A DNA stretch of 64,000 bases, taken from Streptomyces tuirus. Lineage in GTDB: Bacteria > Actinomycetota > Actinomycetes > Streptomycetales > Streptomycetaceae. The stretch is from positions 980,001 to 1,044,000 of the forward strand of contig NZ_AP023439.1 in assembly GCF_014701095.1 (NCBI RefSeq). Reading direction: 5' to 3'. Both the position numbers and the translations under genes were made by a program. The notes beneath the pieces were generated by a model. The model was given only the letters and a program-made list of their open reading frames with translations, had not been told where the DNA came from and did not search any database. This document shows positions 1 through 64,000 of the stretch, piece after piece; the first letter of the stretch is position 1, and each line of letters begins with the position of its first letter.

Positions 1-1004
1 TCTTCGTGGAGCCGAGTGAGGATAAGAAGGCCCAGCTCGAGGCCGCCGCCGCCGAGCGGAAGGCTGCGTTGGCGGCCTCTACCGGACCCGGTGCCACCGC
101 TGACGGTCACAAGGTGCCGCTGCTCGCGAACATCGGTGGCCCCGCTGATGTGGAGGCCGCCGTCGAGGCGGGTGCAGAGGGCGTCGGTCTCTTCCGTACC
201 GAGTTCCTCTTCCTGGACGACAGCAAGCAGGCGCCGTCCGAGGAGAAGCAGGTCGCTGCCTACCGGCAGGTGCTCGAGGCGTTCCCCGAGGGGCGCGTCG
301 TGGTGCGCGTGCTGGACGCGGGCGCGGACAAGCCGCTCGCCTTCCTCACGCCCGCGGACGAGCCGAACCCGGCGCTCGGCGTGCGTGGGCTGCGGACGCT
401 GCTCGATCACCCGGACGTCCTGCGCACTCAGCTGACCGCGCTGGCGAAGGCCGCCGAGGGGCTGCCGGTCTACCTCGAGGTCATGGCCCCGATGGTGGCG
501 GACCGGACGGATGCCCGGGCCTTCGCCGACGCCTGCCGTGAGGCTGGGCTGCGGGCGAAGTTCGGCGCGATGGTCGAGATCCCGTCGGCCGCTCTGCGGG
601 CTCGCTCGATCCTCCAGGAGGTCGAGTTCCTGTCGCTGGGGACGAACGACCTCGCCCAGTACACCTTCGCCGCCGACCGTCAAGTGGGTGCCGTCTCCCG
701 TCTGCAGGACCCGTGGCAGCCCGCGCTCCTGGACCTGGTGGAGCTGTCCGCCGAGGCGGCCAAGGCCGAGGGCAAGAGCTGTGGTGTCTGTGGCGAGGCC
801 GCGTCCGACCCGCTGCTCGCGTGTGTGCTGACCGGTCTGGGCGTCACCTCTCTCTCGATGGGTGCCGCGTCGATTCCCTATGTCCGGGCGACGCTGGCGA
901 AGTACACGCTGGCGCAGTGCGAGCGGGCCGCTGCGGCTGCACGGGCGACGGACAGTGCCGAGGACGCGCGCAGCGCGGCGCAGGCGGTGTTGTCGGGCGA
1001 GTAG
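1..1004 (+). CDS. ptsI: PTS enzyme I (phosphoenolpyruvate-protein phosphotransferase), C-terminal part
   Basis: Cytoplasmic enzyme I takes phosphate from PEP and passes it to HPr, starting all PTS sugar uptake. The 5' end lies outside the window; the reading frame enters at base 3. The visible ~330 residues are the PEP-binding barrel: GLFRTEFLF, the VRVLDAGADKPL stretch, SLGTNDLAQYTFAADR, and the catalytic cysteine in GVCGEAASDP. The N-terminal His domain is off the edge. A strong hairpin follows at 1033-1066 and the next gene converges. Family assignment is certain; only the start is unknown. Confidence 0.97.
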   Translation, partial: FVEPSEDKKAQLEAAAAERKAALAASTGPGATADGHKVPLLANIGGPADVEAAVEAGAEGVGLFRTEFLFLDDSKQAPSEEKQVAAYRQVLEAFPEGRVVVRVLDAGADKPLAFLTPADEPNPALGVRGLRTLLDHPDVLRTQLTALAKAAEGLPVYLEVMAPMVADRTDARAFADACREAGLRAKFGAMVEIPSAALRARSILQEVEFLSLGTNDLAQYTFAADRQVGAVSRLQDPWQPALLDLVELSAEAAKAEGKSCGVCGEAASDPLLACVLTGLGVTSLSMGAASIPYVRATLAKYTLAQCERAAAAARATDSAEDARSAAQAVLSGE

Positions 1005-1032
1005 CTCTGGCCTTGCCGCCCACGGCTTCCGG

Positions 1033-1066
1033 GGAGGGGCGCTCCACTGAGGTGGGGCGCCCCTCC
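1033..1066. terminator. Bidirectional hairpin terminator between ptsI and the converging hypothetical gene
   Basis: A 15-bp stem (1033-1047 with 1052-1066, one G-T wobble) closes a four-base loop TGAG. It lies between two convergent stops (1004 and 1074), so it can serve both strands. There is no clear U tract, as is usual in Streptomyces. Confidence 0.8.
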
Positions 1067-1073
1067 GGTGTTC

Positions 1074-1964
1074 TCAGTGCTGGTGGCCCTGGGCGGGTTT
1101 CTCGTCGCCGAGGTCGGGCGGTGCGCAGTAGTCGACGTTGGATTCCGGGGAGATCAGGTCTCCGGATTCGATGTCGGTGCAGTAGGCGTCGAAGACCTCT
1201 CCCGCGGTGAGGGGTTCGAGTCCGTATGCACGCAGGCGCCAGCCATAGACCTGGTCGGGTGTATCCGGGGCGCTCGCGCGGATGACGAGTCCTCCGGGAC
1301 TTTCGGTGGCCAGGCCGACGGCCAGGACCGTGGTGAACTCGAGGGCCTCGGTCTCGTCCAGTTCCAGGGCGGCTCCGTCGTCGGCGATGTGCAGGGCGGC
1401 GATGAGGGTCTCCGGCGGTCCGGTGACGCTGCAGACGAGGTGGCGGTCGCCGGGCGGGGCCGTGTCGAGAATGCGGACGAGGAGGCCCGCGGCTCGGGTG
1501 AAGGCGGCTCGTCCGATGTCTTCGCCGCAGGTGGTGCAGGCGCCCAGGCGGGCGAGGAGGGTGGTCGCGTACTCCCAGGTGGCCCGCCGGACGGCCTCGT
1601 CGACGAGGGCCGGGACGAGGTCTGCCAGCGGCCGGCCGTCGTAGGGAAGGGTCGGGCCGGTGGCTGCGATCTGCGCGGTGAAGCGGGTGCGGCTCGACGC
1701 GTTGTCGGGGTCCAGGCCCTTTTGCCTGCAGAACCCGGCGTATTCCTCGGGGTCGAAGAGGGCCACGGTGGTGTGGCCGCCCTGCAGCGCCCGGGTCCTG
1801 AGGAGGGACTCCACCTGTTTCAGGTAGGTCGCGTGGTCGGCGAAGGTGAAGGTGCGGTAGCGCCGCATGGCCCGGAAGTCGTGTTCGTCGGTGAGCAGGC
1901 CGATGGTGCCGGCGATCTCGCGGTGCAGGACGCGTCGCATGGTGCGGTTGTCGGTGTGCGCCAT
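1074..1964 (-). CDS. Conserved hypothetical protein, 296 residues
   Basis: I do not recognise this family. The start at 1964 is chosen because GGGGGA precedes the ATG at good spacing; a longer reading has no such site. The product is soluble and acidic in its second half, with no signal peptide or membrane segment. A Cys-x2-Cys pair (CTTCGED) near the middle and an isolated Cys near the C-terminus (VDYCAPPD) could bind metal, but this is not established. It is downstream of the acetoacetyl-CoA synthetase gene on the same strand, separated by a hairpin, so it is probably transcribed on its own. Confidence 0.75.
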   Translation of the reverse strand: MAHTDNRTMRRVLHREIAGTIGLLTDEHDFRAMRRYRTFTFADHATYLKQVESLLRTRALQGGHTTVALFDPEEYAGFCRQKGLDPDNASSRTRFTAQIAATGPTLPYDGRPLADLVPALVDEAVRRATWEYATTLLARLGACTTCGEDIGRAAFTRAAGLLVRILDTAPPGDRHLVCSVTGPPETLIAALHIADDGAALELDETEALEFTTVLAVGLATESPGGLVIRASAPDTPDQVYGWRLRAYGLEPLTAGEVFDAYCTDIESGDLISPESNVDYCAPPDLGDEKPAQGHQH

Positions 1965-2065
1965 TGTTTCCCCCTGTGCACGGTCGATCAATGCTCACTC
2001 ACAGTAATCGTCGGCACTGACAATCGGTCCGGGTCTGGTGAGCGTGCACGCAATCGCACCATGAA

Positions 2066-2103
2066 GGCGCAGGTCACAATGGGTGTGCGCGGTGACCTGC
2101 GCC
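2066..2103 (-). terminator. Hairpin terminator after acetoacetyl-CoA synthetase
   Basis: A perfect 12-bp stem (2066-2077 with 2092-2103) with a 14-base loop starts 36 bases beyond the synthetase stop on the minus strand. It separates the synthetase from the hypothetical gene at 1964. Confidence 0.65.
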
Positions 2104-2138
2104 CCGAGTCATGGTGACGGGGAGTTGCGCGGCAGGGG

Positions 2139-4106
2139 TCAGGCGCGCTTGCGGGCCAGGTCCTCGTAGAAGTTCAGCAGGTCGAGGTTGTCGATGGAGC
2201 CCGGGTTGACCGCCTTCTCGAGCGGGGTGCCTTGCAGGAGGCGCTTGACGGGCACCTCGATGCGCTTGCCGGTCAGGGTGTGCGGGACGCCGGGTACTTC
2301 GATGATCTCGTCGGGGACGTGGCGCGGTGACAACTGTTCCCGGATCGTCTGCTTGATGCGGTTCAGCAGTGCTTCGTCGAGGACGGCGCCGGGGGCCAGG
2401 TGGACGAAGAGGGGCATCCAGTAGCCGCCGTCGGGCTGCTCGATGCCGATGACGAGGGACTCCCTGACCTCGGGGAGCCGCTCCACGGCTTCGTAGATGT
2501 CGGCCGATCCCATGCGGACGCCCTGGCGGTTGAGCGTGGAGTCGGAGCGGCCGTGGATGACGACCGATCCGCGGGAGGTGAGGGTGATCCAGTCGCCGTG
2601 CCGCCATACGCCGGGGTAGGTGTCGAAGTAGCTGTCGTGATAGCGGCTGCCGTCGGGGTCGTTCCAGAAGTGGATGGGCATCGACGGCATGGGGTTGGTG
2701 ACGACGAGTTCGCCGACCTCGTCGACGAGGGGGTTGCCGCTGGGGTCCCAGGACTGCAGGTCGGTGCCGAGGCACGGGGCCTGGAGCTCGCCTACGTGCA
2801 CGGGGAGGGTCGGTACGGCTCCGGCGAAGCAGGAGCACACGTCGGTGCCACCGCTGACGGAGGCGATCCACAGGTCGTCGCGGACTTCGTCGTGGAGCCA
2901 GCGGAAGCCGTCGGGCGGGAGGGGGGACCCGGTGGTGGCGACGCACTGGACGGAGGACAGGTCGAAGTCGCGGGACGGGTGCACGCCGGCCTTGCGGCAC
3001 GCCATGACGTAGGCGGCCGAGGTGCCGTAGAGGGTGGCTTTCGTGCGTTCGGCGATCCGCCACTGGGCGCCGGTGTCGGGATAGCCGGGGCTGCCGTCGT
3101 AGAGGACGATCGTGGTGCCGGTGAGCAGGCCGGAGACGAGGAAGTTCCACATCATCCAGCCGGTCGAGGTGTACCAGAAGAAGCGGTCCTCGGGGCCGAG
3201 GTCGCAGTGCAGGCCGAGTTGTTTGAGGTGCTCGACCAGGATGCCGCCCTGGGACTGGACGATGGCCTTGGGCAGGCCGGTCGTGCCGGAGGAGTAGAGC
3301 ACCCACAGGGGGTGGTCGAAGGGCACCTGCTCGAAGACGGGCTCGGTGTCGGCCGAGGTGAGGGCCGACCAGTCCAGGGCGCCCTCGGGTGCCTCGGTGC
3401 CGAGGAGCGGGATGTGGATCACTGCGCGCAGGGTGGGCAGTTCGCGGCGCAGCTCGGTGACGACGTCGCGCCGGTCGTGCTCCTTGCCGCCGTAGCGGTA
3501 GCCGTCGACCGTGAAGAGCACCACCGGTTCGACCTGCTGGAAGCGGTCGAGGACGCTGCGGGCGCCGAAGTCGGGTGCGCAGGACGTCCAGACCGCGCCG
3601 ACGGCGGCTGTGGCGAGAAGGGCCACCACCGCCTGGGGGACGTTCGGGAGGTAGCCGCTGACGCGATCGCCGGGGCGTACACCGAGGGCGCGCAGTTCGG
3701 CGGCCAGGGAGCCGACCTGGCGGCGCAGCTCGGCCCAGGTGACGGGGCGGGGTTCGTGTGTCTCGTCGACGTGCAGGAGCGCCGGTTCGTCCGCGCGGGT
3801 GGCGGCCGCGCGCAGGGCGTGTTCGGCGTAGTTGAGAGTGGCTTCGGGGAACCACTGGGCGCCTGGCATCGAGCGGTCGCCGAGCACGCGCGCGTAGGGG
3901 TGGGAGAAGCGGACGTCGAACCACTCCGCGACGGCTCTCCAGAAGGTGTCCAGCTCGTCGACGGACCAGCGCTGCAGCGCCGCGTAGCCGCCTTCGGCGG
4001 GGGCGCCGTGGTGTTCGGCGGCCCAGGCCTGGAACCTGGTGATCCGTGCGCGGGCGATGCGCTCGGGGTCGGGCTGCCAGAGCGGCTGGAAACTGTCGGT
4101 CGACAT
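2139..4106 (-). CDS. Acetoacetyl-CoA synthetase
   Basis: Cytosolic ANL-superfamily ligase joining acetoacetate to CoA with ATP, via acetoacetyl-AMP. At 655 residues it has the usual family length. An N-terminal ACAS-type region (PLWQPDPERI) leads to the adenylate-forming core with P-loop YSSGTTGLPKAIVQSQGG, then YGTSAAYVMACRKAG and SVSGGTDVCSCFAG, and the C-terminal catalytic-lysine stretch HTLTGKRIEVPVK. The ATG at 4106 follows GGGAG by eight bases; the frame stays open further upstream, but that part has no homology-like sequence. It likely feeds ketone or polyhydroxybutyrate carbon into acetoacetyl-CoA. It is divergent from the GH31 gene across about 210 bp. Confidence 0.95.
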   Translation of the reverse strand: MSTDSFQPLWQPDPERIARARITRFQAWAAEHHGAPAEGGYAALQRWSVDELDTFWRAVAEWFDVRFSHPYARVLGDRSMPGAQWFPEATLNYAEHALRAAATRADEPALLHVDETHEPRPVTWAELRRQVGSLAAELRALGVRPGDRVSGYLPNVPQAVVALLATAAVGAVWTSCAPDFGARSVLDRFQQVEPVVLFTVDGYRYGGKEHDRRDVVTELRRELPTLRAVIHIPLLGTEAPEGALDWSALTSADTEPVFEQVPFDHPLWVLYSSGTTGLPKAIVQSQGGILVEHLKQLGLHCDLGPEDRFFWYTSTGWMMWNFLVSGLLTGTTIVLYDGSPGYPDTGAQWRIAERTKATLYGTSAAYVMACRKAGVHPSRDFDLSSVQCVATTGSPLPPDGFRWLHDEVRDDLWIASVSGGTDVCSCFAGAVPTLPVHVGELQAPCLGTDLQSWDPSGNPLVDEVGELVVTNPMPSMPIHFWNDPDGSRYHDSYFDTYPGVWRHGDWITLTSRGSVVIHGRSDSTLNRQGVRMGSADIYEAVERLPEVRESLVIGIEQPDGGYWMPLFVHLAPGAVLDEALLNRIKQTIREQLSPRHVPDEIIEVPGVPHTLTGKRIEVPVKRLLQGTPLEKAVNPGSIDNLDLLNFYEDLARKRA

Positions 4107-4317
4107 GGTCGGCTCCCGGACTGTGCGCGTCGTGTGCGTCCTCCGCGCACGGGCTGGGGTGTGCGCGTGAGCGGCTGGCACGGACAATGCCATGTGATCG
4201 ACTTCGACACCAGGGCGCGCCCCACATAGTCCCTGTCGTGAAGATGTGGTCCTGGCACGGGTGAACGGCAGTTGAACGACACACGTGTGCGGGTCGGTCG
4301 GTGGCAGGGTGAGCAGT

Positions 4318-6684
4318 ATGAACGGTCGTGACCTGGTGCGTTCGGTGAAAGCGGTGGCCTCGGTGGGGGCGGCGCAGGGTGTGCGTACCGTACGGGCAGC
4401 CTGGCGCAGGCGCCGGGCCGACGCCATCGGACTGCCGGCGCGGGGGCCGGAGCGTGCACGGGTGCCCGGGGCCGTGGAGGACGTGGAGCCGGGGCCGGGA
4501 GGCGGTGTGATCCGGTTCAGCCGGTCGGAGCTGCGGATTCTGGTGGCCGTGAACGGGGCCGTGTTCTGGGGCTGGGACGGGGCGGAGCCGGAGCCGTCGT
4601 ACGCGCTGGCCGGTCGTTGTCCCGAGCCGGATCCTCGGGCGCTCCTGGAGCCGGACAAGGACGGCGGCTGGCGTGTGGTGGCCGAGCGGGTGACGGTGGT
4701 GGTCTCGCGGTACGGCGCGGTGGAGGTGCGTACCCCGGGTGGTGTGACCCTGCGGCGTGATCTGCCGCCGCGGTGGTGGGAGCCGGTCGGGGGCGGTCCG
4801 GCGCGGTGGATGCAGCGTTCGGAGGTGGGCGCCGACGCACGGTTCTTCGGCCTCGGGGGGCGTGCCTCGGGTCCCCGGCTGCCGGACGGGACGTACCGGC
4901 TGTGGAACAGCGATCCCGGCCGTGCCTTCGCGCCCGGGCAGGACCCGCTGTACATCACGATGCCGGTGCAGCTGGTCGTGTCCGACGGCGGTACGCATCT
5001 GGCGTTCCACGACAGCTCGTGGGACGGCACGGTGACGCTGCGGGAGGGCGAGGAGGGCGCGGGTTCCGGGCACGACCGGGCCGGGACGAGTGAGCTGCGG
5101 ATGGACGGCGGGCCACTGCGCTGCTGGGTGATGGTGGGCACCCCCGCGCGCGTGCTGCTCACCTGGGCGTCGCTCACCGGGGCGCCCGCGCTGCCGCCCG
5201 CGTGGGCGCTCGGGCACCATCACGCGCGGTGGGGGTTCGGCAGTGAACAGGAGGTGCGGCGGATCGTCGCGGGCTACCTGGAACATGGTCTGCCTCTGGA
5301 CGCCGTGCACCTGGACATCGACCATCTCGACGCCCATCAGGTGTTCACCGTCGACCAGGACCGCTTCCCCAAGTTGCCCGTGCTGGCCGAGGAACTCCGG
5401 CGGGACGGCATCCGGCTGGTGTCGATCGTCGACCCTGCGGTGAAGGCCCTTCCCGGCAACGCGGTGTACGACAGCGGTGTAGCCGGGGAAGCGTTTGTGC
5501 GGGATGCCTCGGGAGAGGTCGTGGAGGGGGTCGCATGGCCCGGGGAGGCGGTGTTTCCCGATTTCACGCACGCGCGCGTGCGTGCGTGGTGGGGCGGCCT
5601 CTACGAGGAGCGGCTCGCGCAGGGCTTCTCCGGGTTCTGGCACGACATGAACGAGCCCACTTCGTTCACCGCCTTCGGCGAGTCGACACTGCCGCGCTCG
5701 GCCCGTCACTCCCTGGAGGGACGCGGCGGTGACCATCGTGAGGCGCACAACGTGTACGCGCTGTGCATGGCCAGGGCCGGCTACGAAGGGCTGCGGAAGC
5801 TGGCCCCGGAGGAACGGCCGTTCCTGTTCTCCCGCTCCGGGTGGGCCGGTATGCAGCGCTACGGGGGGACGTGGTCGGGGGACGTGGCCACCGGGTGGCC
5901 GGGGCTGCGGGCATCGCTGGCGCTGGTGATGGGGCTCGGGCTGTGCGGCGTCCCGTACTCGGGGCCGGACGTCGGGGGCTTCGACGGGGATCCGTCTCCC
6001 GAGCTGTATCTGCGGTGGTTCCAGCTGGGCGCGTATCTGCCGCTGTTCCGGACGCACGCGAGTCTGCGCGCGGGCCGCAGGGAGCCGTGGGAGTTCGGCG
6101 ACGAGGTGCTGGAGCACGCGCGCGTGGCGCTTGTCGAACGCCGTCGGCTGCTGCCGTACTTCGTGACGCTGGCGCATCTGGCGCGGCGGACCGGCGCGCC
6201 CTTCGTGCGGCCGCTGTGGTGGGCGGCGCCGGAGGAGCGGGCGCTGCGCGACTGCGACGACGCCTTCCTGCTGGGCGACAGCCTGCTGGTGGCGCCGGTG
6301 CTGGCCCCGGGCGCCGACCGGCGTGCCGTGCGGCTCCCGTGGGGGCGCTGGTACGACACCGCGACAGGGCGGGCGTACGAAGGGCCGGGGCAGGTGCTCG
6401 TCGAGGCGCCGCTGGCGCGGATTCCGGTGTTCGCGCGCGCGGGTGCCGTGCTTCCCGTACGCGGGGAGGACGGCGGGCTGGAGCTGGAGGTGTGGGCGCC
6501 CGCCCCGGGACGGACCGGGGGCGGGCTGGTCGTGCCGGACGGGGGCGACGGGTGGGACGAGCCGGAGATCGAGCGCTACACCGCTCGGTGGGCGGGCTCC
6601 CGGGTGGTCGTCGAGCGGGAGGGCGAGGACGGCGGCGGCGCGCCGTCCTACCCGGTGCGCGTCCGCGGGGCCGCGGAGCGCTGA
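4318..6684 (+). CDS. Glycoside hydrolase family 31 (alpha-glucosidase type)
   Basis: A 788-residue retaining glycosidase expected to release terminal alpha-glucose or alpha-xylose. The order is an N-terminal beta-sandwich, then the (beta/alpha)8 barrel with the catalytic nucleophile Asp in GFWHDMNEPTSF and the acid/base Asp in GGTWSGDVATGW, substrate-site motifs HLDIDHLDAHQVF and GPDVGGFDG, then C-terminal beta domains. There is no signal peptide, so it is probably cytoplasmic. The ATG at 4318 with AGGGTGAG upstream is preferred over an earlier start at 4285. Exact specificity cannot be read from sequence. Confidence 0.93.
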   Translation: MNGRDLVRSVKAVASVGAAQGVRTVRAAWRRRRADAIGLPARGPERARVPGAVEDVEPGPGGGVIRFSRSELRILVAVNGAVFWGWDGAEPEPSYALAGRCPEPDPRALLEPDKDGGWRVVAERVTVVVSRYGAVEVRTPGGVTLRRDLPPRWWEPVGGGPARWMQRSEVGADARFFGLGGRASGPRLPDGTYRLWNSDPGRAFAPGQDPLYITMPVQLVVSDGGTHLAFHDSSWDGTVTLREGEEGAGSGHDRAGTSELRMDGGPLRCWVMVGTPARVLLTWASLTGAPALPPAWALGHHHARWGFGSEQEVRRIVAGYLEHGLPLDAVHLDIDHLDAHQVFTVDQDRFPKLPVLAEELRRDGIRLVSIVDPAVKALPGNAVYDSGVAGEAFVRDASGEVVEGVAWPGEAVFPDFTHARVRAWWGGLYEERLAQGFSGFWHDMNEPTSFTAFGESTLPRSARHSLEGRGGDHREAHNVYALCMARAGYEGLRKLAPEERPFLFSRSGWAGMQRYGGTWSGDVATGWPGLRASLALVMGLGLCGVPYSGPDVGGFDGDPSPELYLRWFQLGAYLPLFRTHASLRAGRREPWEFGDEVLEHARVALVERRRLLPYFVTLAHLARRTGAPFVRPLWWAAPEERALRDCDDAFLLGDSLLVAPVLAPGADRRAVRLPWGRWYDTATGRAYEGPGQVLVEAPLARIPVFARAGAVLPVRGEDGGLELEVWAPAPGRTGGGLVVPDGGDGWDEPEIERYTARWAGSRVVVEREGEDGGGAPSYPVRVRGAAER

Positions 6685-6686
6685 GC

Positions 6687-7223
6687 TCAGATGTACCGGC
6701 CCTCGAACCAGGCCCGCACGGCCAGAGTGTGCAGGGGAAAGGCGAGTTCTTCTGGCCTGCGCAGGAGGTGCCAGCCCTCTGTCTCGTCCGTGGCGGCGGA
6801 GGAGGGCAGGCCCTCGGCCGGGCGCTCCGGGAGGAGGCCGAAGAGCAGCAGGTGTCCGTCGGGAGAGCTCATCGCGTCGGCGAGCCGTACGTCACGGCCG
6901 GCCGCGTCGATGCCGGTCTCCTCCCGGAGTTCGCGGATGACGGCCTGCCGCCAGTCCTCCCGGTCGTCGATGTAGCCGCCGGGCAGGGCGATGCCCCCGC
7001 GCGCGGGGGTGATGGTTCGGGTGATGACGACCAGGGCGGTGCCCTGGGTGTCGTACACGGGCTGGAGGGCGACCGCGACCGGGAGCGGGTTGCGGTAGGC
7101 CACGGCCCCGCACACCGGGCAGGTGCGGGGCCAGCCGGTGACGCCCTCTCCGTAGGGCGCGCCGCAGCTCGAACAGTGGGGGTTCGGCGCGGGGTTGGAA
7201 GCGGAGTGCTGAGATTCGGACAC
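6687..7223 (-). CDS. Nudix hydrolase with N-terminal zinc ribbon
   Basis: Hydrolyses a nucleoside diphosphate linked to another moiety. A CxxC...CxxC zinc ribbon (CSSC, CPVC) lies near residues 17-38, as in NudC-like proteins. The Nudix box is complete: it begins GGYIDDREDW and ends RELREETGI. The substrate is unknown. Two in-frame GTG starts are possible (7244 and 7223) and neither has a ribosome-binding site. I prefer 7223 because TACAGT ends six bases before it, which would give a leaderless message. The stop is two bases from the converging GH31 stop. Confidence 0.85.
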   Translation of the reverse strand: MSESQHSASNPAPNPHCSSCGAPYGEGVTGWPRTCPVCGAVAYRNPLPVAVALQPVYDTQGTALVVITRTITPARGGIALPGGYIDDREDWRQAVIRELREETGIDAAGRDVRLADAMSSPDGHLLLFGLLPERPAEGLPSSAATDETEGWHLLRRPEELAFPLHTLAVRAWFEGRYI

Positions 7224-7269
7224 GCGCGGACTGTAGCCGATCACGGAGAGGGCACTTCGGGCAGGCTGC

Positions 7270-8091
7270 TCAGTGAGCGCCGGCGAGGGACTTCCTGGCC
7301 ACGGGGAAGTCGAAGTACGTGTCCGGATGGGCCTCGGGCTTGAAGGTGTAGTGCCACCACTCCTCCGCCAGGTTCACGAAGCCGAGGCTTTCCAGGGTGC
7401 CCTTGAGCAGCAGTCGGTTGGCGCGCTGCCGGCCCTGGATGCGTGGGTCGAGGGTGTGCGAGAGGGTGTGCGAGAGGGTGTCGAAGCAGTCGAAGCCGGT
7501 CCCCATGTCGATCGAGTTGTCGGGGAACCGCTCGCCCTTGGGCGCGAAGCAGGGCACCAGGGGCTCTCCGGGGCGGTAGGGCCGGGTCGGCTTCGCCGGG
7601 AGCTTGACAAGCGTGACGTCCAGGGTCGAACCACGGCTGTGGCCGGATTTCGCCGCGATGTAGCCGTCGGCGAACAGCCGGGTCTTGTCGACGTTCGGGT
7701 AGAACTCACCCTTCATGGCCTCGTCGTCGAGATCCTCGGCCCAGCGGACGAAGTGGTTTACCGCGCGCTGCGGCCGGTAACAGTCGTACACCTTGAGGCT
7801 GTAGCCCTGGCGCAGGAGCTGTCGCTGGGCCTTGTGGAGGGCTTCTGCGGCGGGGCGGGTGAGGATGCAGATGGGCTGCCGGTAGCCGTCGATGCGCTCA
7901 CCCACGAAGTTGTGCGGGGTGACGTAGCGCATCTCCTGGATGATGGTCGGATCCACGCTTCTCAGCGCCACGAAGTCCTTCGGTGCTTTCGGGTCGGTGC
8001 CGGCCTGGGCGGTCGTGCCGGGTGCGGTCGATGCCAGGAGGGCGGCGAACGTGGTGATGAGGGCACGCGCCACGGTGGTGAGTCGTGTCAT
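7270..8091 (-). CDS. Secreted D-Ala-D-Ala dipeptidase, peptidase family M15D (VanX-like)
   Basis: A 273-residue zinc peptidase that would cleave D-Ala-D-Ala dipeptide. Residues 1-30 form a signal peptide (MTRLTTVARALITTFAALLA...), so it acts outside the membrane, unlike cytoplasmic VanX. The metal and catalytic residues are present: SGHSRGSTLDV (His, Asp) and EEWWHYTF (Glu, His). No vanHA or vanRS genes are beside it, so a cell-wall turnover role fits better than glycopeptide resistance. A short direct repeat, about 12 bases, duplicates the LSHT codons near 7450-7480 (DTLSHTLSHTLD). Confidence 0.88.
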   Translation of the reverse strand: MTRLTTVARALITTFAALLASTAPGTTAQAGTDPKAPKDFVALRSVDPTIIQEMRYVTPHNFVGERIDGYRQPICILTRPAAEALHKAQRQLLRQGYSLKVYDCYRPQRAVNHFVRWAEDLDDEAMKGEFYPNVDKTRLFADGYIAAKSGHSRGSTLDVTLVKLPAKPTRPYRPGEPLVPCFAPKGERFPDNSIDMGTGFDCFDTLSHTLSHTLDPRIQGRQRANRLLLKGTLESLGFVNLAEEWWHYTFKPEAHPDTYFDFPVARKSLAGAH

Positions 8092-8207
8092 GCCCCTGCG
8101 TCTACCAGGACCGGTGACGTCGTGGGAAGGGGCCGCATGCGGAATCGCGAGCGTCCGTTCGTTTCGGGCTCGCGGACTGCCGATCTCCGACCGGCCGTGA
8201 CACACTC

Positions 8208-8222
8208 CTGACGTTCCGTCAG
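8208..8222. promoter_or_regulatory. 15-bp perfect inverted repeat, probable operator for the OB-fold/thiolase operon
   Basis: CTGACG-TTC-CGTCAG is a perfect 6-3-6 palindrome 22 bases before the GTG of the OB-fold gene, in the divergent 153-bp spacer with the dipeptidase. Its size and position fit a TetR-type operator, but no cognate regulator is adjacent. Confidence 0.5.
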
Positions 8223-8244
8223 ATTCTTTCTGCGGGAGGGTGCT

Positions 8245-8691
8245 GTGGCGCGTGCACGAACACCTGTGGTGACGGGGTGGTTCGCCGGGGAGGGGAATGA
8301 TTTCCGGCTGCTCGGCACGCGCTGTTCGGCGTGCGCCTCTGTCTTCTTCCCCCGGGAGGACCATCACTGCCGCAACCCCTCCTGCAGGGGCGGCGAGTTG
8401 ACGGAGGTTCCGCTGTCGCGGCGTGGGCGCGTCTGGTCCTACACGGACAGCCGGTATCCCCCTCCGTCACCCTATGTGACCGATCCGGAACTTTCGTGGG
8501 AGCCGTGCGCGTTCATCGCTGTGGAGCTGGAGGCCGAGCGGATGGTGGTGCTGGGGCAGGCGGCTCCCGGGGTCACCGTCGCCGACCTGGCGGTGGGCCT
8601 GGAGGTGGAGGTCGTACCCGGTGTGCTCCATGAGGACGCGGAGACGACCTGGATGACATGGCACTGGCGGCCGACGGGGGTGACGGCATGA
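8245..8691 (+). CDS. DUF35 OB-fold / zinc-ribbon protein (thiolase partner)
   Basis: A 148-residue protein with a rubredoxin-like zinc ribbon (CSAC...CRNPSC, about residues 31-51) followed by an OB fold (GRVWSYTDSR, PCAFIAVELE). Proteins of this family form complexes with thiolase-like lipid-transfer proteins and shape the acyl-CoA site. The GTG start has GGGAGGG seven bases upstream. Its stop overlaps the thiolase start as ATGA, so the two are translationally coupled. Confidence 0.9.
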   Translation: MARARTPVVTGWFAGEGNDFRLLGTRCSACASVFFPREDHHCRNPSCRGGELTEVPLSRRGRVWSYTDSRYPPPSPYVTDPELSWEPCAFIAVELEAERMVVLGQAAPGVTVADLAVGLEVEVVPGVLHEDAETTWMTWHWRPTGVTA

Positions 8692-9878
8692 CGGAAGAGG
8701 TGGCGGTGCTCGGCGCGGGCATGCACCCATGGGGCAAGTGGGGGCGCAACTTCGTGGAGTACGGCGTCGCAGCGGCCCGGGAGGCGCTCGCCGATGCGGG
8801 ACTGAAGTGGCGGGACATAGGCGCGATCGTCGGTGCGGACACGGTGCGGGGCGGCTATCCCGGCCATGTCGCCGGGGCCACGTTCGCGAAGGCACTCGGC
8901 TGGCAAGGGGCGCGGGTCACCAGCGTGTACGCCGCGTGCGCGTCCGGGGCGCAGGCCATCGACGCCGCGCGGGCCCAGATCCTCGCCGGGCTCGCCGATG
9001 TGGTGCTCGTCGTCGGGGCCGATGCCGCCCCCAAGGGGTTCTTCCGCCCCGCGGGCGGGGACCGGCCGGACGATCCCGACTGGCTGCGGTTCCGGATTCT
9101 CGGGGCCACCAACCCCGTCTACTTCGGTCTGTACGCCCGCAGACGCATGGCTGAGCACAGTGACACGCCGGACGATTTCGCGCGGGTGAAGGTGAAGAAC
9201 TCGGCGATGGGAGCGCTGAATCCCCGCGCGCGCTACCGCAGTCGCGTGACCGCCGAGGAGGTCGCCGCCTCCGCCGTGGTCGCCGACCCGTTACGGCTGC
9301 TGGACATCTGCGCGACCTCCGACGGCGGCGCGGCGGTCGTGCTCTCGAGCATGGAGTACGCGCGCCGGCACGGGCAGGCGGAGCCGGTGCGGATCCTCGC
9401 GGTGTCCACGGTGACCCCGCGCTACCCCAGCACCGTGCTGGACCTGCCGGACATCGCCACGGACTCGGCACGGGCGGTGGAGCCGCCCGGCGAGACGTTT
9501 CGCAGATCGATCGCCCGGGCGGCCTACGAGGAGGCGGGCCTCGGACCGGAGGACCTGTCGCTCGCCGAGGTCTACGACCTGTCCACCGCCCTCGAGTTGC
9601 AGTGGTACGAGGACCTGGGGCTGTGCGGGGAGGGCGAGGGTGTGAAGCTGCTGAGGGACGGGGCGACGGCGCTGGGAGGGCGTATACCGGTGAATGTCAG
9701 CGGCGGACTGGCCTCCTTCGGGGAGGCCGTTCCGGCGCAGGCGATAGCCCAGGTGTGTGAGCTGACCCGGCAGTTGAGGGGCGTGGCGGGTGACCGGCAG
9801 GTCCCGGGAGCGCGCGTCGGCATCGCCGCAAACCAGGGGCTGTTCGGGCACGGGTCGGCGGTGATCGCGGTGCGGTGA
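8688..9878 (+). CDS. Thiolase-family (lipid-transfer/SCPx-like) acyl-CoA protein
   Basis: A 396-residue condensing-enzyme fold protein that pairs with the DUF35 protein just upstream. Visible features are VYAACASGAQAIDAARAQI (nucleophile-cysteine region), the SDGGAAVVLSS stretch, AEVYDLSTALEL, and the C-terminal NVSGGLASFGEAVPAQ. It probably acts in thiolytic or retro-aldol side-chain removal from an acyl-CoA; the substrate is unknown. The codon at 9291-9293 is TTA (Leu, in the context ADPLRLLD), so full translation should need the bldA tRNA and be growth-phase dependent. The start follows from the ATGA overlap. Confidence 0.9.
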   Translation: MTEEVAVLGAGMHPWGKWGRNFVEYGVAAAREALADAGLKWRDIGAIVGADTVRGGYPGHVAGATFAKALGWQGARVTSVYAACASGAQAIDAARAQILAGLADVVLVVGADAAPKGFFRPAGGDRPDDPDWLRFRILGATNPVYFGLYARRRMAEHSDTPDDFARVKVKNSAMGALNPRARYRSRVTAEEVAASAVVADPLRLLDICATSDGGAAVVLSSMEYARRHGQAEPVRILAVSTVTPRYPSTVLDLPDIATDSARAVEPPGETFRRSIARAAYEEAGLGPEDLSLAEVYDLSTALELQWYEDLGLCGEGEGVKLLRDGATALGGRIPVNVSGGLASFGEAVPAQAIAQVCELTRQLRGVAGDRQVPGARVGIAANQGLFGHGSAVIAVR

Positions 9879-9936
9879 GCCTCGGTGCCGTGTGGCCGGC
9901 GCTGCTCCTGATGCGGGTCGTACGGTCGATCGAGCC

Positions 9937-11787
9937 GTGAGGAATACGCTGTGTGATCACGCCGAAATGCTGCGTGAACGTCTCATGAACTGGGCTTGGG
10001 CGTGCACCGGTGGCGTCAATCATGCTCCCGTGCACTCCTGGACGGACACTCTCCGCTTCGCCTTCCAACCGGTGGTCAATCTGACGACCGGAGCGGTCGC
10101 TGGGCTGGAGATACTCGCCCGGCCGGAGACCGGCGACATCCTGGCCGAGGCCCGCCGGGACCCGGAGCTCGACTGCCGGCTGGCGGTGTCGGCGATCCGC
10201 GCGGCGGTGCGGAAAGAGACCCTTCTTCCGTTGTTCGTCAACGTGTTCGCCGGGACCCTCAGCGACCTCGGAGGGCTCCCTTCGCTGCACGACGCCGTGC
10301 GTGAGGCCGGGCGGCTCCCCTGGGAGGTGACGCTCGACGTCTGCCCGCCGTACACGCATGTGCCGCAGCATTCTCTGCTGGAGGCGGTGGCCGTGCTGCG
10401 CGGGCAGGGCTTCCGGATCTGCGCGGACGGTGTCGGGGACGGGGATGTGCCGTTGCGGCTGCTCTCGGACCTCGCGCCCGGCCTGGTCAAGCTGGACGCC
10501 TCGGTGCTGGCGCGACCGGCAGTGGTGCGGTCGATGCGGACGCTGTGCGACGAGATGGGGGCGCTCCTGGCCGTGGAGGGGGTGGAGACCGAGGGGCAGT
10601 GTGCGGTGGCGCTGGCGGCCGGGGCACAGCTGGCGCAGGGCGAACTCTTCGCGCCACCGGCCCGCCTGCCCGCCGCGGACGTCTACGTACCGCCCCGCTC
10701 CCCCGCCGAGGCGCCGGCTCCGGGGTCCGGGCCGTCGGTGCGGGAGTTCGTCCGGCCCGCCGCCCTGCTGCCCGCCACGGCGTCCGCGGGGCAGGTACGA
10801 GCCCTGCTGACCGGGTCACCGGATGTGTCCGGGGTGCTGCTCGTGGACGCCAGGGGGGTTCCGGTGCGGTCCGTGCACCGCTCCCGCTTCCTGCTGTCGA
10901 TGTCGGGGCGCTACGGGCACGCCCTGTACGCCGACCGCCCCGCGGCCAAGCTCGGTGATCCGCCGCGGACGGTGGGTGTCGACGCCACGGCCTGGGAGGT
11001 GCTGGACGTGGTGGCGGTCGGCGAGCGGGACCGCACCTCGGACGACGTGGCCGTGGTGGACGAGAACGGACGGTGCGTGGGGGTCGTGCGGCTCGCCGAC
11101 CTCGTGCGAGCACTGGCCGAGACACGAGTGGAGGAGGCGGCGGGACTCAATCCGCTGACGCGTCTGCCCGGCTCCGACGCGATCACCGGCGAGGTCGACC
11201 GCCGGATCGCGGCCGGGCGGGCGTTCGCGTTGAGCTGGCTGGACGTAGACCACTTCAAACAAGTCAACGACGGGGCCGGATTCGCGGCGGGCGACGAGCT
11301 GATCAGGGCGGTGGGCCGGGCGCTGCACCAGGCCGCGGCGGACGGCGCGAAGGTGGGGCATATCGGCGGGGACGACTTCCTGGTTCTCGCCGATCCGGAC
11401 GGCCTCGATCCGCTGGTTGCCTCGGTGCTGGACGCTCCCTGGTCGGCCGGGGGCCGGCCGGTCACGCTGTCGCTCGCGACGGTGCTCTGCGCGCCGGGCA
11501 GCGTGAGCGACCACCGGCAGGCCGCGGCCTGCCTGGCCCCGTTGAAGAAGGCGGCGAAGGCGTTGAGCGGGGCGAGTTGGGTGCTGGGCCGGGCGGGCGT
11601 GGCGCGCCATGAAACCCGTCGGGGCTCACAACCCACGCCGGAGCCGGTGTATGCGTCTGCGCCCGCGCGTGCCTCTGCCTCTGCGTCTGCGCCTGCGTCT
11701 GCCTCTGCGTCTGCGCCTGCGTCTGCGTCTGCGTCTGCGTCTGCGGGGTGCGGTACGGCGGTCGAGAGGGGCGCGCAAGGCGTCTGA
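9937..11787 (+). CDS. EAL-CBS-GGDEF protein with degenerate cyclic-di-GMP motifs
   Basis: About 616 residues. The N-terminal EAL-like domain (FAFQPVVNLTTGAVAGLEIL) reads EIL for EAL, TLDV for the usual TE, and ADGVGDGD in place of DDFG, while keeping VKLD, VEGVET and QGELF. A CBS-like pair follows (GVLLVDARGVPV, VAVVDENGRCVGVVRLADL), then a GGDEF domain with SWLDVDHFKQVND and GGDDF. Loss of key EAL residues suggests sensing rather than hydrolysis. The C-terminal ~35 residues are Ser-Ala repeats. The start is uncertain: GTG 9937 and ATG 9967 both lack a clear ribosome-binding site. Confidence 0.85.
   Translation: MRNTLCDHAEMLRERLMNWAWACTGGVNHAPVHSWTDTLRFAFQPVVNLTTGAVAGLEILARPETGDILAEARRDPELDCRLAVSAIRAAVRKETLLPLFVNVFAGTLSDLGGLPSLHDAVREAGRLPWEVTLDVCPPYTHVPQHSLLEAVAVLRGQGFRICADGVGDGDVPLRLLSDLAPGLVKLDASVLARPAVVRSMRTLCDEMGALLAVEGVETEGQCAVALAAGAQLAQGELFAPPARLPAADVYVPPRSPAEAPAPGSGPSVREFVRPAALLPATASAGQVRALLTGSPDVSGVLLVDARGVPVRSVHRSRFLLSMSGRYGHALYADRPAAKLGDPPRTVGVDATAWEVLDVVAVGERDRTSDDVAVVDENGRCVGVVRLADLVRALAETRVEEAAGLNPLTRLPGSDAITGEVDRRIAAGRAFALSWLDVDHFKQVNDGAGFAAGDELIRAVGRALHQAAADGAKVGHIGGDDFLVLADPDGLDPLVASVLDAPWSAGGRPVTLSLATVLCAPGSVSDHRQAAACLAPLKKAAKALSGASWVLGRAGVARHETRRGSQPTPEPVYASAPARASASASAPASASASAPASASASASAGCGTAVERGAQGV
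11653..11746 (+). repeat. In-frame hexanucleotide microsatellite encoding Ser-Ala/Pro-Ala repeats
   Basis: About 15 tandem copies of a (T/C)CTGCG-type hexamer lie at the 3' end of the EAL-GGDEF gene and encode SASASAPASA-type sequence. Because the unit is six bases, copy-number change would lengthen the tail without a frameshift. Confidence 0.85.
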
Positions 11788-12538
11788 GGCGTGTGGGCCG
11801 GCCCCTGCAGGGCCGCTCCCTGCTCGACGGTCGTCGTGCGTCTGCGCTCGTCGGCCTTCGGCGGCGTTCGGCAGCCGAGCCGGCGACTGGGGCCCGTGGA
11901 GTTGCGACGCTGCCGAGGTCGTGCACGGGGCGGCGGTGACCGGCCGCCGGGGCCGCCATGACCCGCCGCCAGGCCACCTCCGCCGCGGGCCAGAGCCCCG
12001 CGGAACTCCTGCGGTTGAGAAACCTCCTGGTCAGGTGGATCCTGGACACTAGCAAGCAAGGAGTCAGGTGCGGCCGGGTTTTCGCCCCTGGCGGAGCCCG
12101 GCGGAGGCCGGACACCATCAGCCAAGCCTCGCGCGGCGCACCGCCGGCCGCGCGGGCCCGGACCAGATCTGAACAACGACCCGACCGGGCGCCGCCAGGG
12201 CCGAGCAACCGGCCCGTCGGCCCGGCGTGAGCCCGGTGGCCGTCGGATGGCCGCAACCGTTGCGGTCGGCGACCTTGACGCCCTGTGGGTGCCGGTGAAC
12301 ACTTCCGGTGTCAGTCGACATCGCCGTCCAAAGGCGGCGTATTCCGGCACTGCGGCGCATGGATGCGCCTACGCCAAGGCCCATTCCCCCACGGGCGATT
12401 CGGCTGCGACGGCACGCTCGTCACGGATGCCGGGCGGGGCGCGGGATCTCCCTGCCTTCGGCTGAAGTAGCCACGGGAAACGCACCCTGCAGGTGAGGAC
12501 CGGGGCCGATCGTCCCGGGCCTAGGCTGAGGAGCAGCC
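11788..12538. other. 750-bp gene-poor region before glpF
   Basis: I find no convincing gene. Short open frames on both strands have no ribosome-binding site and no protein-like composition. The region contains a perfect inverted repeat at 12251-12265. Just before glpF is the likely ribosome-binding site GAGGAG at 12529-12534. A glycerol regulator gene (gylR type), which precedes glpF in the main Streptomyces glycerol operon, is absent. Confidence 0.6.
12251..12265. promoter_or_regulatory. Perfect 7-1-7 inverted repeat upstream of glpF
   Basis: CCGCAAC-C-GTTGCGG lies about 275 bases before the glpF start. It could be an operator for glycerol control or part of an unannotated transcript; no promoter next to it is obvious. 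Confidence 0.35.
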
Positions 12539-13333
12539 ATGACTAACGGAGACATTTTCGTCGGCGAGATGATAGGCACGGCGATTCTGATTCTCTTCGG
12601 TGCCGGCGTGTGTGCCGCCGTCACCCTCAGATTCTCGAAAGCACGGGCCTCCGGGTGGATCGTGATCGCGTTCGGCTGGGGCTTCGGCGTGCTGGCCGGC
12701 GCGTACACCGCCGCTCCCCTGTCCGGAGGGGTCATCAACCCCGCAGTCACCTTCGGCCTGGCCGTCGACACCGGCGTGTGGAGCAAGGTCTGGGTGTACC
12801 TGCTGGGGCAGATCACCGGCGCCATGATCGGGGCAGTCCTGTGCTACCTCGTGTACTACGCCCAGTTCGCGGCCAATGTGCGGACGACGGGCACCACGGA
12901 GGGCACGGCGGACGAACCAGTGCCCACGCTGGGGATTTTCGCGACCATCCCTGAGATCCGGAACCCGATCGCCAACCTGGTCACGGAGATCCTCGCCACC
13001 ATCGCGCTGGTGTTGCCGATCCTGGCCCTGGTCGGGCAGGACAGGCACGTGGAGGGCGTCGGCATCGGCCTGATTCCCGGGGGCGGCGGCATCTACGGAT
13101 CCGGTATCGCGATCCTGCTGGTGTCCCTGCTGGTCGTCGGCATCGGCCTGTCCCTGGGTGGTCCCACCGGCTATGCCATCAACCCGGCGCGTGACCTCGG
13201 CCCGCGCATCATCCACGCCATCCTGCCGATCCCGAACAAGGGCACGTCCGACTGGGGCTACTCGTGGATCCCCGTCGTCGGACCACTGATCGGCGGCCTG
13301 CTCGGTGGCGTCATCTACAACGCAGCCTTCTGA
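12539..13333 (+). CDS. glpF: Glycerol uptake facilitator (MIP-family aquaglyceroporin)
   Basis: A 264-residue six-helix channel for passive glycerol entry. Both half-helix NPA signatures are intact: GVINPAV (residues 67-69) and INPARDLG (215-217). The Asp after NPAR (residue 219) marks the glycerol-conducting branch rather than strict aquaporins. The ATG follows GAGGAGCAGCC. It is the first gene of a glpF-glpK operon, with 19 bases to the kinase start, so glycerol is trapped as glycerol-3-phosphate on entry. Confidence 0.95.
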
Positions 13334-13352
13334 ACCAGCCGAAGGGGTAGCC

Positions 13353-14873
13353 ATGACGGACAACTCCGCGAAGTACGTCGCAGCCATCGATCAGGGCACC
13401 ACATCGAGCCGCTGTATCGTCTTCAGCCAGGACGGCGCGATCGTCGCCGTGGACCAGCGCGAGCACCGCCAGATCTTCCCGAAGCCCGGCTGGGTGGAGC
13501 ACGACGCCACCGAGATCTGGTCCAAGGTGCAGGCGGTGGTGGCGGGAGCGCTCGCCAAGGCCGGTCTGAGGGCCGACCAGCTGAGCGCGATGGGGATCAC
13601 CAACCAGCGTGAGACGACCCTGCTGTGGGACCGGGCGACCGGCAAGCCGGTACACAACGCGATCGTCTGGCAGGACACGCGGACGGCGGCCCTGTGCAAC
13701 CAGCTGGGCGGCTCGGACGGGCAGGACCGCTTCCGTGAGCAGACGGGTCTGCCGCTGGCGACCTACTTCTCCGGGCCCAAGGCGGCCTGGCTGCTCGACA
13801 ACGTGCCCGACCTCCGGGCGCGGGCCGAACGCGGCGAGATCGCCTTCGGCACGATGGACTCCTGGCTGATCTGGAACCTCACGGGCGGCACGGACGGCGG
13901 GCAGCACGTCACCGATGTGACGAACGCCGGGCGCACCATGCTGATGAACCTGGAGACCCTCCAGTGGGACCCGTCGATCCTCTCGGCGATGAATGTCCCG
14001 GAGGCCATGCTGCCGGAGATCCGGTCCTCCTCCGAGGTGTACGGCACCGCGGTGGGCCAGCTGGCCGGGGTCCCCGTGGCCTCCGCGCTGGGCGACCAGC
14101 AGGCCGCCGTGTTCGGCCAGGCCTGCTACGACGTCGGCACGGCCAAGAACACCTATGGCACGGGCAGCTTCCTGCTGCTCAACACGGGTGACCGCCCGGT
14201 GCCGTCGAAGAGCGGTCTGCTGACGACCATGGGGTACAAGATCGGCACTGAGGCGCCGGTCTACTGCCTGGAAGGCGCGATCGCCATCACGGGCGCGCTG
14301 GTCCAGTGGTTCCGGGACCAGCTCGGCATCATCCGGACGGCTGACGAGATCGAGCCTCTCGCAGCGAGCGTGGAGGACAACGGCGGTGCGTACATCGTGC
14401 CGGCGTTCTCGGGCCTGTTCGCGCCGTACTGGCGCTCCGACGCGCGAGGCGTGATCACGGGCCTCACCCGGTACGTCACGAAGGCTCACCTCGCGCGCGC
14501 GGTGCTGGAGGCGACGAGCTGGCAGACGCGCGAGGTCGTGGACGCCATGTACCAGGACTCCGGGGTGCACATCACCACCCTCAAGGTCGACGGCGGCATG
14601 ACGAAGAACAACCTGCTGATGCAGCACCAGTCGGACGTGCTCGACGTGCCGGTGGTGCGGCCCAAGGTCTCCGAGACGACCTGCCTGGGTGCCGCGTACG
14701 CGGCCGGTCTGGCCACCGGGGTGTGGAACGACCTGGACGAGCTCAAGGCGCACTGGCAGAAGGACGTCGAGTGGACGCCGAACATGGAGGCGTCTGTGCG
14801 GGACCGCGAGTACCACAACTGGCGCAAGGCCGTGGAGAAGAGCTTCGGCTGGGTGGAGGAGGGCGACAGCTGA
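13353..14873 (+). CDS. glpK: Glycerol kinase
   Basis: Phosphorylates glycerol to sn-glycerol-3-phosphate with ATP in the cytoplasm. At 506 residues it has the normal FGGY-kinase length. Motifs: the N-terminal phosphate loop [42 protein letters not shown], the adenosine-site stretch [10 protein letters not shown], and [17 protein letters not shown]. The start at 13353 has GAAGGGG at good spacing and follows glpF directly. No glycerol-3-phosphate dehydrogenase gene follows, so this two-gene unit depends on glpD elsewhere or is a secondary copy. Confidence 0.97.
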
Positions 14874-14932
14874 CCACGCACGCGTGGAGCGTCGCCACGG
14901 CTGCGGCCCGTACTCCCGGTCGGCGGGTGTAC

Positions 14933-15095
14933 GGGCCGTGCTCATCAGTTGTCGGTTATGGGCCGTGCTCATCGGTTGTCGGTTATGGGCCTTGCCCGTC
15001 GGTCCTCAACCAGGGGCCCTGCGCGTCGGTCCCGGTTGGCGGGGCCGTGTGCGCCGGTCGTCGGGTTCGGGCCGTTCGCGTCGGTCGTCGGTGTC
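14933..15095. repeat. Six tandem copies of a degenerate 27-bp repeat between glpK and cvnD
   Basis: Units start at 14933, 14960, 14987, 15014, 15042 and 15069, each beginning GGGCC; one extra base falls after the fourth unit. The first two differ at one position; later units diverge. The sixth ends on the cvnD stop codon. The array fills most of the space between two convergent genes. Confidence 0.85.
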
Positions 15096-15679
15096 AGCCG
15101 GTCACGGCCTCGCGGCGGTCGGCCGCGTACGCCATGGCGTGCTGGACGACGCCGATGAGTGCCTCCTTGACCGATTCGCGGTCCCGGGCGTCGCACATGA
15201 GGAGCGGCACGCCCTCATCGAGGTCGAGGGCCTGACGGACGTCCTCTGCCGGGTAACGGGGAGCGCCCTCGAAGCAGTTGACGCCGACGAGGAAGGGGAT
15301 CGAGCGCCGTTCGAAGTAGTCGACGGCGGCGAAGCAGTCCTCCAGGCGGCGGGTGTCGGCCAGCACGACGGCACCGAGCGCGCCCTCGGAGAGCTCGTCC
15401 CACATGAACCAGAACCGCTCCTGCCCGGGCGTGCCGAAGAGGTACAGCACGAGGTCCTCGCGGAGGGTGATGCGGCCGAAGTCCATGGCCACGGTCGTGG
15501 TGCTCTTGCCTTCCACACCGCTGGTGTCGTCGACCGGGCGCCCGGCCTCGGTGAGCAGCTCCTCGGTGCGCAGCGGCCTGATCTCGCTGACCGCGCCGAC
15601 GAGCGTGGTCTTGCCCACGCCGAAGCCGCCGGCCACCAGGATCTTGAGCGTGACGGGCTCGACCGGAGGCTTGCCGCGC

Positions 15680-15699
<20 letters not shown>
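15094..15699 (-). CDS. cvnD: Conservon GTPase CvnD
   Basis: A 201-residue Ras-like small GTPase of the MglA/CvnD type. P-loop [10 protein letters not shown], switch [11 protein letters not shown], and the degenerate G4 motif VGVNCFE typical of CvnD. Conservon products form a membrane-associated complex resembling eukaryotic G-protein signalling. The start at 15699 has GGAGAAGAG upstream and lies inside the 3' end of the oxoprolinase gene (20-base overlap), so the two are probably translated together. Normally cvnD follows cvnC directly; here the oxoprolinase gene separates them. Confidence 0.93.
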
Positions 15700-19378
<3,679 letters not shown>

Positions 19379-19402
19379 GTCAGTACCCCGCTTCCACGCT
19401 GC

Positions 19403-19798
19403 TCACAGCGCCCGGAGGCCGTTGATCACGTCGCGCAGAATACTCTCGTCCGGCAGCTCGGCGGGGGGTACGGGCCGGTTCACATGGACGAATTCTCCGT
19501 CCACGAGATCTCCGACGAGGACCCGTACCACTCCGATCGGCAGGTCGAGTTCCGCTGCGAGTTCGGCGACCGACTGCGGGACGTCACGGCACAGTTCGAC
19601 GATGTCCACGTGCTCCGGGGAGAGCATGTGGTCCGCTTCGGGATCGTCCGCGTGCGGCTCCGCGACCACGACCGCGATCAGGTCCAGGCGGTGCTGGCCC
19701 TGGCTGCTGGTGCGGCCGCGGGTCATGGCGTACGGGCGGACGACCGGTCCGGCGTCGTCGTCGAACCAGTGGCTTCTTCCCTGACCGTCAGCGCTCAT
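19403..19798 (-). CDS. cvnC: Conservon protein CvnC (DUF742)
   Basis: A 131-residue DUF742 protein. The HWFDDDAGPVVRPYAMTRGRT start is typical of the family. A winged-helix-like core follows (SVAELAAELDLPIGVVRVLVGDLVDGEFVHV) and the end is PDESILRDVINGLRAL. CvnC works with the roadblock protein and GTPase of the same conservon. Nine bases separate it from cvnB upstream; the oxoprolinase gene starts 24 bases after its stop. Confidence 0.92.
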   Translation of the reverse strand: MSADGQGRSHWFDDDAGPVVRPYAMTRGRTSSQGQHRLDLIAVVVAEPHADDPEADHMLSPEHVDIVELCRDVPQSVAELAAELDLPIGVVRVLVGDLVDGEFVHVNRPVPPAELPDESILRDVINGLRAL

Positions 19799-19807
19799 GC
19801 CATCCCA

Positions 19808-20242
19808 CTACCCGCCTGCGGGCAGATCGGTGCGCGGAGCGGCGGCCAGATGCACACCCACCCGCTTCACGAGCAGCGTCATCTCGTAGGCGACCTGGCC
19901 GACGTCCGAGTCGGCGTCGGAGAGGACGGCGAGGCAGCTGCCGTCACCGGCGGCCGTCACGAAGAGGAAGGCGTCGTCGAGCTCGACGACCGTCTGGCGG
20001 ACGTTGCCGGCCTCGAAGTGACGCCCCACGCCCTTGGCAAGGCTGTGGAACCCGGAGGCGACGGCGGCCAGGTGCTCGCTGTCCTCCCTGGTCAGGTCTT
20101 TGGACACGCCCGTCGGCAAACCGTCGCTGGAGAGCACGAGAGCCTTGCGGATGCTCGCGACTCGGTCCACCAGATCGTCGAGGAGCCAGTTCAGCTCCCC
20201 CTTGATCGTCGCGGTGTGGCCGGTCGCCTTCGGTGCGGTCAT
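19808..20242 (-). CDS. cvnB: Conservon roadblock/LC7 protein CvnB
   Basis: A 144-residue roadblock/LC7 fold (MglB-like). The helix LNWLLDDLVDRVASIRKALVL and the strands around AFLFVTAAGDGSCLAVL are typical. By family analogy it acts as GTPase-activating or scaffold partner of CvnD. Its ATG overlaps the cvnA stop as ATGA, showing translational coupling to the sensor. Confidence 0.93.
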   Translation of the reverse strand: MTAPKATGHTATIKGELNWLLDDLVDRVASIRKALVLSSDGLPTGVSKDLTREDSEHLAAVASGFHSLAKGVGRHFEAGNVRQTVVELDDAFLFVTAAGDGSCLAVLSDADSDVGQVAYEMTLLVKRVGVHLAAAPRTDLPAGG

Positions 20243-23200
20243 CGACCGTCCCCCTCTGTCGTTCCTTGTGGTGCTGTGCCGCTGTGGGCGGTATCGCCCG
20301 CGGCGTTCTCCTCACGGCCGCGCTGCCAGCCCCGCTGGAGCGATGCCATGCGGCTGCGTACTTCCTCGGCGTCGCGTTCGACGGGCTCGGCCCCGACGTC
20401 GGTACGCGGCTTCGAGCTCCGTTTCAGCTGCGGGGCCAGGTTCGCCTGCCGGACGCGCCGGGGCAGCGGGGCCGTGCCGGAAGCGGGCTGTGGTGCGGAG
20501 CCGGTTCCCTGGGGTGTGGCGCCGGAGCCCGTCCCGTGGCGCGAGGGTCCGGCGGCGGTCTCCGAGGAGCCGTGGTCGGGTGTCTCGGAGCCGCTCGCGG
20601 CGATCTCCGCGCGGCGGGTCCGCCTCGGGAGGACGGCTGGCTCCGATCGGTCGCCCGTGGCGCCGGGCGAGGCCGGGGATGCGGTGTGCTCCTCGTTGCG
20701 ACCGGCCGCGCCGATGCCGCGGCGGGTGGAGTCGGTCCCGCGACGGCGGGCCGGCAGCGGTGGCGGTGCGTCCGGCAGGGCGTCGCCCCGGACGCTGCCG
20801 GACGAGGAGTTCTCGGTGCGGCGCCGGGCCGGAAGGGCGGACGCCGGTTCGGGGCCCGGCCGGCCGGTGGCCCGGCTGCCCGTCGGATCCTCGCTCCGGC
20901 GGCGTGACGGGAGCGCGGAGGTGGGGCTCGACTCCGTGCGGGCCAGGGCCGTGGTGGTCTCCTCGTCCGTCTTGGCCCGCCGGGTGCGCTGCTCGGTGAC
21001 CGGGCGTCCGTGCGAGCTGACCAGCTTGGGGGTGTGGCGGCGGGGCAGCGGGACCGGCGGGCTCAGCTCGTCGTCGGCGTCGGACCCGTCCCCCGTGCCG
21101 CGGGCGTCGGCGGTCCGGCGCGGGTCGGTGCGGCGAGCTGCGGTCTCGTCCGTGGCGCGGATGAGGGAGTGGCGGGGCCGGAACAGGCCACCGTGTTCGC
21201 CGTCGTCGTCCTCGACGGCTCCGGGGAGGTCTGCGATGGCGTCCAGGCCGACGGGTGCCTCGAGCTCGACCGGTCCGTCCAGCAGGGTGGCGGGCAGGCC
21301 GGGGCGCTGCGCGGACGCCTGGGACAGCGCGGCGCGGCGGCTGTCCTGCGGTTCGCTGTCCGGGGCCAGCTGGGGGCGGTCGAGGCGGAACCCGATGCCG
21401 TTGGTGTCCGGGACGTCGTCGGTCAGCAGCGCGTCGGGGATGAAGACCACGGCGGTCGTGCCGCCGTACGGGGAGGGCTGCAGGGAGACCCGGACGTTCT
21501 GGCGCTGGGCGAGCCGGCTGACGACGAACAGGCCGAGCCGGTCGGTGTCGGAGAGCTCGAACTCCGGCGTCTCGGCGAGCCGGAGGTTGGCGTCCAGCAG
21601 CGCTTCGGCCGCCATGCCGAGGCCTCGGTCGTGAATCTCCAGGGTGAAGCCGTTGGCGACGCGTTCGCCCAGGACCTGGACGGCGGTGTGCGGCGGCGAG
21701 AAGACCGTGGCGTTCTCCAGCAGTTCGGCCACGAGGTGCGTGAGGTCGGCGACGGCCGGGCCGCTGATGGCGATTCGCGGCAGACGTCGGACCTCGATGC
21801 GCTCGTAGTCCTCGACCTCGGCGACGGCGGCACGCACGACGTCCATCAGCTGGACGGGCTTGCGCCACTGCCGGGAGGGCGCGGCGCCGGAGAGGATCAC
21901 CAGGCCCTCGGCGTGCCGGCGCATGCGGGTGGTCAGGTGATCGAGGCGGAACAGGTCGGCGAGTTCCTCGGTGTCCTCGGTCCGGCGCTCCATGGCGTCG
22001 AGGAGGGTGAGCTGCTTGTGCAGCAGAACCTGGCTGCGGCGGGCGAGGTTGACGAAGACCTCGGAGACGCCGGCGCGCAGTTCGGCCTGCTTGACGGCGG
22101 CTTCGACGGCGGCACGCTGCAGGGTGTTGAGGGCCTGGCCGACCTCGCCCATCTCGTTCTTGTCGTATTCCAGGCGCGGGACCTCGGTCTCGACGTCGAC
22201 CTGCTCGCCCGCGGAGAGGCGGCGCATCACACTGGGCAGCCGCACTCCGGACGCTTCGTGGGCCTCCAGGCGCAGTTGCCGCAGATCGCGGATGAGGGTG
22301 CGGCCGACGCGCACGGACAGGAAGAGGGAGACCAGGAGCGCGATCAGGCCGAGTGCACCGGCGATCACGGCCTTGGCGATGACACCGACGGCGACGGGGT
22401 GGACGCGGTCCTGGTAGCGGTCGTTGGCCTGGTCGTTGAGGGTGCCGAGCTCGTCGAGCACGTTCCCTGCGGCGCTGTCCCAGCTCTTGGCGGAGACGCC
22501 GCGGGGGCTTCCGGCCCCGGCCTCGGAGGAGACGGCGGCTTCCTCGGCCACGCGCAAGGGAGCGGAGGAGGCGTTCTTCCAGAAGGTCTGGTAGCGGTCG
22601 CGTTCCGCCACGGGCAGCAGCGGCAGGTTGACGTCGTACATCAGAGTGCGCTGGGCCACGAGGTCGGAGATGTCCCGCTCCTCGGAGTGCGAGATCCTGC
22701 CGACGATCAGGGCGGAGCCGAGGAGGGCGTCCTCACGGGAGAGCAGCTCGCGGGCGCGGGCGAGGTTGACCAGCGCGCGGTACTGCTTGTCCAGCTCGAT
22801 GTTGTCGACCACGTGCAGGTTGGCGAGGAGCACGTAGCTGGGGTCGACCAGCCGGTTGTAGAGGTCGAGGGCCTGGGTGCGGTTGACGGTGCCGTCCTCG
22901 ACGCTGCGGCGCAGCGAGTCGATGCCGTCGAAGGCGTCCAGGACGGCGGTCAGTCGCTCGTCGGTGTCCGCGCCCATCGCATCGCGCACGTCTGGGTTCC
23001 GGGCGTTCTCGCGGATGCCGGCGACGGCCTTGTCGGTGGCGTTCCGGCTGCGCCGGAGGGCGGCGAGACCGTCGGACGCGCGGGGGTCGGCGAGGTGGAC
23101 GAGGGTCTGGCGGCGTTCCTCCTGGAGGACGCGGACGGTGTCCTCGATGGGGTAGCCGATCTTCTCCACCACGGACGACACGTTGAAGAGGTCGCCCGCC

Positions 23201-23310
23201 TCACGTCCCGTGAGCACCGTGGCGAAGGCCCAGATCGCGGTCAGGGACACCAGCGGCACGAGAAGCAGCGCCACGATCTTCCGGCGGATGGACTTCCCGC
23301 GAAAGCGCAT
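20239..23310 (-). CDS. cvnA: Conservon sensor histidine-kinase-like protein CvnA
   Basis: A 1023-residue membrane sensor. TM1 is at residues ~12-33, followed by an extracellular nitrate/nitrite-sensing type helical domain, TM2 at ~306-328, and a HAMP-like linker. The dimer region contains LDHLTTRMRRHAEGLVIL, and the ATPase domain has LVAELLENATVFSP (N box) and HDRGLGM (G box). Residues ~640-1023 are a Pro/Arg/Ser-rich disordered tail. The ATG at 23310 follows GGGGGAGG by two bases; a longer reading adds a stretch before the basic cap of TM1. Confidence 0.93.
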   Translation of the reverse strand: MRFRGKSIRRKIVALLLVPLVSLTAIWAFATVLTGREAGDLFNVSSVVEKIGYPIEDTVRVLQEERRQTLVHLADPRASDGLAALRRSRNATDKAVAGIRENARNPDVRDAMGADTDERLTAVLDAFDGIDSLRRSVEDGTVNRTQALDLYNRLVDPSYVLLANLHVVDNIELDKQYRALVNLARARELLSREDALLGSALIVGRISHSEERDISDLVAQRTLMYDVNLPLLPVAERDRYQTFWKNASSAPLRVAEEAAVSSEAGAGSPRGVSAKSWDSAAGNVLDELGTLNDQANDRYQDRVHPVAVGVIAKAVIAGALGLIALLVSLFLSVRVGRTLIRDLRQLRLEAHEASGVRLPSVMRRLSAGEQVDVETEVPRLEYDKNEMGEVGQALNTLQRAAVEAAVKQAELRAGVSEVFVNLARRSQVLLHKQLTLLDAMERRTEDTEELADLFRLDHLTTRMRRHAEGLVILSGAAPSRQWRKPVQLMDVVRAAVAEVEDYERIEVRRLPRIAISGPAVADLTHLVAELLENATVFSPPHTAVQVLGERVANGFTLEIHDRGLGMAAEALLDANLRLAETPEFELSDTDRLGLFVVSRLAQRQNVRVSLQPSPYGGTTAVVFIPDALLTDDVPDTNGIGFRLDRPQLAPDSEPQDSRRAALSQASAQRPGLPATLLDGPVELEAPVGLDAIADLPGAVEDDDGEHGGLFRPRHSLIRATDETAARRTDPRRTADARGTGDGSDADDELSPPVPLPRRHTPKLVSSHGRPVTEQRTRRAKTDEETTTALARTESSPTSALPSRRRSEDPTGSRATGRPGPEPASALPARRRTENSSSGSVRGDALPDAPPPLPARRRGTDSTRRGIGAAGRNEEHTASPASPGATGDRSEPAVLPRRTRRAEIAASGSETPDHGSSETAAGPSRHGTGSGATPQGTGSAPQPASGTAPLPRRVRQANLAPQLKRSSKPRTDVGAEPVERDAEEVRSRMASLQRGWQRGREENAAGDTAHSGTAPQGTTEGDGR

Positions 23311-23728
23311 GGCCTCCCCCAGCTCGGGCCCCCGGCTACCGGGGGTACACATGTGCGTCAACAAACGGCGCGAGCCTACTACCGACGCACAGGGAACTCG
23401 AAGACTGGTCCGGAGCCTGGAGTTCCGCGCCAGCCACGCGGCATGGCGAGTTGTCCGGGCATTGCGGGAGTTGTCTCCCGAAACCGGTGGTCGCGGCGCG
23501 GACCAACCCCTCGACTCCGTCAGGGTGGTTGGCCGAAATTTTTCGGTCTCCGGGAATCTTCATGAGGAGTTGTTCGTCCTTCTCTATGGGAAACGGGGGC
23601 GGAATCGGCCACAGGAGCCGCGTCCCGCACCTGGGCGGCGTAAAACAGCGCAAGCCGGGCAGCCACTGGGGAGCACGGGTCTTCGGACGCGAGCGATTGG
23701 TCTGCTGGCGGTGGGGAGTGACACGGTG
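23311..23728. other. Divergent spacer upstream of the conservon, with a 14-bp palindrome
   Basis: It holds no convincing gene and must contain the conservon promoter. A perfect inverted repeat CCGAAA-TT-TTTCGG lies at 23533-23546, unusually A/T-rich for this genome and about 230 bases before cvnA. A related site (CCGAAATTTCGG) occurs at 42348-42359. Confidence 0.45.
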
Positions 23729-24289
23729 ATGGGCACGGCGGAACGGCGCGGTGCGCCCGGGGCGGGTGGGGCGCAGCTGACGGGGCATCGGGATCCCGAG
23801 GCGACCGATCGCGGCATTTCCGAGGGCGCGGCGGGGCCCTTGCAGCGAGAGGCGGGGGTTCGGGCTCGCGAGGGGGGCCGTGGCACCCGCGAGGAGTACT
23901 ACCGGCCCCTTTGGGTCGAGGAGCCCGCCCGGCGGCGTCGGCTGCCGGATCCGGTGCGGACGGCTGCGGTGCGGGCGGTCCTCCTCATAGCCGTGACGCT
24001 GATCCAGGCGATGGTGGCCTTCCTGTGCACGATGGCCGGGTCCTGGCTGGCGTTCCCCATGGTGATCAGCAGTGTGGTCAGCACGATCGCGGCCACCTGG
24101 GGAGCGCTCGACGTGTGGGTGACGCGCCAGGTCTGGAACCAGCGCAACGGCGTGGTGTCCGTACCGAGCAGCACGGCGCGGGCCCTGCGGCGCGAGCGAC
24201 GCCGGACCAGGCGGCAGGAGAGGACCGCCGAGCGGGCACAGGAGCGGATACGCCGGCGGGGTGGAGCGGGGCAGCTGTCCCACTCGTGA
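23729..24289 (+). CDS. Putative membrane protein, 186 residues
   Basis: Family not recognised. A polar N-terminal ~85 residues with the conserved-looking REEYYRPLW motif is followed by two hydrophobic segments (AVRAVLLIAVTLIQAMVAFL and the TMAGSWLAFPMVISSVVSTI region). The tail is strongly basic (ALRRERRRTRRQERTAERA). A two-helix inner-membrane protein with both termini in the cytoplasm fits. The start is ATG 23729 or GTG 23726, both after GGGGAG. Confidence 0.65.
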   Translation: MGTAERRGAPGAGGAQLTGHRDPEATDRGISEGAAGPLQREAGVRAREGGRGTREEYYRPLWVEEPARRRRLPDPVRTAAVRAVLLIAVTLIQAMVAFLCTMAGSWLAFPMVISSVVSTIAATWGALDVWVTRQVWNQRNGVVSVPSSTARALRRERRRTRRQERTAERAQERIRRRGGAGQLSHS

Positions 24290-24925
24290 GACGTGGCGAC
24301 GGGGAGGATCCGGGGCGAGGGCGAGGCCACCGGATGCGAGAGCGGCCACTGGCCGAGACCCCGCCCGGCGCGTCCTCGCCGTAGGGTCCCGCGCATCTTC
24401 ATCGTCGGGCATCGCTCGTCTTCACGGTGGTGCACCAAGCGCCCTAACCGAGTGACACCGCGCGTCCTCACGCGGGCGGTCCACGGCGAGTACAGCCGTT
24501 CCGCGTTGGGGACGGCGCCGATGACGACGATCACGAGGCCCCGCGGACGGTGCGGCCGTCGGTGAGGTGGCTCACTCCAAATATCGCGGCGGTGAAGGCG
24601 ACCCACTCCAGTGACGGCCGCGGTGAGGCAGCCCACTCGGCGACGGCCGCGGTGAGGCGGCCCCCTCCAGCGACGGCAGCGATACCCCACAGCCCGGCCA
24701 CGCCGATGTCGGTGACCGGGAAAGCAGGTCGGCTCGGCGGTGCAGTGCGCGGCGCACACGGTGACCGTCTCGGCGCCCGGTTCCGGCTTCGGACGCGAGC
24801 TCGGGCCCGCGGGGGCGGCCGACTGTCACGAGACGAAGCACCTCTGGCGCAACACCCGTCCCACCCGCCAGGGTTGGTTCGACTGATCCACGCCGCTGTG
24901 AGGCACACCCATTGAGGAACCGACC
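24290..24925. other. 636-bp spacer upstream of the amino-acid permease
   Basis: No gene is supported. It contains a four-copy ~30-bp tandem repeat (24561-24680) and, at its end, the permease ribosome-binding site (GAGGA at 24914-24918). Open frames on either strand have the composition of random GC-rich sequence. Confidence 0.55.
24561..24680. repeat. Four tandem ~30-bp imperfect repeats
   Basis: Units start at 24561, 24591, 24622 and 24651 (lengths 30, 31, 29 and 30), each beginning GGTGA; most share a C-rich block (near CCCACTC) and a GACGGCCGC-like end. They lie 245-365 bases upstream of the permease start. Confidence 0.75.
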
Positions 24926-26488
24926 GTGAAAACAACCGCAGAGCCGACCGATCCACACGGCCGGGACGACGCCGAACTGACCGAGTTCGGCTACAGACCC
25001 GAGCTCAAACGCACCCTCGGCAACTTCCATACCTTCGCCGCGGGGATCAGCTACATCTCGATCCTGACCGGCACCTTCCAGCTGTTCTACTTCGGCTACG
25101 GCAGCGGCGGCCCCGCCTACTGGTGGTCGTGGCCGATGGTCTTCGCCGGCCAGTTCATGGTCGCCCTGTGCTTCGCGGAGCTCGCCGCCCGCTACCCCGT
25201 GGCCGGCTCCGTCTACAACTGGTCCAAGAAAATCGGCAATCCGCACCTGGGCTGGCTCGCCGGCTGGATGATGCTGATCGCCTCGATCGTCTCCATATCG
25301 GCCGTCGCGCTGGCCTACCAGCTGACGCTGCCGCAGATCTCGTCGTTCTTCCAGTTCGTGGGGGACGGCACCGGTACCTACGACGTGGCGACCAACGCGG
25401 TCATCCTGGCCGCGGTGCTGATCCTGTTCACGACGCTCGTGAACGCCTTCGGCGTCAAGCTGATGGCGCGGATCAACACGGCGGGCGTGTTCATCGAGTT
25501 GATCGCCACCGTCGTACTGATCATCCTGTTCGCGGTCCACATCACGCGTGGTCCGCAGGTCGTCCTGGAGACGCATGGCACCGGCGCGGGCTATGGAGAC
25601 GGCTACCTGGGCGCCTTCCTGGTGGCCTCGCTGGCCTCGGCGTACGTCATGTACGGCTTCGACACCGCCGCCTCGCTCGGCGAGGAGTCCCTGGACCCGA
25701 CCAGGAACGCGCCGCGCGCGATCATCCGGGCGATCGTCGCGTCCTTCGTGCTGGGCGGCCTGATCCTGCTGCTCGCGCTGATGAGCGTGTCCAGCCTGAA
25801 GGGCGAGAAGCTCTCCACGGACGGTCTGCAGTACATCGTGCTGGACGTGCTCGGCCCGACGGCCGGCAAGGCGATGCTGTGGTGCGTGCTGATCGCGGTG
25901 ACGGTGTGCGCGCTGGCCGTGCACACGGCGGCGGTGCGGCTGGCGTTCGCGATGGCCCGCGACAACAACCTGCCCGCGTCCTCGAAACTGGCGAAGTGCC
26001 ACCCGCGGTTCCACACGCCGGTCCTGCCGACCGTGATCATCGGGATCCTGGCGCTGGCGATCCTGGTGGTCAACATCCGCCAGCCGCAGATCTTCACGGT
26101 CGTCACCAGCATCGGCATCATCATGATCTACCTCGCCTACCTGGGCGTCACGGTGCCGCTGCTGGTCGCGCGCCTGCGCGGCGCGTGGCAGCCCGCGGGC
26201 GAGGGCCGCTTCTCCCTGGGCCGCTGGGGTCTGCCGGTCAACATCCTGGCCGTCCTGTGGGGGACGGCCATGACGCTCAACCTGATCTGGCCCCGGGCCG
26301 CGGTCTACAACGCCGCGGCTCCCTACCACTGGTACCTGCGCTGGGGCGCGGTGCTGTTCGTGGCCGTCATCGCGGGCGGCGGCTTCGCCTACTACTGGTT
26401 CGTGCAGCGGCACCGCACCGGTGTGCTCGCCGAGCACCGTTCGCAGGCCACGGACACCGCTGCTGTCGCCGCCCCGGCGGCCGACTGA
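24926..26488 (+). CDS. APC-superfamily amino-acid permease (GABA/choline permease-like)
   Basis: A 520-residue, about 12-helix secondary transporter. The N-terminal signature FGYRPELKRTLGNFHTFAAG and the FAELAARYPVAGSVYNWSKK loop match the UGA4-like branch of the APC family. GFDTAASLGEES follows TM6 as in family members. The GTG start has GAGGA eight bases upstream. The substrate is unknown; amines, GABA or a 5-oxoproline/glutamate-related compound are possible given the nearby oxoprolinase, but that is context only. It converges with the SMC-like operon. Confidence 0.9.
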   Translation: MKTTAEPTDPHGRDDAELTEFGYRPELKRTLGNFHTFAAGISYISILTGTFQLFYFGYGSGGPAYWWSWPMVFAGQFMVALCFAELAARYPVAGSVYNWSKKIGNPHLGWLAGWMMLIASIVSISAVALAYQLTLPQISSFFQFVGDGTGTYDVATNAVILAAVLILFTTLVNAFGVKLMARINTAGVFIELIATVVLIILFAVHITRGPQVVLETHGTGAGYGDGYLGAFLVASLASAYVMYGFDTAASLGEESLDPTRNAPRAIIRAIVASFVLGGLILLLALMSVSSLKGEKLSTDGLQYIVLDVLGPTAGKAMLWCVLIAVTVCALAVHTAAVRLAFAMARDNNLPASSKLAKCHPRFHTPVLPTVIIGILALAILVVNIRQPQIFTVVTSIGIIMIYLAYLGVTVPLLVARLRGAWQPAGEGRFSLGRWGLPVNILAVLWGTAMTLNLIWPRAAVYNAAAPYHWYLRWGAVLFVAVIAGGGFAYYWFVQRHRTGVLAEHRSQATDTAAVAAPAAD

Positions 26489-26529
26489 AGGCGGACCCGT
26501 GAGGACGCAGCAGTCTGACGGCGTCGTCG

Positions 26530-29500
26530 TCACACCGGGCGCTTGTACATCCTGGTCGCCGTGATCTCGCTGTGGACCGCCTCCCCCGTCCGGGCCTGCT
26601 GCGGCAGGCCCGGGCGGAGGTGCTCCTCGACGCTGATGTACTTGAGGCCGGCCCTGAGGTCGGCGTCGTTGCGCATGCGGATGACCAGGGGGAACTCGGC
26701 CAGCGCGGTGGTGTCGAACAGGCCCGTGGTGTACAGGAGCTGCACGCCCAGGGCGTCCGACACCGCCCGCTGGAGTTCCAGCAGGTACGTGGCGTTGGCG
26801 CGGCCGATGGGGTTGTCGAGGAACAGGGTGCCGGCGTGCCGGTGCTTGTCGCGGCCCCGGTCGTTGGACCGCAGCGCGGCCATCGTGCAGTAGAGGGCGA
26901 TGGCCGCGGTGAGGAGCTGGCCGCCGGAGAAGACGTCGCCCATCTGCCCGACGGGGACGCGCTCGGCGCGCAGCACGGCGTCGGGCTTGAGGATCTCGAC
27001 GGCGACACCCTTGGGCTCCAGCGCCGCGGCGACACCCCTGAGCAGCAGGGACATGCCGTCGCGCCGCAGGTCGGAGTTCTTCTTGACGGCGGCGCGGGTC
27101 GCCTCGTCGATGACCTCGCCGAGCCGCTCGGTGAGGGTGGCCTGGTCGGGCTCCTCGAAGCGGATGCGGAGGAACTCCTGCCCGGACCACTCCCCGAGGC
27201 CCTCCGGCAGCCGGGAGAGCCGCTGCGCGGAGCGCAGGGTGGCCAGGGCCGACTCGACCAGGCCGCGCAGGCGGTCCACGATCGAGTCGCGGTTGCGCTC
27301 CAGCTGCTCCAGTTCGTCGGTGAGGACGCGGAGCCGGGGTGCGAAGGCGTCGGCCCACTTCTGGGCGTGGTCGGGCAGCGCGGAGGCGGGCAGTTCGCGG
27401 ATCTGCTGGCGGGCGGGGGTGCGGACCTGCTCGTAGCGGGTGGAGTTGGCGTGCCGGACGAGGATGTCGCTGGCCTCACGGACGGCGGCCTCGGCGGCGG
27501 ACAGGTCGGCGGCGCAGCCGCGCAGGGAGCGCCGGGCCTCCGCGGCCGACTGCCGGGCCTCCTCGGGGCTGCCGGGGTAGGGCTCGGGCTCCTCGTGCTC
27601 CTCGTCCGTGGCGTGTTCGCGCAGCAGGTCCCGGAGCATGGCGGCGATCTCGTCGAAGCCGCTCGCCGCGTCCTCGGCGGCGCGGTGGGCGTCGAGGAGT
27701 TCGGCGTGCGCCGCGCGTGCCTGGTTCAGCGCCTCGGTGTGGGAGGCGAGTTCGCCCGTGGCGGTGCGCAGCAGGTTCTGCGCGTGCTCGGCGTCGCGCG
27801 GCTGAAGCTCCTCGGGCAGGTCGGTGTGCGTCTCGCCGTCGTCGGCGGGGGCGAGGCGTTCGGCCTCGCCGCGCAGCCGCCCCAGCTGCTCGCTCGCGGT
27901 CGACATCCGGGTCTCCAGGAGCTGCACCAGCTCCTCGGCGCGGGCGGCGGCGGCCTGGCGGCTGGGGCCGTCGGAGCCGTCGGGGGATTCGAGGAGCTGC
28001 TCCGCGCGGGTGCGGACCTTGTTGCTCAGCCGGTCCAGCTCCGCGCGGGCGGCGCTCTCGTCGCTCTCGGCGCGGGCCTGCTCGGCGCGCAGGTCGGCGC
28101 CCACACCGACCTTCTCGTACACCTGGGACGCGGCCCGGTAGGCCTCGCGCAGGGCCGGCAGGGAGGCCTTGGGCGCCTGGTCGTCGTCCGCGGGCACGTC
28201 GTCGGGGGCGCCCGCGATCTCGGAACGCTCGGCGCGCAGCGCGCGGGCGGTACGGCGGGTGTCGTCGGCGGCGCGCTGGGCGGCCCGCCGGTCCTCGTCG
28301 GCGGCCCGGGCCCGCTCCAGGCAGGACTGGGCGCTCGCCTCGGACTCGGCCGCCTCGTCGGCCAGTTCGCGCAGTTTGACCTGCCAGCCGGCCCGCTCGC
28401 GCAGCCGGAAGGCGAGCCCGGCGAGGGCGTCGGCGGAGCGACGGGCCTTCTGGGCTGCCTCCTGCCGCTCGTCCCGGACGCGGGCGGCCTCGGCGGCGAC
28501 CTCGTCGGCCTCGGCCCGCACGGTCCGGGCCTCGGCCAGTTCGGCCTCGGACTCCTCGGCGAACGCGCGGCTGTCGTGGGCCGCCCGGGCCAGTTCGGTC
28601 AGCCGGCCGGCGGGGCAGCCGGTGCGCCAGGAGGCGAGCCGGGCGGCCAGTTCGCGGTCCTTGTCGAGCCGGGCGGCGAGGGTGCGGATCTCCTCGTCCC
28701 GCTCGGTGGCCCGGGCGCGCAGCGCCTGCCGCTCCTCGTCGGCGGCGTGCTCGTCGTGCATGGCCGGGTTCGGCGGCACGAGGAACACGTCGCCGCTACC
28801 GGAGTCCGGGGCGGGCGTCGGGGCGAGCAGGGCGGCGGCGGTGCCGACCGCGACGGCCGAACGGGGCAGCAGCGCCGCCTCGCCCAGCGCCTCCCGGGCG
28901 CGTGCGTGGGAGTCGGGGTCGGTGATGATCACGCCGTCGACGAGTTCGGGCCGGGCGGCCAGTACACGTGCGTGGTCGGCGGGGTCGACGGCCTGGGCGA
29001 GATAGCGCCAGCCGGGCAGCGCGGGGATGCCGTGCTCGCCGAGGAACTCGACCGTGGCCAGCACGTCCGGGCCGGGCGGCAGCAGCCCGCCGTCGCCGAG
29101 CGCGCCGAGGATGCGGGAGTCGTCGGCGGCGGCCGTGCGCAGGTCGAACAGCTGCCGCTCGGCCGAGGAGACGGCGTCGTCGAGCAGGTCGCGCAGGTCG
29201 TCGGCGAAGCGGTCGAGTTCCTCCGGGGTGAGGCCCTGTTCGGCAGCGGCCGGCTGCGCGACGGGCGCGCCGTCCGTGCCGTGGCGGGGTTGCGGAATGC
29301 CCGGGCGGGTCTCCGGGGTCAGGCTGAGCAGTTCCGCGAGCCGCTCCTCCCCCGCCAGTGCCTCCGCGGTGCGGCGCTCGGCCTCGTAGGAACGCTCGGC
29401 CGCCGTGGCCGCGTCGGCGGCGCGGGCCGCGGTGAGTTCGGCGCGGGATTCGGCGGATGCGGCTTCGCGGGCGTGCTCGGCGGCCCGGCGGGACGCCTCG

Positions 29501-31158
29501 CGGGCGGCGTCCCAGGCCGCGACGGCGGTCTTCTCGGCGTCGCTGGCGGCCAGGGCCGCGCGGGCGGGGTCGGCGTCGGGCGCGGTGTCGTCGAGCCAGC
29601 CGGCCCGGACCGCCTCGGCGGTCTCCTGCTCGACTTCGGCGAGGCGCTGCTTGAGGTGACCGATCTCGCTGCGGGCGCGCTGGGCCTGGGTGGCGGCCGC
29701 GGTGGAGTCGCGGTAGGCCGCGTCGCTGACCTCCTGGAGGGCGGCGGAGCGCTCCTCCTCCTCATTGGCGTGGCTCTCGGCCTTCTCCGCTGCGGCGTGC
29801 AGGGCCCGTACGAGGTCGACGGCGGCCTTGGAGCGGGCGGCCAGGGCAGGCGCGGCGTCCCGCTCGGCCTCCTGGATGGCGGCGGACACGCGGGTGACGC
29901 GGTCGGAGGCGGCGCGGTGGCGCAGCACGGCCTCGGCGGCCTGCCACGCCGAGTACAGCGTGCGGGCGTCGGCGAGCTCGCGCTTCTGCGCGGCGGCGGA
30001 CTTCTCGGCTCCGGCGAGCGCGAGCGAGGCGTGCCGGTAGGCGAGTTCGGCGGAGATCAGCGCACTGCGCTCGCGGGCCGCCCCGGCGTGCGTGACGGCG
30101 TACGCGGCGGCGGTGACCCGCTGGGCCAGGTCTGCGGCCCGGACGCGCTCCCGCACACCGCGCGCGGACAGCCTGCGGGCCAGGGTCCGGGTGCGGCGCT
30201 CGGCTCCGGCGTGGACGTCCCGCGCGCGGGAGCGGGCCTCGGCGGCCTCGACGATCCGCCCGAGGAGGTCGACGGACCCGGCGGTGAAGTCGCGTTCGGC
30301 GATCAGCTCGGCGCGCCGGCCCAGCTTGTTGCCGAAGCCGCTGACCAGGTCGGCGAGTCCGTCGGTGTCGCGGGTGTCGGTGACGGCGCGCAGCAGCAGG
30401 TCGGTGAAGTCGGCGTCCTTCTTGACCGCGAAGAGACCGGCGGCCTCACCTTCGTCGGCGTTCATCTCGCGCTGGTAGCGGAAGAGCTCGGGGTCGAGGC
30501 CGAGGTCGCCGAGGTGCTCGATCCAGCGGTCGTGGGTCTCCTCCCAGTGCACCTCCAGGTGCGGGTAGTTCCTGCCCGCCTCGGTGAGGGCGTCGCGGAA
30601 GCCCTTCATGGTGCGGCGCCGCCCGCGCGCACTGGACTGGCCCTCGACCGGGGCCCGTACGGCGGTGGACTCCGCGACGGGCAGACCGTCCAGGTTCAGT
30701 CCGGGCCCGGGCCGGAAGGAGTACCAGGCCTCGGCGAACTTCCGCGGGTCGTTGGAGACCTGCCGCCCGCGCCACTCGCTGACCTTGCCGACGACGACGC
30801 ACTCGCCGGTCAGCACGTGCTGCCACTCCAGCGCCACGTGGCCGCAGTCGTCGGCGAGGAGGAACTTGCGCAGCACACCGGAGCTGGCGCCGCCGAGGGT
30901 GTTGCGGTGGCCCGGCAGCATCACGGAGAAGATGAGCTTGAGCAGCACCGACTTGCCGCCGCCGTTCTCCAGGAAGAGCACCCCGGCGGGTGCGGGCCGG
31001 CGCGGCGGGCCGACCGGCTCGTCCTCGAAGAACTCCGCCTGCGTGGGCGCGGGGTCGGGCACGATCTCGCCGACCCCCCGCAGGTCAAGCACGGTGTCGG
31101 CGTAGCGCGCACCGGCGGGCCCGATCGAGTAGAGGCGGACCCGGGACAGCTCGTACAT
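26530..31158 (-). CDS. SMC/MukB-like coiled-coil ATPase (JetC/MksB-type), third gene of a three-gene operon
   Basis: A 1542-residue SMC-class protein. Head N-terminal half: Walker A LENGGGKS (residues 63-70). Two very long Ala/Glu/Arg-rich coiled-coil arms flank a globular hinge-like middle. Head C-terminal half: ABC signature FSGGQ (ending at 1414) and Walker B LFLDNP (Asp ~1448). The residue after the Walker B Asp is Asn, not the usual catalytic Glu. It should dimerise and move or organise DNA with the two upstream gene products, as in MukBEF, MksBEF or Wadjet. The ATG lies 35 bases after the stop of the middle gene. The next gene converges, so no downstream partner exists. Confidence 0.85.
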   Translation of the reverse strand: MYELSRVRLYSIGPAGARYADTVLDLRGVGEIVPDPAPTQAEFFEDEPVGPPRRPAPAGVLFLENGGGKSVLLKLIFSVMLPGHRNTLGGASSGVLRKFLLADDCGHVALEWQHVLTGECVVVGKVSEWRGRQVSNDPRKFAEAWYSFRPGPGLNLDGLPVAESTAVRAPVEGQSSARGRRRTMKGFRDALTEAGRNYPHLEVHWEETHDRWIEHLGDLGLDPELFRYQREMNADEGEAAGLFAVKKDADFTDLLLRAVTDTRDTDGLADLVSGFGNKLGRRAELIAERDFTAGSVDLLGRIVEAAEARSRARDVHAGAERRTRTLARRLSARGVRERVRAADLAQRVTAAAYAVTHAGAARERSALISAELAYRHASLALAGAEKSAAAQKRELADARTLYSAWQAAEAVLRHRAASDRVTRVSAAIQEAERDAAPALAARSKAAVDLVRALHAAAEKAESHANEEEERSAALQEVSDAAYRDSTAAATQAQRARSEIGHLKQRLAEVEQETAEAVRAGWLDDTAPDADPARAALAASDAEKTAVAAWDAAREASRRAAEHAREAASAESRAELTAARAADAATAAERSYEAERRTAEALAGEERLAELLSLTPETRPGIPQPRHGTDGAPVAQPAAAEQGLTPEELDRFADDLRDLLDDAVSSAERQLFDLRTAAADDSRILGALGDGGLLPPGPDVLATVEFLGEHGIPALPGWRYLAQAVDPADHARVLAARPELVDGVIITDPDSHARAREALGEAALLPRSAVAVGTAAALLAPTPAPDSGSGDVFLVPPNPAMHDEHAADEERQALRARATERDEEIRTLAARLDKDRELAARLASWRTGCPAGRLTELARAAHDSRAFAEESEAELAEARTVRAEADEVAAEAARVRDERQEAAQKARRSADALAGLAFRLRERAGWQVKLRELADEAAESEASAQSCLERARAADEDRRAAQRAADDTRRTARALRAERSEIAGAPDDVPADDDQAPKASLPALREAYRAASQVYEKVGVGADLRAEQARAESDESAARAELDRLSNKVRTRAEQLLESPDGSDGPSRQAAAARAEELVQLLETRMSTASEQLGRLRGEAERLAPADDGETHTDLPEELQPRDAEHAQNLLRTATGELASHTEALNQARAAHAELLDAHRAAEDAASGFDEIAAMLRDLLREHATDEEHEEPEPYPGSPEEARQSAAEARRSLRGCAADLSAAEAAVREASDILVRHANSTRYEQVRTPARQQIRELPASALPDHAQKWADAFAPRLRVLTDELEQLERNRDSIVDRLRGLVESALATLRSAQRLSRLPEGLGEWSGQEFLRIRFEEPDQATLTERLGEVIDEATRAAVKKNSDLRRDGMSLLLRGVAAALEPKGVAVEILKPDAVLRAERVPVGQMGDVFSGGQLLTAAIALYCTMAALRSNDRGRDKHRHAGTLFLDNPIGRANATYLLELQRAVSDALGVQLLYTTGLFDTTALAEFPLVIRMRNDADLRAGLKYISVEEHLRPGLPQQARTGEAVHSEITATRMYKRPV

Positions 31159-31193
31159 GGCGGACTCTCGTAAGTCTTCGTGAGATGGGGAGT

Positions 31194-32075
31194 TCAGGAG
31201 GAGTGGAACGGCAGCCCGGCGTCGGCGACCAGTTCCAGGTCGTCGCTCTCCTCGGCGGGCAGCAGCGTCGGTGTGCCGTCGGTGACCGGGACGACGCCCA
31301 GTTCCAGCAGTTCGGCCATGGCGGCGCTGCCGGCCATGTCGCGGACCTGGAGCTGGTAGCGGGCGGTGGTGCGGTAGGTGCCGCCGTGGTCGTCGCCGGT
31401 GCGCTGCAGGAATCCGGAGTCGGTGAGGAAGGCGACGGCCTTGGCGACGATGCCGGTGGTCGAACCGGCCAGCCGGCGGGCGTCCTTGGTGGCGCCGGTC
31501 GCGCTGCGCCGCACCCAGATCCGCCAGGCGGCCTCCAGGCCGGGCGCGTCGGTGGCCGGGTCGGTGTTCTCGCCCTGCTCGTCGGCGCGCTCCTCCAGGC
31601 GGCGGCAGGCCTGGCGCACGAAGGCGTCGACGCCGTTGACCGAGACCCGGCCGATGTAGCCGTCGTCGGCGAGGTCCTCGGGGCGCGGGAACGCCATGGC
31701 GGCGACGGCGAGATGGGCGAGCCCGTGCAGGAAACGGTCGCCTCCGTCGGCGGCCGTACGACGCGCGTAGTCGCCCATGCGGACGGCGAACACCGAGTCC
31801 TCGGCGGCGGTCACGGCCATGCCCGCGCGGGGGGAGACCTCCAGGACGATCAGGCCGAGCCCGGTCGCCACGGCGTCCGCGAGCCGCGCGAAGGGCGGGT
31901 CCTCGCGGTAGCGCCGCAGCAGGTCCGCGTACTCCTGGTCGCGGGCGGGCTGCAGCTTGGGCTGCAGGCCGAACGACACGAGCCGGGCCGCGTCGGCGGC
32001 GTCGGCGGGAGTGACGGCGGCGGTGGCCGCCGGGGCCGGGCTCTCCGCGTCGCCCCACTCGACGTGCTCGCTCAC
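31194..32075 (-). CDS. Winged-helix accessory protein of the SMC-like operon (JetB/MksE-like, inferred)
   Basis: A 293-residue soluble protein. An N-terminal helical region (LQPARDQEYADLLRRYREDP) is followed by LIVLEVSPRAGMAVTAAEDS. A C-terminal winged helix (TTGIVAKAVAFLTDSGFLQR with a YRTTARYQLQVRDM wing) resembles the KITE/MukE subunits that bind SMC-kleisin. The role is inferred from gene order, size and fold-like features, not from a diagnostic motif. The GTG start follows AAGGAG. It lies 109 bases after the first gene and 35 before the ATPase gene. Confidence 0.7.
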   Translation of the reverse strand: MSEHVEWGDAESPAPAATAAVTPADAADAARLVSFGLQPKLQPARDQEYADLLRRYREDPPFARLADAVATGLGLIVLEVSPRAGMAVTAAEDSVFAVRMGDYARRTAADGGDRFLHGLAHLAVAAMAFPRPEDLADDGYIGRVSVNGVDAFVRQACRRLEERADEQGENTDPATDAPGLEAAWRIWVRRSATGATKDARRLAGSTTGIVAKAVAFLTDSGFLQRTGDDHGGTYRTTARYQLQVRDMAGSAAMAELLELGVVPVTDGTPTLLPAEESDDLELVADAGLPFHSS

Positions 32076-32120
32076 GACGGGAACTCCTTGACCTTGTAGA
32101 CGGGATTGCGGGCCACGCCC

Positions 32121-32144
32121 TCAGGGGCGCGGGGAACTGCGCGA
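32121..32144. repeat. Dispersed Streptomyces intergenic repeat, copy 1
   Basis: The core AGGGGCGCGGGGAACTGCGC lies in the 109-bp gap between the first two genes of the SMC-like operon. The same element with one change recurs at 54295-54318. I recall near-identical sequences scattered between genes in many Streptomyces genomes; their function is unknown. Confidence 0.7.
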
Positions 32145-32184
32145 CGGGCCACGACGGCGCCGCGGCCGGCCACCGGGGGCGGGA

Positions 32185-33711
32185 TCACGCGGCCTCCGTC
32201 CTGTCGGCCGCCATCCCCGCCGCGTCCAGCAGTGCGGTGCCGACGATGAGGTCGGCCCCGCCGAACTCCGGGTCGTCGAGTTCGGTCCCGTCGTCGACGG
32301 CGAACAGCAGCTTCTGCTCGCCCTGGCGATAGGCCGTGCCGACCGGCGGGCTGGCGGCGTGCACCGCGAGCAGGGCGACCAGATACGGCAGCTCTCGGTC
32401 CTGCCGCCGGGCCTGCGCCAGCAGTCCGGACAGCCGGCGCGGCGCGTCCGCCGGCAGGTCGAGCAGCTCCTGCGCGGCCGCCATCTGCTCCTCGCTGAAC
32501 CGGCTGTCGTCCGGCGTGGCGATCAGGTCGGGCTCGGGCATCTCCGCACCCAGGTGCTCCCGCTCCACCGGCGGCGTCAGCAGTATGTCGACCAGGTCGC
32601 CGACCCGGACGGACACCGGTGTGCGCAGCCCGGTGCCGCGGCTGAAGAAGGCGTCGGTGACGCGGACAGCCTGCTCCAGCGGCAGCGGGAGCACGGGCGA
32701 GACGAGATGTCCGTAGAGGTCTGTGCCCGACGTCGTCATCGGGGTGGCGAAGGCCTGCCGGTCCTGCTCGGCGCGGAACAGCGGTCCGGCCTCCAGCAGG
32801 CGGGACTGCAACTGTGTGTGCCGGCGGATGCAGTCCTTGACGATGTCGACGAGCTCGGCGGCGCGGCGCTTGTGCTCGGGGTCCTCGGACTCGTCCCGTG
32901 CCTTGCGGATGTTGGTGAGGATCGCGTTCTCGTGGCGGTAGCGGTCGGCGACGTGCTCCAGCGCCTCGGCGATCATGTCGGGCACGCTTGCGAGCCAGTC
33001 CACCGCGCGCACGTTGCGCCGGGTGGCGTCCAGGGCGCGGCGCAGGGTCTCCGAGTACTGCACGGTCCGGTAGCGGGCCTGTTCGGCCGCGAGCTGGGCG
33101 TCGGCGAGCCGGCCGCGGCTGATCAGCACGTCCAGCTTGACCTCGGCGGCGATCTGCGCGCTGGTGACGTCCGTGTCGAGGGCGCCGACGAGGACGTTGA
33201 CCGCCTCGTCCGTCGTACGGAGGTAGACCGTGCCGCCGGGGCCGGGGACCTCTTCGATCAGCTTGAAGTCGTAGTCGCGGCGCACATAGGTGCCGTCCGC
33301 CCCGAACGTGCCGTACACGGCGCGGAAGCCGCGGTCCACGCTGCCGACGTTGATCAGGTTCTCCAGGACCCAGCGGGCCACCCGCTCGTGCTCGGCGGCG
33401 GGCCGCCGCGGGGCCTGGGCGGCGATGCGCGGGATGAGCCGGGCGACGATCTGGTCGTGGTCGGCGCCCGTGTCGAAGTCCATGTTGAGGGTGACCAGGT
33501 CGATCGCCGCGAGGGCGACCTCCGCCATGCCGTACACCGAGTACGCGCCGGCCAGGTTGGCCTTGCGCGCGTCCAGGTCGTGCAACGGCGCGGTGCAGGC
33601 GAGCGCACGCAGGCGCCGCGCCAGGCCCTCGTCGGCGGCCGGCCCCGGGGCGGGGCGCGGCCCCGCGCTGAGCTGGGGCGGAACGCTGTCCGTCGATGCA
33701 GGCGAAGTCAC
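32185..33711 (-). CDS. Kleisin-like first gene of the SMC-like operon (JetA/MksF-like, inferred)
   Basis: About 508 residues. The N-terminal third looks like a winged helix (HERVARWVLENLINVGS, then GTVYLRTTDEAVNVLVGAL). A helical middle (AQLAAEQARYRTVQYSETL through RHENAILTNIRKARDES) resembles the four-helix neck of MukF/MksF. The C-terminal part is mixed alpha/beta. It leads the ABC-ordered operon. Start: GTG 33711, with TAGTCT ending seven bases upstream, suggests a leaderless message; a TTG at 33741 is the alternative. The kleisin role is inferred from order and architecture. Confidence 0.68.
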   Translation of the reverse strand: MTSPASTDSVPPQLSAGPRPAPGPAADEGLARRLRALACTAPLHDLDARKANLAGAYSVYGMAEVALAAIDLVTLNMDFDTGADHDQIVARLIPRIAAQAPRRPAAEHERVARWVLENLINVGSVDRGFRAVYGTFGADGTYVRRDYDFKLIEEVPGPGGTVYLRTTDEAVNVLVGALDTDVTSAQIAAEVKLDVLISRGRLADAQLAAEQARYRTVQYSETLRRALDATRRNVRAVDWLASVPDMIAEALEHVADRYRHENAILTNIRKARDESEDPEHKRRAAELVDIVKDCIRRHTQLQSRLLEAGPLFRAEQDRQAFATPMTTSGTDLYGHLVSPVLPLPLEQAVRVTDAFFSRGTGLRTPVSVRVGDLVDILLTPPVEREHLGAEMPEPDLIATPDDSRFSEEQMAAAQELLDLPADAPRRLSGLLAQARRQDRELPYLVALLAVHAASPPVGTAYRQGEQKLLFAVDDGTELDDPEFGGADLIVGTALLDAAGMAADRTEAA

Positions 33712-33724
33712 GGTGCACAGACTA
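33712..33724 (-). promoter_or_regulatory. Possible -10 element for a leaderless SMC-operon transcript
   Basis: On the minus strand TAGTCT (33724-33719) is followed by seven bases and then the GTG start. A weak -35-like TTGGGT lies 19 bases further upstream. This spacing would start transcription at or next to the initiation codon, as is common in Streptomyces. Confidence 0.4.
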
Positions 33725-33813
33725 GGTCCTGGGTCTGACAACCACCCAAACGACGCGGTACGCCCCGTGGGCCGCCGGCCTCAGCCGTCCCCACGGACTC
33801 CGGAGCCGCCCCC

Positions 33814-34509
33814 TCAGCCGTCCTCGCCGACCCGCCGCCGGTACACCTCGACCACCCGCTCCAGCGAGTCGTCGAGGTACCCGGCGAGCAGGCTCTCGGC
33901 CTTCTCGCGGTCCCCGCCCTGAAGAGCCTCGAGGACCGCGGCATTTCGTACGATGTACGGCTCATGCAGCTGCTGCGGCTCGTCCACCACGTGGAACGCC
34001 AGCCGCAGTTCGGCGAAGACGCTCCGCATCAGCTCGGCGGTGCGCTCGCTCGCGGCGAGGGCGACCAGCTCCCGGTGGAAGTGGATGTTCGCGGTACCCA
34101 CCGCCTTCCAGTCACCTTCCCGGGCCGCGCTCCGCCCCTCCTCGACCGCCTCGGCGAGCCCGTCCAGGCCGTACGGCGGCTCACCGAGACCGCGGACGAC
34201 CGCGCACTCGACGAGCCGCCGGGTGCGGTAGATGTCCTCGACGTCCTCCACGGTCAGGACCCGGACGAAGACGCCCCGGTTCAGCTCGTGGACGAGCAGG
34301 CGCTCGTGCGTGAGCAGCCGGAACGCCTCGCGCAGCGTGTTGCGGGAGACGCCGAGCGCGCCGCCGATGCTGTCCTCCGACAGGCGGGTCCCGGGCGGGA
34401 AGTACCCCTCGGCGATCCGGCTCCTGAGGATGTCCGCGACCCGCTCCGCGGTGCTGGTGCGTCCCAGGAGGGTCCGGTCGTCGGAGAGGTCCTTCAACTG
34501 CTCTGCCAT
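33814..34509 (-). CDS. GntR-family transcriptional regulator, FCD subfamily
   Basis: 231 residues. An N-terminal winged helix (TSTAERVADILRSRIAEGYF, GALGVSRNTLREAFRLL) is followed by an all-helical FCD effector domain with likely metal-binding residues (DIYRTRRLVE, FHRELVALA, VRNAAVLEAL). FCD regulators usually sense carboxylates or oxo-acids. The gene is divergent from the MFS-DUF1445-Δpxp operon and probably represses it and itself through the palindrome at 34558-34576. The start at 34509 (MAEQLKDL) is preferred; an upstream start at 34572 would place the operator inside the coding region. Confidence 0.92.
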   Translation of the reverse strand: MAEQLKDLSDDRTLLGRTSTAERVADILRSRIAEGYFPPGTRLSEDSIGGALGVSRNTLREAFRLLTHERLLVHELNRGVFVRVLTVEDVEDIYRTRRLVECAVVRGLGEPPYGLDGLAEAVEEGRSAAREGDWKAVGTANIHFHRELVALAASERTAELMRSVFAELRLAFHVVDEPQQLHEPYIVRNAAVLEALQGGDREKAESLLAGYLDDSLERVVEVYRRRVGEDG

Positions 34510-34557
34510 GCCGGAATTCAATCGCAGATCACAAGAACGAACCAGCATGGGTATTGA

Positions 34558-34576
34558 GGGATCGTTGAACAATCCC
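34558..34576. promoter_or_regulatory. 19-bp inverted repeat, probable GntR operator
   Basis: GGGATCGTTGAACAATCCC is a near-perfect palindrome (one symmetric mismatch pair) in the 197-bp divergent spacer between the FCD regulator and the MFS gene. Its length and position match autoregulated GntR-type control. Confidence 0.6.
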
Positions 34577-34706
34577 CTACGGTGCTACGCACAGCGTCGC
34601 GGCGGCGGGGCCGCTTTCCCCACCGGTTTCCCCCGCCGCGGCGCCTGCCACCCCTACGGCACGGCTCACTCCGAAGCACCCTCCCTCCTCCCTCTGCGAG
34701 GTGCCC

Positions 34707-36008
34707 ATGAGCACGACCCCTCCACCGCAGGCCCGGATCGACGGCCCACGCCCCGCGACCACCGAACGCACCTCGGACGACGGGGCGTTCGGCTGGCTGC
34801 GTGCCCTGGGCCCGCGCGGCCGCCGCGCCTTCGCCGGCGCCTTCGGCGGCTATGCCCTGGACTCGTACGACTACTTCACGCTGCCGCTGAGCATGGTCGC
34901 GCTGTCCGCCTACTTCGGCCTGAACAGCGGCCAGACCGGTCTCTTGACCACGGTCACGCTGGTGGTCTCCGCGGTCGGCGGCGCCCTGGCGGGCGTGCTC
35001 GCGGACCGCGTCGGCCGGGTGAAGGCGCTGATGCTCACGGTGATCACGTACGCGGTGTTCACCGTCGCCTGCGGTTTCGCGCCCAACTACGAGACGCTGC
35101 TGGTCTTCCGTGCGCTTCAGGGGCTCGGTTTCGGCGGCGAGTGGGCCGTCGGCGCGATCCTGGTCGCCGAGTACGCGAGCGCCAAGAACCGAGGGCGCAC
35201 GCTCGGCGCGATCCAGAGCTCCTGGGCCGTGGGCTGGGGCCTCGCCGTGATCGTCTACACCCTGGTCTTCTCGGTGGCCGGCGACGACCTGGCCTGGCGC
35301 ATCATGTTCTGGACCGGGGCGCTGCCCGCGCTGCTCGTCATCTGGTTGCGGCGCAGTGTGCACGACGCCCCCGAGGCGGCCGCGGCACGTGAACGGAGTG
35401 CGGAGAGGGGCTCGTTCACGGCGATCTTCAAGCCCGGCCTGCTGCGGATCACCCTCTTCGCGGGACTGCTCTCCACCGGTGTCCAGGGCGGCTACTACAC
35501 ACTGGCCACCTGGGTGCCGACGTATCTGAAGTCCGAGCGGGACCTGTCGGTCGTCGGCACCGGCGGCTATCTGACGTTCCTCATCTCGGGCGCCTTCATC
35601 GGCTACCTGACCGGCGGCTACCTCACCGACAAGCTGGGCCGGCGGCGCAACATCTGGCTCTTCGCGCTGCTCTCCGCGCTCTGCATCCTGGCGTACGCGA
35701 ACATCCCGAGCGGCGCGAACACCCTGCTCCTGGTGCTCGGTTTCCCGCTCGGGTTCTGCATGTCGGCGATCTTCAGCGGCTTCGGGTCCTACCTGAGCGA
35801 GCTGTACCCGACGGCGGTGCGCGGGACGGGGCAGGGATTCACGTACAACGCCGGGCGCGCGGTGGGTGCCGTGTTCCCGACGACGGTCGGATTCCTGGCC
35901 GACAGCTGGGGCGTCGGCGGCGCGCTGGTCTTCGGCGCGATCGGCTACGGCATCGCGGCCCTGGCCCTGCTCGGGCTGCCGGAGACGCGTGGGAAGGAAC
36001 TCGCGTGA
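34707..36008 (+). CDS. MFS transporter
   Basis: A 433-residue, 12-helix major-facilitator protein of the metabolite:H+ symporter type. The A-loop motif [10 protein letters not shown] after TM2 and [21 protein letters not shown] in the TM4-5 region are typical of the aromatic acid/sialic acid/sugar-acid branch. The ATG follows GAGG. It is the first gene of an operon with DUF1445 (four-base overlap) and a pxp remnant, under the divergent GntR gene. Its cargo is plausibly 5-oxoproline, D-glutamate or another oxo-acid, by context only. Confidence 0.9.
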
Positions 36009-36838
36009 ACGGCACGGGTACCGGCACCGAGGACCGTCCGGTGGTCCTTGTCGACGAGGACGCGCACGCGTGGAGCCCCGAAACGGCCCGCTCCCGCTTC
36101 CGGGAGGGCCTGACGGGCCCCACGGCCGGGGTCGCGGCGGGCCACACGCAGGTCAACCTGATCTCGGTGCCCGCCGACTGGGCCTACGACATGCTGCTGT
36201 TCTGCCAGCGCAACCCCAAGCCCTGCCCGGTCCTCGACGTCACGGACGCCGGCTCCTGGACGACCGTGCTGGCCGAGGGCGCCGACCTGCGCACCGACCT
36301 GCCGCGCTACCGGGTCTGGCGGGACGGCGAACTGGTGGACGAGCCGACGGACGTGCGTGCCTACTGGCGGGACGACCTGGTGTCGTTCCTCATCGGGTGC
36401 AGCTTCACCTTCGAGTGGGCGCTGGGCGAGGCGGGTGTTCCGATCCGCCACGTCGAGCAGGGCCGCAACGTCCCGATGTACGTGACGAGTCGGCAGTGCC
36501 GTCCCGCGGGGCGGCTGCACGGGCCGCTGGTGGTGTCCATGCGGCCGGTGCCGCCCGGGCAACTGGCGGCGGCGATCCGGGAGAGCAGCCTCATGCCGGC
36601 GGTGCACGGCAGCCCCGTGCACTGCGGCGATCCCTCGGGCCTCGGCATCGACGACCTCGGCCGTCCCGACTTCGGGGACCCGGTGGACGCCGAGCCGGAC
36701 GACATCCCGGTGTTCTGGGCCTGCGGAGTGACCCCGCAGGCGGCCGTGATGGCCTCGCGTCCGCCGTTCGCCCTCACGCACGCGCCGGGGCAGATGTTCC
36801 TCACCGACGCACACGACGAGCAGTACCGCGTGGCCTGA
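36005..36838 (+). CDS. DUF1445 (YcsI-type) putative hydro-lyase / D-glutamate cyclase family
   Basis: 277 residues, full family length. Conserved blocks: [54 protein letters not shown] and [10 protein letters not shown]. The family includes YcsI, encoded near 5-oxoprolinase (pxp) genes in Bacillus, and a domain of mammalian D-glutamate cyclase, which interconverts D-glutamate and 5-oxo-D-proline. Its ATG overlaps the MFS stop as ATGA. The pxp remnant 15 bases downstream supports a 5-oxoproline-related role. Confidence 0.88.
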
Positions 36839-36853
36839 CCGGAGAGACGGCAC

Positions 36854-37076
36854 ATGATCTCGATCGACTGGTGCCGTGCAGGTCCCGCCGCACGGCAGGC
36901 CGGTGGTGTTCCTCGCCGACCACCCGACCACCGGGGGTTACCCGGTGATCGCCGTGGTCCTGGCCGCCGGCCTCCCGGCCGCCGCCCAGGCGGTCGCGAG
37001 CGCAACGGTCCGCTTCGCGGCCGTACGCCGCCGCCCAGGCCCCGCGTCTGCATGTGACCCGGGCGACAGGCACTAG
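36854..37076 (+). pseudogene. Deletion scar: start of a pxpA-like gene joined to the 3' end of pxpC (biotin-dependent carboxylase-like/KipA family)
   Basis: GGAGAG precedes an ATG that encodes M-I-S-I-D, matching the usual opening of PxpA (LamB/YcsF, MxxIDLNADLGEG). The homology then breaks. From about 36870, in a different frame, the sequence reads GAVQVPPHGRPVVFLADHPT followed by TGGYPVIAVVLAAGLPAAAQ, the characteristic C-terminal block of PxpC/KipA, ending at a stop at 37076. A deletion removing most of pxpA, all of pxpB and most of pxpC explains this. It is not expected to make a working product. Confidence 0.75.
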
Positions 37077-38194
37077 GCCGCGTCCGCCCGCTCCGCGGCC
37101 GACAGGCCGGCCAGGGCGGCGGACACCGCGGCCGAGGCCCTCAGGTCGAGCCGGGCGCTCGTGCCGCGGGCGCGGTGCCGGAGTTCGTCGGCGGCCAGGG
37201 ACAGGAGCTGGGGCAGCAGGTCGGTGCAGCGGCGCGCCACCCAGCCGGTGCCGGCCGTGGCCAGCCACCACAGGCTCGCGGACGTCGACGGGACGGGGAA
37301 TTCGGGCTCGGGCGAGGGCGCGGGCCCCGTGGCGAGGCCCCGCTCGGCGAGCAGTGTGTGGAAGCGCAGGGCGAGTTGCCGGTGCCCGCGTTCTCCGGGG
37401 TGCAGCCGGTCCGCGCTCCACAGGGCACGGTCGATGGTCCAGTCGCCCTCGCACGCGTGCAGGTGCAGCGCCTCGTACCGCTCGGACAGGGCGTGCACCA
37501 CGGTGTTCACGGCCCGTTGCCGCCGGGCAAGCGGGGCGGCGAGGGCCCCCGGCAGGCCGAGCATCGTGCCCGGGTCGGGCAGGCACGCGGTGAGCAGGAG
37601 CGCCCCCTCCCCGGCGCAGGCCGCGTACACCTGGTCGAGCCGGGCGGCCACGGCCCGGATGTCGAAGGTGCAGCGCAGGGTGTCGTTGACGCCGACGACG
37701 ACGGACACGAGGTCGGGCCGCAGCTCCAGCGCTTCGGGCAGCTGCCGCTCCAGCACGTCCCGGGTCTGTGAGCCGCTCACCGCGAGGTTGGTGAACCCGG
37801 CCGGCTGCTCCGCGAGCCCGTCCGCGAGCAGCGCGGCCCAGCCGCGCCACGCCCCGTCACCGACGGGGTCCCCCACGCCCTCGGTGAGCGAGTCACCGAG
37901 CGCCACGAACCGCAGCGGCCCGTCGAACCGCGCGCATCCGTCCAAGCGCGGGGGCCCCTCGACCCGCGAGGATCCCTCCACCCTCGGGGGTCCCTGGACC
38001 CGTGGCAGTCCCTCGACCCGCAGGGGTCCCTCCACGCCCGAGGATCTCTCGACACTCAGGGGTCCCTCGCCCCGCAGAGATCCCTCGACCCGCAGGGGTC
38101 CCTCGACACGCAGAGGTCCCTCGACCCGCGACGACCCCCCGACCCTCGGGAATCGCTCAATCCACGAGCATCCCTCGACCCACCGAGGTCTCAC
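37073..38194 (-). CDS. SGNH/GDSL hydrolase with N-terminal hexapeptide repeats
   Basis: A 373-residue probable esterase. Residues ~2-92 are tandem VEGPLR-like hexapeptides. The catalytic domain follows: block I FVALGDSLTEG (Ser), block II-like NLAVSGSQTRD, block III VVVGVNDTLR (Asn), and block V SADRLHPGERGH (Asp, His). There is no signal peptide, which is odd for a repeat-tailed esterase. The GTG at 38194 overlaps the glycosyltransferase stop as GTGA, with a GGGGGT site; a start after the repeats is possible. It is the third gene of an operon with two glycosyltransferases, so the substrate may be a glycolipid acyl group. Confidence 0.82.
   Translation of the reverse strand: MRPRWVEGCSWIERFPRVGGSSRVEGPLRVEGPLRVEGSLRGEGPLSVERSSGVEGPLRVEGLPRVQGPPRVEGSSRVEGPPRLDGCARFDGPLRFVALGDSLTEGVGDPVGDGAWRGWAALLADGLAEQPAGFTNLAVSGSQTRDVLERQLPEALELRPDLVSVVVGVNDTLRCTFDIRAVAARLDQVYAACAGEGALLLTACLPDPGTMLGLPGALAAPLARRQRAVNTVVHALSERYEALHLHACEGDWTIDRALWSADRLHPGERGHRQLALRFHTLLAERGLATGPAPSPEPEFPVPSTSASLWWLATAGTGWVARRCTDLLPQLLSLAADELRHRARGTSARLDLRASAAVSAALAGLSAAERADAA
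37918..38188 (-). repeat. 18-bp minisatellite (about 15 copies) in the SGNH hydrolase N-terminus
   Basis: On the plus strand the consensus unit is GGTCCCTCGACCCGCAGG. Units are degenerate but keep the 18-base phase, so the reading frame is preserved. On the minus strand they encode V-E-G-P/S-x-R hexapeptides. Confidence 0.9.
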
Positions 38195-39384
38195 GCCACA
38201 CCCCCGGGCACGAACGGCCGGCCCGGGCGCGCCGGGACGGCCGCGTCGTGCGCGGCGAGGAACGCGTCGACCGCCGCGTCCCAGCCGAAGCACTCCGCAC
38301 GCGCGCGTGCCGCCTCGCGCCGGTCCGCCTCAAGGCGTTCCAGCAGCAGGGCCACGGCGTCCGCGAACGCCTCCCCGTGGTCCGCGGCGACGGCCCCGGC
38401 GGAGCCGATCACCTCCGAGAGCGCGGACGACGCGCTCGCCACCACCGGCGTGCCGCAGGCCATGGCCTCCAGCGCGGCGAGCCCGAAGGTCTCGGCGGGC
38501 CCCGGTGCCAGGGCCACGTCGGCGGACGCCTGGAGCGCGCCGAGCAGCCCGCGGTCGGAGACGTGCCCGAGGAAGGTGACCGGCAGGCCGCTCTCGCGTG
38601 CCCGCTGTTCGAGCCGGGGGCGCAGCGGACCGTCCCCGGCCACGACCAGCACGGCCCGCCGCCCGCGCCGCCGCAGCGCCTCCAGGGCGTCCAGCGCCGT
38701 GCCGGGCCGCTTCTCCACGGACAGCCGCGAGCACATCACGAGCAGTGTCTCGTCCTCGCGCGCGTGCCGGGCCCGGGTGTCCGGGTCGCGCAGCGCCGGG
38801 TGCCGCCGCACCAGGTCGACGCCGAGCGGCGCCCGGACGACGTTGCGGGCCCCGATCCGCACGAACTCCCGCTCGGCGAACTCGGTGGTGCACACCACGC
38901 GCGAGTACGTGTGGGCCGTACGGGCGTTGAGGGCGTCGGCGGCGCGCCGGGCGGCTCCCTCGGGCACGCCCCAGGTGCGCAGCACCCCGTCGGCCGTCTC
39001 GTGGGAAACCATCACCGACGGGACCCGGGCGCGCCGCGCCCACCTGCCGGTCCACCTCAGGGTCGTACGGTCGGACACCTCCAGCCGGTCCGGCGCGAGC
39101 TCCTCCAGAAGCCGGGCGACCCGCCGCCGGCCGGCGAGGACGCGGTAGCCGCCGGTGCCGGGCAGTAGCGGCCCGGGGAGGGTGATCACCCGCCCCTGCT
39201 CGGTCTCGCGGTCGCTCATGCGCTCGCCGGGGATCACGAGGACGGGTTCGTGTCCCGCGGCCTTGAAGCCCTTGCCGAGTTCGCGCAGCGCGGTGCGCAG
39301 TCCGCCGGACGAGGGGGCGACGAAGTTGGCGACCCGGACGATCCGCAGCGCCTCGCGGCCGCCGCCGGGGCGGGAGTCGCTCAT
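38191..39384 (-). CDS. GT4 family glycosyltransferase
   Basis: A 397-residue GT-B glycosyltransferase. N-terminal NFVAPSSGGLRTALRELGKG is the acceptor-side GG motif. The C-terminal donor domain has SRLSVEKRPGTALDALE, VVAGDGPLRPRLEQ, VTFLGHVSDR and the EX7E region PAETFGLAALEAMACGTPVV. GT4 enzymes of this kind use GDP-mannose or UDP-sugars on the cytoplasmic face. Its ATG overlaps the stop of the next glycosyltransferase as ATGA, so the two are coupled. Confidence 0.92.
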   Translation of the reverse strand: MSDSRPGGGREALRIVRVANFVAPSSGGLRTALRELGKGFKAAGHEPVLVIPGERMSDRETEQGRVITLPGPLLPGTGGYRVLAGRRRVARLLEELAPDRLEVSDRTTLRWTGRWARRARVPSVMVSHETADGVLRTWGVPEGAARRAADALNARTAHTYSRVVCTTEFAEREFVRIGARNVVRAPLGVDLVRRHPALRDPDTRARHAREDETLLVMCSRLSVEKRPGTALDALEALRRRGRRAVLVVAGDGPLRPRLEQRARESGLPVTFLGHVSDRGLLGALQASADVALAPGPAETFGLAALEAMACGTPVVASASSALSEVIGSAGAVAADHGEAFADAVALLLERLEADRREAARARAECFGWDAAVDAFLAAHDAAVPARPGRPFVPGGVA

Positions 39385-40508
39385 GCCGCCACCGCCGTAC
39401 GGCGTCCGGCGAGCACCTTCGTGTAGTGCCCGATCAGCCGGTCGCCCACGGCCGCCCAGGTACGGCCCTCGACTGTGGCGCGTCCTTCGGCGCCGTAGGC
39501 GGCCCGCACCCCGGGATCGGCGGCGAGGGACCGCACCGCGTCCCGCACCGCGGTCGCGTCGCGCGGCGGCACGAGCAGCCCGGTGTGCCCGTGGGCGACC
39601 AGGTCCAGCGGTCCGCCCGCGGCGGGCGCCAAGACCGGCAGGCCGCTGGCCATGGCCTCCTGGACCGTCTGGCAGAAGGTCTCGAAGGGGCCCGTGTGGG
39701 CGAAGACGTCGAACGAGGCGAAGACCCGGGCGAGGTCGTCACCGGTGCGCCGGCCGAGGAAGACGGCGCCGGGCAGGGCCTGTTCCAGGCCGGGCCGACT
39801 GGGGCCGTCGCCGGTGATCACGACCCGGACGCCCTCCAGGCCGCAGACGCCGGCGAGGAGTTCGACCTGCTTCTCGGGGGCGAGCCGGCCGACGTAGCCG
39901 ACGATCAGCTCGCCGTTCGGGGCGAGTTCGCGGCGCAGGGCCTCGTCGCGCCGGTCGGGCCGGAAACGCTCGGTGTCGACGCCGCGCGGCCACAGCTCGA
40001 CCCGGGGCACGCCGTGGGTCTCCAGGTCGTGCAGGGCGGCGCTGGACGGGGCGAGGGTGAGGTCGGCGGCGCCGTGGACGGAGCGGATGCGCCGCCAGGC
40101 GGCGGCCTCTCCGGCGCCCATGTAGGTGCGGGCGTAGCCGGCCAGATCGGTCTGGTAGACGGCGACGGCGGGGATGCCGAGCCGGGCGGCGGCGGCCATG
40201 CCGCGTACGCCGAGGACGAAGGGGCTGGCGAGGTGGACCACGTCGGCACGGTGCTCGACGAGGGTGGCGGCCAGGCGGCGGCTGGGGAGGGCGACGCGGA
40301 CCTGGGGGTAGCCGGGGAGCGGGAGGGAGGGGACGTGGACGACGGGGCACGGCGCGAAGGCGTCGGGCTTGTGCCCGGGCGCGGGGGCCGGGGCGACGAC
40401 GACGGGGGCGTGACCGCGATCGACGAGGTGCCGGGCGGTCTGGAGCGCGCAGTGGGCCACGCCGTTCACGTCGGGGGGAAAGGATTCGGTCACGATGACG
40501 ACACGCAT
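39381..40508 (-). CDS. GT4 family glycosyltransferase, MgtA-like alpha-mannosyltransferase
   Basis: 375 residues. N-terminal VTESFPPDVNGVAHCALQTA, then VYQTDLAGYARTYMGAG, the donor-site stretch VGYVGRLAPEKQVELLAGV, ITGDGPSRPGLE, and EX7E in GPFETFCQTVQEAMASGLPV. These match actinobacterial GDP-mannose-dependent MgtA, which mannosylates glucuronosyl-diacylglycerol. It is first in a three-gene overlapping operon with a second GT4 and the SGNH hydrolase, suggesting a membrane glycolipid product. Confidence 0.9.
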   Translation of the reverse strand: MRVVIVTESFPPDVNGVAHCALQTARHLVDRGHAPVVVAPAPAPGHKPDAFAPCPVVHVPSLPLPGYPQVRVALPSRRLAATLVEHRADVVHLASPFVLGVRGMAAAARLGIPAVAVYQTDLAGYARTYMGAGEAAAWRRIRSVHGAADLTLAPSSAALHDLETHGVPRVELWPRGVDTERFRPDRRDEALRRELAPNGELIVGYVGRLAPEKQVELLAGVCGLEGVRVVITGDGPSRPGLEQALPGAVFLGRRTGDDLARVFASFDVFAHTGPFETFCQTVQEAMASGLPVLAPAAGGPLDLVAHGHTGLLVPPRDATAVRDAVRSLAADPGVRAAYGAEGRATVEGRTWAAVGDRLIGHYTKVLAGRRTAVAA

Positions 40509-40694
40509 ACCGGTGTTGTCGCCGTGCCGGACGTGGTCGCGTCAACGTGGATCTGTCCGGACGAGGAACGTCCTATGAGCGTTCTGAGGTGCACCCGCGC
40601 AGGTCAGGGGGTGGCCATGCCCTCCTGGCCCGCGGGTCACCCCGAGTTCACCCTCAAGGCGCGAATCCGCCCCCGCCTTCCCTCGGGAAGGGGG

Positions 40695-42113
40695 TCACAC
40701 AGCGGTCTCCCCGGGACCGATCCGGCTGCGTACGGCCGTCTGCACCTCGGCCTCCTCGGCCGGGTCGGCGGCGAGCCGGCGCAGGCGCTCGACGACGCGG
40801 GCGTCTCCCGTCTCGGCGTGCCGGGCGGCGATCTCCCGGGTGGTCTCCTCGCAGTCCCACAGGCACTCGACGGCGAAACCGGTGGCGAAGGAGGGGTCGG
40901 TGGCGGCGAGGGCCCGGGCGGCCCGGCCGCGCAGATGGGAGGAGGCGGTCTCGCGGTAGACATGGCGCAGTACGGGGGCGGCGCAGGCGATGCCGAGCCG
41001 TCCGGTGCCGTCCACCAGCGTCCACAGGGTCGGCGCGTCGGGGCCTTCGCCCCGTACGGCCTCCCGTAGCGCCGCGAGGACCAGGTCGCGGTCCGGGACT
41101 CCGCCCCGGCAGGCGAGGACGCGGCCGGCGGCGGCACCGAGCACGTCGGGCCGCCGGGCCCAGCCACGGGCCCGGTCCACCGCGGCCGGCGAGCGCATCC
41201 GTTCGAAGGCGTCGACGGCGGCGTCCACGACGAGTGTCGAGCCGGTGGCCACGGCGCCCTCGATCAGGTCGAGGGCCTCCGGATCGTTGCCGTCAGCGAG
41301 GTACCTGAGGGCCGTGCAGCGGGCTCCGTCGGTGCCGTCCTGCGCGGCCCGGACGATCTCGGCCCGGTCCTCGGGGCCCGCCACAGCGGTCAGGCAGCGG
41401 GCGGCCGGCACATGGAGGGCGGCACCCCGCTCGATGCCCTGCTGGGCCCATTCGAAGACGGCTTGCACGCTCCACCCCGGGCGGGGGCCGGACGGCCGCA
41501 TCTGCCGCTGCCAGCGGTCGAACGAGCCCGTCTCGTGGGCGGCACGCACGCGTGCGGCGACGGATGCGCGCGGATCCTCGGCCCACAGCCGCCACGGCCG
41601 GGGCTCGAAGGCGTCCCGGACGGTGGCGGCCAGCTCGGCATCGCCCTCCGGGTCCGCGGGGAACCGGGCGAGGACGGGTGCGGCGAGGGCGCGCAGTCCC
41701 GCGTCGTCGTCCCTGAGGGCCAGTTCGTCGAGGGCCCAGGCCCAGTTGGAGCCGTGGGCGGCGTACCTGCGCAGCAGTTCGAGGGCGTCCCGCCTGCCGT
41801 AGGAGGCGAGGTGGCCGAGGACGGCGAGGGCGAGTCCGGTGCGTGACTCCTCGCCGTCGAGGACGTCCTCGGCGCAGAAGAGATGGGCCTCGACCTCGTC
41901 CAGCTCGCCGTTCAGGTCGAGGAAGAGGCGGGCGTAGTAGAGGGAGCGGTTCTCCACCTGCCAGTCGTGGCGGGGGTCGCGCAGCACACAGTGGTTCAGC
42001 GCCGCCAGGGCCTCGGGGCGTGGGGCGGTGAGCGCGTGCAGCGTGCCGTCGCCGCGGCCCCGCTGAAGCAGGCCGAGCAGCGTACCGCTGGGCGCTATGA
42101 CCGGATCGAACAT
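40695..42113 (-). CDS. HEAT-repeat (PBS-lyase-like) protein
   Basis: 472 residues, almost entirely alpha-helical, with repeated helix pairs of the HEAT/PBS-lyase kind (RCTALRYLADGNDPEALDLI, RGRAARALAATDPSFATGFA, TREIAARHAETGDARVVERL). Such solenoids are protein-binding scaffolds; no enzyme motif is visible. The ATG at 42113 is placed by TGTGAGG nine bases upstream; a GTG at 42128 lies within that site. A short hairpin, CTTCCC-TC-GGGAAG (about 40677-40690), lies just past the stop. Confidence 0.8.
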   Translation of the reverse strand: MFDPVIAPSGTLLGLLQRGRGDGTLHALTAPRPEALAALNHCVLRDPRHDWQVENRSLYYARLFLDLNGELDEVEAHLFCAEDVLDGEESRTGLALAVLGHLASYGRRDALELLRRYAAHGSNWAWALDELALRDDDAGLRALAAPVLARFPADPEGDAELAATVRDAFEPRPWRLWAEDPRASVAARVRAAHETGSFDRWQRQMRPSGPRPGWSVQAVFEWAQQGIERGAALHVPAARCLTAVAGPEDRAEIVRAAQDGTDGARCTALRYLADGNDPEALDLIEGAVATGSTLVVDAAVDAFERMRSPAAVDRARGWARRPDVLGAAAGRVLACRGGVPDRDLVLAALREAVRGEGPDAPTLWTLVDGTGRLGIACAAPVLRHVYRETASSHLRGRAARALAATDPSFATGFAVECLWDCEETTREIAARHAETGDARVVERLRRLAADPAEEAEVQTAVRSRIGPGETAV

Positions 42114-42414
42114 GGGAAACAGCCTCACATCAAGCGTCGACGCAACCGGGGACGTGTAACTACCTGGCCGCGCGACAACACGTCGGAGAGCCCGCCGTTT
42201 CCTGCTTGCTGTAGACCATCTTCCTCTGCCTCTCGTCGGTGGCCCTTGCGGACCGCGTCACGGCCCGCGCGGTGCGGCAACTCCTGCCCAGCCATCACGT
42301 CCGTGAACCACGTCGTCATGATGACTCGGCACTCTCGTCTGCCGCGACCGAAATTTCGGCGGCCCTGTACCGCCTCCCCCGTTTTCTGTGTTTTTCCTGG
42401 TCAGACCTGTCGGT
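42114..42414. other. Spacer between ankyrin and HEAT genes, with a 12-bp palindrome
   Basis: No gene is seen. A perfect palindrome CCGAAATTTCGG lies at 42348-42359, related to the site upstream of the conservon. A T-rich tract (CCGTTTTCTGTGTTTTTCC) follows on the plus strand. The promoter of the HEAT gene should be here. Confidence 0.45.
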
Positions 42415-42807
42415 TCAGTGCTCGCCGAACAGTTCGAGCAATTCCGTCCGGCCGAACATCCGGGCGGTGTCGACCGCCGAGGGCGTGCCGGCGGACGGGT
42501 CGGCGCCGCCCTCCAGAAGGGCCTTGATCACGTCCGTTTCGCCCTTGAAGACCGCTCCGGCGAGCGGGGTCTGGCCCCGGTCGTTGATCCGGTCGGCCTC
42601 GGCACCGCGCTCCAGCAGTGCGCGCACCGCGTCGGAGTGGCCGTGGTAGGCGGCGAGCATCACGAGCGAGTCGCCCCGGTCGTTGGTGAGGTTGGCCGGA
42701 ACACCCGCGTCGACGTACGCCACGAGGGCCTCGGTCTGTCCCCGCCGGGCCAGATCGAAGACCTTGGTCGCGAGCTCCACGACCTCGGGGTCGGGGACTT
42801 CGGTCAT
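42415..42807 (-). CDS. Ankyrin-repeat protein, 130 residues
   Basis: A small soluble protein built of about three ankyrin repeats: NDRGDSLVMLAAYHGHSDAV, NDRGQTPLAGAVFKGETDVI, and a degenerate last repeat ending ARMFGRTELLELFGEH. Function is presumably protein binding. ATG 42807 is preferred because MTEVPDPEVVELATKVFDLA begins the folded domain; GGAGAGG lies upstream at slightly long spacing. It is divergent from smeA. Confidence 0.85.
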   Translation of the reverse strand: MTEVPDPEVVELATKVFDLARRGQTEALVAYVDAGVPANLTNDRGDSLVMLAAYHGHSDAVRALLERGAEADRINDRGQTPLAGAVFKGETDVIKALLEGGADPSAGTPSAVDTARMFGRTELLELFGEH

Positions 42808-43105
42808 CGGACGGACCGCCTCTCCACTACGCATCGCCTCCGGTGCGTACGCCTGCGAGGGGCGCAGCCGTACGAGTGAATCGCCAGGGTACTGGCTCGC
42901 GCGGCACATGACCCGATGTGCCCGAGGTAAAGATCAGCACAGATCCGGACAAGCGCAACAGCCCGGCTCCACCGGGCACGTGACCACTCCGCTACACGGG
43001 GGAAATCGCCAGAATTTCACCCAGTTGCACCTTTTATCGTATGGATACATCCTGTGAGCCTGGAAGTACTCATGGTGACTGTCCCCGCGAACCAGGAGAA
43101 CTCAA

Positions 43106-43300
43106 ATGATCCTCTCCATCTCAGGCGTGGTCCTGCTCGGCATCGTCGTCTTCATCTTCTTCCGCAAGGACGGACTGAAGGCGTCGCATGCCGTGGTCGC
43201 CATGCTGTTCGGCTTCTATCTGGCGAGTACGGCCATCGCTCCGAGCATCAAGGCGGGCGGCGAGAGCCTGGCGAGCCTTCTGGGCGGAATCAAGTTCTGA
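43106..43300 (+). CDS. smeA: Sporulation small membrane protein SmeA
   Basis: A 64-residue two-helix membrane protein: ISGVVLLGIVVFIFF, a KDGLKASH loop, then AVVAMLFGFYLASTAIA. It closely resembles S. coelicolor SmeA, which localises to sporulation septa and targets the FtsK-like SffA there. AGGAG lies seven bases before the ATG. It is followed by sffA with 52 bases between, matching the known smeA-sffA operon. The S. coelicolor operon is sporulation-specific and whi-dependent; no WhiA-type GACAC motif is obvious just upstream here. Confidence 0.92.
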   Translation: MILSISGVVLLGIVVFIFFRKDGLKASHAVVAMLFGFYLASTAIAPSIKAGGESLASLLGGIKF

Positions 43301-43352
43301 CAACCCCGTTCCCCGTACGCAGCACGCCCGTACGCACTCACTGGAGGCAGTA

Positions 43353-45056
43353 GTGGCCCGGCGCCCCCTCCCCCGCATTCTGAGCAACGGCAGCGCGCAG
43401 CTCGCCCGGAGCCGGGAGCTGGCCCGGACGGCCGCCGACAGCGCCACGGACGTCCTCCACCCGCTGATCACGATCACGCGGGGTCTGCGCCGGCTGGCAG
43501 CGGCCGGGCGGCGCAGATGGGCCGAGACCCCCAAGGAGAGACGGGGGGCGCTGCTGTTCCTGGTGGCCTCCGTGATCCTGGTCGTGGCGCTGGTGCCGTA
43601 CGGACCGCTGCTCGCCGCCATCACCCTGATGGCGGCGGCGGCCTGGCAGGGCCGGGACCGCTCTCCGGCGGCTTCCGACGGGCCCGACGAGTCGCAGAGC
43701 CAGCGGCTGAAGTCGCTGTACGAGGCGCTCGTGCCGTACTTCTCCGCCGCCGAGGACCCCGAGCCGCTGTACTCCCACGGCGGCGCGTGGGACAAGGCCT
43801 TCCCCACCTACGCCTTCGACGGCGGCGGCCGGATCTCCCAGCTGGTCGTCCGCTACCCGGCGTACTTCACCGACGGCGAGGCCGAGGCCCGCGCCCGGAT
43901 CGAGCACCTCCTCGCGGCCAAGTCGGGCCGGGGCCGCGAATACCACTTCACGTGGGACGAGGAGGGCAACCAGTTGACGGTCGGTGTGCTCCTGCCGCTG
44001 CCCGTCGACATCGCCGCCCAGCGTTTCGTCACCACCCCCGGCGAGACGGTTCTCGGCTTCACCGACCCCACCCGGGTCCAGCGCACCCTCCCCCTCACCT
44101 TCGGGGAGAAGCAGCGGGACGTGCCGCCGGTCGTCTGGCGCACGGGCCTGCGCTCCACCGAGCCGCACCTGCTGGCGCTCGGCCAGCCGGGCAGCGGCAC
44201 CTCCACCCTGCTGCGGTCCATCGCCCTGCAGGCCCTGCTCCACGGCGACGTGGTGATCGTCGACGGCGGGGGCACCGGCGAGTACGCGTGCCTGACCGGC
44301 AGGGACGGCGTCCTGGCCGTCGAAGCCGGGCTGGCCGGGGTCACGGCCAGTCTGGAGTGGGTGGCGACCGAGACGGAGCGCCGCCTCATCGCCGCCAACC
44401 AGGCCCACCAGGCGGGCGACCCGCCGCCCGACGACACCAAGCGCCCGCTGTGGGTCCTCCTCGACCGTCCGACGGCGTTCACCCACCTGGCGACGGCGGA
44501 CGGCCGCAAGGATCCGCAGTCCCTCCTCCAGGTCCCCCTCCGGCACGGCCGCCCGGCGAACGTGACGGTGGTCGTGGCCGACCAGCTGGACAGCCTGGAC
44601 GCCCTCAGCGAGCCGGTACGCCAGCACACCCGCGCCCACGTGGTCCTGGGCCCGGCAACGGCGGAACAGCTCGAGTCGGTCCTGGGCGCGCCCCCGCACA
44701 CGACACCGATCGACGAGCTCCCACCCGGCCGCGGCTACGCCCGGCTGGGCAGCGGCCCGGTCCACCGCCTCCAGGTCCCCGCCACGCCGAACCCCTACGA
44801 CGACGCCACGCCCGACGCCCTGTGCGAGGCGGTCCTGGACCTTCTCCCGCCGCGCACCACCCCGGCGGACGGGGAGACGATCCCGGAGCAGGACCAGTCG
44901 GAGGGCGGGCCGGAGCCGGTACCGGCGGAGGGGGAACCGGAATCGGTGCCGCCGGCTCCGGAGACGCCGGAATCAAAGCCGCAGCCGACTCCCGTCCTGA
45001 CCGTGACCGAGGAACCCCTGCCGAACCCGGTACCGGTACTGACCAAGGAGAAGTAG
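43353..45056 (+). CDS. sffA: SpoIIIE/FtsK-like ATPase SffA
   Basis: A 567-residue membrane-anchored FtsK-related protein for DNA segregation at sporulation septa. Two hydrophobic segments lie at ~65-98, followed by a linker and RecA-like domain. The Walker A position reads GQPGSGTS (277-284), with Thr where Lys is expected, so ATPase activity is doubtful. Walker B-like WVLLDRP follows. The C-terminal ~65 residues are Pro/Glu-rich and disordered. The GTG at 43353 is set by GGAGG; a longer in-frame reading covers smeA in another frame. Confidence 0.9.
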   Translation: MARRPLPRILSNGSAQLARSRELARTAADSATDVLHPLITITRGLRRLAAAGRRRWAETPKERRGALLFLVASVILVVALVPYGPLLAAITLMAAAAWQGRDRSPAASDGPDESQSQRLKSLYEALVPYFSAAEDPEPLYSHGGAWDKAFPTYAFDGGGRISQLVVRYPAYFTDGEAEARARIEHLLAAKSGRGREYHFTWDEEGNQLTVGVLLPLPVDIAAQRFVTTPGETVLGFTDPTRVQRTLPLTFGEKQRDVPPVVWRTGLRSTEPHLLALGQPGSGTSTLLRSIALQALLHGDVVIVDGGGTGEYACLTGRDGVLAVEAGLAGVTASLEWVATETERRLIAANQAHQAGDPPPDDTKRPLWVLLDRPTAFTHLATADGRKDPQSLLQVPLRHGRPANVTVVVADQLDSLDALSEPVRQHTRAHVVLGPATAEQLESVLGAPPHTTPIDELPPGRGYARLGSGPVHRLQVPATPNPYDDATPDALCEAVLDLLPPRTTPADGETIPEQDQSEGGPEPVPAEGEPESVPPAPETPESKPQPTPVLTVTEEPLPNPVPVLTKEK

Positions 45057-45061
45057 CCAGG

Positions 45062-45087
45062 GGCCGGGGGCCACAAGGCCCCCGGCC
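45062..45087. terminator. Terminator after sffA
   Basis: A perfect 11-bp all-GC stem (45062-45072 with 45077-45087) closes an ACAA loop, beginning six bases after the sffA stop. Confidence 0.85.
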
Positions 45088-45411
45088 TCGGGCCACAGGG
45101 CCGCCAGCCTCGGATCAGAGCCCCCCGGCCTCGGGTCAGGGGTTCCGCCAGCCCGGCGGGCCACGGGTGCCGGCCACGGGCCGCGGGTCACGGTGCCAGC
45201 CTCGGGCCACGGGCCCACCGGTGCTGGCCTAGGGCACGGGGCACGGGTCACCGGCGCCAGCCACGGGCACGGGGCGCGGGGCGCGGGGCCAGCCACGAGC
45301 CACGGGCCACCGGTGCCGGCCTCAAGCCACGCGCCCGGGCCGCTGGCCCCAGGCCCGGGCCCAGGCCGCTGGCCGCCGGACGGCACACCCCGGCAGCCAC
45401 CCCGTCGCCCC
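45088..45411. repeat. GC-rich irregular repeat cluster between sffA and the MocR gene
   Basis: Short variants of GCCACGGG, GGTGCCGGCC and CCAGCCTCGG recur about ten times without a fixed period. Open frames on either strand through it are low-complexity. It separates two convergent genes, and I see no gene in it. Confidence 0.6.
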
Positions 45412-46911
45412 TCACGCCACGAACGTCCGCGGCGCCTCCGCGTTCCCCACCGCGCCGCTCTCCACCAGCCCCGCCGCAGCGGCCAGCCGCGCCGCCGCCT
45501 CCTCGGCCACGGCCCCGCCGACGGTGAACGGCAGCCGCACATACCCCTCGAACGCCCCGTCCACCCCGAACCGCGGCCCGGACGGCACCCGCACACCCAC
45601 GCGCTCCCCCGCCTCGGCCAGCCGCGAACCGGACAGACCCCCCGTGCGCACCCAGAGCGTCAACCCGCCCTGGGGCACCTCGAACTCCCACGCGGGCAGC
45701 TCCCGCCGCACGGCGGTCACCAGCTCGTCCCGGTTCGCCCGCGCCTGCGCCCGCCGCACCTCCACGGCCTGCTCCCAGCCCCCCGTCCCGAACAGCCAGT
45801 TCACCGCGAGCTGCTCCAGGACCGGCGTACCGAGATCGGCGTACGCCCGGGCGGAGACCAGGCTGCGGATCACGTCCGGGGCGGCCCGCACCCACCCGAT
45901 CCGCATCCCGGCCCAGAACGCCTTGCTGGCCGACCCCACCGTGATCACCGTGGATCCGGCCGGGTCGAACGCGCACACCGGCCGCGGCATCCGCACTTCC
46001 GGATCGAGCCACAGCTCACTCATCGTCTCGTCGGCGATCAGCACCGTTCCCGCGGAGCGCGCCGCGTCCACCAGCCGTCGCCGCTGGTCCTCGTCGGCGA
46101 GCGCCCCGGTCGGGTTGTGGAAGTCGGCGACGACGTAGGCGATGCGGGGCGCGGCGTCCCGCAGGACCTGCCGCCAGCGGTCCATGTCCCAGCCGGTGAG
46201 CCCCTCGGCCATGGCGACGGGCACGAGCCGGGCCCCGGCCTCCCGCATCAACTGGAGGATGTTGGCGTAGGAGGGCGACTCGACGGCGATGCGCTCGCCG
46301 CGCCCGGCGAACAGATGGCAGATGGCGTCGATCGCACCCATCGCCCCGGTCGTCACCATGATCTGCTCGGGCATGGTCGGGATCCCGCGCGCGGTGTACC
46401 GCTCGGCGATCATCGCCCGCAGCGCGGGCAGCCCGGCGGGGTAGTCGCCGTGCGTGTGCGCGTAGGGCGGCAGTTCCTCCAGCGCGCCCTGGACGGCCCG
46501 GGTGAGCCAGGGCTCGGGAGCGGGCAGCGCGGCGCACCCGAGGTCGATCAGCGAGCCGAGGGCCTCCGGCGGAAGGGGCTCCAGCCCCCGCGCGGGCAGC
46601 GGGTTCCCGGCCGGGACGGCGGTCCAACTGCCCGCGCCCCGCCGGGACTCCAGGAACCCCTCGCTGCGCAGCGCCTCATAGGCGGCGGCCACCGTCGTAC
46701 GGCTGACGGACAGGGAGAGGGCGAGTTCGCGTTCGGCGGGCAGCCGGGCGGCCACCGGGACCCGTCCCTCGAGCACCAGCAGCCGGATGCCGTCGGCGAG
46801 CGCGCGGTAGGCCGGCGGCCGGCGCGTGCCGGGCCCCGCCGGGCGGTCCTGCTGGGAGCTGAGAAGCCGGGCGAGCTGCGCCGCGCCCACGGCCGAGGTC
46901 CACTCCGCCAT
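45412..46911 (-). CDS. MocR-family GntR/aminotransferase transcriptional regulator
   Basis: 499 residues. The N-terminal GntR winged helix (RLPAERELALSLSVSRTTVA) is joined to a fold-type I aminotransferase-like domain with DFHNPTGALAD, ADETMSELWLD and the PLP-lysine motif GSASKAFWAGMRIGW. MocR proteins use PLP or PLP-amino acid adducts as effectors. It is divergent from a YczE-like membrane protein gene, the classical pairing, so it probably controls that gene and itself from the 99-bp spacer. The ATG at 46911 has AGGTGG upstream. Confidence 0.93.
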   Translation of the reverse strand: MAEWTSAVGAAQLARLLSSQQDRPAGPGTRRPPAYRALADGIRLLVLEGRVPVAARLPAERELALSLSVSRTTVAAAYEALRSEGFLESRRGAGSWTAVPAGNPLPARGLEPLPPEALGSLIDLGCAALPAPEPWLTRAVQGALEELPPYAHTHGDYPAGLPALRAMIAERYTARGIPTMPEQIMVTTGAMGAIDAICHLFAGRGERIAVESPSYANILQLMREAGARLVPVAMAEGLTGWDMDRWRQVLRDAAPRIAYVVADFHNPTGALADEDQRRRLVDAARSAGTVLIADETMSELWLDPEVRMPRPVCAFDPAGSTVITVGSASKAFWAGMRIGWVRAAPDVIRSLVSARAYADLGTPVLEQLAVNWLFGTGGWEQAVEVRRAQARANRDELVTAVRRELPAWEFEVPQGGLTLWVRTGGLSGSRLAEAGERVGVRVPSGPRFGVDGAFEGYVRLPFTVGGAVAEEAAARLAAAAGLVESGAVGNAEAPRTFVA

Positions 46912-47010
46912 TGAAATCAGTCCACCTTCCCCGGATTGGCCATGGATGGCTTCACCGTCCAAGCCACATGGTGGCATGCATCAGTCCACTACCACCACAG
47001 GGGGCACATC

Positions 47011-47664
47011 ATGTCCACGCGGGGGCACCTCGCCCGGCGGCTCGTCCAGCTCTACGCCGGTCTCGCGCTGTACGGCGCCAGTTCGGCACTGCTCGTGCGG
47101 TCGGGGCTCGGACTGGAGCCCTGGAACGTGCTGCACGAGGGACTCGCCGAGCGGACCGGCCTGTCGATCGGTGTCGTGCTGACCCTGGTGGGCGCCGCGG
47201 TGCTGCTGCTCTGGATCCCGCTGCGCCAGCGGCCGGGCCTGGGCACGATCTCCAACGTGCTGGTCATCGGCCTGGCGATGGACGCGACGCTGGCCCTGGT
47301 GCCCGACGCGCACGGCCCGGCGCCGCGCATCACGCTGATGGTGGCGGGGATCGTCCTGAACGGCGCGGCGACCGGTCTGTACATCGCGGCCCGCTTCGGA
47401 CCGGGCCCGCGCGACGGCCTCATGACCGGACTGCACCAGCTCACGGGCGTCTCGATCCGGCTGGTCCGCACGGGGATCGAGCTCACGGTGGTGGCGACCG
47501 GCTTCGCGCTGGGCGGCACCGTCGGGATCGGCACCCTTCTGTACGCCCTGGCGATCGGCCCCCTCGCCCAGGCCTTCCTGCGCGTGTTCGCCGTCCCGTC
47601 GGCATCCGGCGGCAGCACGGCCGTTGCCACCGGTCGACCCCGAGGAGCGATACTGCGTCCGTGA
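47011..47664 (+). CDS. YczE/YitT-like membrane protein
   Basis: 217 residues with about five to six membrane helices (LYGASSALLV, GVVLTLVGAAVLLLWIP, ISNVLVIGLAMDATLAL, ITLMVAGIVLNGAATGLYIA). GPGPRDGLMTGL and IRTGIEL-type sequence (VRTGIELTVV) are family marks. Function is unknown; genes of this family usually sit next to MocR regulators, as here. The ATG follows AGGGGGC. The GDPD gene overlaps its stop as GTGA. Confidence 0.88.
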   Translation: MSTRGHLARRLVQLYAGLALYGASSALLVRSGLGLEPWNVLHEGLAERTGLSIGVVLTLVGAAVLLLWIPLRQRPGLGTISNVLVIGLAMDATLALVPDAHGPAPRITLMVAGIVLNGAATGLYIAARFGPGPRDGLMTGLHQLTGVSIRLVRTGIELTVVATGFALGGTVGIGTLLYALAIGPLAQAFLRVFAVPSASGGSTAVATGRPRGAILRP

Positions 47665-48428
47665 CCCCGCGGATACGCCACCCCTACCTCGACCATCCCG
47701 GCCCGATCGCCTTCGCCCACCGGGGCGGGGCGGCGGACGGCCTGGAGAACACCGTGCGGCAGTTCCGGTGCGCCGTCGAGGCCGGGTACCGGTACATCGA
47801 GACGGACGTCCACACCACCCGGGACGGCAAGGTCGTCGCCTTCCACGACGCGACGCTGGACCGGGTGACGGACGGCGCGGGCCGGATCGCCGACCTGCCG
47901 TGGCAGGAGGTCCGCCAGGCGCGTGTGGCGGGCCAGGAACCGCTCCCCCTGTTCGAGCAGCTGCTGGAGACCTTCCCCGACGTGCGGTGGAACGTGGACG
48001 TCAAGGCGGAGGCCGCCCTCCTGCCCTTCCTGGACCTGGTCGGGCGGACGGACTCCTGGGACCGGATCTGCCTCGGTTCGTTCTCGGAGGCGCGTGTGGT
48101 GCGCGCCCAGCGACTGGCCGGTCCCCGCCTGGCCACGTCGTACGGCACCCGGGGCGTGCTCAACCTGCGGCTGCGCTCCTGGGGAATGCCGGCCGCGGTG
48201 CGCCGCTCGGCGATCGCCGCGCAGGTCCCCGAGATCCAGTCCGGCATCCAGGTCGTGGACCGGCGCTTCCTGCACGCCGCCCATGCGCGCGGGCTCCAGG
48301 TGCACGTGTGGACGGTCAACGACTCCGAGGGCATGCACCGGCTGCTCGACCTGGGCGTGGATGGCATCATGACCGATCACATCGACACGTTGCGCAAGGT
48401 CATGGAGGACCGCGGCGTCTGGGTCTGA
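47661..48428 (+). CDS. Glycerophosphodiester phosphodiesterase
   Basis: A 255-residue TIM-barrel GDPD that releases sn-glycerol-3-phosphate from glycerophosphodiesters. Metal and catalytic residues are present: FAHRGGAADGLENT (His, Arg, Glu), YIETDVHTTRDGKVVAFHD (Glu, Asp, His), NVDVKAE, and the C-terminal VWTVND and GIMTDH. There is no signal peptide, so it is cytoplasmic. The start is set by the GTGA overlap with the YczE gene. Confidence 0.93.
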   Translation: MTPRIRHPYLDHPGPIAFAHRGGAADGLENTVRQFRCAVEAGYRYIETDVHTTRDGKVVAFHDATLDRVTDGAGRIADLPWQEVRQARVAGQEPLPLFEQLLETFPDVRWNVDVKAEAALLPFLDLVGRTDSWDRICLGSFSEARVVRAQRLAGPRLATSYGTRGVLNLRLRSWGMPAAVRRSAIAAQVPEIQSGIQVVDRRFLHAAHARGLQVHVWTVNDSEGMHRLLDLGVDGIMTDHIDTLRKVMEDRGVWV

Positions 48429-48478
48429 GACCCCGGGCCCGTCCCCTCTGCGCGTTCACGGGGAAGCGAGGGGCACGG

Positions 48479-49825
48479 GTGGGCCACGACACCGTGCGGA
48501 CACCGCCGGCCGACGAGGCCGCGGAGCGCAGGAGCGAACAGCGCGGCTGGTACGTCTACGACTGGGCCTGCTCCGTCTACTCGACGAGCGTGCTCACCGT
48601 GTTCCTCGGCCCCTATCTGACGTCGGTCGCCAAGTCCGCGGCCGACGCCGACGGGTACGTCCACCCCCTCGGCATCCCGGTGCGCGCCGGGTCCTTCTTC
48701 GCGTACTCGGTGTCCCTGTCGGTGATCGTGGCCGTGCTGGTGATGCCCCTGGTGGGCGCCGCCGCCGACCGCGCGGGCCGCAAGAAGCCGCTCCTCGCGG
48801 CCGCCGCCTACACCGGGGCCACGGCCACGGCGGCCATGTTCTTCCTGGACGGCGACCGCTACCTGCTGGGCGGTGCGCTCCTGGTCGTCGCGAACGCCGC
48901 GCAGTCCGTGGCGATGATGCTCTACAACTCCTATCTGCCGCAGATCGCCCCGCCCGAGGAGCGGGACGCGGTCTCCTCCCGCGGCTGGGCCTTCGGTTAC
49001 GCGGCGGGCTCGCTGGTTCTCGTCGCCAACCTGGTCCTCTACACCGGGCACGAGGGCTTCGGCCTCTCGGAGAGTGCGGCGGTCCGCATCTGCCTGGCGT
49101 CGGCGGGCCTGTGGTGGGGCGCGTTCGCCATCGTCCCGCTGCGGCGGCTGCGCGATCGCGGGACCGCCGGGCGGGAGGCGGCCCTCCCGGGCTTCCGGCA
49201 GCTCGCGGCAACCGTCCGCGACATGCGCCGCCATCCGCTGACGCTCGCCTTCCTGCTCGCCTACCTCGTCTACAACGACGGCATCCAGACGGTGATCTCC
49301 CAGGCCTCGGTCTACGGCTCCGAGGAACTGGGCCTGGAACAGTCCACCCTCATCGCCGCCGTACTGCTGGTGCAGGTACTGGCGGTGGCGGGCGCGCTGG
49401 CCATGGGCCGGCTGGCCCGGGTGTACGGGGCCAAGCGCACGATCCTCGGCTCGCTGGTCGCGTGGACGGTGACGCTGGCGGCCGGGTACTTCCTGCCGGC
49501 CGGGGCGCCGGTGTGGTTCTTCGTCCTGGCCGCCGGGATCGGCCTGGTCCTCGGCGGCAGCCAGGCACTGTCCCGCTCCCTGTTCTCCCATCTGATCCCG
49601 CCGGGCAGGGAGGCCGAATACTTCTCGGCGTACGAGATGAGCGACCGCGGCATGAGCTGGCTCGGGCCGCTGCTGTTCGGGATCACCTACCAGCTGACCG
49701 GGAGCTACCGGGACGCGATCATCTCGCTGGTGGTCTTCTTCGTGCTCGGTTTCGCCCTGCTCGCGCGGGTTCCGGTGCGGCGTGCGATCGGCGAAGCGGG
49801 GAATCCGGTTCCTGACAGGATTTAG
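48479..49825 (+). CDS. MFS transporter, UMF1 family
   Basis: 448 residues, about 12 helices. WYVYDWACSVYSTSVLTVFL in helix 1 and the motif AADRAGRKKPLL match the UMF1 (Atg22-like) family of amino-acid or nutrient exporters in MFS. A later block GGSQALSRSLFSHLIPPGRE is also characteristic. The GTG start has GAGGGG upstream and lies 50 bases after the GDPD stop. Substrate unknown. Confidence 0.88.
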   Translation: MGHDTVRTPPADEAAERRSEQRGWYVYDWACSVYSTSVLTVFLGPYLTSVAKSAADADGYVHPLGIPVRAGSFFAYSVSLSVIVAVLVMPLVGAAADRAGRKKPLLAAAAYTGATATAAMFFLDGDRYLLGGALLVVANAAQSVAMMLYNSYLPQIAPPEERDAVSSRGWAFGYAAGSLVLVANLVLYTGHEGFGLSESAAVRICLASAGLWWGAFAIVPLRRLRDRGTAGREAALPGFRQLAATVRDMRRHPLTLAFLLAYLVYNDGIQTVISQASVYGSEELGLEQSTLIAAVLLVQVLAVAGALAMGRLARVYGAKRTILGSLVAWTVTLAAGYFLPAGAPVWFFVLAAGIGLVLGGSQALSRSLFSHLIPPGREAEYFSAYEMSDRGMSWLGPLLFGITYQLTGSYRDAIISLVVFFVLGFALLARVPVRRAIGEAGNPVPDRI

Positions 49826-50004
49826 CACTCGGAGCGAAAGGGCTGTAGTGTACGCGTTTGGCCTGCCAGGCGGACCGTTACTGCGCGTCAAAGATGCCGA
49901 AACGCTGGGTTATATCTGCTATCAGATGTGACAAACCGGGCGCTGGTGGGTACAACAAGGGCGGCTACGACGGCGACGCATGACCCGGAACGGGACTCGG
50001 AACG

Positions 50005-50030
50005 GGAATCTTTACCGCCGACCGGACGTT
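50005..50030 (+). promoter_or_regulatory. SigR-type promoter of rbpA
   Basis: GGAAT (50005-50009), an 18-base spacer, then GTT (50028-50030) exactly matches the SigR consensus GGAAT-N18-GTT for disulfide-stress genes. rbpA in S. coelicolor is a known SigR target. The start codon lies 61 bases downstream of the GTT. Confidence 0.8.
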
Positions 50031-50091
50031 GACCGGATGACGACGACAGCGACACCTGTCCTGTGGGCGACAAGCCCGGGAGGCACGATTC

Positions 50092-50466
50092 ATGAGTGAG
50101 CGAGCTCTTCGCGGCACGCGCCTCGTGGTGACCAGCTACGAGACGGACCGCGGCATCGACCTGGCCCCGCGCCAGGCCGTGGAGTACGCATGCGAGAAGG
50201 GGCACCGGTTCGAGATGCCCTTCTCGGTCGAGGCGGAGATCCCGCCGGAGTGGGAGTGCAAGGTCTGTGGGGCCCAGGCACTCCTCGTGGACGGCGATGT
50301 CCCTGAGGAAAAGAAGGGCAAGCCCGCGCGTACGCATTGGGACATGCTGATGGAGCGGCGCACCCGTGAGGAACTCGAAGAGGTCCTCGAGGAGCGCCTG
50401 GCGGTTCTGCGCTCCGGTGCGATGAACATCGCTGTTCATCCCCGAGACAGCCGCAAGTCGGCATAG
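50092..50466 (+). CDS. rbpA: RNA polymerase-binding protein RbpA
   Basis: A 124-residue actinobacterial transcription factor that stabilises open complexes with HrdB-type sigma factors. The zinc-binding core uses YACEKGHRF and WECKVCGA (Cys and His ligands). The basic linker and sigma-interacting helix follow (KKGKPARTHWDMLMERRT, REELEEVLEERLAVLR). Length and ends match the family exactly. It is preceded by a SigR-type promoter and followed by a perfect 20-bp hairpin. Confidence 0.98.
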   Translation: MSERALRGTRLVVTSYETDRGIDLAPRQAVEYACEKGHRFEMPFSVEAEIPPEWECKVCGAQALLVDGDVPEEKKGKPARTHWDMLMERRTREELEEVLEERLAVLRSGAMNIAVHPRDSRKSA

Positions 50467-50501
50467 TCCCTCACGGGCCTGGCCGAAGTAACAGCGCATC
50501 A

Positions 50502-50546
50502 GAAGACCGCGGGCGCCGTACGAGAAGTACGGCGCCCGCGGTCTTC
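50502..50546. terminator. Perfect 20-bp bidirectional terminator between rbpA and fxsA
   Basis: 50502-50521 pairs without mismatch with 50527-50546 around a GAGAA loop. It lies between convergent genes; the arms end in GAAGAC and GTCTTC. Confidence 0.92.
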
Positions 50547-50652
50547 CGCATGTCCGGGGCCTGGTGCGGCACCTGCCACGCGTGTCCGGTTCCCGTGCGG
50601 CTCCTGCCACGCATCTCCCCTTACGTACGCGCGGGCCTGCCCCCGGGACGGC

Positions 50653-51228
50653 TCAGTGCGTCAGGGGCGGGCGCGGGGGCTGCGGGGTGTCCCCCGGCTC
50701 GTCCCTGATGACCTCGCCCTGGACGACCTTGCCGTCGGGCTGGTGCATACGGGCCTGCTGGAAGGCGCCGCCGAGGGTGCCCGGGCGGGCTTCCCGGAGC
50801 TTGCGCTCGAACGTGCGCTCCGCCGAGCGGCTCACGACCTTCTGCACGGGCGGCAGCAGCAGGAGCAGGCCCACCGCGTCCGAGGCCAGGCCGGGGATCA
50901 TCAGGAGCAGACCGCCCAGCATCATCAGGCCGTTGCCCTCGCTGCCCGGCCGGGCCGCTTCCGGCATGCCACCGCTCTGCTGCTGTTGCAGCGCCTCGGA
51001 GAGCTTGCGGAAGGCCCGCCGGCCGGCCCGCTTGATGACGACCGTGCCGGCCACCAGACCCGCCAGCAGAACGAGGAAGACCACCAGCCCGCTGGTCGCC
51101 CTCGCCACGAGCGTGAGCAGCCAGATCTCCAGGACCAGCCACGCGGCGACGCCGAGCGGCAGGAACGTACGCAGCCGGGAGCGCTTGGGCCGGGCGGAGG
51201 GCAGCGGGGTCTGAGGGCCAGTCGTCAT
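50653..51228 (-). CDS. fxsA: FxsA family cytoplasmic-membrane protein
   Basis: 191 residues with three to four membrane segments (LPLGVAAWLVLEIWLLTLV, LVVFLVLLAGLVAGTVVI, LMMLGGLLLMIPGLASDAVG). The GLASDAVGLLLLLPP block is diagnostic of FxsA, whose overproduction relieves F-plasmid exclusion of phage T7 in E. coli; its normal role is unknown. The C-terminus is polar. It lies 88 bases downstream of ppm1 on the same strand, probably the same operon. Confidence 0.92.
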   Translation of the reverse strand: MTTGPQTPLPSARPKRSRLRTFLPLGVAAWLVLEIWLLTLVARATSGLVVFLVLLAGLVAGTVVIKRAGRRAFRKLSEALQQQQSGGMPEAARPGSEGNGLMMLGGLLLMIPGLASDAVGLLLLLPPVQKVVSRSAERTFERKLREARPGTLGGAFQQARMHQPDGKVVQGEVIRDEPGDTPQPPRPPLTH

Positions 51229-51316
51229 GCGTCCAGTGTGCCTGGCCCCGGCTCAGCACGGGATAAGGCCACCATCAGCTGATTCCGTGAACGGCCGCCC
51301 TCGCAGCGGTCTGCCG

Positions 51317-52120
51317 TTACGGCTTCGAGGGCTTGCCGCCGCGCCCCGTGACCTTGCCGACGCGCTCCCCCACGCCCCACGCCGTGACGCGCCACAGCGC
51401 CTCGACGAGGATGTCGCGGCTCATCTTGGAGTCGCCGAGTTCGCGCTCGACGAACGTGATGGGCACCTCGATCACGTGGTAGCCGGCCTTGACCGCGCGG
51501 CGGGCGAGATCGACCTGGAAGCAGTACCCCTGGGAGGCCACCTCGTCGAGACCGAGCCCCTGGAGGGTCTCGCGGCGGAAGGCACGGTAGCCGCCGGTGA
51601 TGTCACGCAGCGGCAGGTCGAGCGCCAGCCGGGAGTAGAGGCTGCCGCCCCGGGAGATCACCTCGCGGGACTTCGGCCAGTTGACCACCCGGCCGCCCGG
51701 CACCCAGCGCGAGCCCAGCACCAGGTCGGCGCTCTTGAGGGCGGTGAGCAGACGCGGCAGTTCCTCGGGCTGGTGGGAGCCGTCGGCGTCCATCTCGATC
51801 AGCACGCCGTAGTCGCGCTCCAGGCCCCAGTGGAAGCCCGCGAGGTAGGCGGCTCCGAGGCCCTCCTTGCCCTTGCGGTGCAGCACGTGGACCTGGTCGT
51901 CCTCGACGGTCAGCTCGTCGGCGAGCTTGCCCGTGCCGTCCGGGCTGTTGTCGTCGGCCACGAGCACGTGCGCCTCGGGGACGGCCTTGCGCACCCGGCC
52001 GACGATGCTCTTGATGTTCTCCGCCTCGTTGTAGGTCGGGATGATCACCAAGGCCGTGCCGAGCGGGCCGAACGTCCTCACCTGGGCCCCTGCCGCGAGG
52101 GTCCCGTCGCCGTCGTTCAC
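51317..52120 (-). CDS. ppm1: Polyprenol-phosphate mannosyltransferase Ppm1
   Basis: A 267-residue GT2 enzyme that transfers mannose from GDP-mannose to polyprenyl phosphate at the cytoplasmic membrane face. Motifs: VIIPTYNEAENI, ADDNSPDGTGKLADEL, the metal-binding DAD in EMDADGSHQPEELPRLL, GSRWVPGG, and DITGGYRAFRRETL. In S. coelicolor Ppm1 supplies mannose for protein O-glycosylation and is needed for phage phiC31 infection. No Lnt-like acyltransferase is fused, unlike in mycobacteria. The GTG at 52120 follows AAGGGG. Confidence 0.93.
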   Translation of the reverse strand: MNDGDGTLAAGAQVRTFGPLGTALVIIPTYNEAENIKSIVGRVRKAVPEAHVLVADDNSPDGTGKLADELTVEDDQVHVLHRKGKEGLGAAYLAGFHWGLERDYGVLIEMDADGSHQPEELPRLLTALKSADLVLGSRWVPGGRVVNWPKSREVISRGGSLYSRLALDLPLRDITGGYRAFRRETLQGLGLDEVASQGYCFQVDLARRAVKAGYHVIEVPITFVERELGDSKMSRDILVEALWRVTAWGVGERVGKVTGRGGKPSKP

Positions 52121-52654
52121 TGCTGCCCCTTCATGTCCATACGCAGAGGTCCACCATAGTGGGCCCGGCCTGCGCCGACGTGACAGGACGTTCGAATCGT
52201 GGTGTCGAATCCGCACGACGCGGGTGAGAGCGCGCCTCCGTGTGCGCGTACGCGGCGGATGGGGGCCCGGCGCCCTTCGGGCCGACCTGGGATCCGCCGG
52301 CTGCGGATCGACCTGAAGCCGTTGTCTACTGAGCGCACGGGCCCCACCCGGGTCACACCTCCCCGACCGGCCGGAACGTTCTCTCGGCGCTGCGCCGGCC
52401 TGAGCCTGGCTCCCAGTGGCGGTGCCCCGGTGCGGCACACCGTCCCTGACCCGGCGGCGCCGCGGCGAGTGCTCGGACGTTCCCCGGTCGGGCGTCCGGT
52501 GGTGGACTCGGCCGAACCTACCGGCCCCCTGCGGCCGCCTGTCAACAGCCGTTTGACCTGCGCGTTCGGCGGCAAAGCCCTGGTCAGAGCCGAGGATGCG
52601 CAGGTCGCGCGACGGGGGCGCCGCGCACGACTTCATGCGCGCCACCCCCGTAGA
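52121..52654. other. 534-bp gene-less stretch upstream of ppm1
   Basis: No supported gene; open frames here are low-complexity and lack ribosome-binding sites. The ppm1 promoter should lie near its left end: TATGGT on the minus strand (about 52157-52152) is a possible -10. The amidohydrolase stop lies at the right end. Confidence 0.45.
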
Positions 52655-54256
52655 TCACTCGCCCGGCCGTACGAAGACCGTGCGTCCGCCCACCACGGTG
52701 CGCAGACAGACGGGCAGGTCGCGGCCCGGAGTGAGGTCGGGCAGACCCGGGGTTCCCGAGCGGGGATCCGTCGACCAGCGGGCGACGCGGTCGTCCGGGG
52801 CCTGGACGACGAGTTCGCCGGTGCGCCAGACGGCGTAGTCGGCGGGGGCGCCCGGGACCAGAACGCCCGCGTCGTCCCGTCCGACGGCCCGCCAGCCGCC
52901 GCGCGTGTGCGCCGTGAACGCGGCGCGCACGGAGACGCGATGCTCCGGCGTGCGGTGGAAGGCGGCGGCCCGGACCGTGCCCCACGGGTCGAGCGGGGTG
53001 ACCGGGCTGTCGGAGCCGAAGGCGAGCGGGACACCGGCGCGCAGCAGGGCCGCGAAGGGGTTCAGGGCCCGGGCCCGCTCCTTTCCGAGCCGCTGGGCGT
53101 ACATGCCCTCCTCGCCGCCCCACAGGGCGTCGAAGGCGGGCTGCACGGAGGCGGTGAGGCCCAGTTCGGCGAAGGCGGCGACGCTTTCCGGAGTGAGCAT
53201 CTCGGCGTGCTCCACGCGGTGCCGGGCGGCCCGGATCCGGCCGAGCCCGACCTGCTCGGCGGCGGCGCGCACGCCCTCCACCACAGCGTCCACGGCCGCG
53301 TCGCCGATGGCGTGGAACCCGGCCTGCAGGCCCGCCTCGGTGCACGCCACGACATGCGCCGCGACCGCGTCGGCGTCCAGGTAGACGATGCCGGTGTCCC
53401 CGGCGTCGGCGTACGGGTGGTGCAGACAGGCGGTGTGCGAGCCGAGGGCGCCGTCGACGAACAGATCCCCCGCGGCGCCCACGGCGCCCAGCTCCCGCGC
53501 CTTGGCGACGTCCTGCTCGGCCCAGTAGCCGACGACGCGCGGCCCGTGCTCCTCGGCGGCGAGGCGCAGCAGGCCGGTGAAGTCGTCCTCGGAGGAGATC
53601 TCCGGCCCGGCGCACTCGTGGAGCGTGCCGATCCCCAGTGACACGGCGTGCGCGAGCGCGGCGCGCTGCGCCTCGGTGCGCTGCCGAGGCGTCACGGCGG
53701 CGAACGCGGCGGCCCGCACGGCGTGATGGGCGTCGGCGGTGAGCGGACCATCCGCACGGGTGACATCGGGAACCGCGTCGAGCAGGGCGGTGCTCACGAC
53801 CGCCGAGTGGACGTCGATCCGGCTGAGGTAGAGGGGCCGGTGCCCGGCGGCCTCGTCGAGCTCGGCCCGCGTCGGGGGCCTGCCCCCGGGCCAGCGGGCG
53901 GCGTCCCAGCCGTGACCGAGCAGCACCCGGTCGTCGGGCCGGGCGGCGGCGAAGTCCCGGACGAGGGCGAGGGCGGCCTCCAGCGTGGGGGCGCCGGAGA
54001 GGTCGAGCCCGGTGAGGGCCAGGCCCGTGGCCGTCGTGTGCACATGCGCGTCGGTGAACGCCGGGGTGACCAGCGCCCCGTCCAGGTCGACCACCTCGTC
54101 GACCCCGTCCGCGAAGGCGTCGGCGGCCCCTTCGGAGCCCACCCAGGCGATCTGTCCCCGCTCCACGACCATCGCGGTGGCGAAGGGGTCGGCGGGGCTG
54201 TGCACCTCTCCACGGCGGAGCAGGACGGTCTTGGGCGGGGCGGTGGACTCACTCAT
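52655..54256 (-). CDS. Amidohydrolase, YtcJ-like metal-dependent family
   Basis: A 533-residue metallo-amidohydrolase with a beta-sandwich (VLLRRGEVHSPADPFATAMV) and TIM barrel. The metal His-x-His is in FTDAHVHTTATG. Other blocks are LLGHGWDAARWPGGRPPTRA, YLSRIDVHSAVVST, FHAIGDAAVDAVV, HRVEHAEML and the catalytic Asp in AFGSDSPVTPLDPW. These match the YtcJ/N-substituted formamide deformylase group; the substrate is unknown. The ATG at 54256 begins the sandwich; an upstream reading is low-complexity. Confidence 0.9.
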   Translation of the reverse strand: MSESTAPPKTVLLRRGEVHSPADPFATAMVVERGQIAWVGSEGAADAFADGVDEVVDLDGALVTPAFTDAHVHTTATGLALTGLDLSGAPTLEAALALVRDFAAARPDDRVLLGHGWDAARWPGGRPPTRAELDEAAGHRPLYLSRIDVHSAVVSTALLDAVPDVTRADGPLTADAHHAVRAAAFAAVTPRQRTEAQRAALAHAVSLGIGTLHECAGPEISSEDDFTGLLRLAAEEHGPRVVGYWAEQDVAKARELGAVGAAGDLFVDGALGSHTACLHHPYADAGDTGIVYLDADAVAAHVVACTEAGLQAGFHAIGDAAVDAVVEGVRAAAEQVGLGRIRAARHRVEHAEMLTPESVAAFAELGLTASVQPAFDALWGGEEGMYAQRLGKERARALNPFAALLRAGVPLAFGSDSPVTPLDPWGTVRAAAFHRTPEHRVSVRAAFTAHTRGGWRAVGRDDAGVLVPGAPADYAVWRTGELVVQAPDDRVARWSTDPRSGTPGLPDLTPGRDLPVCLRTVVGGRTVFVRPGE

Positions 54257-54294
54257 GGAGCACAGTCTCACAGGGGGCGGGGGCGCCGCCCGCA

Positions 54295-54318
54295 TCAGGG
54301 GCGCGGTGAACTGCGCGA
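54295..54318. repeat. Dispersed Streptomyces intergenic repeat, copy 2
   Basis: It matches the 32121-32144 element with one substitution (GCGCGGTGAACTGCGCGA in place of GCGCGGGGAACTGCGCGA). It lies between the Lrp regulator stop and the amidohydrolase start. Confidence 0.65.
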
Positions 54319-54352
54319 ACGGCCCCGCACGACCCGCCCGGGGCAACCGGCG

Positions 54353-54793
54353 TCAGATCCGTGGCGGTCGGGCCTCGTACGGCGTGGACAGCACCACCGT
54401 CGTCCGCGTGGACACCCCGGCCAGTGACCGCAGCCGGGCCAGCAGCTCCTCCAGTTCGTGCGGCGTCGCCACCCGCACCTTGAGGATGTAGTTCTCGTCG
54501 CCCGCGACGCTGTGACAGGCCTCGATCTCGGGCACGCCGGCCAGCCGGTCGGCGATGTCGTCGGGCGCGCTGGGGTCGAACGGCTTCACCGAGATGAACG
54601 CGGTCATGGGCAGCCCCACCGCCTCGGGGTCGACGACCGCCGCATAGCCGCGGATCACACCGCGCTGCTCCAGCCGCCGCACCCTCTGGTGCACGGCCGA
54701 GGTGGACAACCCCGTGGCCTTGCCCAGGTCGGTGTAGCTCATCCGCCCGTCCTTGACGAGCAGCTGCACGATCTGTCGGTCCAGCTCCTCCAT
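54353..54793 (-). CDS. Lrp/AsnC family transcriptional regulator
   Basis: 146 residues. The N-terminal helix-turn-helix (LDRQIVQLLVKDGRMSYTDL, GLSTSAVHQRVRRLEQRGVI) is joined to a RAM effector domain (AFISVKPFDPSAPDDIADRL, CHSVAGDENYILKVRV). It probably forms octamers that bind an amino acid. It is upstream of the amidohydrolase on the same strand, which it may control. ATG 54793 begins at MEELDRQIV, the standard start for the family. Confidence 0.92.
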   Translation of the reverse strand: MEELDRQIVQLLVKDGRMSYTDLGKATGLSTSAVHQRVRRLEQRGVIRGYAAVVDPEAVGLPMTAFISVKPFDPSAPDDIADRLAGVPEIEACHSVAGDENYILKVRVATPHELEELLARLRSLAGVSTRTTVVLSTPYEARPPRI

Positions 54794-54996
54794 GGCGCAA
54801 GAACCTACAGTGCGGTTGATCTCCCCGGGTACCTGAGGCGCCGAGGAGGGCATCTGCGCAGGGCATGTGACGAACGCCACAGGCCTCGAACAGTCTCCGT
54901 GATGTTCTCGTGATTACCGCCCAGGGGGGACGGGAAGTGCTTGCTGTGGCCGAGGCCGCAGTGCCTGTGACGGCCCAGTCCGAGGGGGAGATCCCA

Positions 54997-55431
54997 ATGC
55001 AGAGTCTTAAGCGCCCTGGTCGCACCGCACCCAAGCGGCAGCAGCTCGTCGTCGAGCCCGAGCCGGAGGGCGTCGAACCCGACGCCTACGACGACGAACT
55101 CGACGCCTACGACACGTTCGAGATGTTCCGGGTCGTCTGCCCGGACTGCGCGCAGCCCATCGCCCTGCTGGCGGACGAGGAGGTCCTGCCGGAGCACGCG
55201 ATGTGCGCCTCGCCGTGGAACCCCTTCGGACTCACGGTCTGCGCCGGAACCGGCCGCAGGGCCACGGACGCCCGCCCCGCTGACGAGTCCGTGGAACCGC
55301 AGGAGCAGGACACCGCACTGCTGTTGACGCTCCCTCAGGGGCTCGACTGGCGGACCCAGCCCTTCTCGCACGTCGGCGGCCCGGGCTCACGCCCCATCAG
55401 GGTCCCGGTCATGCGCCGCCAGGCGGCCTGA
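54997..55431 (+). CDS. Conserved hypothetical Streptomyces protein, 144 residues
   Basis: Function not known. A basic N-terminus (MQSLKRPGRTAPKRQQ) is followed by an acidic stretch (EPEPEGVEPDAYDDELDAYD). A cysteine-containing core comes next (FRVVCPDCAQPIALLADEEV, AMCASPWNPFG, VCAGTG) with a CxxC and two further Cys that could bind zinc. The ATG has GGGGGAG upstream. It is divergent from the Lrp gene and followed by a hairpin at 55469-55501. Confidence 0.8.
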   Translation: MQSLKRPGRTAPKRQQLVVEPEPEGVEPDAYDDELDAYDTFEMFRVVCPDCAQPIALLADEEVLPEHAMCASPWNPFGLTVCAGTGRRATDARPADESVEPQEQDTALLLTLPQGLDWRTQPFSHVGGPGSRPIRVPVMRRQAA

Positions 55432-55468
55432 GCGCGGGCTCTCCTCGCCCGCCACTCCCGTAGCTGCC

Positions 55469-55501
55469 CCGCACCACGGCCCGCAGACCGCCGTGGTGCG
55501 G
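55469..55501 (+). terminator. Hairpin terminator after the 144-residue protein gene
   Basis: A perfect 12-bp stem (55469-55480 with 55490-55501) closes a 9-base loop, 37 bases after the stop. Confidence 0.75.
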
Positions 55502-55591
55502 TCCAGTGTGCCCGCGGCCGTGAGCGGCACTGAACGAACGCCCGATTCCACCATCCGGTGACCTGTCCGGGCTCTGCCGCGTTGCCCTGGT

Positions 55592-55840
55592 ATGACCCCC
55601 ATCTCCTCAGCGACCGGGCGTCAGCGCCTCCTGTACGTCCCACCGCCCGCAGAATCGGTTCGGCCGGCTCCGCCCCGCTATCAGGACCCGCCGATCTACC
55701 GCGACTTGATGCGGACCTGGGCCGAGGGCGGCCGCACCCTCCCGGGCCGTCACGACCCGGAATGGATGCGGCTCGCGGCCCCTTGGCGGGGCCTCGACCA
55801 GTTCAGCGTTCCTCTGGACCCGCGAGATGGCGGGCGATGA
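55592..55840 (+). CDS. Small hypothetical protein, 82 residues
   Basis: Not assigned to a family. The composition (YVPPPAESVRPAPPRYQDPP, IYRDLMRTWAEGGRTLPGRH, DPEWMRLAA) looks like a real small Streptomyces protein rather than a shadow. The ATG has no good ribosome-binding site and the 3' end overlaps the converging acyl-CoA dehydrogenase gene by 38 bases, so it remains uncertain. Confidence 0.5.
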   Translation: MTPISSATGRQRLLYVPPPAESVRPAPPRYQDPPIYRDLMRTWAEGGRTLPGRHDPEWMRLAAPWRGLDQFSVPLDPRDGGR

Positions 55841-56975
55841 CCATGCGCTGGATCTGGTTGGTGCCCTCCACGATCTGCAGCACCTTGGCCTCGCGCATGT
55901 AGCGCTCGGCCGGGAAGTCGGCGGTGTAGCCGTAGCCGCCGAGGATCTGCACGGCGTCGGTGGTGACCCGCATCGCCGTGTCGGTGCAGTGCAGCTTGGC
56001 CATGGCGGCCTGCTTCGCGAACGGCCGCCCCGCGTCCTTCAGCCGTGCCGCCGCGAGGTAGAGGGCGCGGCCCGCCTCGATCTGCGTCGCCATGTCGGCG
56101 AGCATGAACCGCAGTCCCTGGAAGTCGGCGATCGGCTTGCCGAACTGGCGCCTCTCGGCCGCGTAGGTCACGGCCTCGTCGAGCGCGGCCTGTGCCACGC
56201 CGATCGCGCACGCCGAGATGCCGAGCCGCCCCGAGTCGAGCGACGACAGGGCGATCGCGAAGCCCTGCCCCTCCTCGCCGATGCGCCGGGCGTCCGGGAC
56301 GCGGACGCCGTCGAAGTGGACCTGGGCGGTGGGCGAGCCCTTCATGCCCATCTTCTTCTCCGGCACGGCCGCGCTCAGCCCCTCCGCGTCGCCGGGCACC
56401 AGGAACGCACTGATCCCGCGCGGGCCCTCCTCGCCGGTGCGGGCCATCACCGTGTAGAAGTCGGCGATCCCGCCGTGCGTGATCCAGGCCTTGGTGCCGG
56501 TGATCACCCAGTCGTCGCCGTCCCGCACGGCCCGGGTGCGCAGGGCCGCCGCGTCCGATCCGGAGTGCGGCTCGGAGAGGCAGTACGCGCCGAGCATGCC
56601 GCCGCCGAGCATCGCGGGCAGGTGCTCGAGCTGCTGCTCCTTGGTGCCGTAGGCGGCGAGCGCGTAGGAGGCCAGGGAGTGCACGCTGACGCCGAGACCG
56701 ACCGTGAGGCGGGCCGCGGCGAGCTCCTCCAGGACCTGGAGGTAGACCTCGTAGGGCTGGTCGCCGCCGCCGTACTCGGAGTCGTACGGCAGGCCGAGCA
56801 GCCCCGACTGGGAGAGCAGGGTGAACAGCTCGCGCGGGAAGCGGCCGGCGTCCTCCTCCTCGGCCGCGCTCGGGACGATCTCCTGCGCCGCGATGTCGCG
56901 GACGAGTGTGATCAGGTCCCGGGCCTCCTCCGTGGGCAGTTGTCGGTCCACCGGCTGCGGGGCGCGGTCGGGCAT
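55803..56975 (-). CDS. Acyl-CoA dehydrogenase
   Basis: A 390-residue FAD enzyme for the first step of acyl-CoA beta-oxidation or branched-chain acyl-CoA oxidation. Signature 1 YCLSEPHSGSDAAALRTRA, flavin-site WITHGGIADFYTVMART, signature 2 region QILGGYGYTADFPAERYMRE, and the catalytic Glu in VEGTNQIQRMVIARHL. Length is normal. ATG 56975 has GGGAGGAGAG upstream; a longer reading adds only low-complexity sequence. The electron acceptor would be ETF. Confidence 0.96.
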   Translation of the reverse strand: MPDRAPQPVDRQLPTEEARDLITLVRDIAAQEIVPSAAEEEDAGRFPRELFTLLSQSGLLGLPYDSEYGGGDQPYEVYLQVLEELAAARLTVGLGVSVHSLASYALAAYGTKEQQLEHLPAMLGGGMLGAYCLSEPHSGSDAAALRTRAVRDGDDWVITGTKAWITHGGIADFYTVMARTGEEGPRGISAFLVPGDAEGLSAAVPEKKMGMKGSPTAQVHFDGVRVPDARRIGEEGQGFAIALSSLDSGRLGISACAIGVAQAALDEAVTYAAERRQFGKPIADFQGLRFMLADMATQIEAGRALYLAAARLKDAGRPFAKQAAMAKLHCTDTAMRVTTDAVQILGGYGYTADFPAERYMREAKVLQIVEGTNQIQRMVIARHLAGPEER

Positions 56976-57195
56976 GGCGACGCTCTCCTCCCTGTCGGGC
57001 ACTGGCGGTCGGGCCCATGGGTGGGGGCGGCGCCGCCGGGTCGTTCTGGTGCCTGGCCGATGCTTGCAGTCCCGGGTCTCGGAAGCTGCTGACCAGCGGC
57101 TGTGCGCTGTGAGTATGCCCGATCGGAGGCATCCAGTCACCAGTTAACGACCGCTTACTTCAAGAAATGGCCGAGTGCACCCGAAGCGGCGAAAT

Positions 57196-57229
57196 TGGTC
57201 CGAACCATTGACCCAACTGGTCTAGTCCT
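57196..57229 (+). promoter_or_regulatory. Two DasR-like (dre) direct repeats at the chitinase promoter
   Basis: TGGTCCGAACCA (57196-57207) and TGGTCTAGTCCT (57218-57229) are 12-bp repeats of the type found at Streptomyces chitinase promoters. They match the dre sites bound by the N-acetylglucosamine regulator DasR. They flank and overlap the -35 box, as expected for repression relieved by chitin oligomers. Confidence 0.8.
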
Positions 57230-57237
57230 CCTACTGT
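57208..57237 (+). promoter_or_regulatory. Chitinase promoter (-35 TTGACC, -10 TACTGT)
   Basis: TTGACC (57208-57213), an 18-base spacer, TACTGT (57232-57237). It is a good HrdB-type promoter about 70 bases before the chitinase start, embedded in the DasR-like repeats. Confidence 0.75.
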
Positions 57238-57307
57238 TTCGCTCCACCGATTCACCGCGTTCATGCCAATGAGCGCGTGTTCCCCTCTCCCCACGAGGAG
57301 ACACCGG

Positions 57308-58573
<1,266 letters not shown>

Positions 58574-58580
58574 TGCCCGG

Positions 58581-58623
58581 AGCGAGGGGCGGAGGGTCCG
58601 CGGCGGATCCTCCGCCCCTCGCT
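58581..58623. terminator. Terminator shared by chitinase and the converging TetR gene
   Basis: A perfect 15-bp stem (58581-58595 with 58609-58623) with a 13-base loop begins eight bases after the chitinase stop and touches the stop codon of the TetR gene on the other strand. Confidence 0.85.
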
Positions 58624-59279
58624 CATGCGCCCCGGCGCGCGGGCCGCGGGGCCGGGTAGGCCGGGTCGAGTTCCTCGATCGCGCGCAGGGCGCCGCCGAG
58701 GGTCTTCATCAGCAGCGCGCACATGGTGTCGCGGGGCAGTTCGGGCCGGTCGATCCATTCGAGCGTGGCGCCCTCGACACTGCACACCCAGGCCAGCAGG
58801 GCCATCCGCGCCAGCGGGGTGATGTCGGCCCGCTCGTAGGCGCCCTCGGCGATGGTGGTCACGACGGCCTCGCGCACCCCGTCTCGGATGGCGTGCACCT
58901 CGGTGTCGAAACCGACGCCGCCGCTCACGATCGTGCGGTACGCGGCCTGGTTGTGCTCGGCGTAGCGCAGATAGCTGTCGATGGTGCGCTGGACCCGGCC
59001 CACCGGGGGCAGTTCGAGACCGCTCGCCGCCAGGGTGATCAGCTCGGTGACCGAGTCCTGGATGATGGCCAGGTAGTAGCCGCGCTTGGACTGGAAGTAG
59101 TAGTAGATCAGCCCCTTGGCGACGTGCGCCTGCCGGGCGATGTCGTCCATCGACAGGGCGTCGTAGGAGGTGTCGGCGAACAACCTCCGCCCGATGGCGA
59201 TGAGCTCGGCACGGCGCGCCGTCGAGCGCTCGGTGCCGCGGGCCCGGGGACGGGCGGCAGGCTGGGGGCTGATATTCAC
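58623..59279 (-). CDS. TetR-family transcriptional regulator
   Basis: 218 residues. N-terminal helix-turn-helix: RAELIAIGRRLFADTSYDAL, MDDIARQAHVAKGLIYYYFQ, SKRGYYLAII. The C-terminal ligand domain (SYLRYAEHNQAAYRTIVSGG, MALLAWVCSVEGATLEWI) is typical of the group near fatty-acid/acyl-CoA regulators, but its ligand is unknown. GTG 59279 (MNISPQPAARP) with AGGGTCG upstream is preferred; an earlier TTG at 59297 is weak. Confidence 0.9.
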   Translation of the reverse strand: MNISPQPAARPRARGTERSTARRAELIAIGRRLFADTSYDALSMDDIARQAHVAKGLIYYYFQSKRGYYLAIIQDSVTELITLAASGLELPPVGRVQRTIDSYLRYAEHNQAAYRTIVSGGVGFDTEVHAIRDGVREAVVTTIAEGAYERADITPLARMALLAWVCSVEGATLEWIDRPELPRDTMCALLMKTLGGALRAIEELDPAYPAPRPARRGA

Positions 59280-59354
59280 TTTCGACCCTGGTCTCAACGG
59301 GCGGGGCGGGACCTCCGCAGTATGGCAGGCCTCACCCTCACGTCGTGGGTCAGG

Positions 59355-59495
59355 TCACAGCAGCCCGAGCTGCGTCACGAGCATCGCGACGGCCACGACG
59401 AGGACCCAGCCCATCACATGCTCGACGAGCTTCGGGCGGTCGTCCTGAGGGCCGCCGGTGCGGACGCGGGCGGCGGTGGCGGAGTGCGCTGTCAT
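59355..59495 (-). CDS. 46-residue membrane protein (SCO1431-like family)
   Basis: A very small protein: MTAHSATAARVRTGGPQDDR, then a single transmembrane helix around VMGWVLVVAVAMLVTQLGLL at the C-terminus. I recognise it as the short membrane protein conserved beside chitinase/TetR genes across Streptomyces. GAGAAG precedes the ATG. It lies 91 bases downstream of the C39-like gene on the same strand. Role unknown. Confidence 0.8.
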   Translation of the reverse strand: MTAHSATAARVRTGGPQDDRPKLVEHVMGWVLVVAVAMLVTQLGLL

Positions 59496-59586
59496 GGCTT
59501 CTCGTTCGGTCGGTGGTGCGGACGGACTCCCCCCGGAGTTCCGTCCACTTTGCCACCGGAAGCGGCTTTCGCCGCCGAGAGCTTGC

Positions 59587-60966
59587 TCACACGCGGACGC
59601 CCACGGCCGTCAGCGCCTTCCGCTGGGCCGCGCTCGGGCGGGCCGGGAAGTACAGGTAGCAGATGCCGCCGGTACCCGAGACGACCTTGCCCGAGGCGTT
59701 GTACCGCTTGGTCCTGAGCCAGATGTTCTCCCACTCGCGCCGGCGGTAGACGCGCCGCACGGCCTCGTTGCTGGGCGAGAAGGGGTCGTTGGCGATCACG
59801 TCACCGCCGGCCGTGAAGCCGATGACGGTCATCAGGTGCCCGGCGGTGCCGTATCCGGCGCCGGTCAGCTCCTCCTTGAGGAACGACTGGGACGTTATGG
59901 CCGGGATGCCCGCGGCGATCAGCGTCTCCAGGTCGGTGAGCGAGCCGAGCCGGGTGACGACGCCCTGGAGGTCCTTGAACGTGGCGGCGTAGGCGGCGTT
60001 GAAGGGCCAGTTGCCGCAGCCCGCGTACTGGTAGTCGTAGGTGAAGCGGGCCGCGTGGCACACCTGCGGGTCGGCGTACGCGGGATCGACCCAGTCCAGC
60101 TGCCCGTCGGTGAGCCGGCCGCCCCAGTACTCGATGATCATCTGGGAGGACGTCGGGCTGCACCAGGCCTCGCCGCCGTTGTCGTACTCGGGGTACTGGC
60201 CCTTGTGGATCTCCTGCGAGTAGCGCGGGACGGCCAGTTCCTTCGCGAGGCCGGGCGCGGAGGCCGGGACGGTGAACCGGTCGGGCACATCGGAGCCCAT
60301 GGCGCCGAGCCGCCACACGGTGGGCGTGGCCTTGGTGCCGGGCTTGCGGTAGAGGGTCAGGCGCAGCCGGTACGAGGCGAGGCGCAGGCCGCTCGAGGCG
60401 TCGTCGATGGCCAGGGTGTCGGTCCAGACGGTGCTCTTGCCGTCGCTCTGGTCGTCGACCGAGGTGCGCCGGATGTCCTGGTCGCCGGAGGCCCAGCGGG
60501 CCATCACGTACCAGGGGGTGCTGGTGCCGTCGGTGTAGGTGCCCTTGATCTCGGCCTGGATCCAGGTGCCGGCCGGGGTGCGGGCGTTCCAGGAGACGAT
60601 CGCCTCGGTCGCGGGGACGGCGAGCCGGTGGACGGGGGAGGTCCAGGTGCCGTACTCCCACGTGGCGGTCCTGCCGGTGTGCGGGTCCGGGTAGGCGGTG
60701 GTTCCGGCGGGTTTCGCGATCGCCAGGCCCGGGCGGGTGCCCGCGACGGCCCGGGTGCCCTTGGCGGTGCCGCCGGACCAGTCGGTGTACGAGACCCAGG
60801 CCCGGTTGTCGACGGTGCGGGCCGGGACCGCCCGGGTGGGGTCTGCGGCGTCGGTCGTCATGGGGGCCTCGGGGTCGGCGGCCGCCGGACCCGCGCCCGC
60901 GGTGACGGCGGCGGCGACCGCGGCGGCCAGGACGGTTCTGCGGGAGGGCTGTTCGGCTCTGCGCAT
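59587..60966 (-). CDS. Tat-exported C39-like (papain-type) protein
   Basis: 459 residues. A twin-arginine signal is present: SRRTVLAAAVAAAVTAGAG (Ala-rich) within the first ~35 residues. A middle beta-rich region follows (AWVSYTDWSGG, WNARTPAGTWIQAEIKGTYT). The C-terminal peptidase C39-like domain has the Cys in GEAWCSPTSSQM, the His in GHLMTVIGF and ANDPFSP after it. It is probably a secreted cysteine peptidase or amidase of unknown substrate. ATG 60966 is chosen because it starts the Tat signal and has GGGGGTC upstream. Confidence 0.87.
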   Translation of the reverse strand: MRRAEQPSRRTVLAAAVAAAVTAGAGPAAADPEAPMTTDAADPTRAVPARTVDNRAWVSYTDWSGGTAKGTRAVAGTRPGLAIAKPAGTTAYPDPHTGRTATWEYGTWTSPVHRLAVPATEAIVSWNARTPAGTWIQAEIKGTYTDGTSTPWYVMARWASGDQDIRRTSVDDQSDGKSTVWTDTLAIDDASSGLRLASYRLRLTLYRKPGTKATPTVWRLGAMGSDVPDRFTVPASAPGLAKELAVPRYSQEIHKGQYPEYDNGGEAWCSPTSSQMIIEYWGGRLTDGQLDWVDPAYADPQVCHAARFTYDYQYAGCGNWPFNAAYAATFKDLQGVVTRLGSLTDLETLIAAGIPAITSQSFLKEELTGAGYGTAGHLMTVIGFTAGGDVIANDPFSPSNEAVRRVYRRREWENIWLRTKRYNASGKVVSGTGGICYLYFPARPSAAQRKALTAVGVRV

Positions 60967-61099
60967 GGCGGGGACCCCCGGATGTCGGAGTCGGGCAGGT
61001 GCGGGGCAGGTCCGTGCACGGTCGGTCGTATCCGTGCGTGCGCCACATATGAGCACAGCCCGCCGTGTCCTGCCAGCACTTCGACGCGCGCCGCGTCCA

Positions 61100-61109
61100 C
61101 CAATATTGG
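61100..61109. promoter_or_regulatory. A/T-rich palindrome in the C39/kinase divergent spacer
   Basis: CCAATATTGG is a perfect 10-bp palindrome, unusually A/T-rich here, between divergent genes. It may be an operator or part of a promoter. Confidence 0.3.
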
Positions 61110-61160
61110 CGTCGACCAGTGGCATGCGCGCCGGACCCCATGGTTAGAGTGCCGATCGAG

Positions 61161-61817
61161 ATGAATCCGTCCTTCCGCCCCGCACCGGGCCACGCCGTCC
61201 GCGACCTCGCCGCCCGGGTCCGCCGCCTCTCCCCCTCCTGCGGCCCGGTCCGGCTCGTCGGTGTCGACGGGCACGCCGGGTCCGGGAAGAGCACGTTCGC
61301 CGAGCGGCTGGCGGCGGCCCTGGACGGCGCGCCGGTGCTGCGCCTCGACGACATCGCCAGCCACGACGCGCTGTTCGACTGGACGGGACGGCTGCGGGAG
61401 CAGCTGATCGAGCCGCTCTCGCGCGGCCGGACCGCGCACTACGCCCCCTACGACTGGCGGGCCCGCCGCTTCGGCTCCCCGCGCCCGGTCCCGCCCGCGC
61501 CGGTGATCCTCGTGGAGGGCGTCGGGGCGGGGCGCCGGGCGCTGCGCCCGCACCTGGCCCTGTTGCTGTGGATGGATCTGCCGCAGGAGGAGGCCTGGCA
61601 GCGGGGGCGGTCCCGGGACGGGGAGGAGCAGCGGGAGTTCTGGGACGGGTGGGTTCCGGCGGAGCGCCGGCATTTCGCCGGCGATCCCTCGCGGCCGTTC
61701 GCCGACCTTCTGGTACGGCAGCGAGAGGAGGGGTACGAGGTGCTTCCGGGACCCGCTGGGGCCGTTGGACCGGACCAGCCCCTCACTCACGGTGACGGAC
61801 CGCCCGCAGTGTGCTGA
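61161..61817 (+). CDS. Uridine-kinase-like P-loop NTPase
   Basis: 218 residues. Walker A VGVDGHAGSGKSTFAERLAA, then LRLDDIASHDALFDWTGRL, YAPYDWRARRFG and VILVEGVGAGRR. This is the order of the uridine kinase/phosphoribulokinase-like superfamily. The substrate (a nucleoside or other small alcohol) cannot be fixed. Starts at 61161 and 61140 are both possible; neither has a strong ribosome-binding site, though TAGAGT at 61145-61150 could be a -10 box supporting 61161. Confidence 0.85.
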   Translation: MNPSFRPAPGHAVRDLAARVRRLSPSCGPVRLVGVDGHAGSGKSTFAERLAAALDGAPVLRLDDIASHDALFDWTGRLREQLIEPLSRGRTAHYAPYDWRARRFGSPRPVPPAPVILVEGVGAGRRALRPHLALLLWMDLPQEEAWQRGRSRDGEEQREFWDGWVPAERRHFAGDPSRPFADLLVRQREEGYEVLPGPAGAVGPDQPLTHGDGPPAVC

Positions 61818-61866
61818 ACTCGTGAAGGGCCTTGCGGGACAACTTGCCGGAGTGCTTCAACTCGGC

Positions 61867-61975
61867 TTGACCGTCGGGCCGTACAGGTCTTACGTTCTCA
61901 ATGTGCGGCATCGCAGCCGCCCGCAGACGCGAAGCCCCCGGTTGTTCCCCCGTGATCGGGGGCTTCGTTCTGCCT
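61867..61975 (+). ncRNA. Promoter-terminator unit: candidate small RNA or attenuator leader
   Basis: TTGACC (61867-61872), an 18-base spacer and TACGTT (61891-61896) form a strong promoter with expected start near 61903. About 30 bases later an 11-bp stem (61930-61940 with 61957-61967) with a 16-base loop is followed by the pyrimidine-rich TTCTGCCTTCTTCC. This predicts a ~70-nt transcript. A tiny leaderless peptide beginning MCGIAAARRR cannot be excluded but lies at or before the predicted start. No known RNA family is recognised. Confidence 0.45.
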
Positions 61976-62247
61976 TCTTCCGGTTCTCCGGCCGCCGCGG
62001 GGCGCCGAGCGCTCACCCTGGGTCACCGTTCCCGACGCCGCGGCATCCGCTCCCACCTCGCCGAACGGCGCGTGCGGCACCCTGCGGGCGCGCCGCGCCC
62101 GCGGGTACGATGCCCTCGTCGCGACCTACGGACGGTTGCTTCGCGCACTGTGCAACTCCGGTCCGTGGCGCAGCGGTTCGAGCAGGGCAGCCGACTGGGG
62201 GACGGCTCGTTGGCATTCCGACGGGGGCACGGTTTGTGGGGGACGTG
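61976..62247. other. Upstream region of the AAA+ ATPase gene
   Basis: No gene is seen. GGGGGA lies just before the ATPase start. TACGAT at 62106-62111 could be a -10 box for it but has no clear -35 partner. Confidence 0.4.
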
Positions 62248-64000
62248 ATGGACTTCGGCACGCAGGGCCCACAGGCCCCGGCCGACCTCGCCTGGCTGCG
62301 AGGCGTTGACGCCTACACCATGGGCGCGTATCCGCAGGCGGAGGAGGAGTTCCGCGCCGCCGTGCGGATGGACTCCGGGATGGCCGACGGCTGGCTCGGG
62401 CTGCACGCGCTGCGCGTCGACACGACAACCGCGCTGCTGCGGATGTTCCGGCACCGGGACCGCTTCGGGGAGCAGCGCACCCGCTATCGCCGCACGCTCA
62501 ACTCCTGGTACTGGCTGGGCTGGTGGGTGCAGCCGGTGCTGGAGAGCCCCCGTGATCTGCTGCTCGCGCACGCCTCCCACTGGCTGGACGGCCGCCACGT
62601 CCCCGAACTGGACCGGGCGCTCGCCGGGCTGCCGCCCGTGGACACCGATCACCAGGTCCGCTTCCTGCACTCCTGCCGCGCCTATCTGGTCAAGGACTGG
62701 GAGCAGCTGGTCCGCCACACCGACCCGCTGCTCGACGATCCGATGCTCGGCATCGAGGCGGGCCTGTTCGGCGGCATGGCCCGGGTCCGCCTGGAGATGT
62801 ACGGCCAGGCCGAACCCCTGCTGTCCGCCGCGCTGATGCGCTGCCGCAGCGAGCAGCCCCAGCGCAAGGAGCTGCGCTACTGGCTGGCCCGGGCGCACGA
62901 GGGCACCGGCCGCAGCGCCGCCGCGCTCCCCCTGTACCGGGCCGTGCACCGCGTCGACCCGGCGTTCATGGACACCTCCGCCCGGCTCGCCGCCATCGCC
63001 GAGGGCGACGGCTACGAGGACGCCACGGGCCTCGCGGCGATCACCCTCACCGGTGCGGGCCAGGACGCGGTGGACGGTCCGGACGGATTCGATCCGCTCT
63101 TCGGACTCGAAGGACGCGACCTGAGGCTGCCCGATCCCGAGCCGCCGCTCCCTCCCCTGCCGCCGGTGACCGGCCCGCCGGTCCGCGAGAGGACCGGCCC
63201 CCTCTCCTCCCTGCCCGCCGGGCCCACCGACCCGGCGTTACTGGACGAGGCACTCGCCGAGCTCGAGCGCATGGTGGGTCTGGAGCCGGTGAAACGCCAG
63301 GTCAAGGCGCTGTCGGCGCAGCTGAACATGGCCCGGCTGCGGGCCGGGCAGGGCCTGCCGGTCCAGCCGCCGAAACGCCACTTCGTCTTCTCCGGCCCCT
63401 CCGGCACCGGCAAGACGACCGTCGCCCGCATCCTCGGCCGCGTCTTCTACGCCCTGGGGCTGCTCGGCGGCGACCATCTCGTGGAGGCCCAGCGGGCCGA
63501 CCTGGTCGGCGAGTACCTCGGTCAGACGGCCGTGAAGGCGAACGAACTGATCGACTCGGCGCTCGGGGGCGTCCTCTTCGTCGACGAGGCCTATTCGCTC
63601 TCCAACTCGGGCTACGGCAAAGGGGACGCGTACGGCGACGAGGCCCTCCAGGTGCTGCTGAAACGCGCCGAGGACAACCGCGACCACCTCGTGGTGATCC
63701 TGGCCGGCTACCCGGAGGGCATGGACCGCCTGCTCGCCGCGAACCCCGGGCTGTCCTCCCGTTTCACCACCCGCGTCGACTTCCCGTCCTACCGGCCCCT
63801 CGAACTCACCGAGATCGGCAAGGTGCTCGCGGCGGAGAACGGCGACCAGTGGGACGAGGAGGCCCTCGACGAACTGCGCTCCATCGCCGGGCACGTGGTC
63901 GACCAGGGGTGGATCGACGAGCTGGGCAACGGGCGGTTCCTGCGGACGCTCTACGAGAAGAGCTGCGCGTACCGGGATCTGCGGTTGTCGGTGTATCCGG
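62248..64000 (+). CDS. EccA/CbxX-like AAA+ ATPase with N-terminal TPR-like domain, 3' end outside the window
   Basis: 584 codons are visible and the frame is open at the window edge. The N-terminal ~300 residues are helical TPR-like repeats (AWLRGVDAYTMGAYPQAEEE, LRYWLARAHEGTGRSAAALP). A Pro-rich linker follows, then the AAA+ domain: LVGLEPVK-type entry (MVGLEPVKRQVKALSAQLNM), Walker A FSGPSGTGKTTVARIL, Walker B GVLFVDEAY, and the arginine region FTTRVDFPSY. This is the EccA architecture of type VII secretion. The codon at 63238-63240 is TTA (Leu), so bldA should limit its translation. GGGGGA precedes the ATG; a GTG three bases earlier is possible. Confidence 0.92.
   Translation, partial: MDFGTQGPQAPADLAWLRGVDAYTMGAYPQAEEEFRAAVRMDSGMADGWLGLHALRVDTTTALLRMFRHRDRFGEQRTRYRRTLNSWYWLGWWVQPVLESPRDLLLAHASHWLDGRHVPELDRALAGLPPVDTDHQVRFLHSCRAYLVKDWEQLVRHTDPLLDDPMLGIEAGLFGGMARVRLEMYGQAEPLLSAALMRCRSEQPQRKELRYWLARAHEGTGRSAAALPLYRAVHRVDPAFMDTSARLAAIAEGDGYEDATGLAAITLTGAGQDAVDGPDGFDPLFGLEGRDLRLPDPEPPLPPLPPVTGPPVRERTGPLSSLPAGPTDPALLDEALAELERMVGLEPVKRQVKALSAQLNMARLRAGQGLPVQPPKRHFVFSGPSGTGKTTVARILGRVFYALGLLGGDHLVEAQRADLVGEYLGQTAVKANELIDSALGGVLFVDEAYSLSNSGYGKGDAYGDEALQVLLKRAEDNRDHLVVILAGYPEGMDRLLAANPGLSSRFTTRVDFPSYRPLELTEIGKVLAAENGDQWDEEALDELRSIAGHVVDQGWIDELGNGRFLRTLYEKSCAYRDLRLSVYP

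What the first reader, a model, noticed from the sequence alone, without database searches (positions are those of the whole stretch)
26530..33711. Three-gene SMC-like operon in Wadjet JetABC/MksFEB order but without a JetD/MksG nuclease
A kleisin-like 508-residue protein, a winged-helix 293-residue protein and a 1542-residue SMC/MukB-like ATPase are transcribed together in that order. It is the gene order of plasmid-restricting Wadjet systems. The TOPRIM nuclease that should follow is absent: the next gene is a converging permease. This could be a chromosome-organising MksBEF-type condensin, a Wadjet relic, or a system recruiting a nuclease encoded elsewhere. A role in Streptomyces sporulation or plasmid exclusion is possible.
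Basis: partly seen in the sequence, partly recalled or inferred. Interest (0 to 1): 0.75.

Follow-up and report, generated by a model that had tools for sequence, protein, structure and literature searches.

The report
Nuclease-free Wadjet-type SMC complex in Streptomyces
Almost all Streptomyces and their family relatives carry an intact, inherited copy of a DNA-loop-making machine related to a plasmid-destroying defence system but without its DNA-cutting part, which suggests an old defence system was converted into a housekeeping chromosome tool.

Summary
The three genes are real and intact: a kleisin (JetA, 508 aa), a KITE protein (JetB, 293 aa) and an SMC ATPase (JetC, 1542 aa), in that order on the minus strand. 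JetA and JetC match Wadjet type III profiles. The nuclease JetD is missing, and no JetD was found in the 7.56-Mb genome by three JetD profiles. This is not decay. Core-level JetA is in 245 of 249 Streptomycetaceae genomes (16 of 17 genera), gene order held in 82 of 83 loci, three ATPase motifs were identical in 32 of 32 JetC, and 0 of 103 loci had a type III JetD nearby. JetD-bearing Wadjet III systems occur as sporadic second copies, and the core JetA is one clade nested among them. Best reading: one Wadjet III lost JetD before the family diversified and became an MksBEF-like second condensin. Loop extrusion and a chromosomal role are inferred, not shown. Two traits fit a dedicated function: a JetB C-terminal tail with GLPFH (150 of 155 core JetB, 0 of 11 others) and a conserved element just before jetA. 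The literature searches found no description of this set.

The parts
32185..33711 (-). JetA/MksF-like kleisin, 508 aa
   Evidence: PADLOC JetA3 PDLC00567 E=6.6e-187. AlphaFold model: best seven Foldseek hits in PDB are all chains of MukF, MukEF or MukBEF entries, best E 3.1e-3; the first eight VIA-align rows are too, Z 13.0-13.7
31194..32075 (-). JetB/MksE-like KITE (winged-helix) subunit, 293 aa, with a lineage-specific C-terminal tail ending GLPFHSS
   Evidence: No profile hit. Best eight Foldseek hits are all chains of MukEF, MukBEF or JetABC entries, best E 5.0e-3. Aligns with JetB of JetD-bearing systems. GLPFH in 150 of 155 distinct core JetB
26530..31158 (-). JetC/MksB-like SMC ATPase, 1542 aa; Walker A NGGGKS, signature FSGGQ, Walker B FLDNPIGRA (motif names recalled)
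   Evidence: PADLOC JetC3 PDLC00588 E=0, 1416 bits; motifs
33712..33752 (-). conserved element CGTTTGGG...GTTGTCAG...CCTAGTCT, seven bases before the jetA GTG; promoter-like and consistent with a leaderless mRNA
   Evidence: 25 of 33 orthologous upstream regions with at most 4 substitutions, 0 of 990 shuffles; function inferred. The sigma-70 consensus scan found nothing here

Best explanation
It is a JetD-free, MksBEF-like SMC complex that arose from a Wadjet type III system by loss of its nuclease before the Streptomycetaceae diversified, and has since been inherited as a chromosomal housekeeping gene set. Shown here: intact subunits of kleisin, KITE and SMC type, invariant ATPase motifs, family-wide conservation at a recurrent chromosomal position, a place in the JetA tree among JetD-bearing Wadjet III, and absence of JetD. 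Inferred: the kleisin dimer joins two JetB-bound JetC motors that bind ATP, entrap DNA and extrude loops; without JetD, completed extrusion does not lead to cutting, so the complex works on the cell's own linear chromosome as a second condensin beside SMC-ScpAB; and the conserved JetB tail docks a host partner or loader.
For: Profiles and folds. JetA in 60 of 61 Streptomyces genomes and 246 of 249 Streptomycetaceae, one of the 246 (G462) only a distant match. JetB in 75 of 76 and the JetC head in 75 of 76 genomes, G462's distant match being one of each. G050, without JetA or JetB, has the JetC head; the JetC miss, G002, runs off a contig end. Outside the family: 2 of 15 genomes of the order (E 2e-100 and 2e-49, loci not examined) and 5 genomes of the phylum. 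Order A-B-C in 82 of 83 loci. Three ATPase motifs identical in 32 of 32 core JetC from 13 genera. dN/dS 0.055-0.107 for JetA in the five closest pairs. Type III JetD profile: 0 of 103 core loci, strong hits in 10 of 12 non-core loci. Own genome negative for PF09983, JetD3 alignment and PF09664. Core JetA one clade (98/96) among JetD-bearing rows. Of 48 long contigs, 44 carry it transcribed towards the nearer end, at a median 0.167 of the contig length from it. Precedent: PMC10586767 says P. [quoted passage not shown]
Against: No functional data. Conservation shows selection, not the function. Walker B has D-N where SMC ATPases usually have D-E (recalled), so the hydrolysis rate is uncertain, although several JetD-bearing type III JetC share D-N. 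The JetA tree is rooted at the midpoint only and has very long outgroup branches, which the tool warns may join falsely. Foldseek E-values are weak and the models of middling confidence (pLDDT 73.7 and 78.6); CorA chains score VIA-align Z 12.5 on JetA's helical part, within 1 of MukF. dN/dS rises to 0.33 (JetA), 0.47 (JetB) and 0.51 (JetC) in the most distant pairs, where dS stays near 0.5. G012 has the operon broken and scattered and G464 looks frameshifted, so loss may be tolerated.
Confidence: 0.62

Rival explanations
1. It is still an anti-plasmid system, either using an unrelated nuclease encoded elsewhere or restricting or silencing circular DNA without cutting.
For: Same protein families as Wadjet III. 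Streptomycetes are rich in plasmids and conjugative elements (recalled). An unknown nuclease cannot be excluded by JetD profiles.
Against: No JetD found in the own genome; 32 of 61 genomes have none over cut-off (union; four of the 32 have weak matches at E 0.02-0.06). Family-wide inheritance is unlike the sporadic JetD-bearing copies (5 of 61). In the 5 kb beyond JetC of 103 loci the commonest codirectional gene is the NIT-type kinase (62 loci), and none of the ten commonest gene clusters was recognised as a nuclease by eye (only some were checked by profile).
Confidence: 0.2
2. A chromosomal SMC complex whose main job is not bulk organisation but a specific task: repair or recombination, replication-fork handling, telomere or terminal-protein biology of linear replicons, or hyphal conjugation.
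For: Nearly limited to a family with linear chromosomes (linearity recalled). In Borrelia, MksB promotes long-range contacts on a linear chromosome and reduces telomere contacts (PMC10406323, passages).
Against: No genetic linkage or partner found here supports any one task.
Confidence: 0.14
3. Decaying Wadjet relic.
For: JetD is missing; single damaged loci exist (G012, G464).
Against: Open frames, invariant motifs and low dN/dS in close pairs.
Confidence: 0.02
4. Complete Wadjet with JetD lost by assembly error or overlooked.
For: None found.
Against: 0 of 103 orthologous loci from many assemblies have a type III JetD hit.
Confidence: 0.01

Closest known systems
Wadjet type III (JetABCD, PADLOC JetA3/JetC3/JetD3)
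   Same: JetA and JetC match type III models at 620 and 1416 bits; same A-B-C order; several share the LDNP Walker B; core JetA clade lies among JetD-bearing rows
   Different: No JetD; near-universal in one family instead of sporadic; JetB tail GLPFH; conserved upstream element; gaps between genes where the JetD-bearing operons mostly overlap
MksBEF of Pseudomonas aeruginosa (condensin without nuclease)
   Same: Kleisin, KITE and SMC without nuclease; likely origin by loss of JetD (PMC10586767, passages and section 7)
   Different: Here the relatives are type III; the source type of P. aeruginosa MksBEF was not tested here nor stated in what I read
MukBEF
   Same: Closest solved folds for JetA and, with JetABC, for JetB
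   Different: No PDB sequence match for JetA or JetC. MukBEF replaced SMC-ScpAB (PMC10586767), whereas Streptomyces have Smc, ScpA and ScpB (PMC4255298, passages)
MksBEFG-type systems of Corynebacterium and Mycobacterium
   Same: Actinobacterial Muk-like SMC
   Different: Those carry the MksG nuclease, and the C. glutamicum one acts against plasmids (PMC10123090, passages); the JetD_C profile rings in C. glutamicum

Membership tests
Wadjet type III | JetA3-type kleisin | tested here: met
   (620 bits). In one search four of eight JetD-bearing JetA score 604-662 bits and the other four 141-408
Wadjet type III | JetC3-type SMC ATPase with conserved motifs | tested here: met
Wadjet type III | JetB3 KITE subunit | tested here: inconclusive
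   No PADLOC JetB3 hit, but 5 of 7 JetB of JetD-bearing systems also had none and two only weak hits; fold matches MukE/JetB entries
Wadjet type III | JetD nuclease in the operon or genome | tested here: not met
   own genome; loci
Wadjet type III | plasmid restriction | not testable with these tools
   needs an experiment
MksBEF-type condensin | kleisin + KITE + Muk-like SMC without nuclease subunit | tested here: met
MksBEF-type condensin | organises the cell's own chromosome | not testable with these tools
   needs Hi-C or cytology of mutants
MksBEF-type condensin | vertical chromosomal inheritance | tested here: met
   one clade. No species tree was compared
SMC-ScpAB | SMC with ScpA and ScpB | not tested
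   JetC matched only JetC3 models in PADLOC and nothing in Pfam or NCBIfam at E 1; no direct comparison was made

The most novel reading that the evidence does not exclude
Streptomycetaceae possess an unrecognised second condensin, domesticated from a Wadjet III plasmid-killing machine by a single ancestral loss of its nuclease, and retargeted to the linear chromosome by a new JetB C-terminal docking motif (GLPFH) that took over from JetD as partner-binding site.
Probability: 0.35. Interest if true: 0.82.

Novelty: new variant of a known kind. Interest (0 to 1): 0.62.

Why it matters
It has been suggested that MukBEF and MksBEF descend from defence systems (PMC10586767, section 7, offered there as speculation). 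A family where the JetD-free complex is nearly fixed, while JetD-bearing relatives come and go in some of the same genomes, makes that idea directly testable. It would also add a second, unstudied SMC complex to a genus whose chromosome folding has been studied through SMC and HupS (PMC8410768, passages). Defence-system counts that scored JetA3/JetC3 without requiring JetD would label a housekeeping complex as immunity in nearly every Streptomyces.

Tried and rejected
Pfam and NCBIfam gave no usable hit for the three proteins. PDB sequence searches gave nothing relevant for JetA or JetC. The Walker B D-N change looked like a dead ATPase, but several JetD-bearing type III JetC have it too. G007 and G022 first looked like further JetD-less second copies, but the type III JetD profile found their JetD, so PF09983 alone under-calls type III JetD. 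I guessed from memory that the S. coelicolor genes might be SCO1631-1633; papers show these are HelY, TatC and TatA, so no SCO number is given. A first regular expression for the upstream element was badly written and found 3 of 33; the corrected one found 25 of 33, misses L130, L137, L237, L238, L240, L241, L245 and L248. Its pattern was drawn from these same related sequences and the shuffles keep base composition only, so it is descriptive. VIA-align for JetB mixes MukE/JetB rows with ordinary winged-helix regulators at similar Z, so the KITE call rests on Foldseek rank and coverage. Only close pairs are quoted for dN/dS; the closest JetB pair (L031, 0.156) has few changes and JetB reaches 0.189 at L101. 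The locus position was first counted on 40 contigs (36 of 40), leaving out eight long contigs whose length was also known; the recount with them is 44 of 48. Rows left out on purpose: L243 (frameshifted), L128/L250/L261 (G012) and L252 (same genome as L137) from the 32 motif rows; the tree used 22 chosen core loci plus the window and 11 others. The own genome was not searched for SMC-ScpAB.
Full report
WHAT IS THERE. The window is G000:C1:980001-1044000 of a 7.56-Mb one-contig genome. Its nearest named relatives by JetA are Streptomyces (best 80 loci kept of at least 538). On the minus strand lie JetA 33711-32185, JetB 32075-31194 and JetC 31158-26530, with gaps of 109 and 35 nt. The converging gene downstream is an amino-acid permease; upstream is a GntR/FCD regulator, then divergent MFS and D-glutamate cyclase genes.

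IDENTITY. PADLOC profiles place JetA (JetA3, E=6.6e-187) and JetC (JetC3, 1416 bits) in Wadjet type III; JetB has no profile hit. Of seven JetB from JetD-bearing systems five had none and two only weak hits, so this is a gap in the library. AlphaFold models built from 25-row (JetA) and 26-row (JetB) alignments were compared with PDB. JetA's best seven Foldseek hits are chains of MukF, MukEF or MukBEF entries, best E 3.1e-3, with VIA-align Z up to 13.7, though CorA chains reach 12.5 on the helical part. JetB's best eight hits are chains of MukEF, MukBEF or JetABC entries, best E 5.0e-3. The E-values are modest; rank and coverage agree.

NO NUCLEASE. Own genome: no match to JetD_C PF09983 at E 1, to an alignment of eight type III JetD at E 0.1 (34 of 79 candidates scored) or to DUF2399 PF09664 at E 0.1. 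Of 61 Streptomyces genomes, 9 have PF09983, 5 a strong type III JetD and 24 PF09664 over cut-off. The union is 29, so 32 of 61 have none over cut-off; all 32 carry core JetA. Four of the 32 have weak matches at E 0.02-0.06 (G013 and G019, G030 and G053). Controls: of eleven non-core JetA loci read, eight had an ORF in the JetD position and all eight are JetD3. The five strong type III JetD hits among the 61 genomes fall in exactly the five with a second JetABC copy, in that operon. Scanning all held loci with the JetD profile at E 0.01, 0 of 103 core loci with at least 1 kb beyond JetC hit, while 10 of 12 non-core loci gave strong hits. Eight of those ten are in the profile itself; L203 and L249 are independent. 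The two misses are L199, where JetC is broken, and L200, cut by a contig end. The 103 loci hold 102 different JetC ends.

CORE GENE SET, NOT DEFENCE ISLAND. JetA was found in 60 of 61 Streptomyces genomes, in 246 of 249 Streptomycetaceae (240 of 241 good genomes, 17 of 17 genera), in 232 of 245 of the order, where 2 of 15 genomes outside the family match, and in 17 of 396 across the phylum, 12 of them of the window's genus. One family match, G462, is only a distant JetD-bearing copy, so core-level presence is 245 of 249 and 16 of 17 genera. The three without a match are G517, G580 (71% complete) and G653. JetB is in 75 of 76 and the JetC head in 75 of 76 genomes, G462's distant copy being one of each; G050 lacks JetA and JetB but has the JetC head, and G002's JetC runs off a contig end. 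Order A-B-C on one strand holds in 82 of 83 loci of at least 17 kb, L128 (G012) being the exception. Most of these loci are close relatives, since keeps the best. Neighbours vary: GntR 73, permease 30, NIT-type kinase 51 of 83. An unbiased clustering of genes in the 5 kb beyond JetC gave the same kinase (62 of 103 loci), a converging small membrane-protein-like ORF (51) and the permease (30) as commonest. Of 48 contigs of at least 6.8 Mb whose length was shown, the locus lies at a median 0.167 of contig length from the nearer end and is transcribed towards it in 44. JetA dN/dS is 0.055-0.107 in the five closest pairs and rises to 0.33 in the most distant. Walker A, signature and Walker B are identical in 32 of 32 core JetC, from the window's genus and 12 others.

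ORIGIN. In a 34-row JetA tree, rooted at the midpoint, the 23 core sequences are one clade (98/96), in an unresolved fork with the JetD-bearing pairs L122/L123 and L124/L202 and with other JetD-bearing rows further out; two rows, L199 and L200, have no JetD in view. The tool warns of long branches. The simplest history is one Wadjet III that lost JetD before the family's radiation. JetD-bearing copies have lower third-position GC (0.66-0.87 over their genes in L122-L126, L201, L202 and L204, against 0.94 for the window's JetA ORF and 0.89 for its JetC ORF) and mostly overlapping genes, as expected of recent arrivals; they come from other genomes, so this is a rough comparison.

NEW TRAITS. Core JetB ends in a low-confidence stretch and GLPFH: 150 of 155 distinct core sequences, 133 with LPFH in the last eight residues, and 0 of 11 others. 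Exceptions read LPFF (two), LPYH, LPFR and LPLH. In type I Wadjet, JetD contacts an N-terminal motif of JetB (PMC10586767, section 7), so JetB is a plausible site for a replaced partner; this is inference. A conserved element lies directly before jetA in 25 of 33 loci.

MECHANISM. Inferred from family knowledge: ATP-driven DNA entrapment and loop extrusion by a kleisin-linked dimer of JetBC motors. In the proposed model for Wadjet, complete extrusion of a small circle triggers JetD (PMC10586767, passages); without JetD the motor cannot cut and could act on the chromosome. Precedents are P. aeruginosa MksBEF (PMC10586767) and Borrelia MksB on a linear chromosome, there without MksE and MksF (PMC10406323, passages). 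What is shown is the anatomy, inheritance and selection; the motor activity and the target are inferred.

LITERATURE. Searches showed no paper describing a JetD-less Wadjet set in Streptomyces. Only open-licence PMC papers were searched; I saw the listings (capped at 20 of 92 and 20 of 1,183) and passages of selected papers. Passages of the actinobacterial defence survey PMC10482375 report Wadjet in 42% of Actinobacteria and towards chromosome ends in Streptomyces; the word JetD does not occur in it. The passages found in PMC8410768, PMC13121528 and PMC12511625 mention no second SMC complex of Streptomyces. PMC10586767 was seen as passages and section 7; PMC10123090 and PMC4255298 as passages.

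AGAINST. G012 carries the three genes at three places with breaks inside jetA and jetC, and G464 looks frameshifted in jetB and jetC; either assembly faults or tolerated loss. There is no expression or phenotype evidence. On re-checking, the counts of genera, contigs and GC range were corrected and the profile-membership of controls was added; none changes the odds.

Noticed in passing
L128, L250, L261 (G012): The operon is broken into three distant places in a one-contig genome, with matches ending inside jetA (residue 464) and starting inside jetC (residue 626). Real shattering or scrambled assembly is unresolved.
   Followed up: partly
L243 (G464): jetB and jetC match in several reading frames, suggesting frameshifts or a low-quality assembly.
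   Followed up: no
L203:6750-8960 (G444): A 736-aa ORF begins like JetA and covers a JetC C-terminal match, an apparent internal deletion of a Wadjet III operon; the locus still has a JetD profile hit.
   Followed up: no
window 15094-23364: Conservon-like set (NIT-domain kinase, Roadblock, DUF742, GTPase; the name conservon is recalled) has a 5-oxoprolinase/hydantoinase ORF lying between DUF742 and the GTPase; a D-glutamate cyclase lies at 36005-36838.
   Followed up: no
window 33712-33752: Conserved promoter-like element with CCTAGTCT seven bases before the jetA start, suggesting leaderless transcription by an unidentified sigma factor or regulator.
   Followed up: partly
JetC Walker B in the window and in L122-L125, L201, L202: These type III JetC read D-N where SMC ATPases usually have D-E (recalled); how they hydrolyse ATP is unclear.
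   Followed up: partly
L122, L126: Pfam JetD_C alone misses type III JetD in G007 and G022, so surveys based on it would under-count type III systems.
   Followed up: yes
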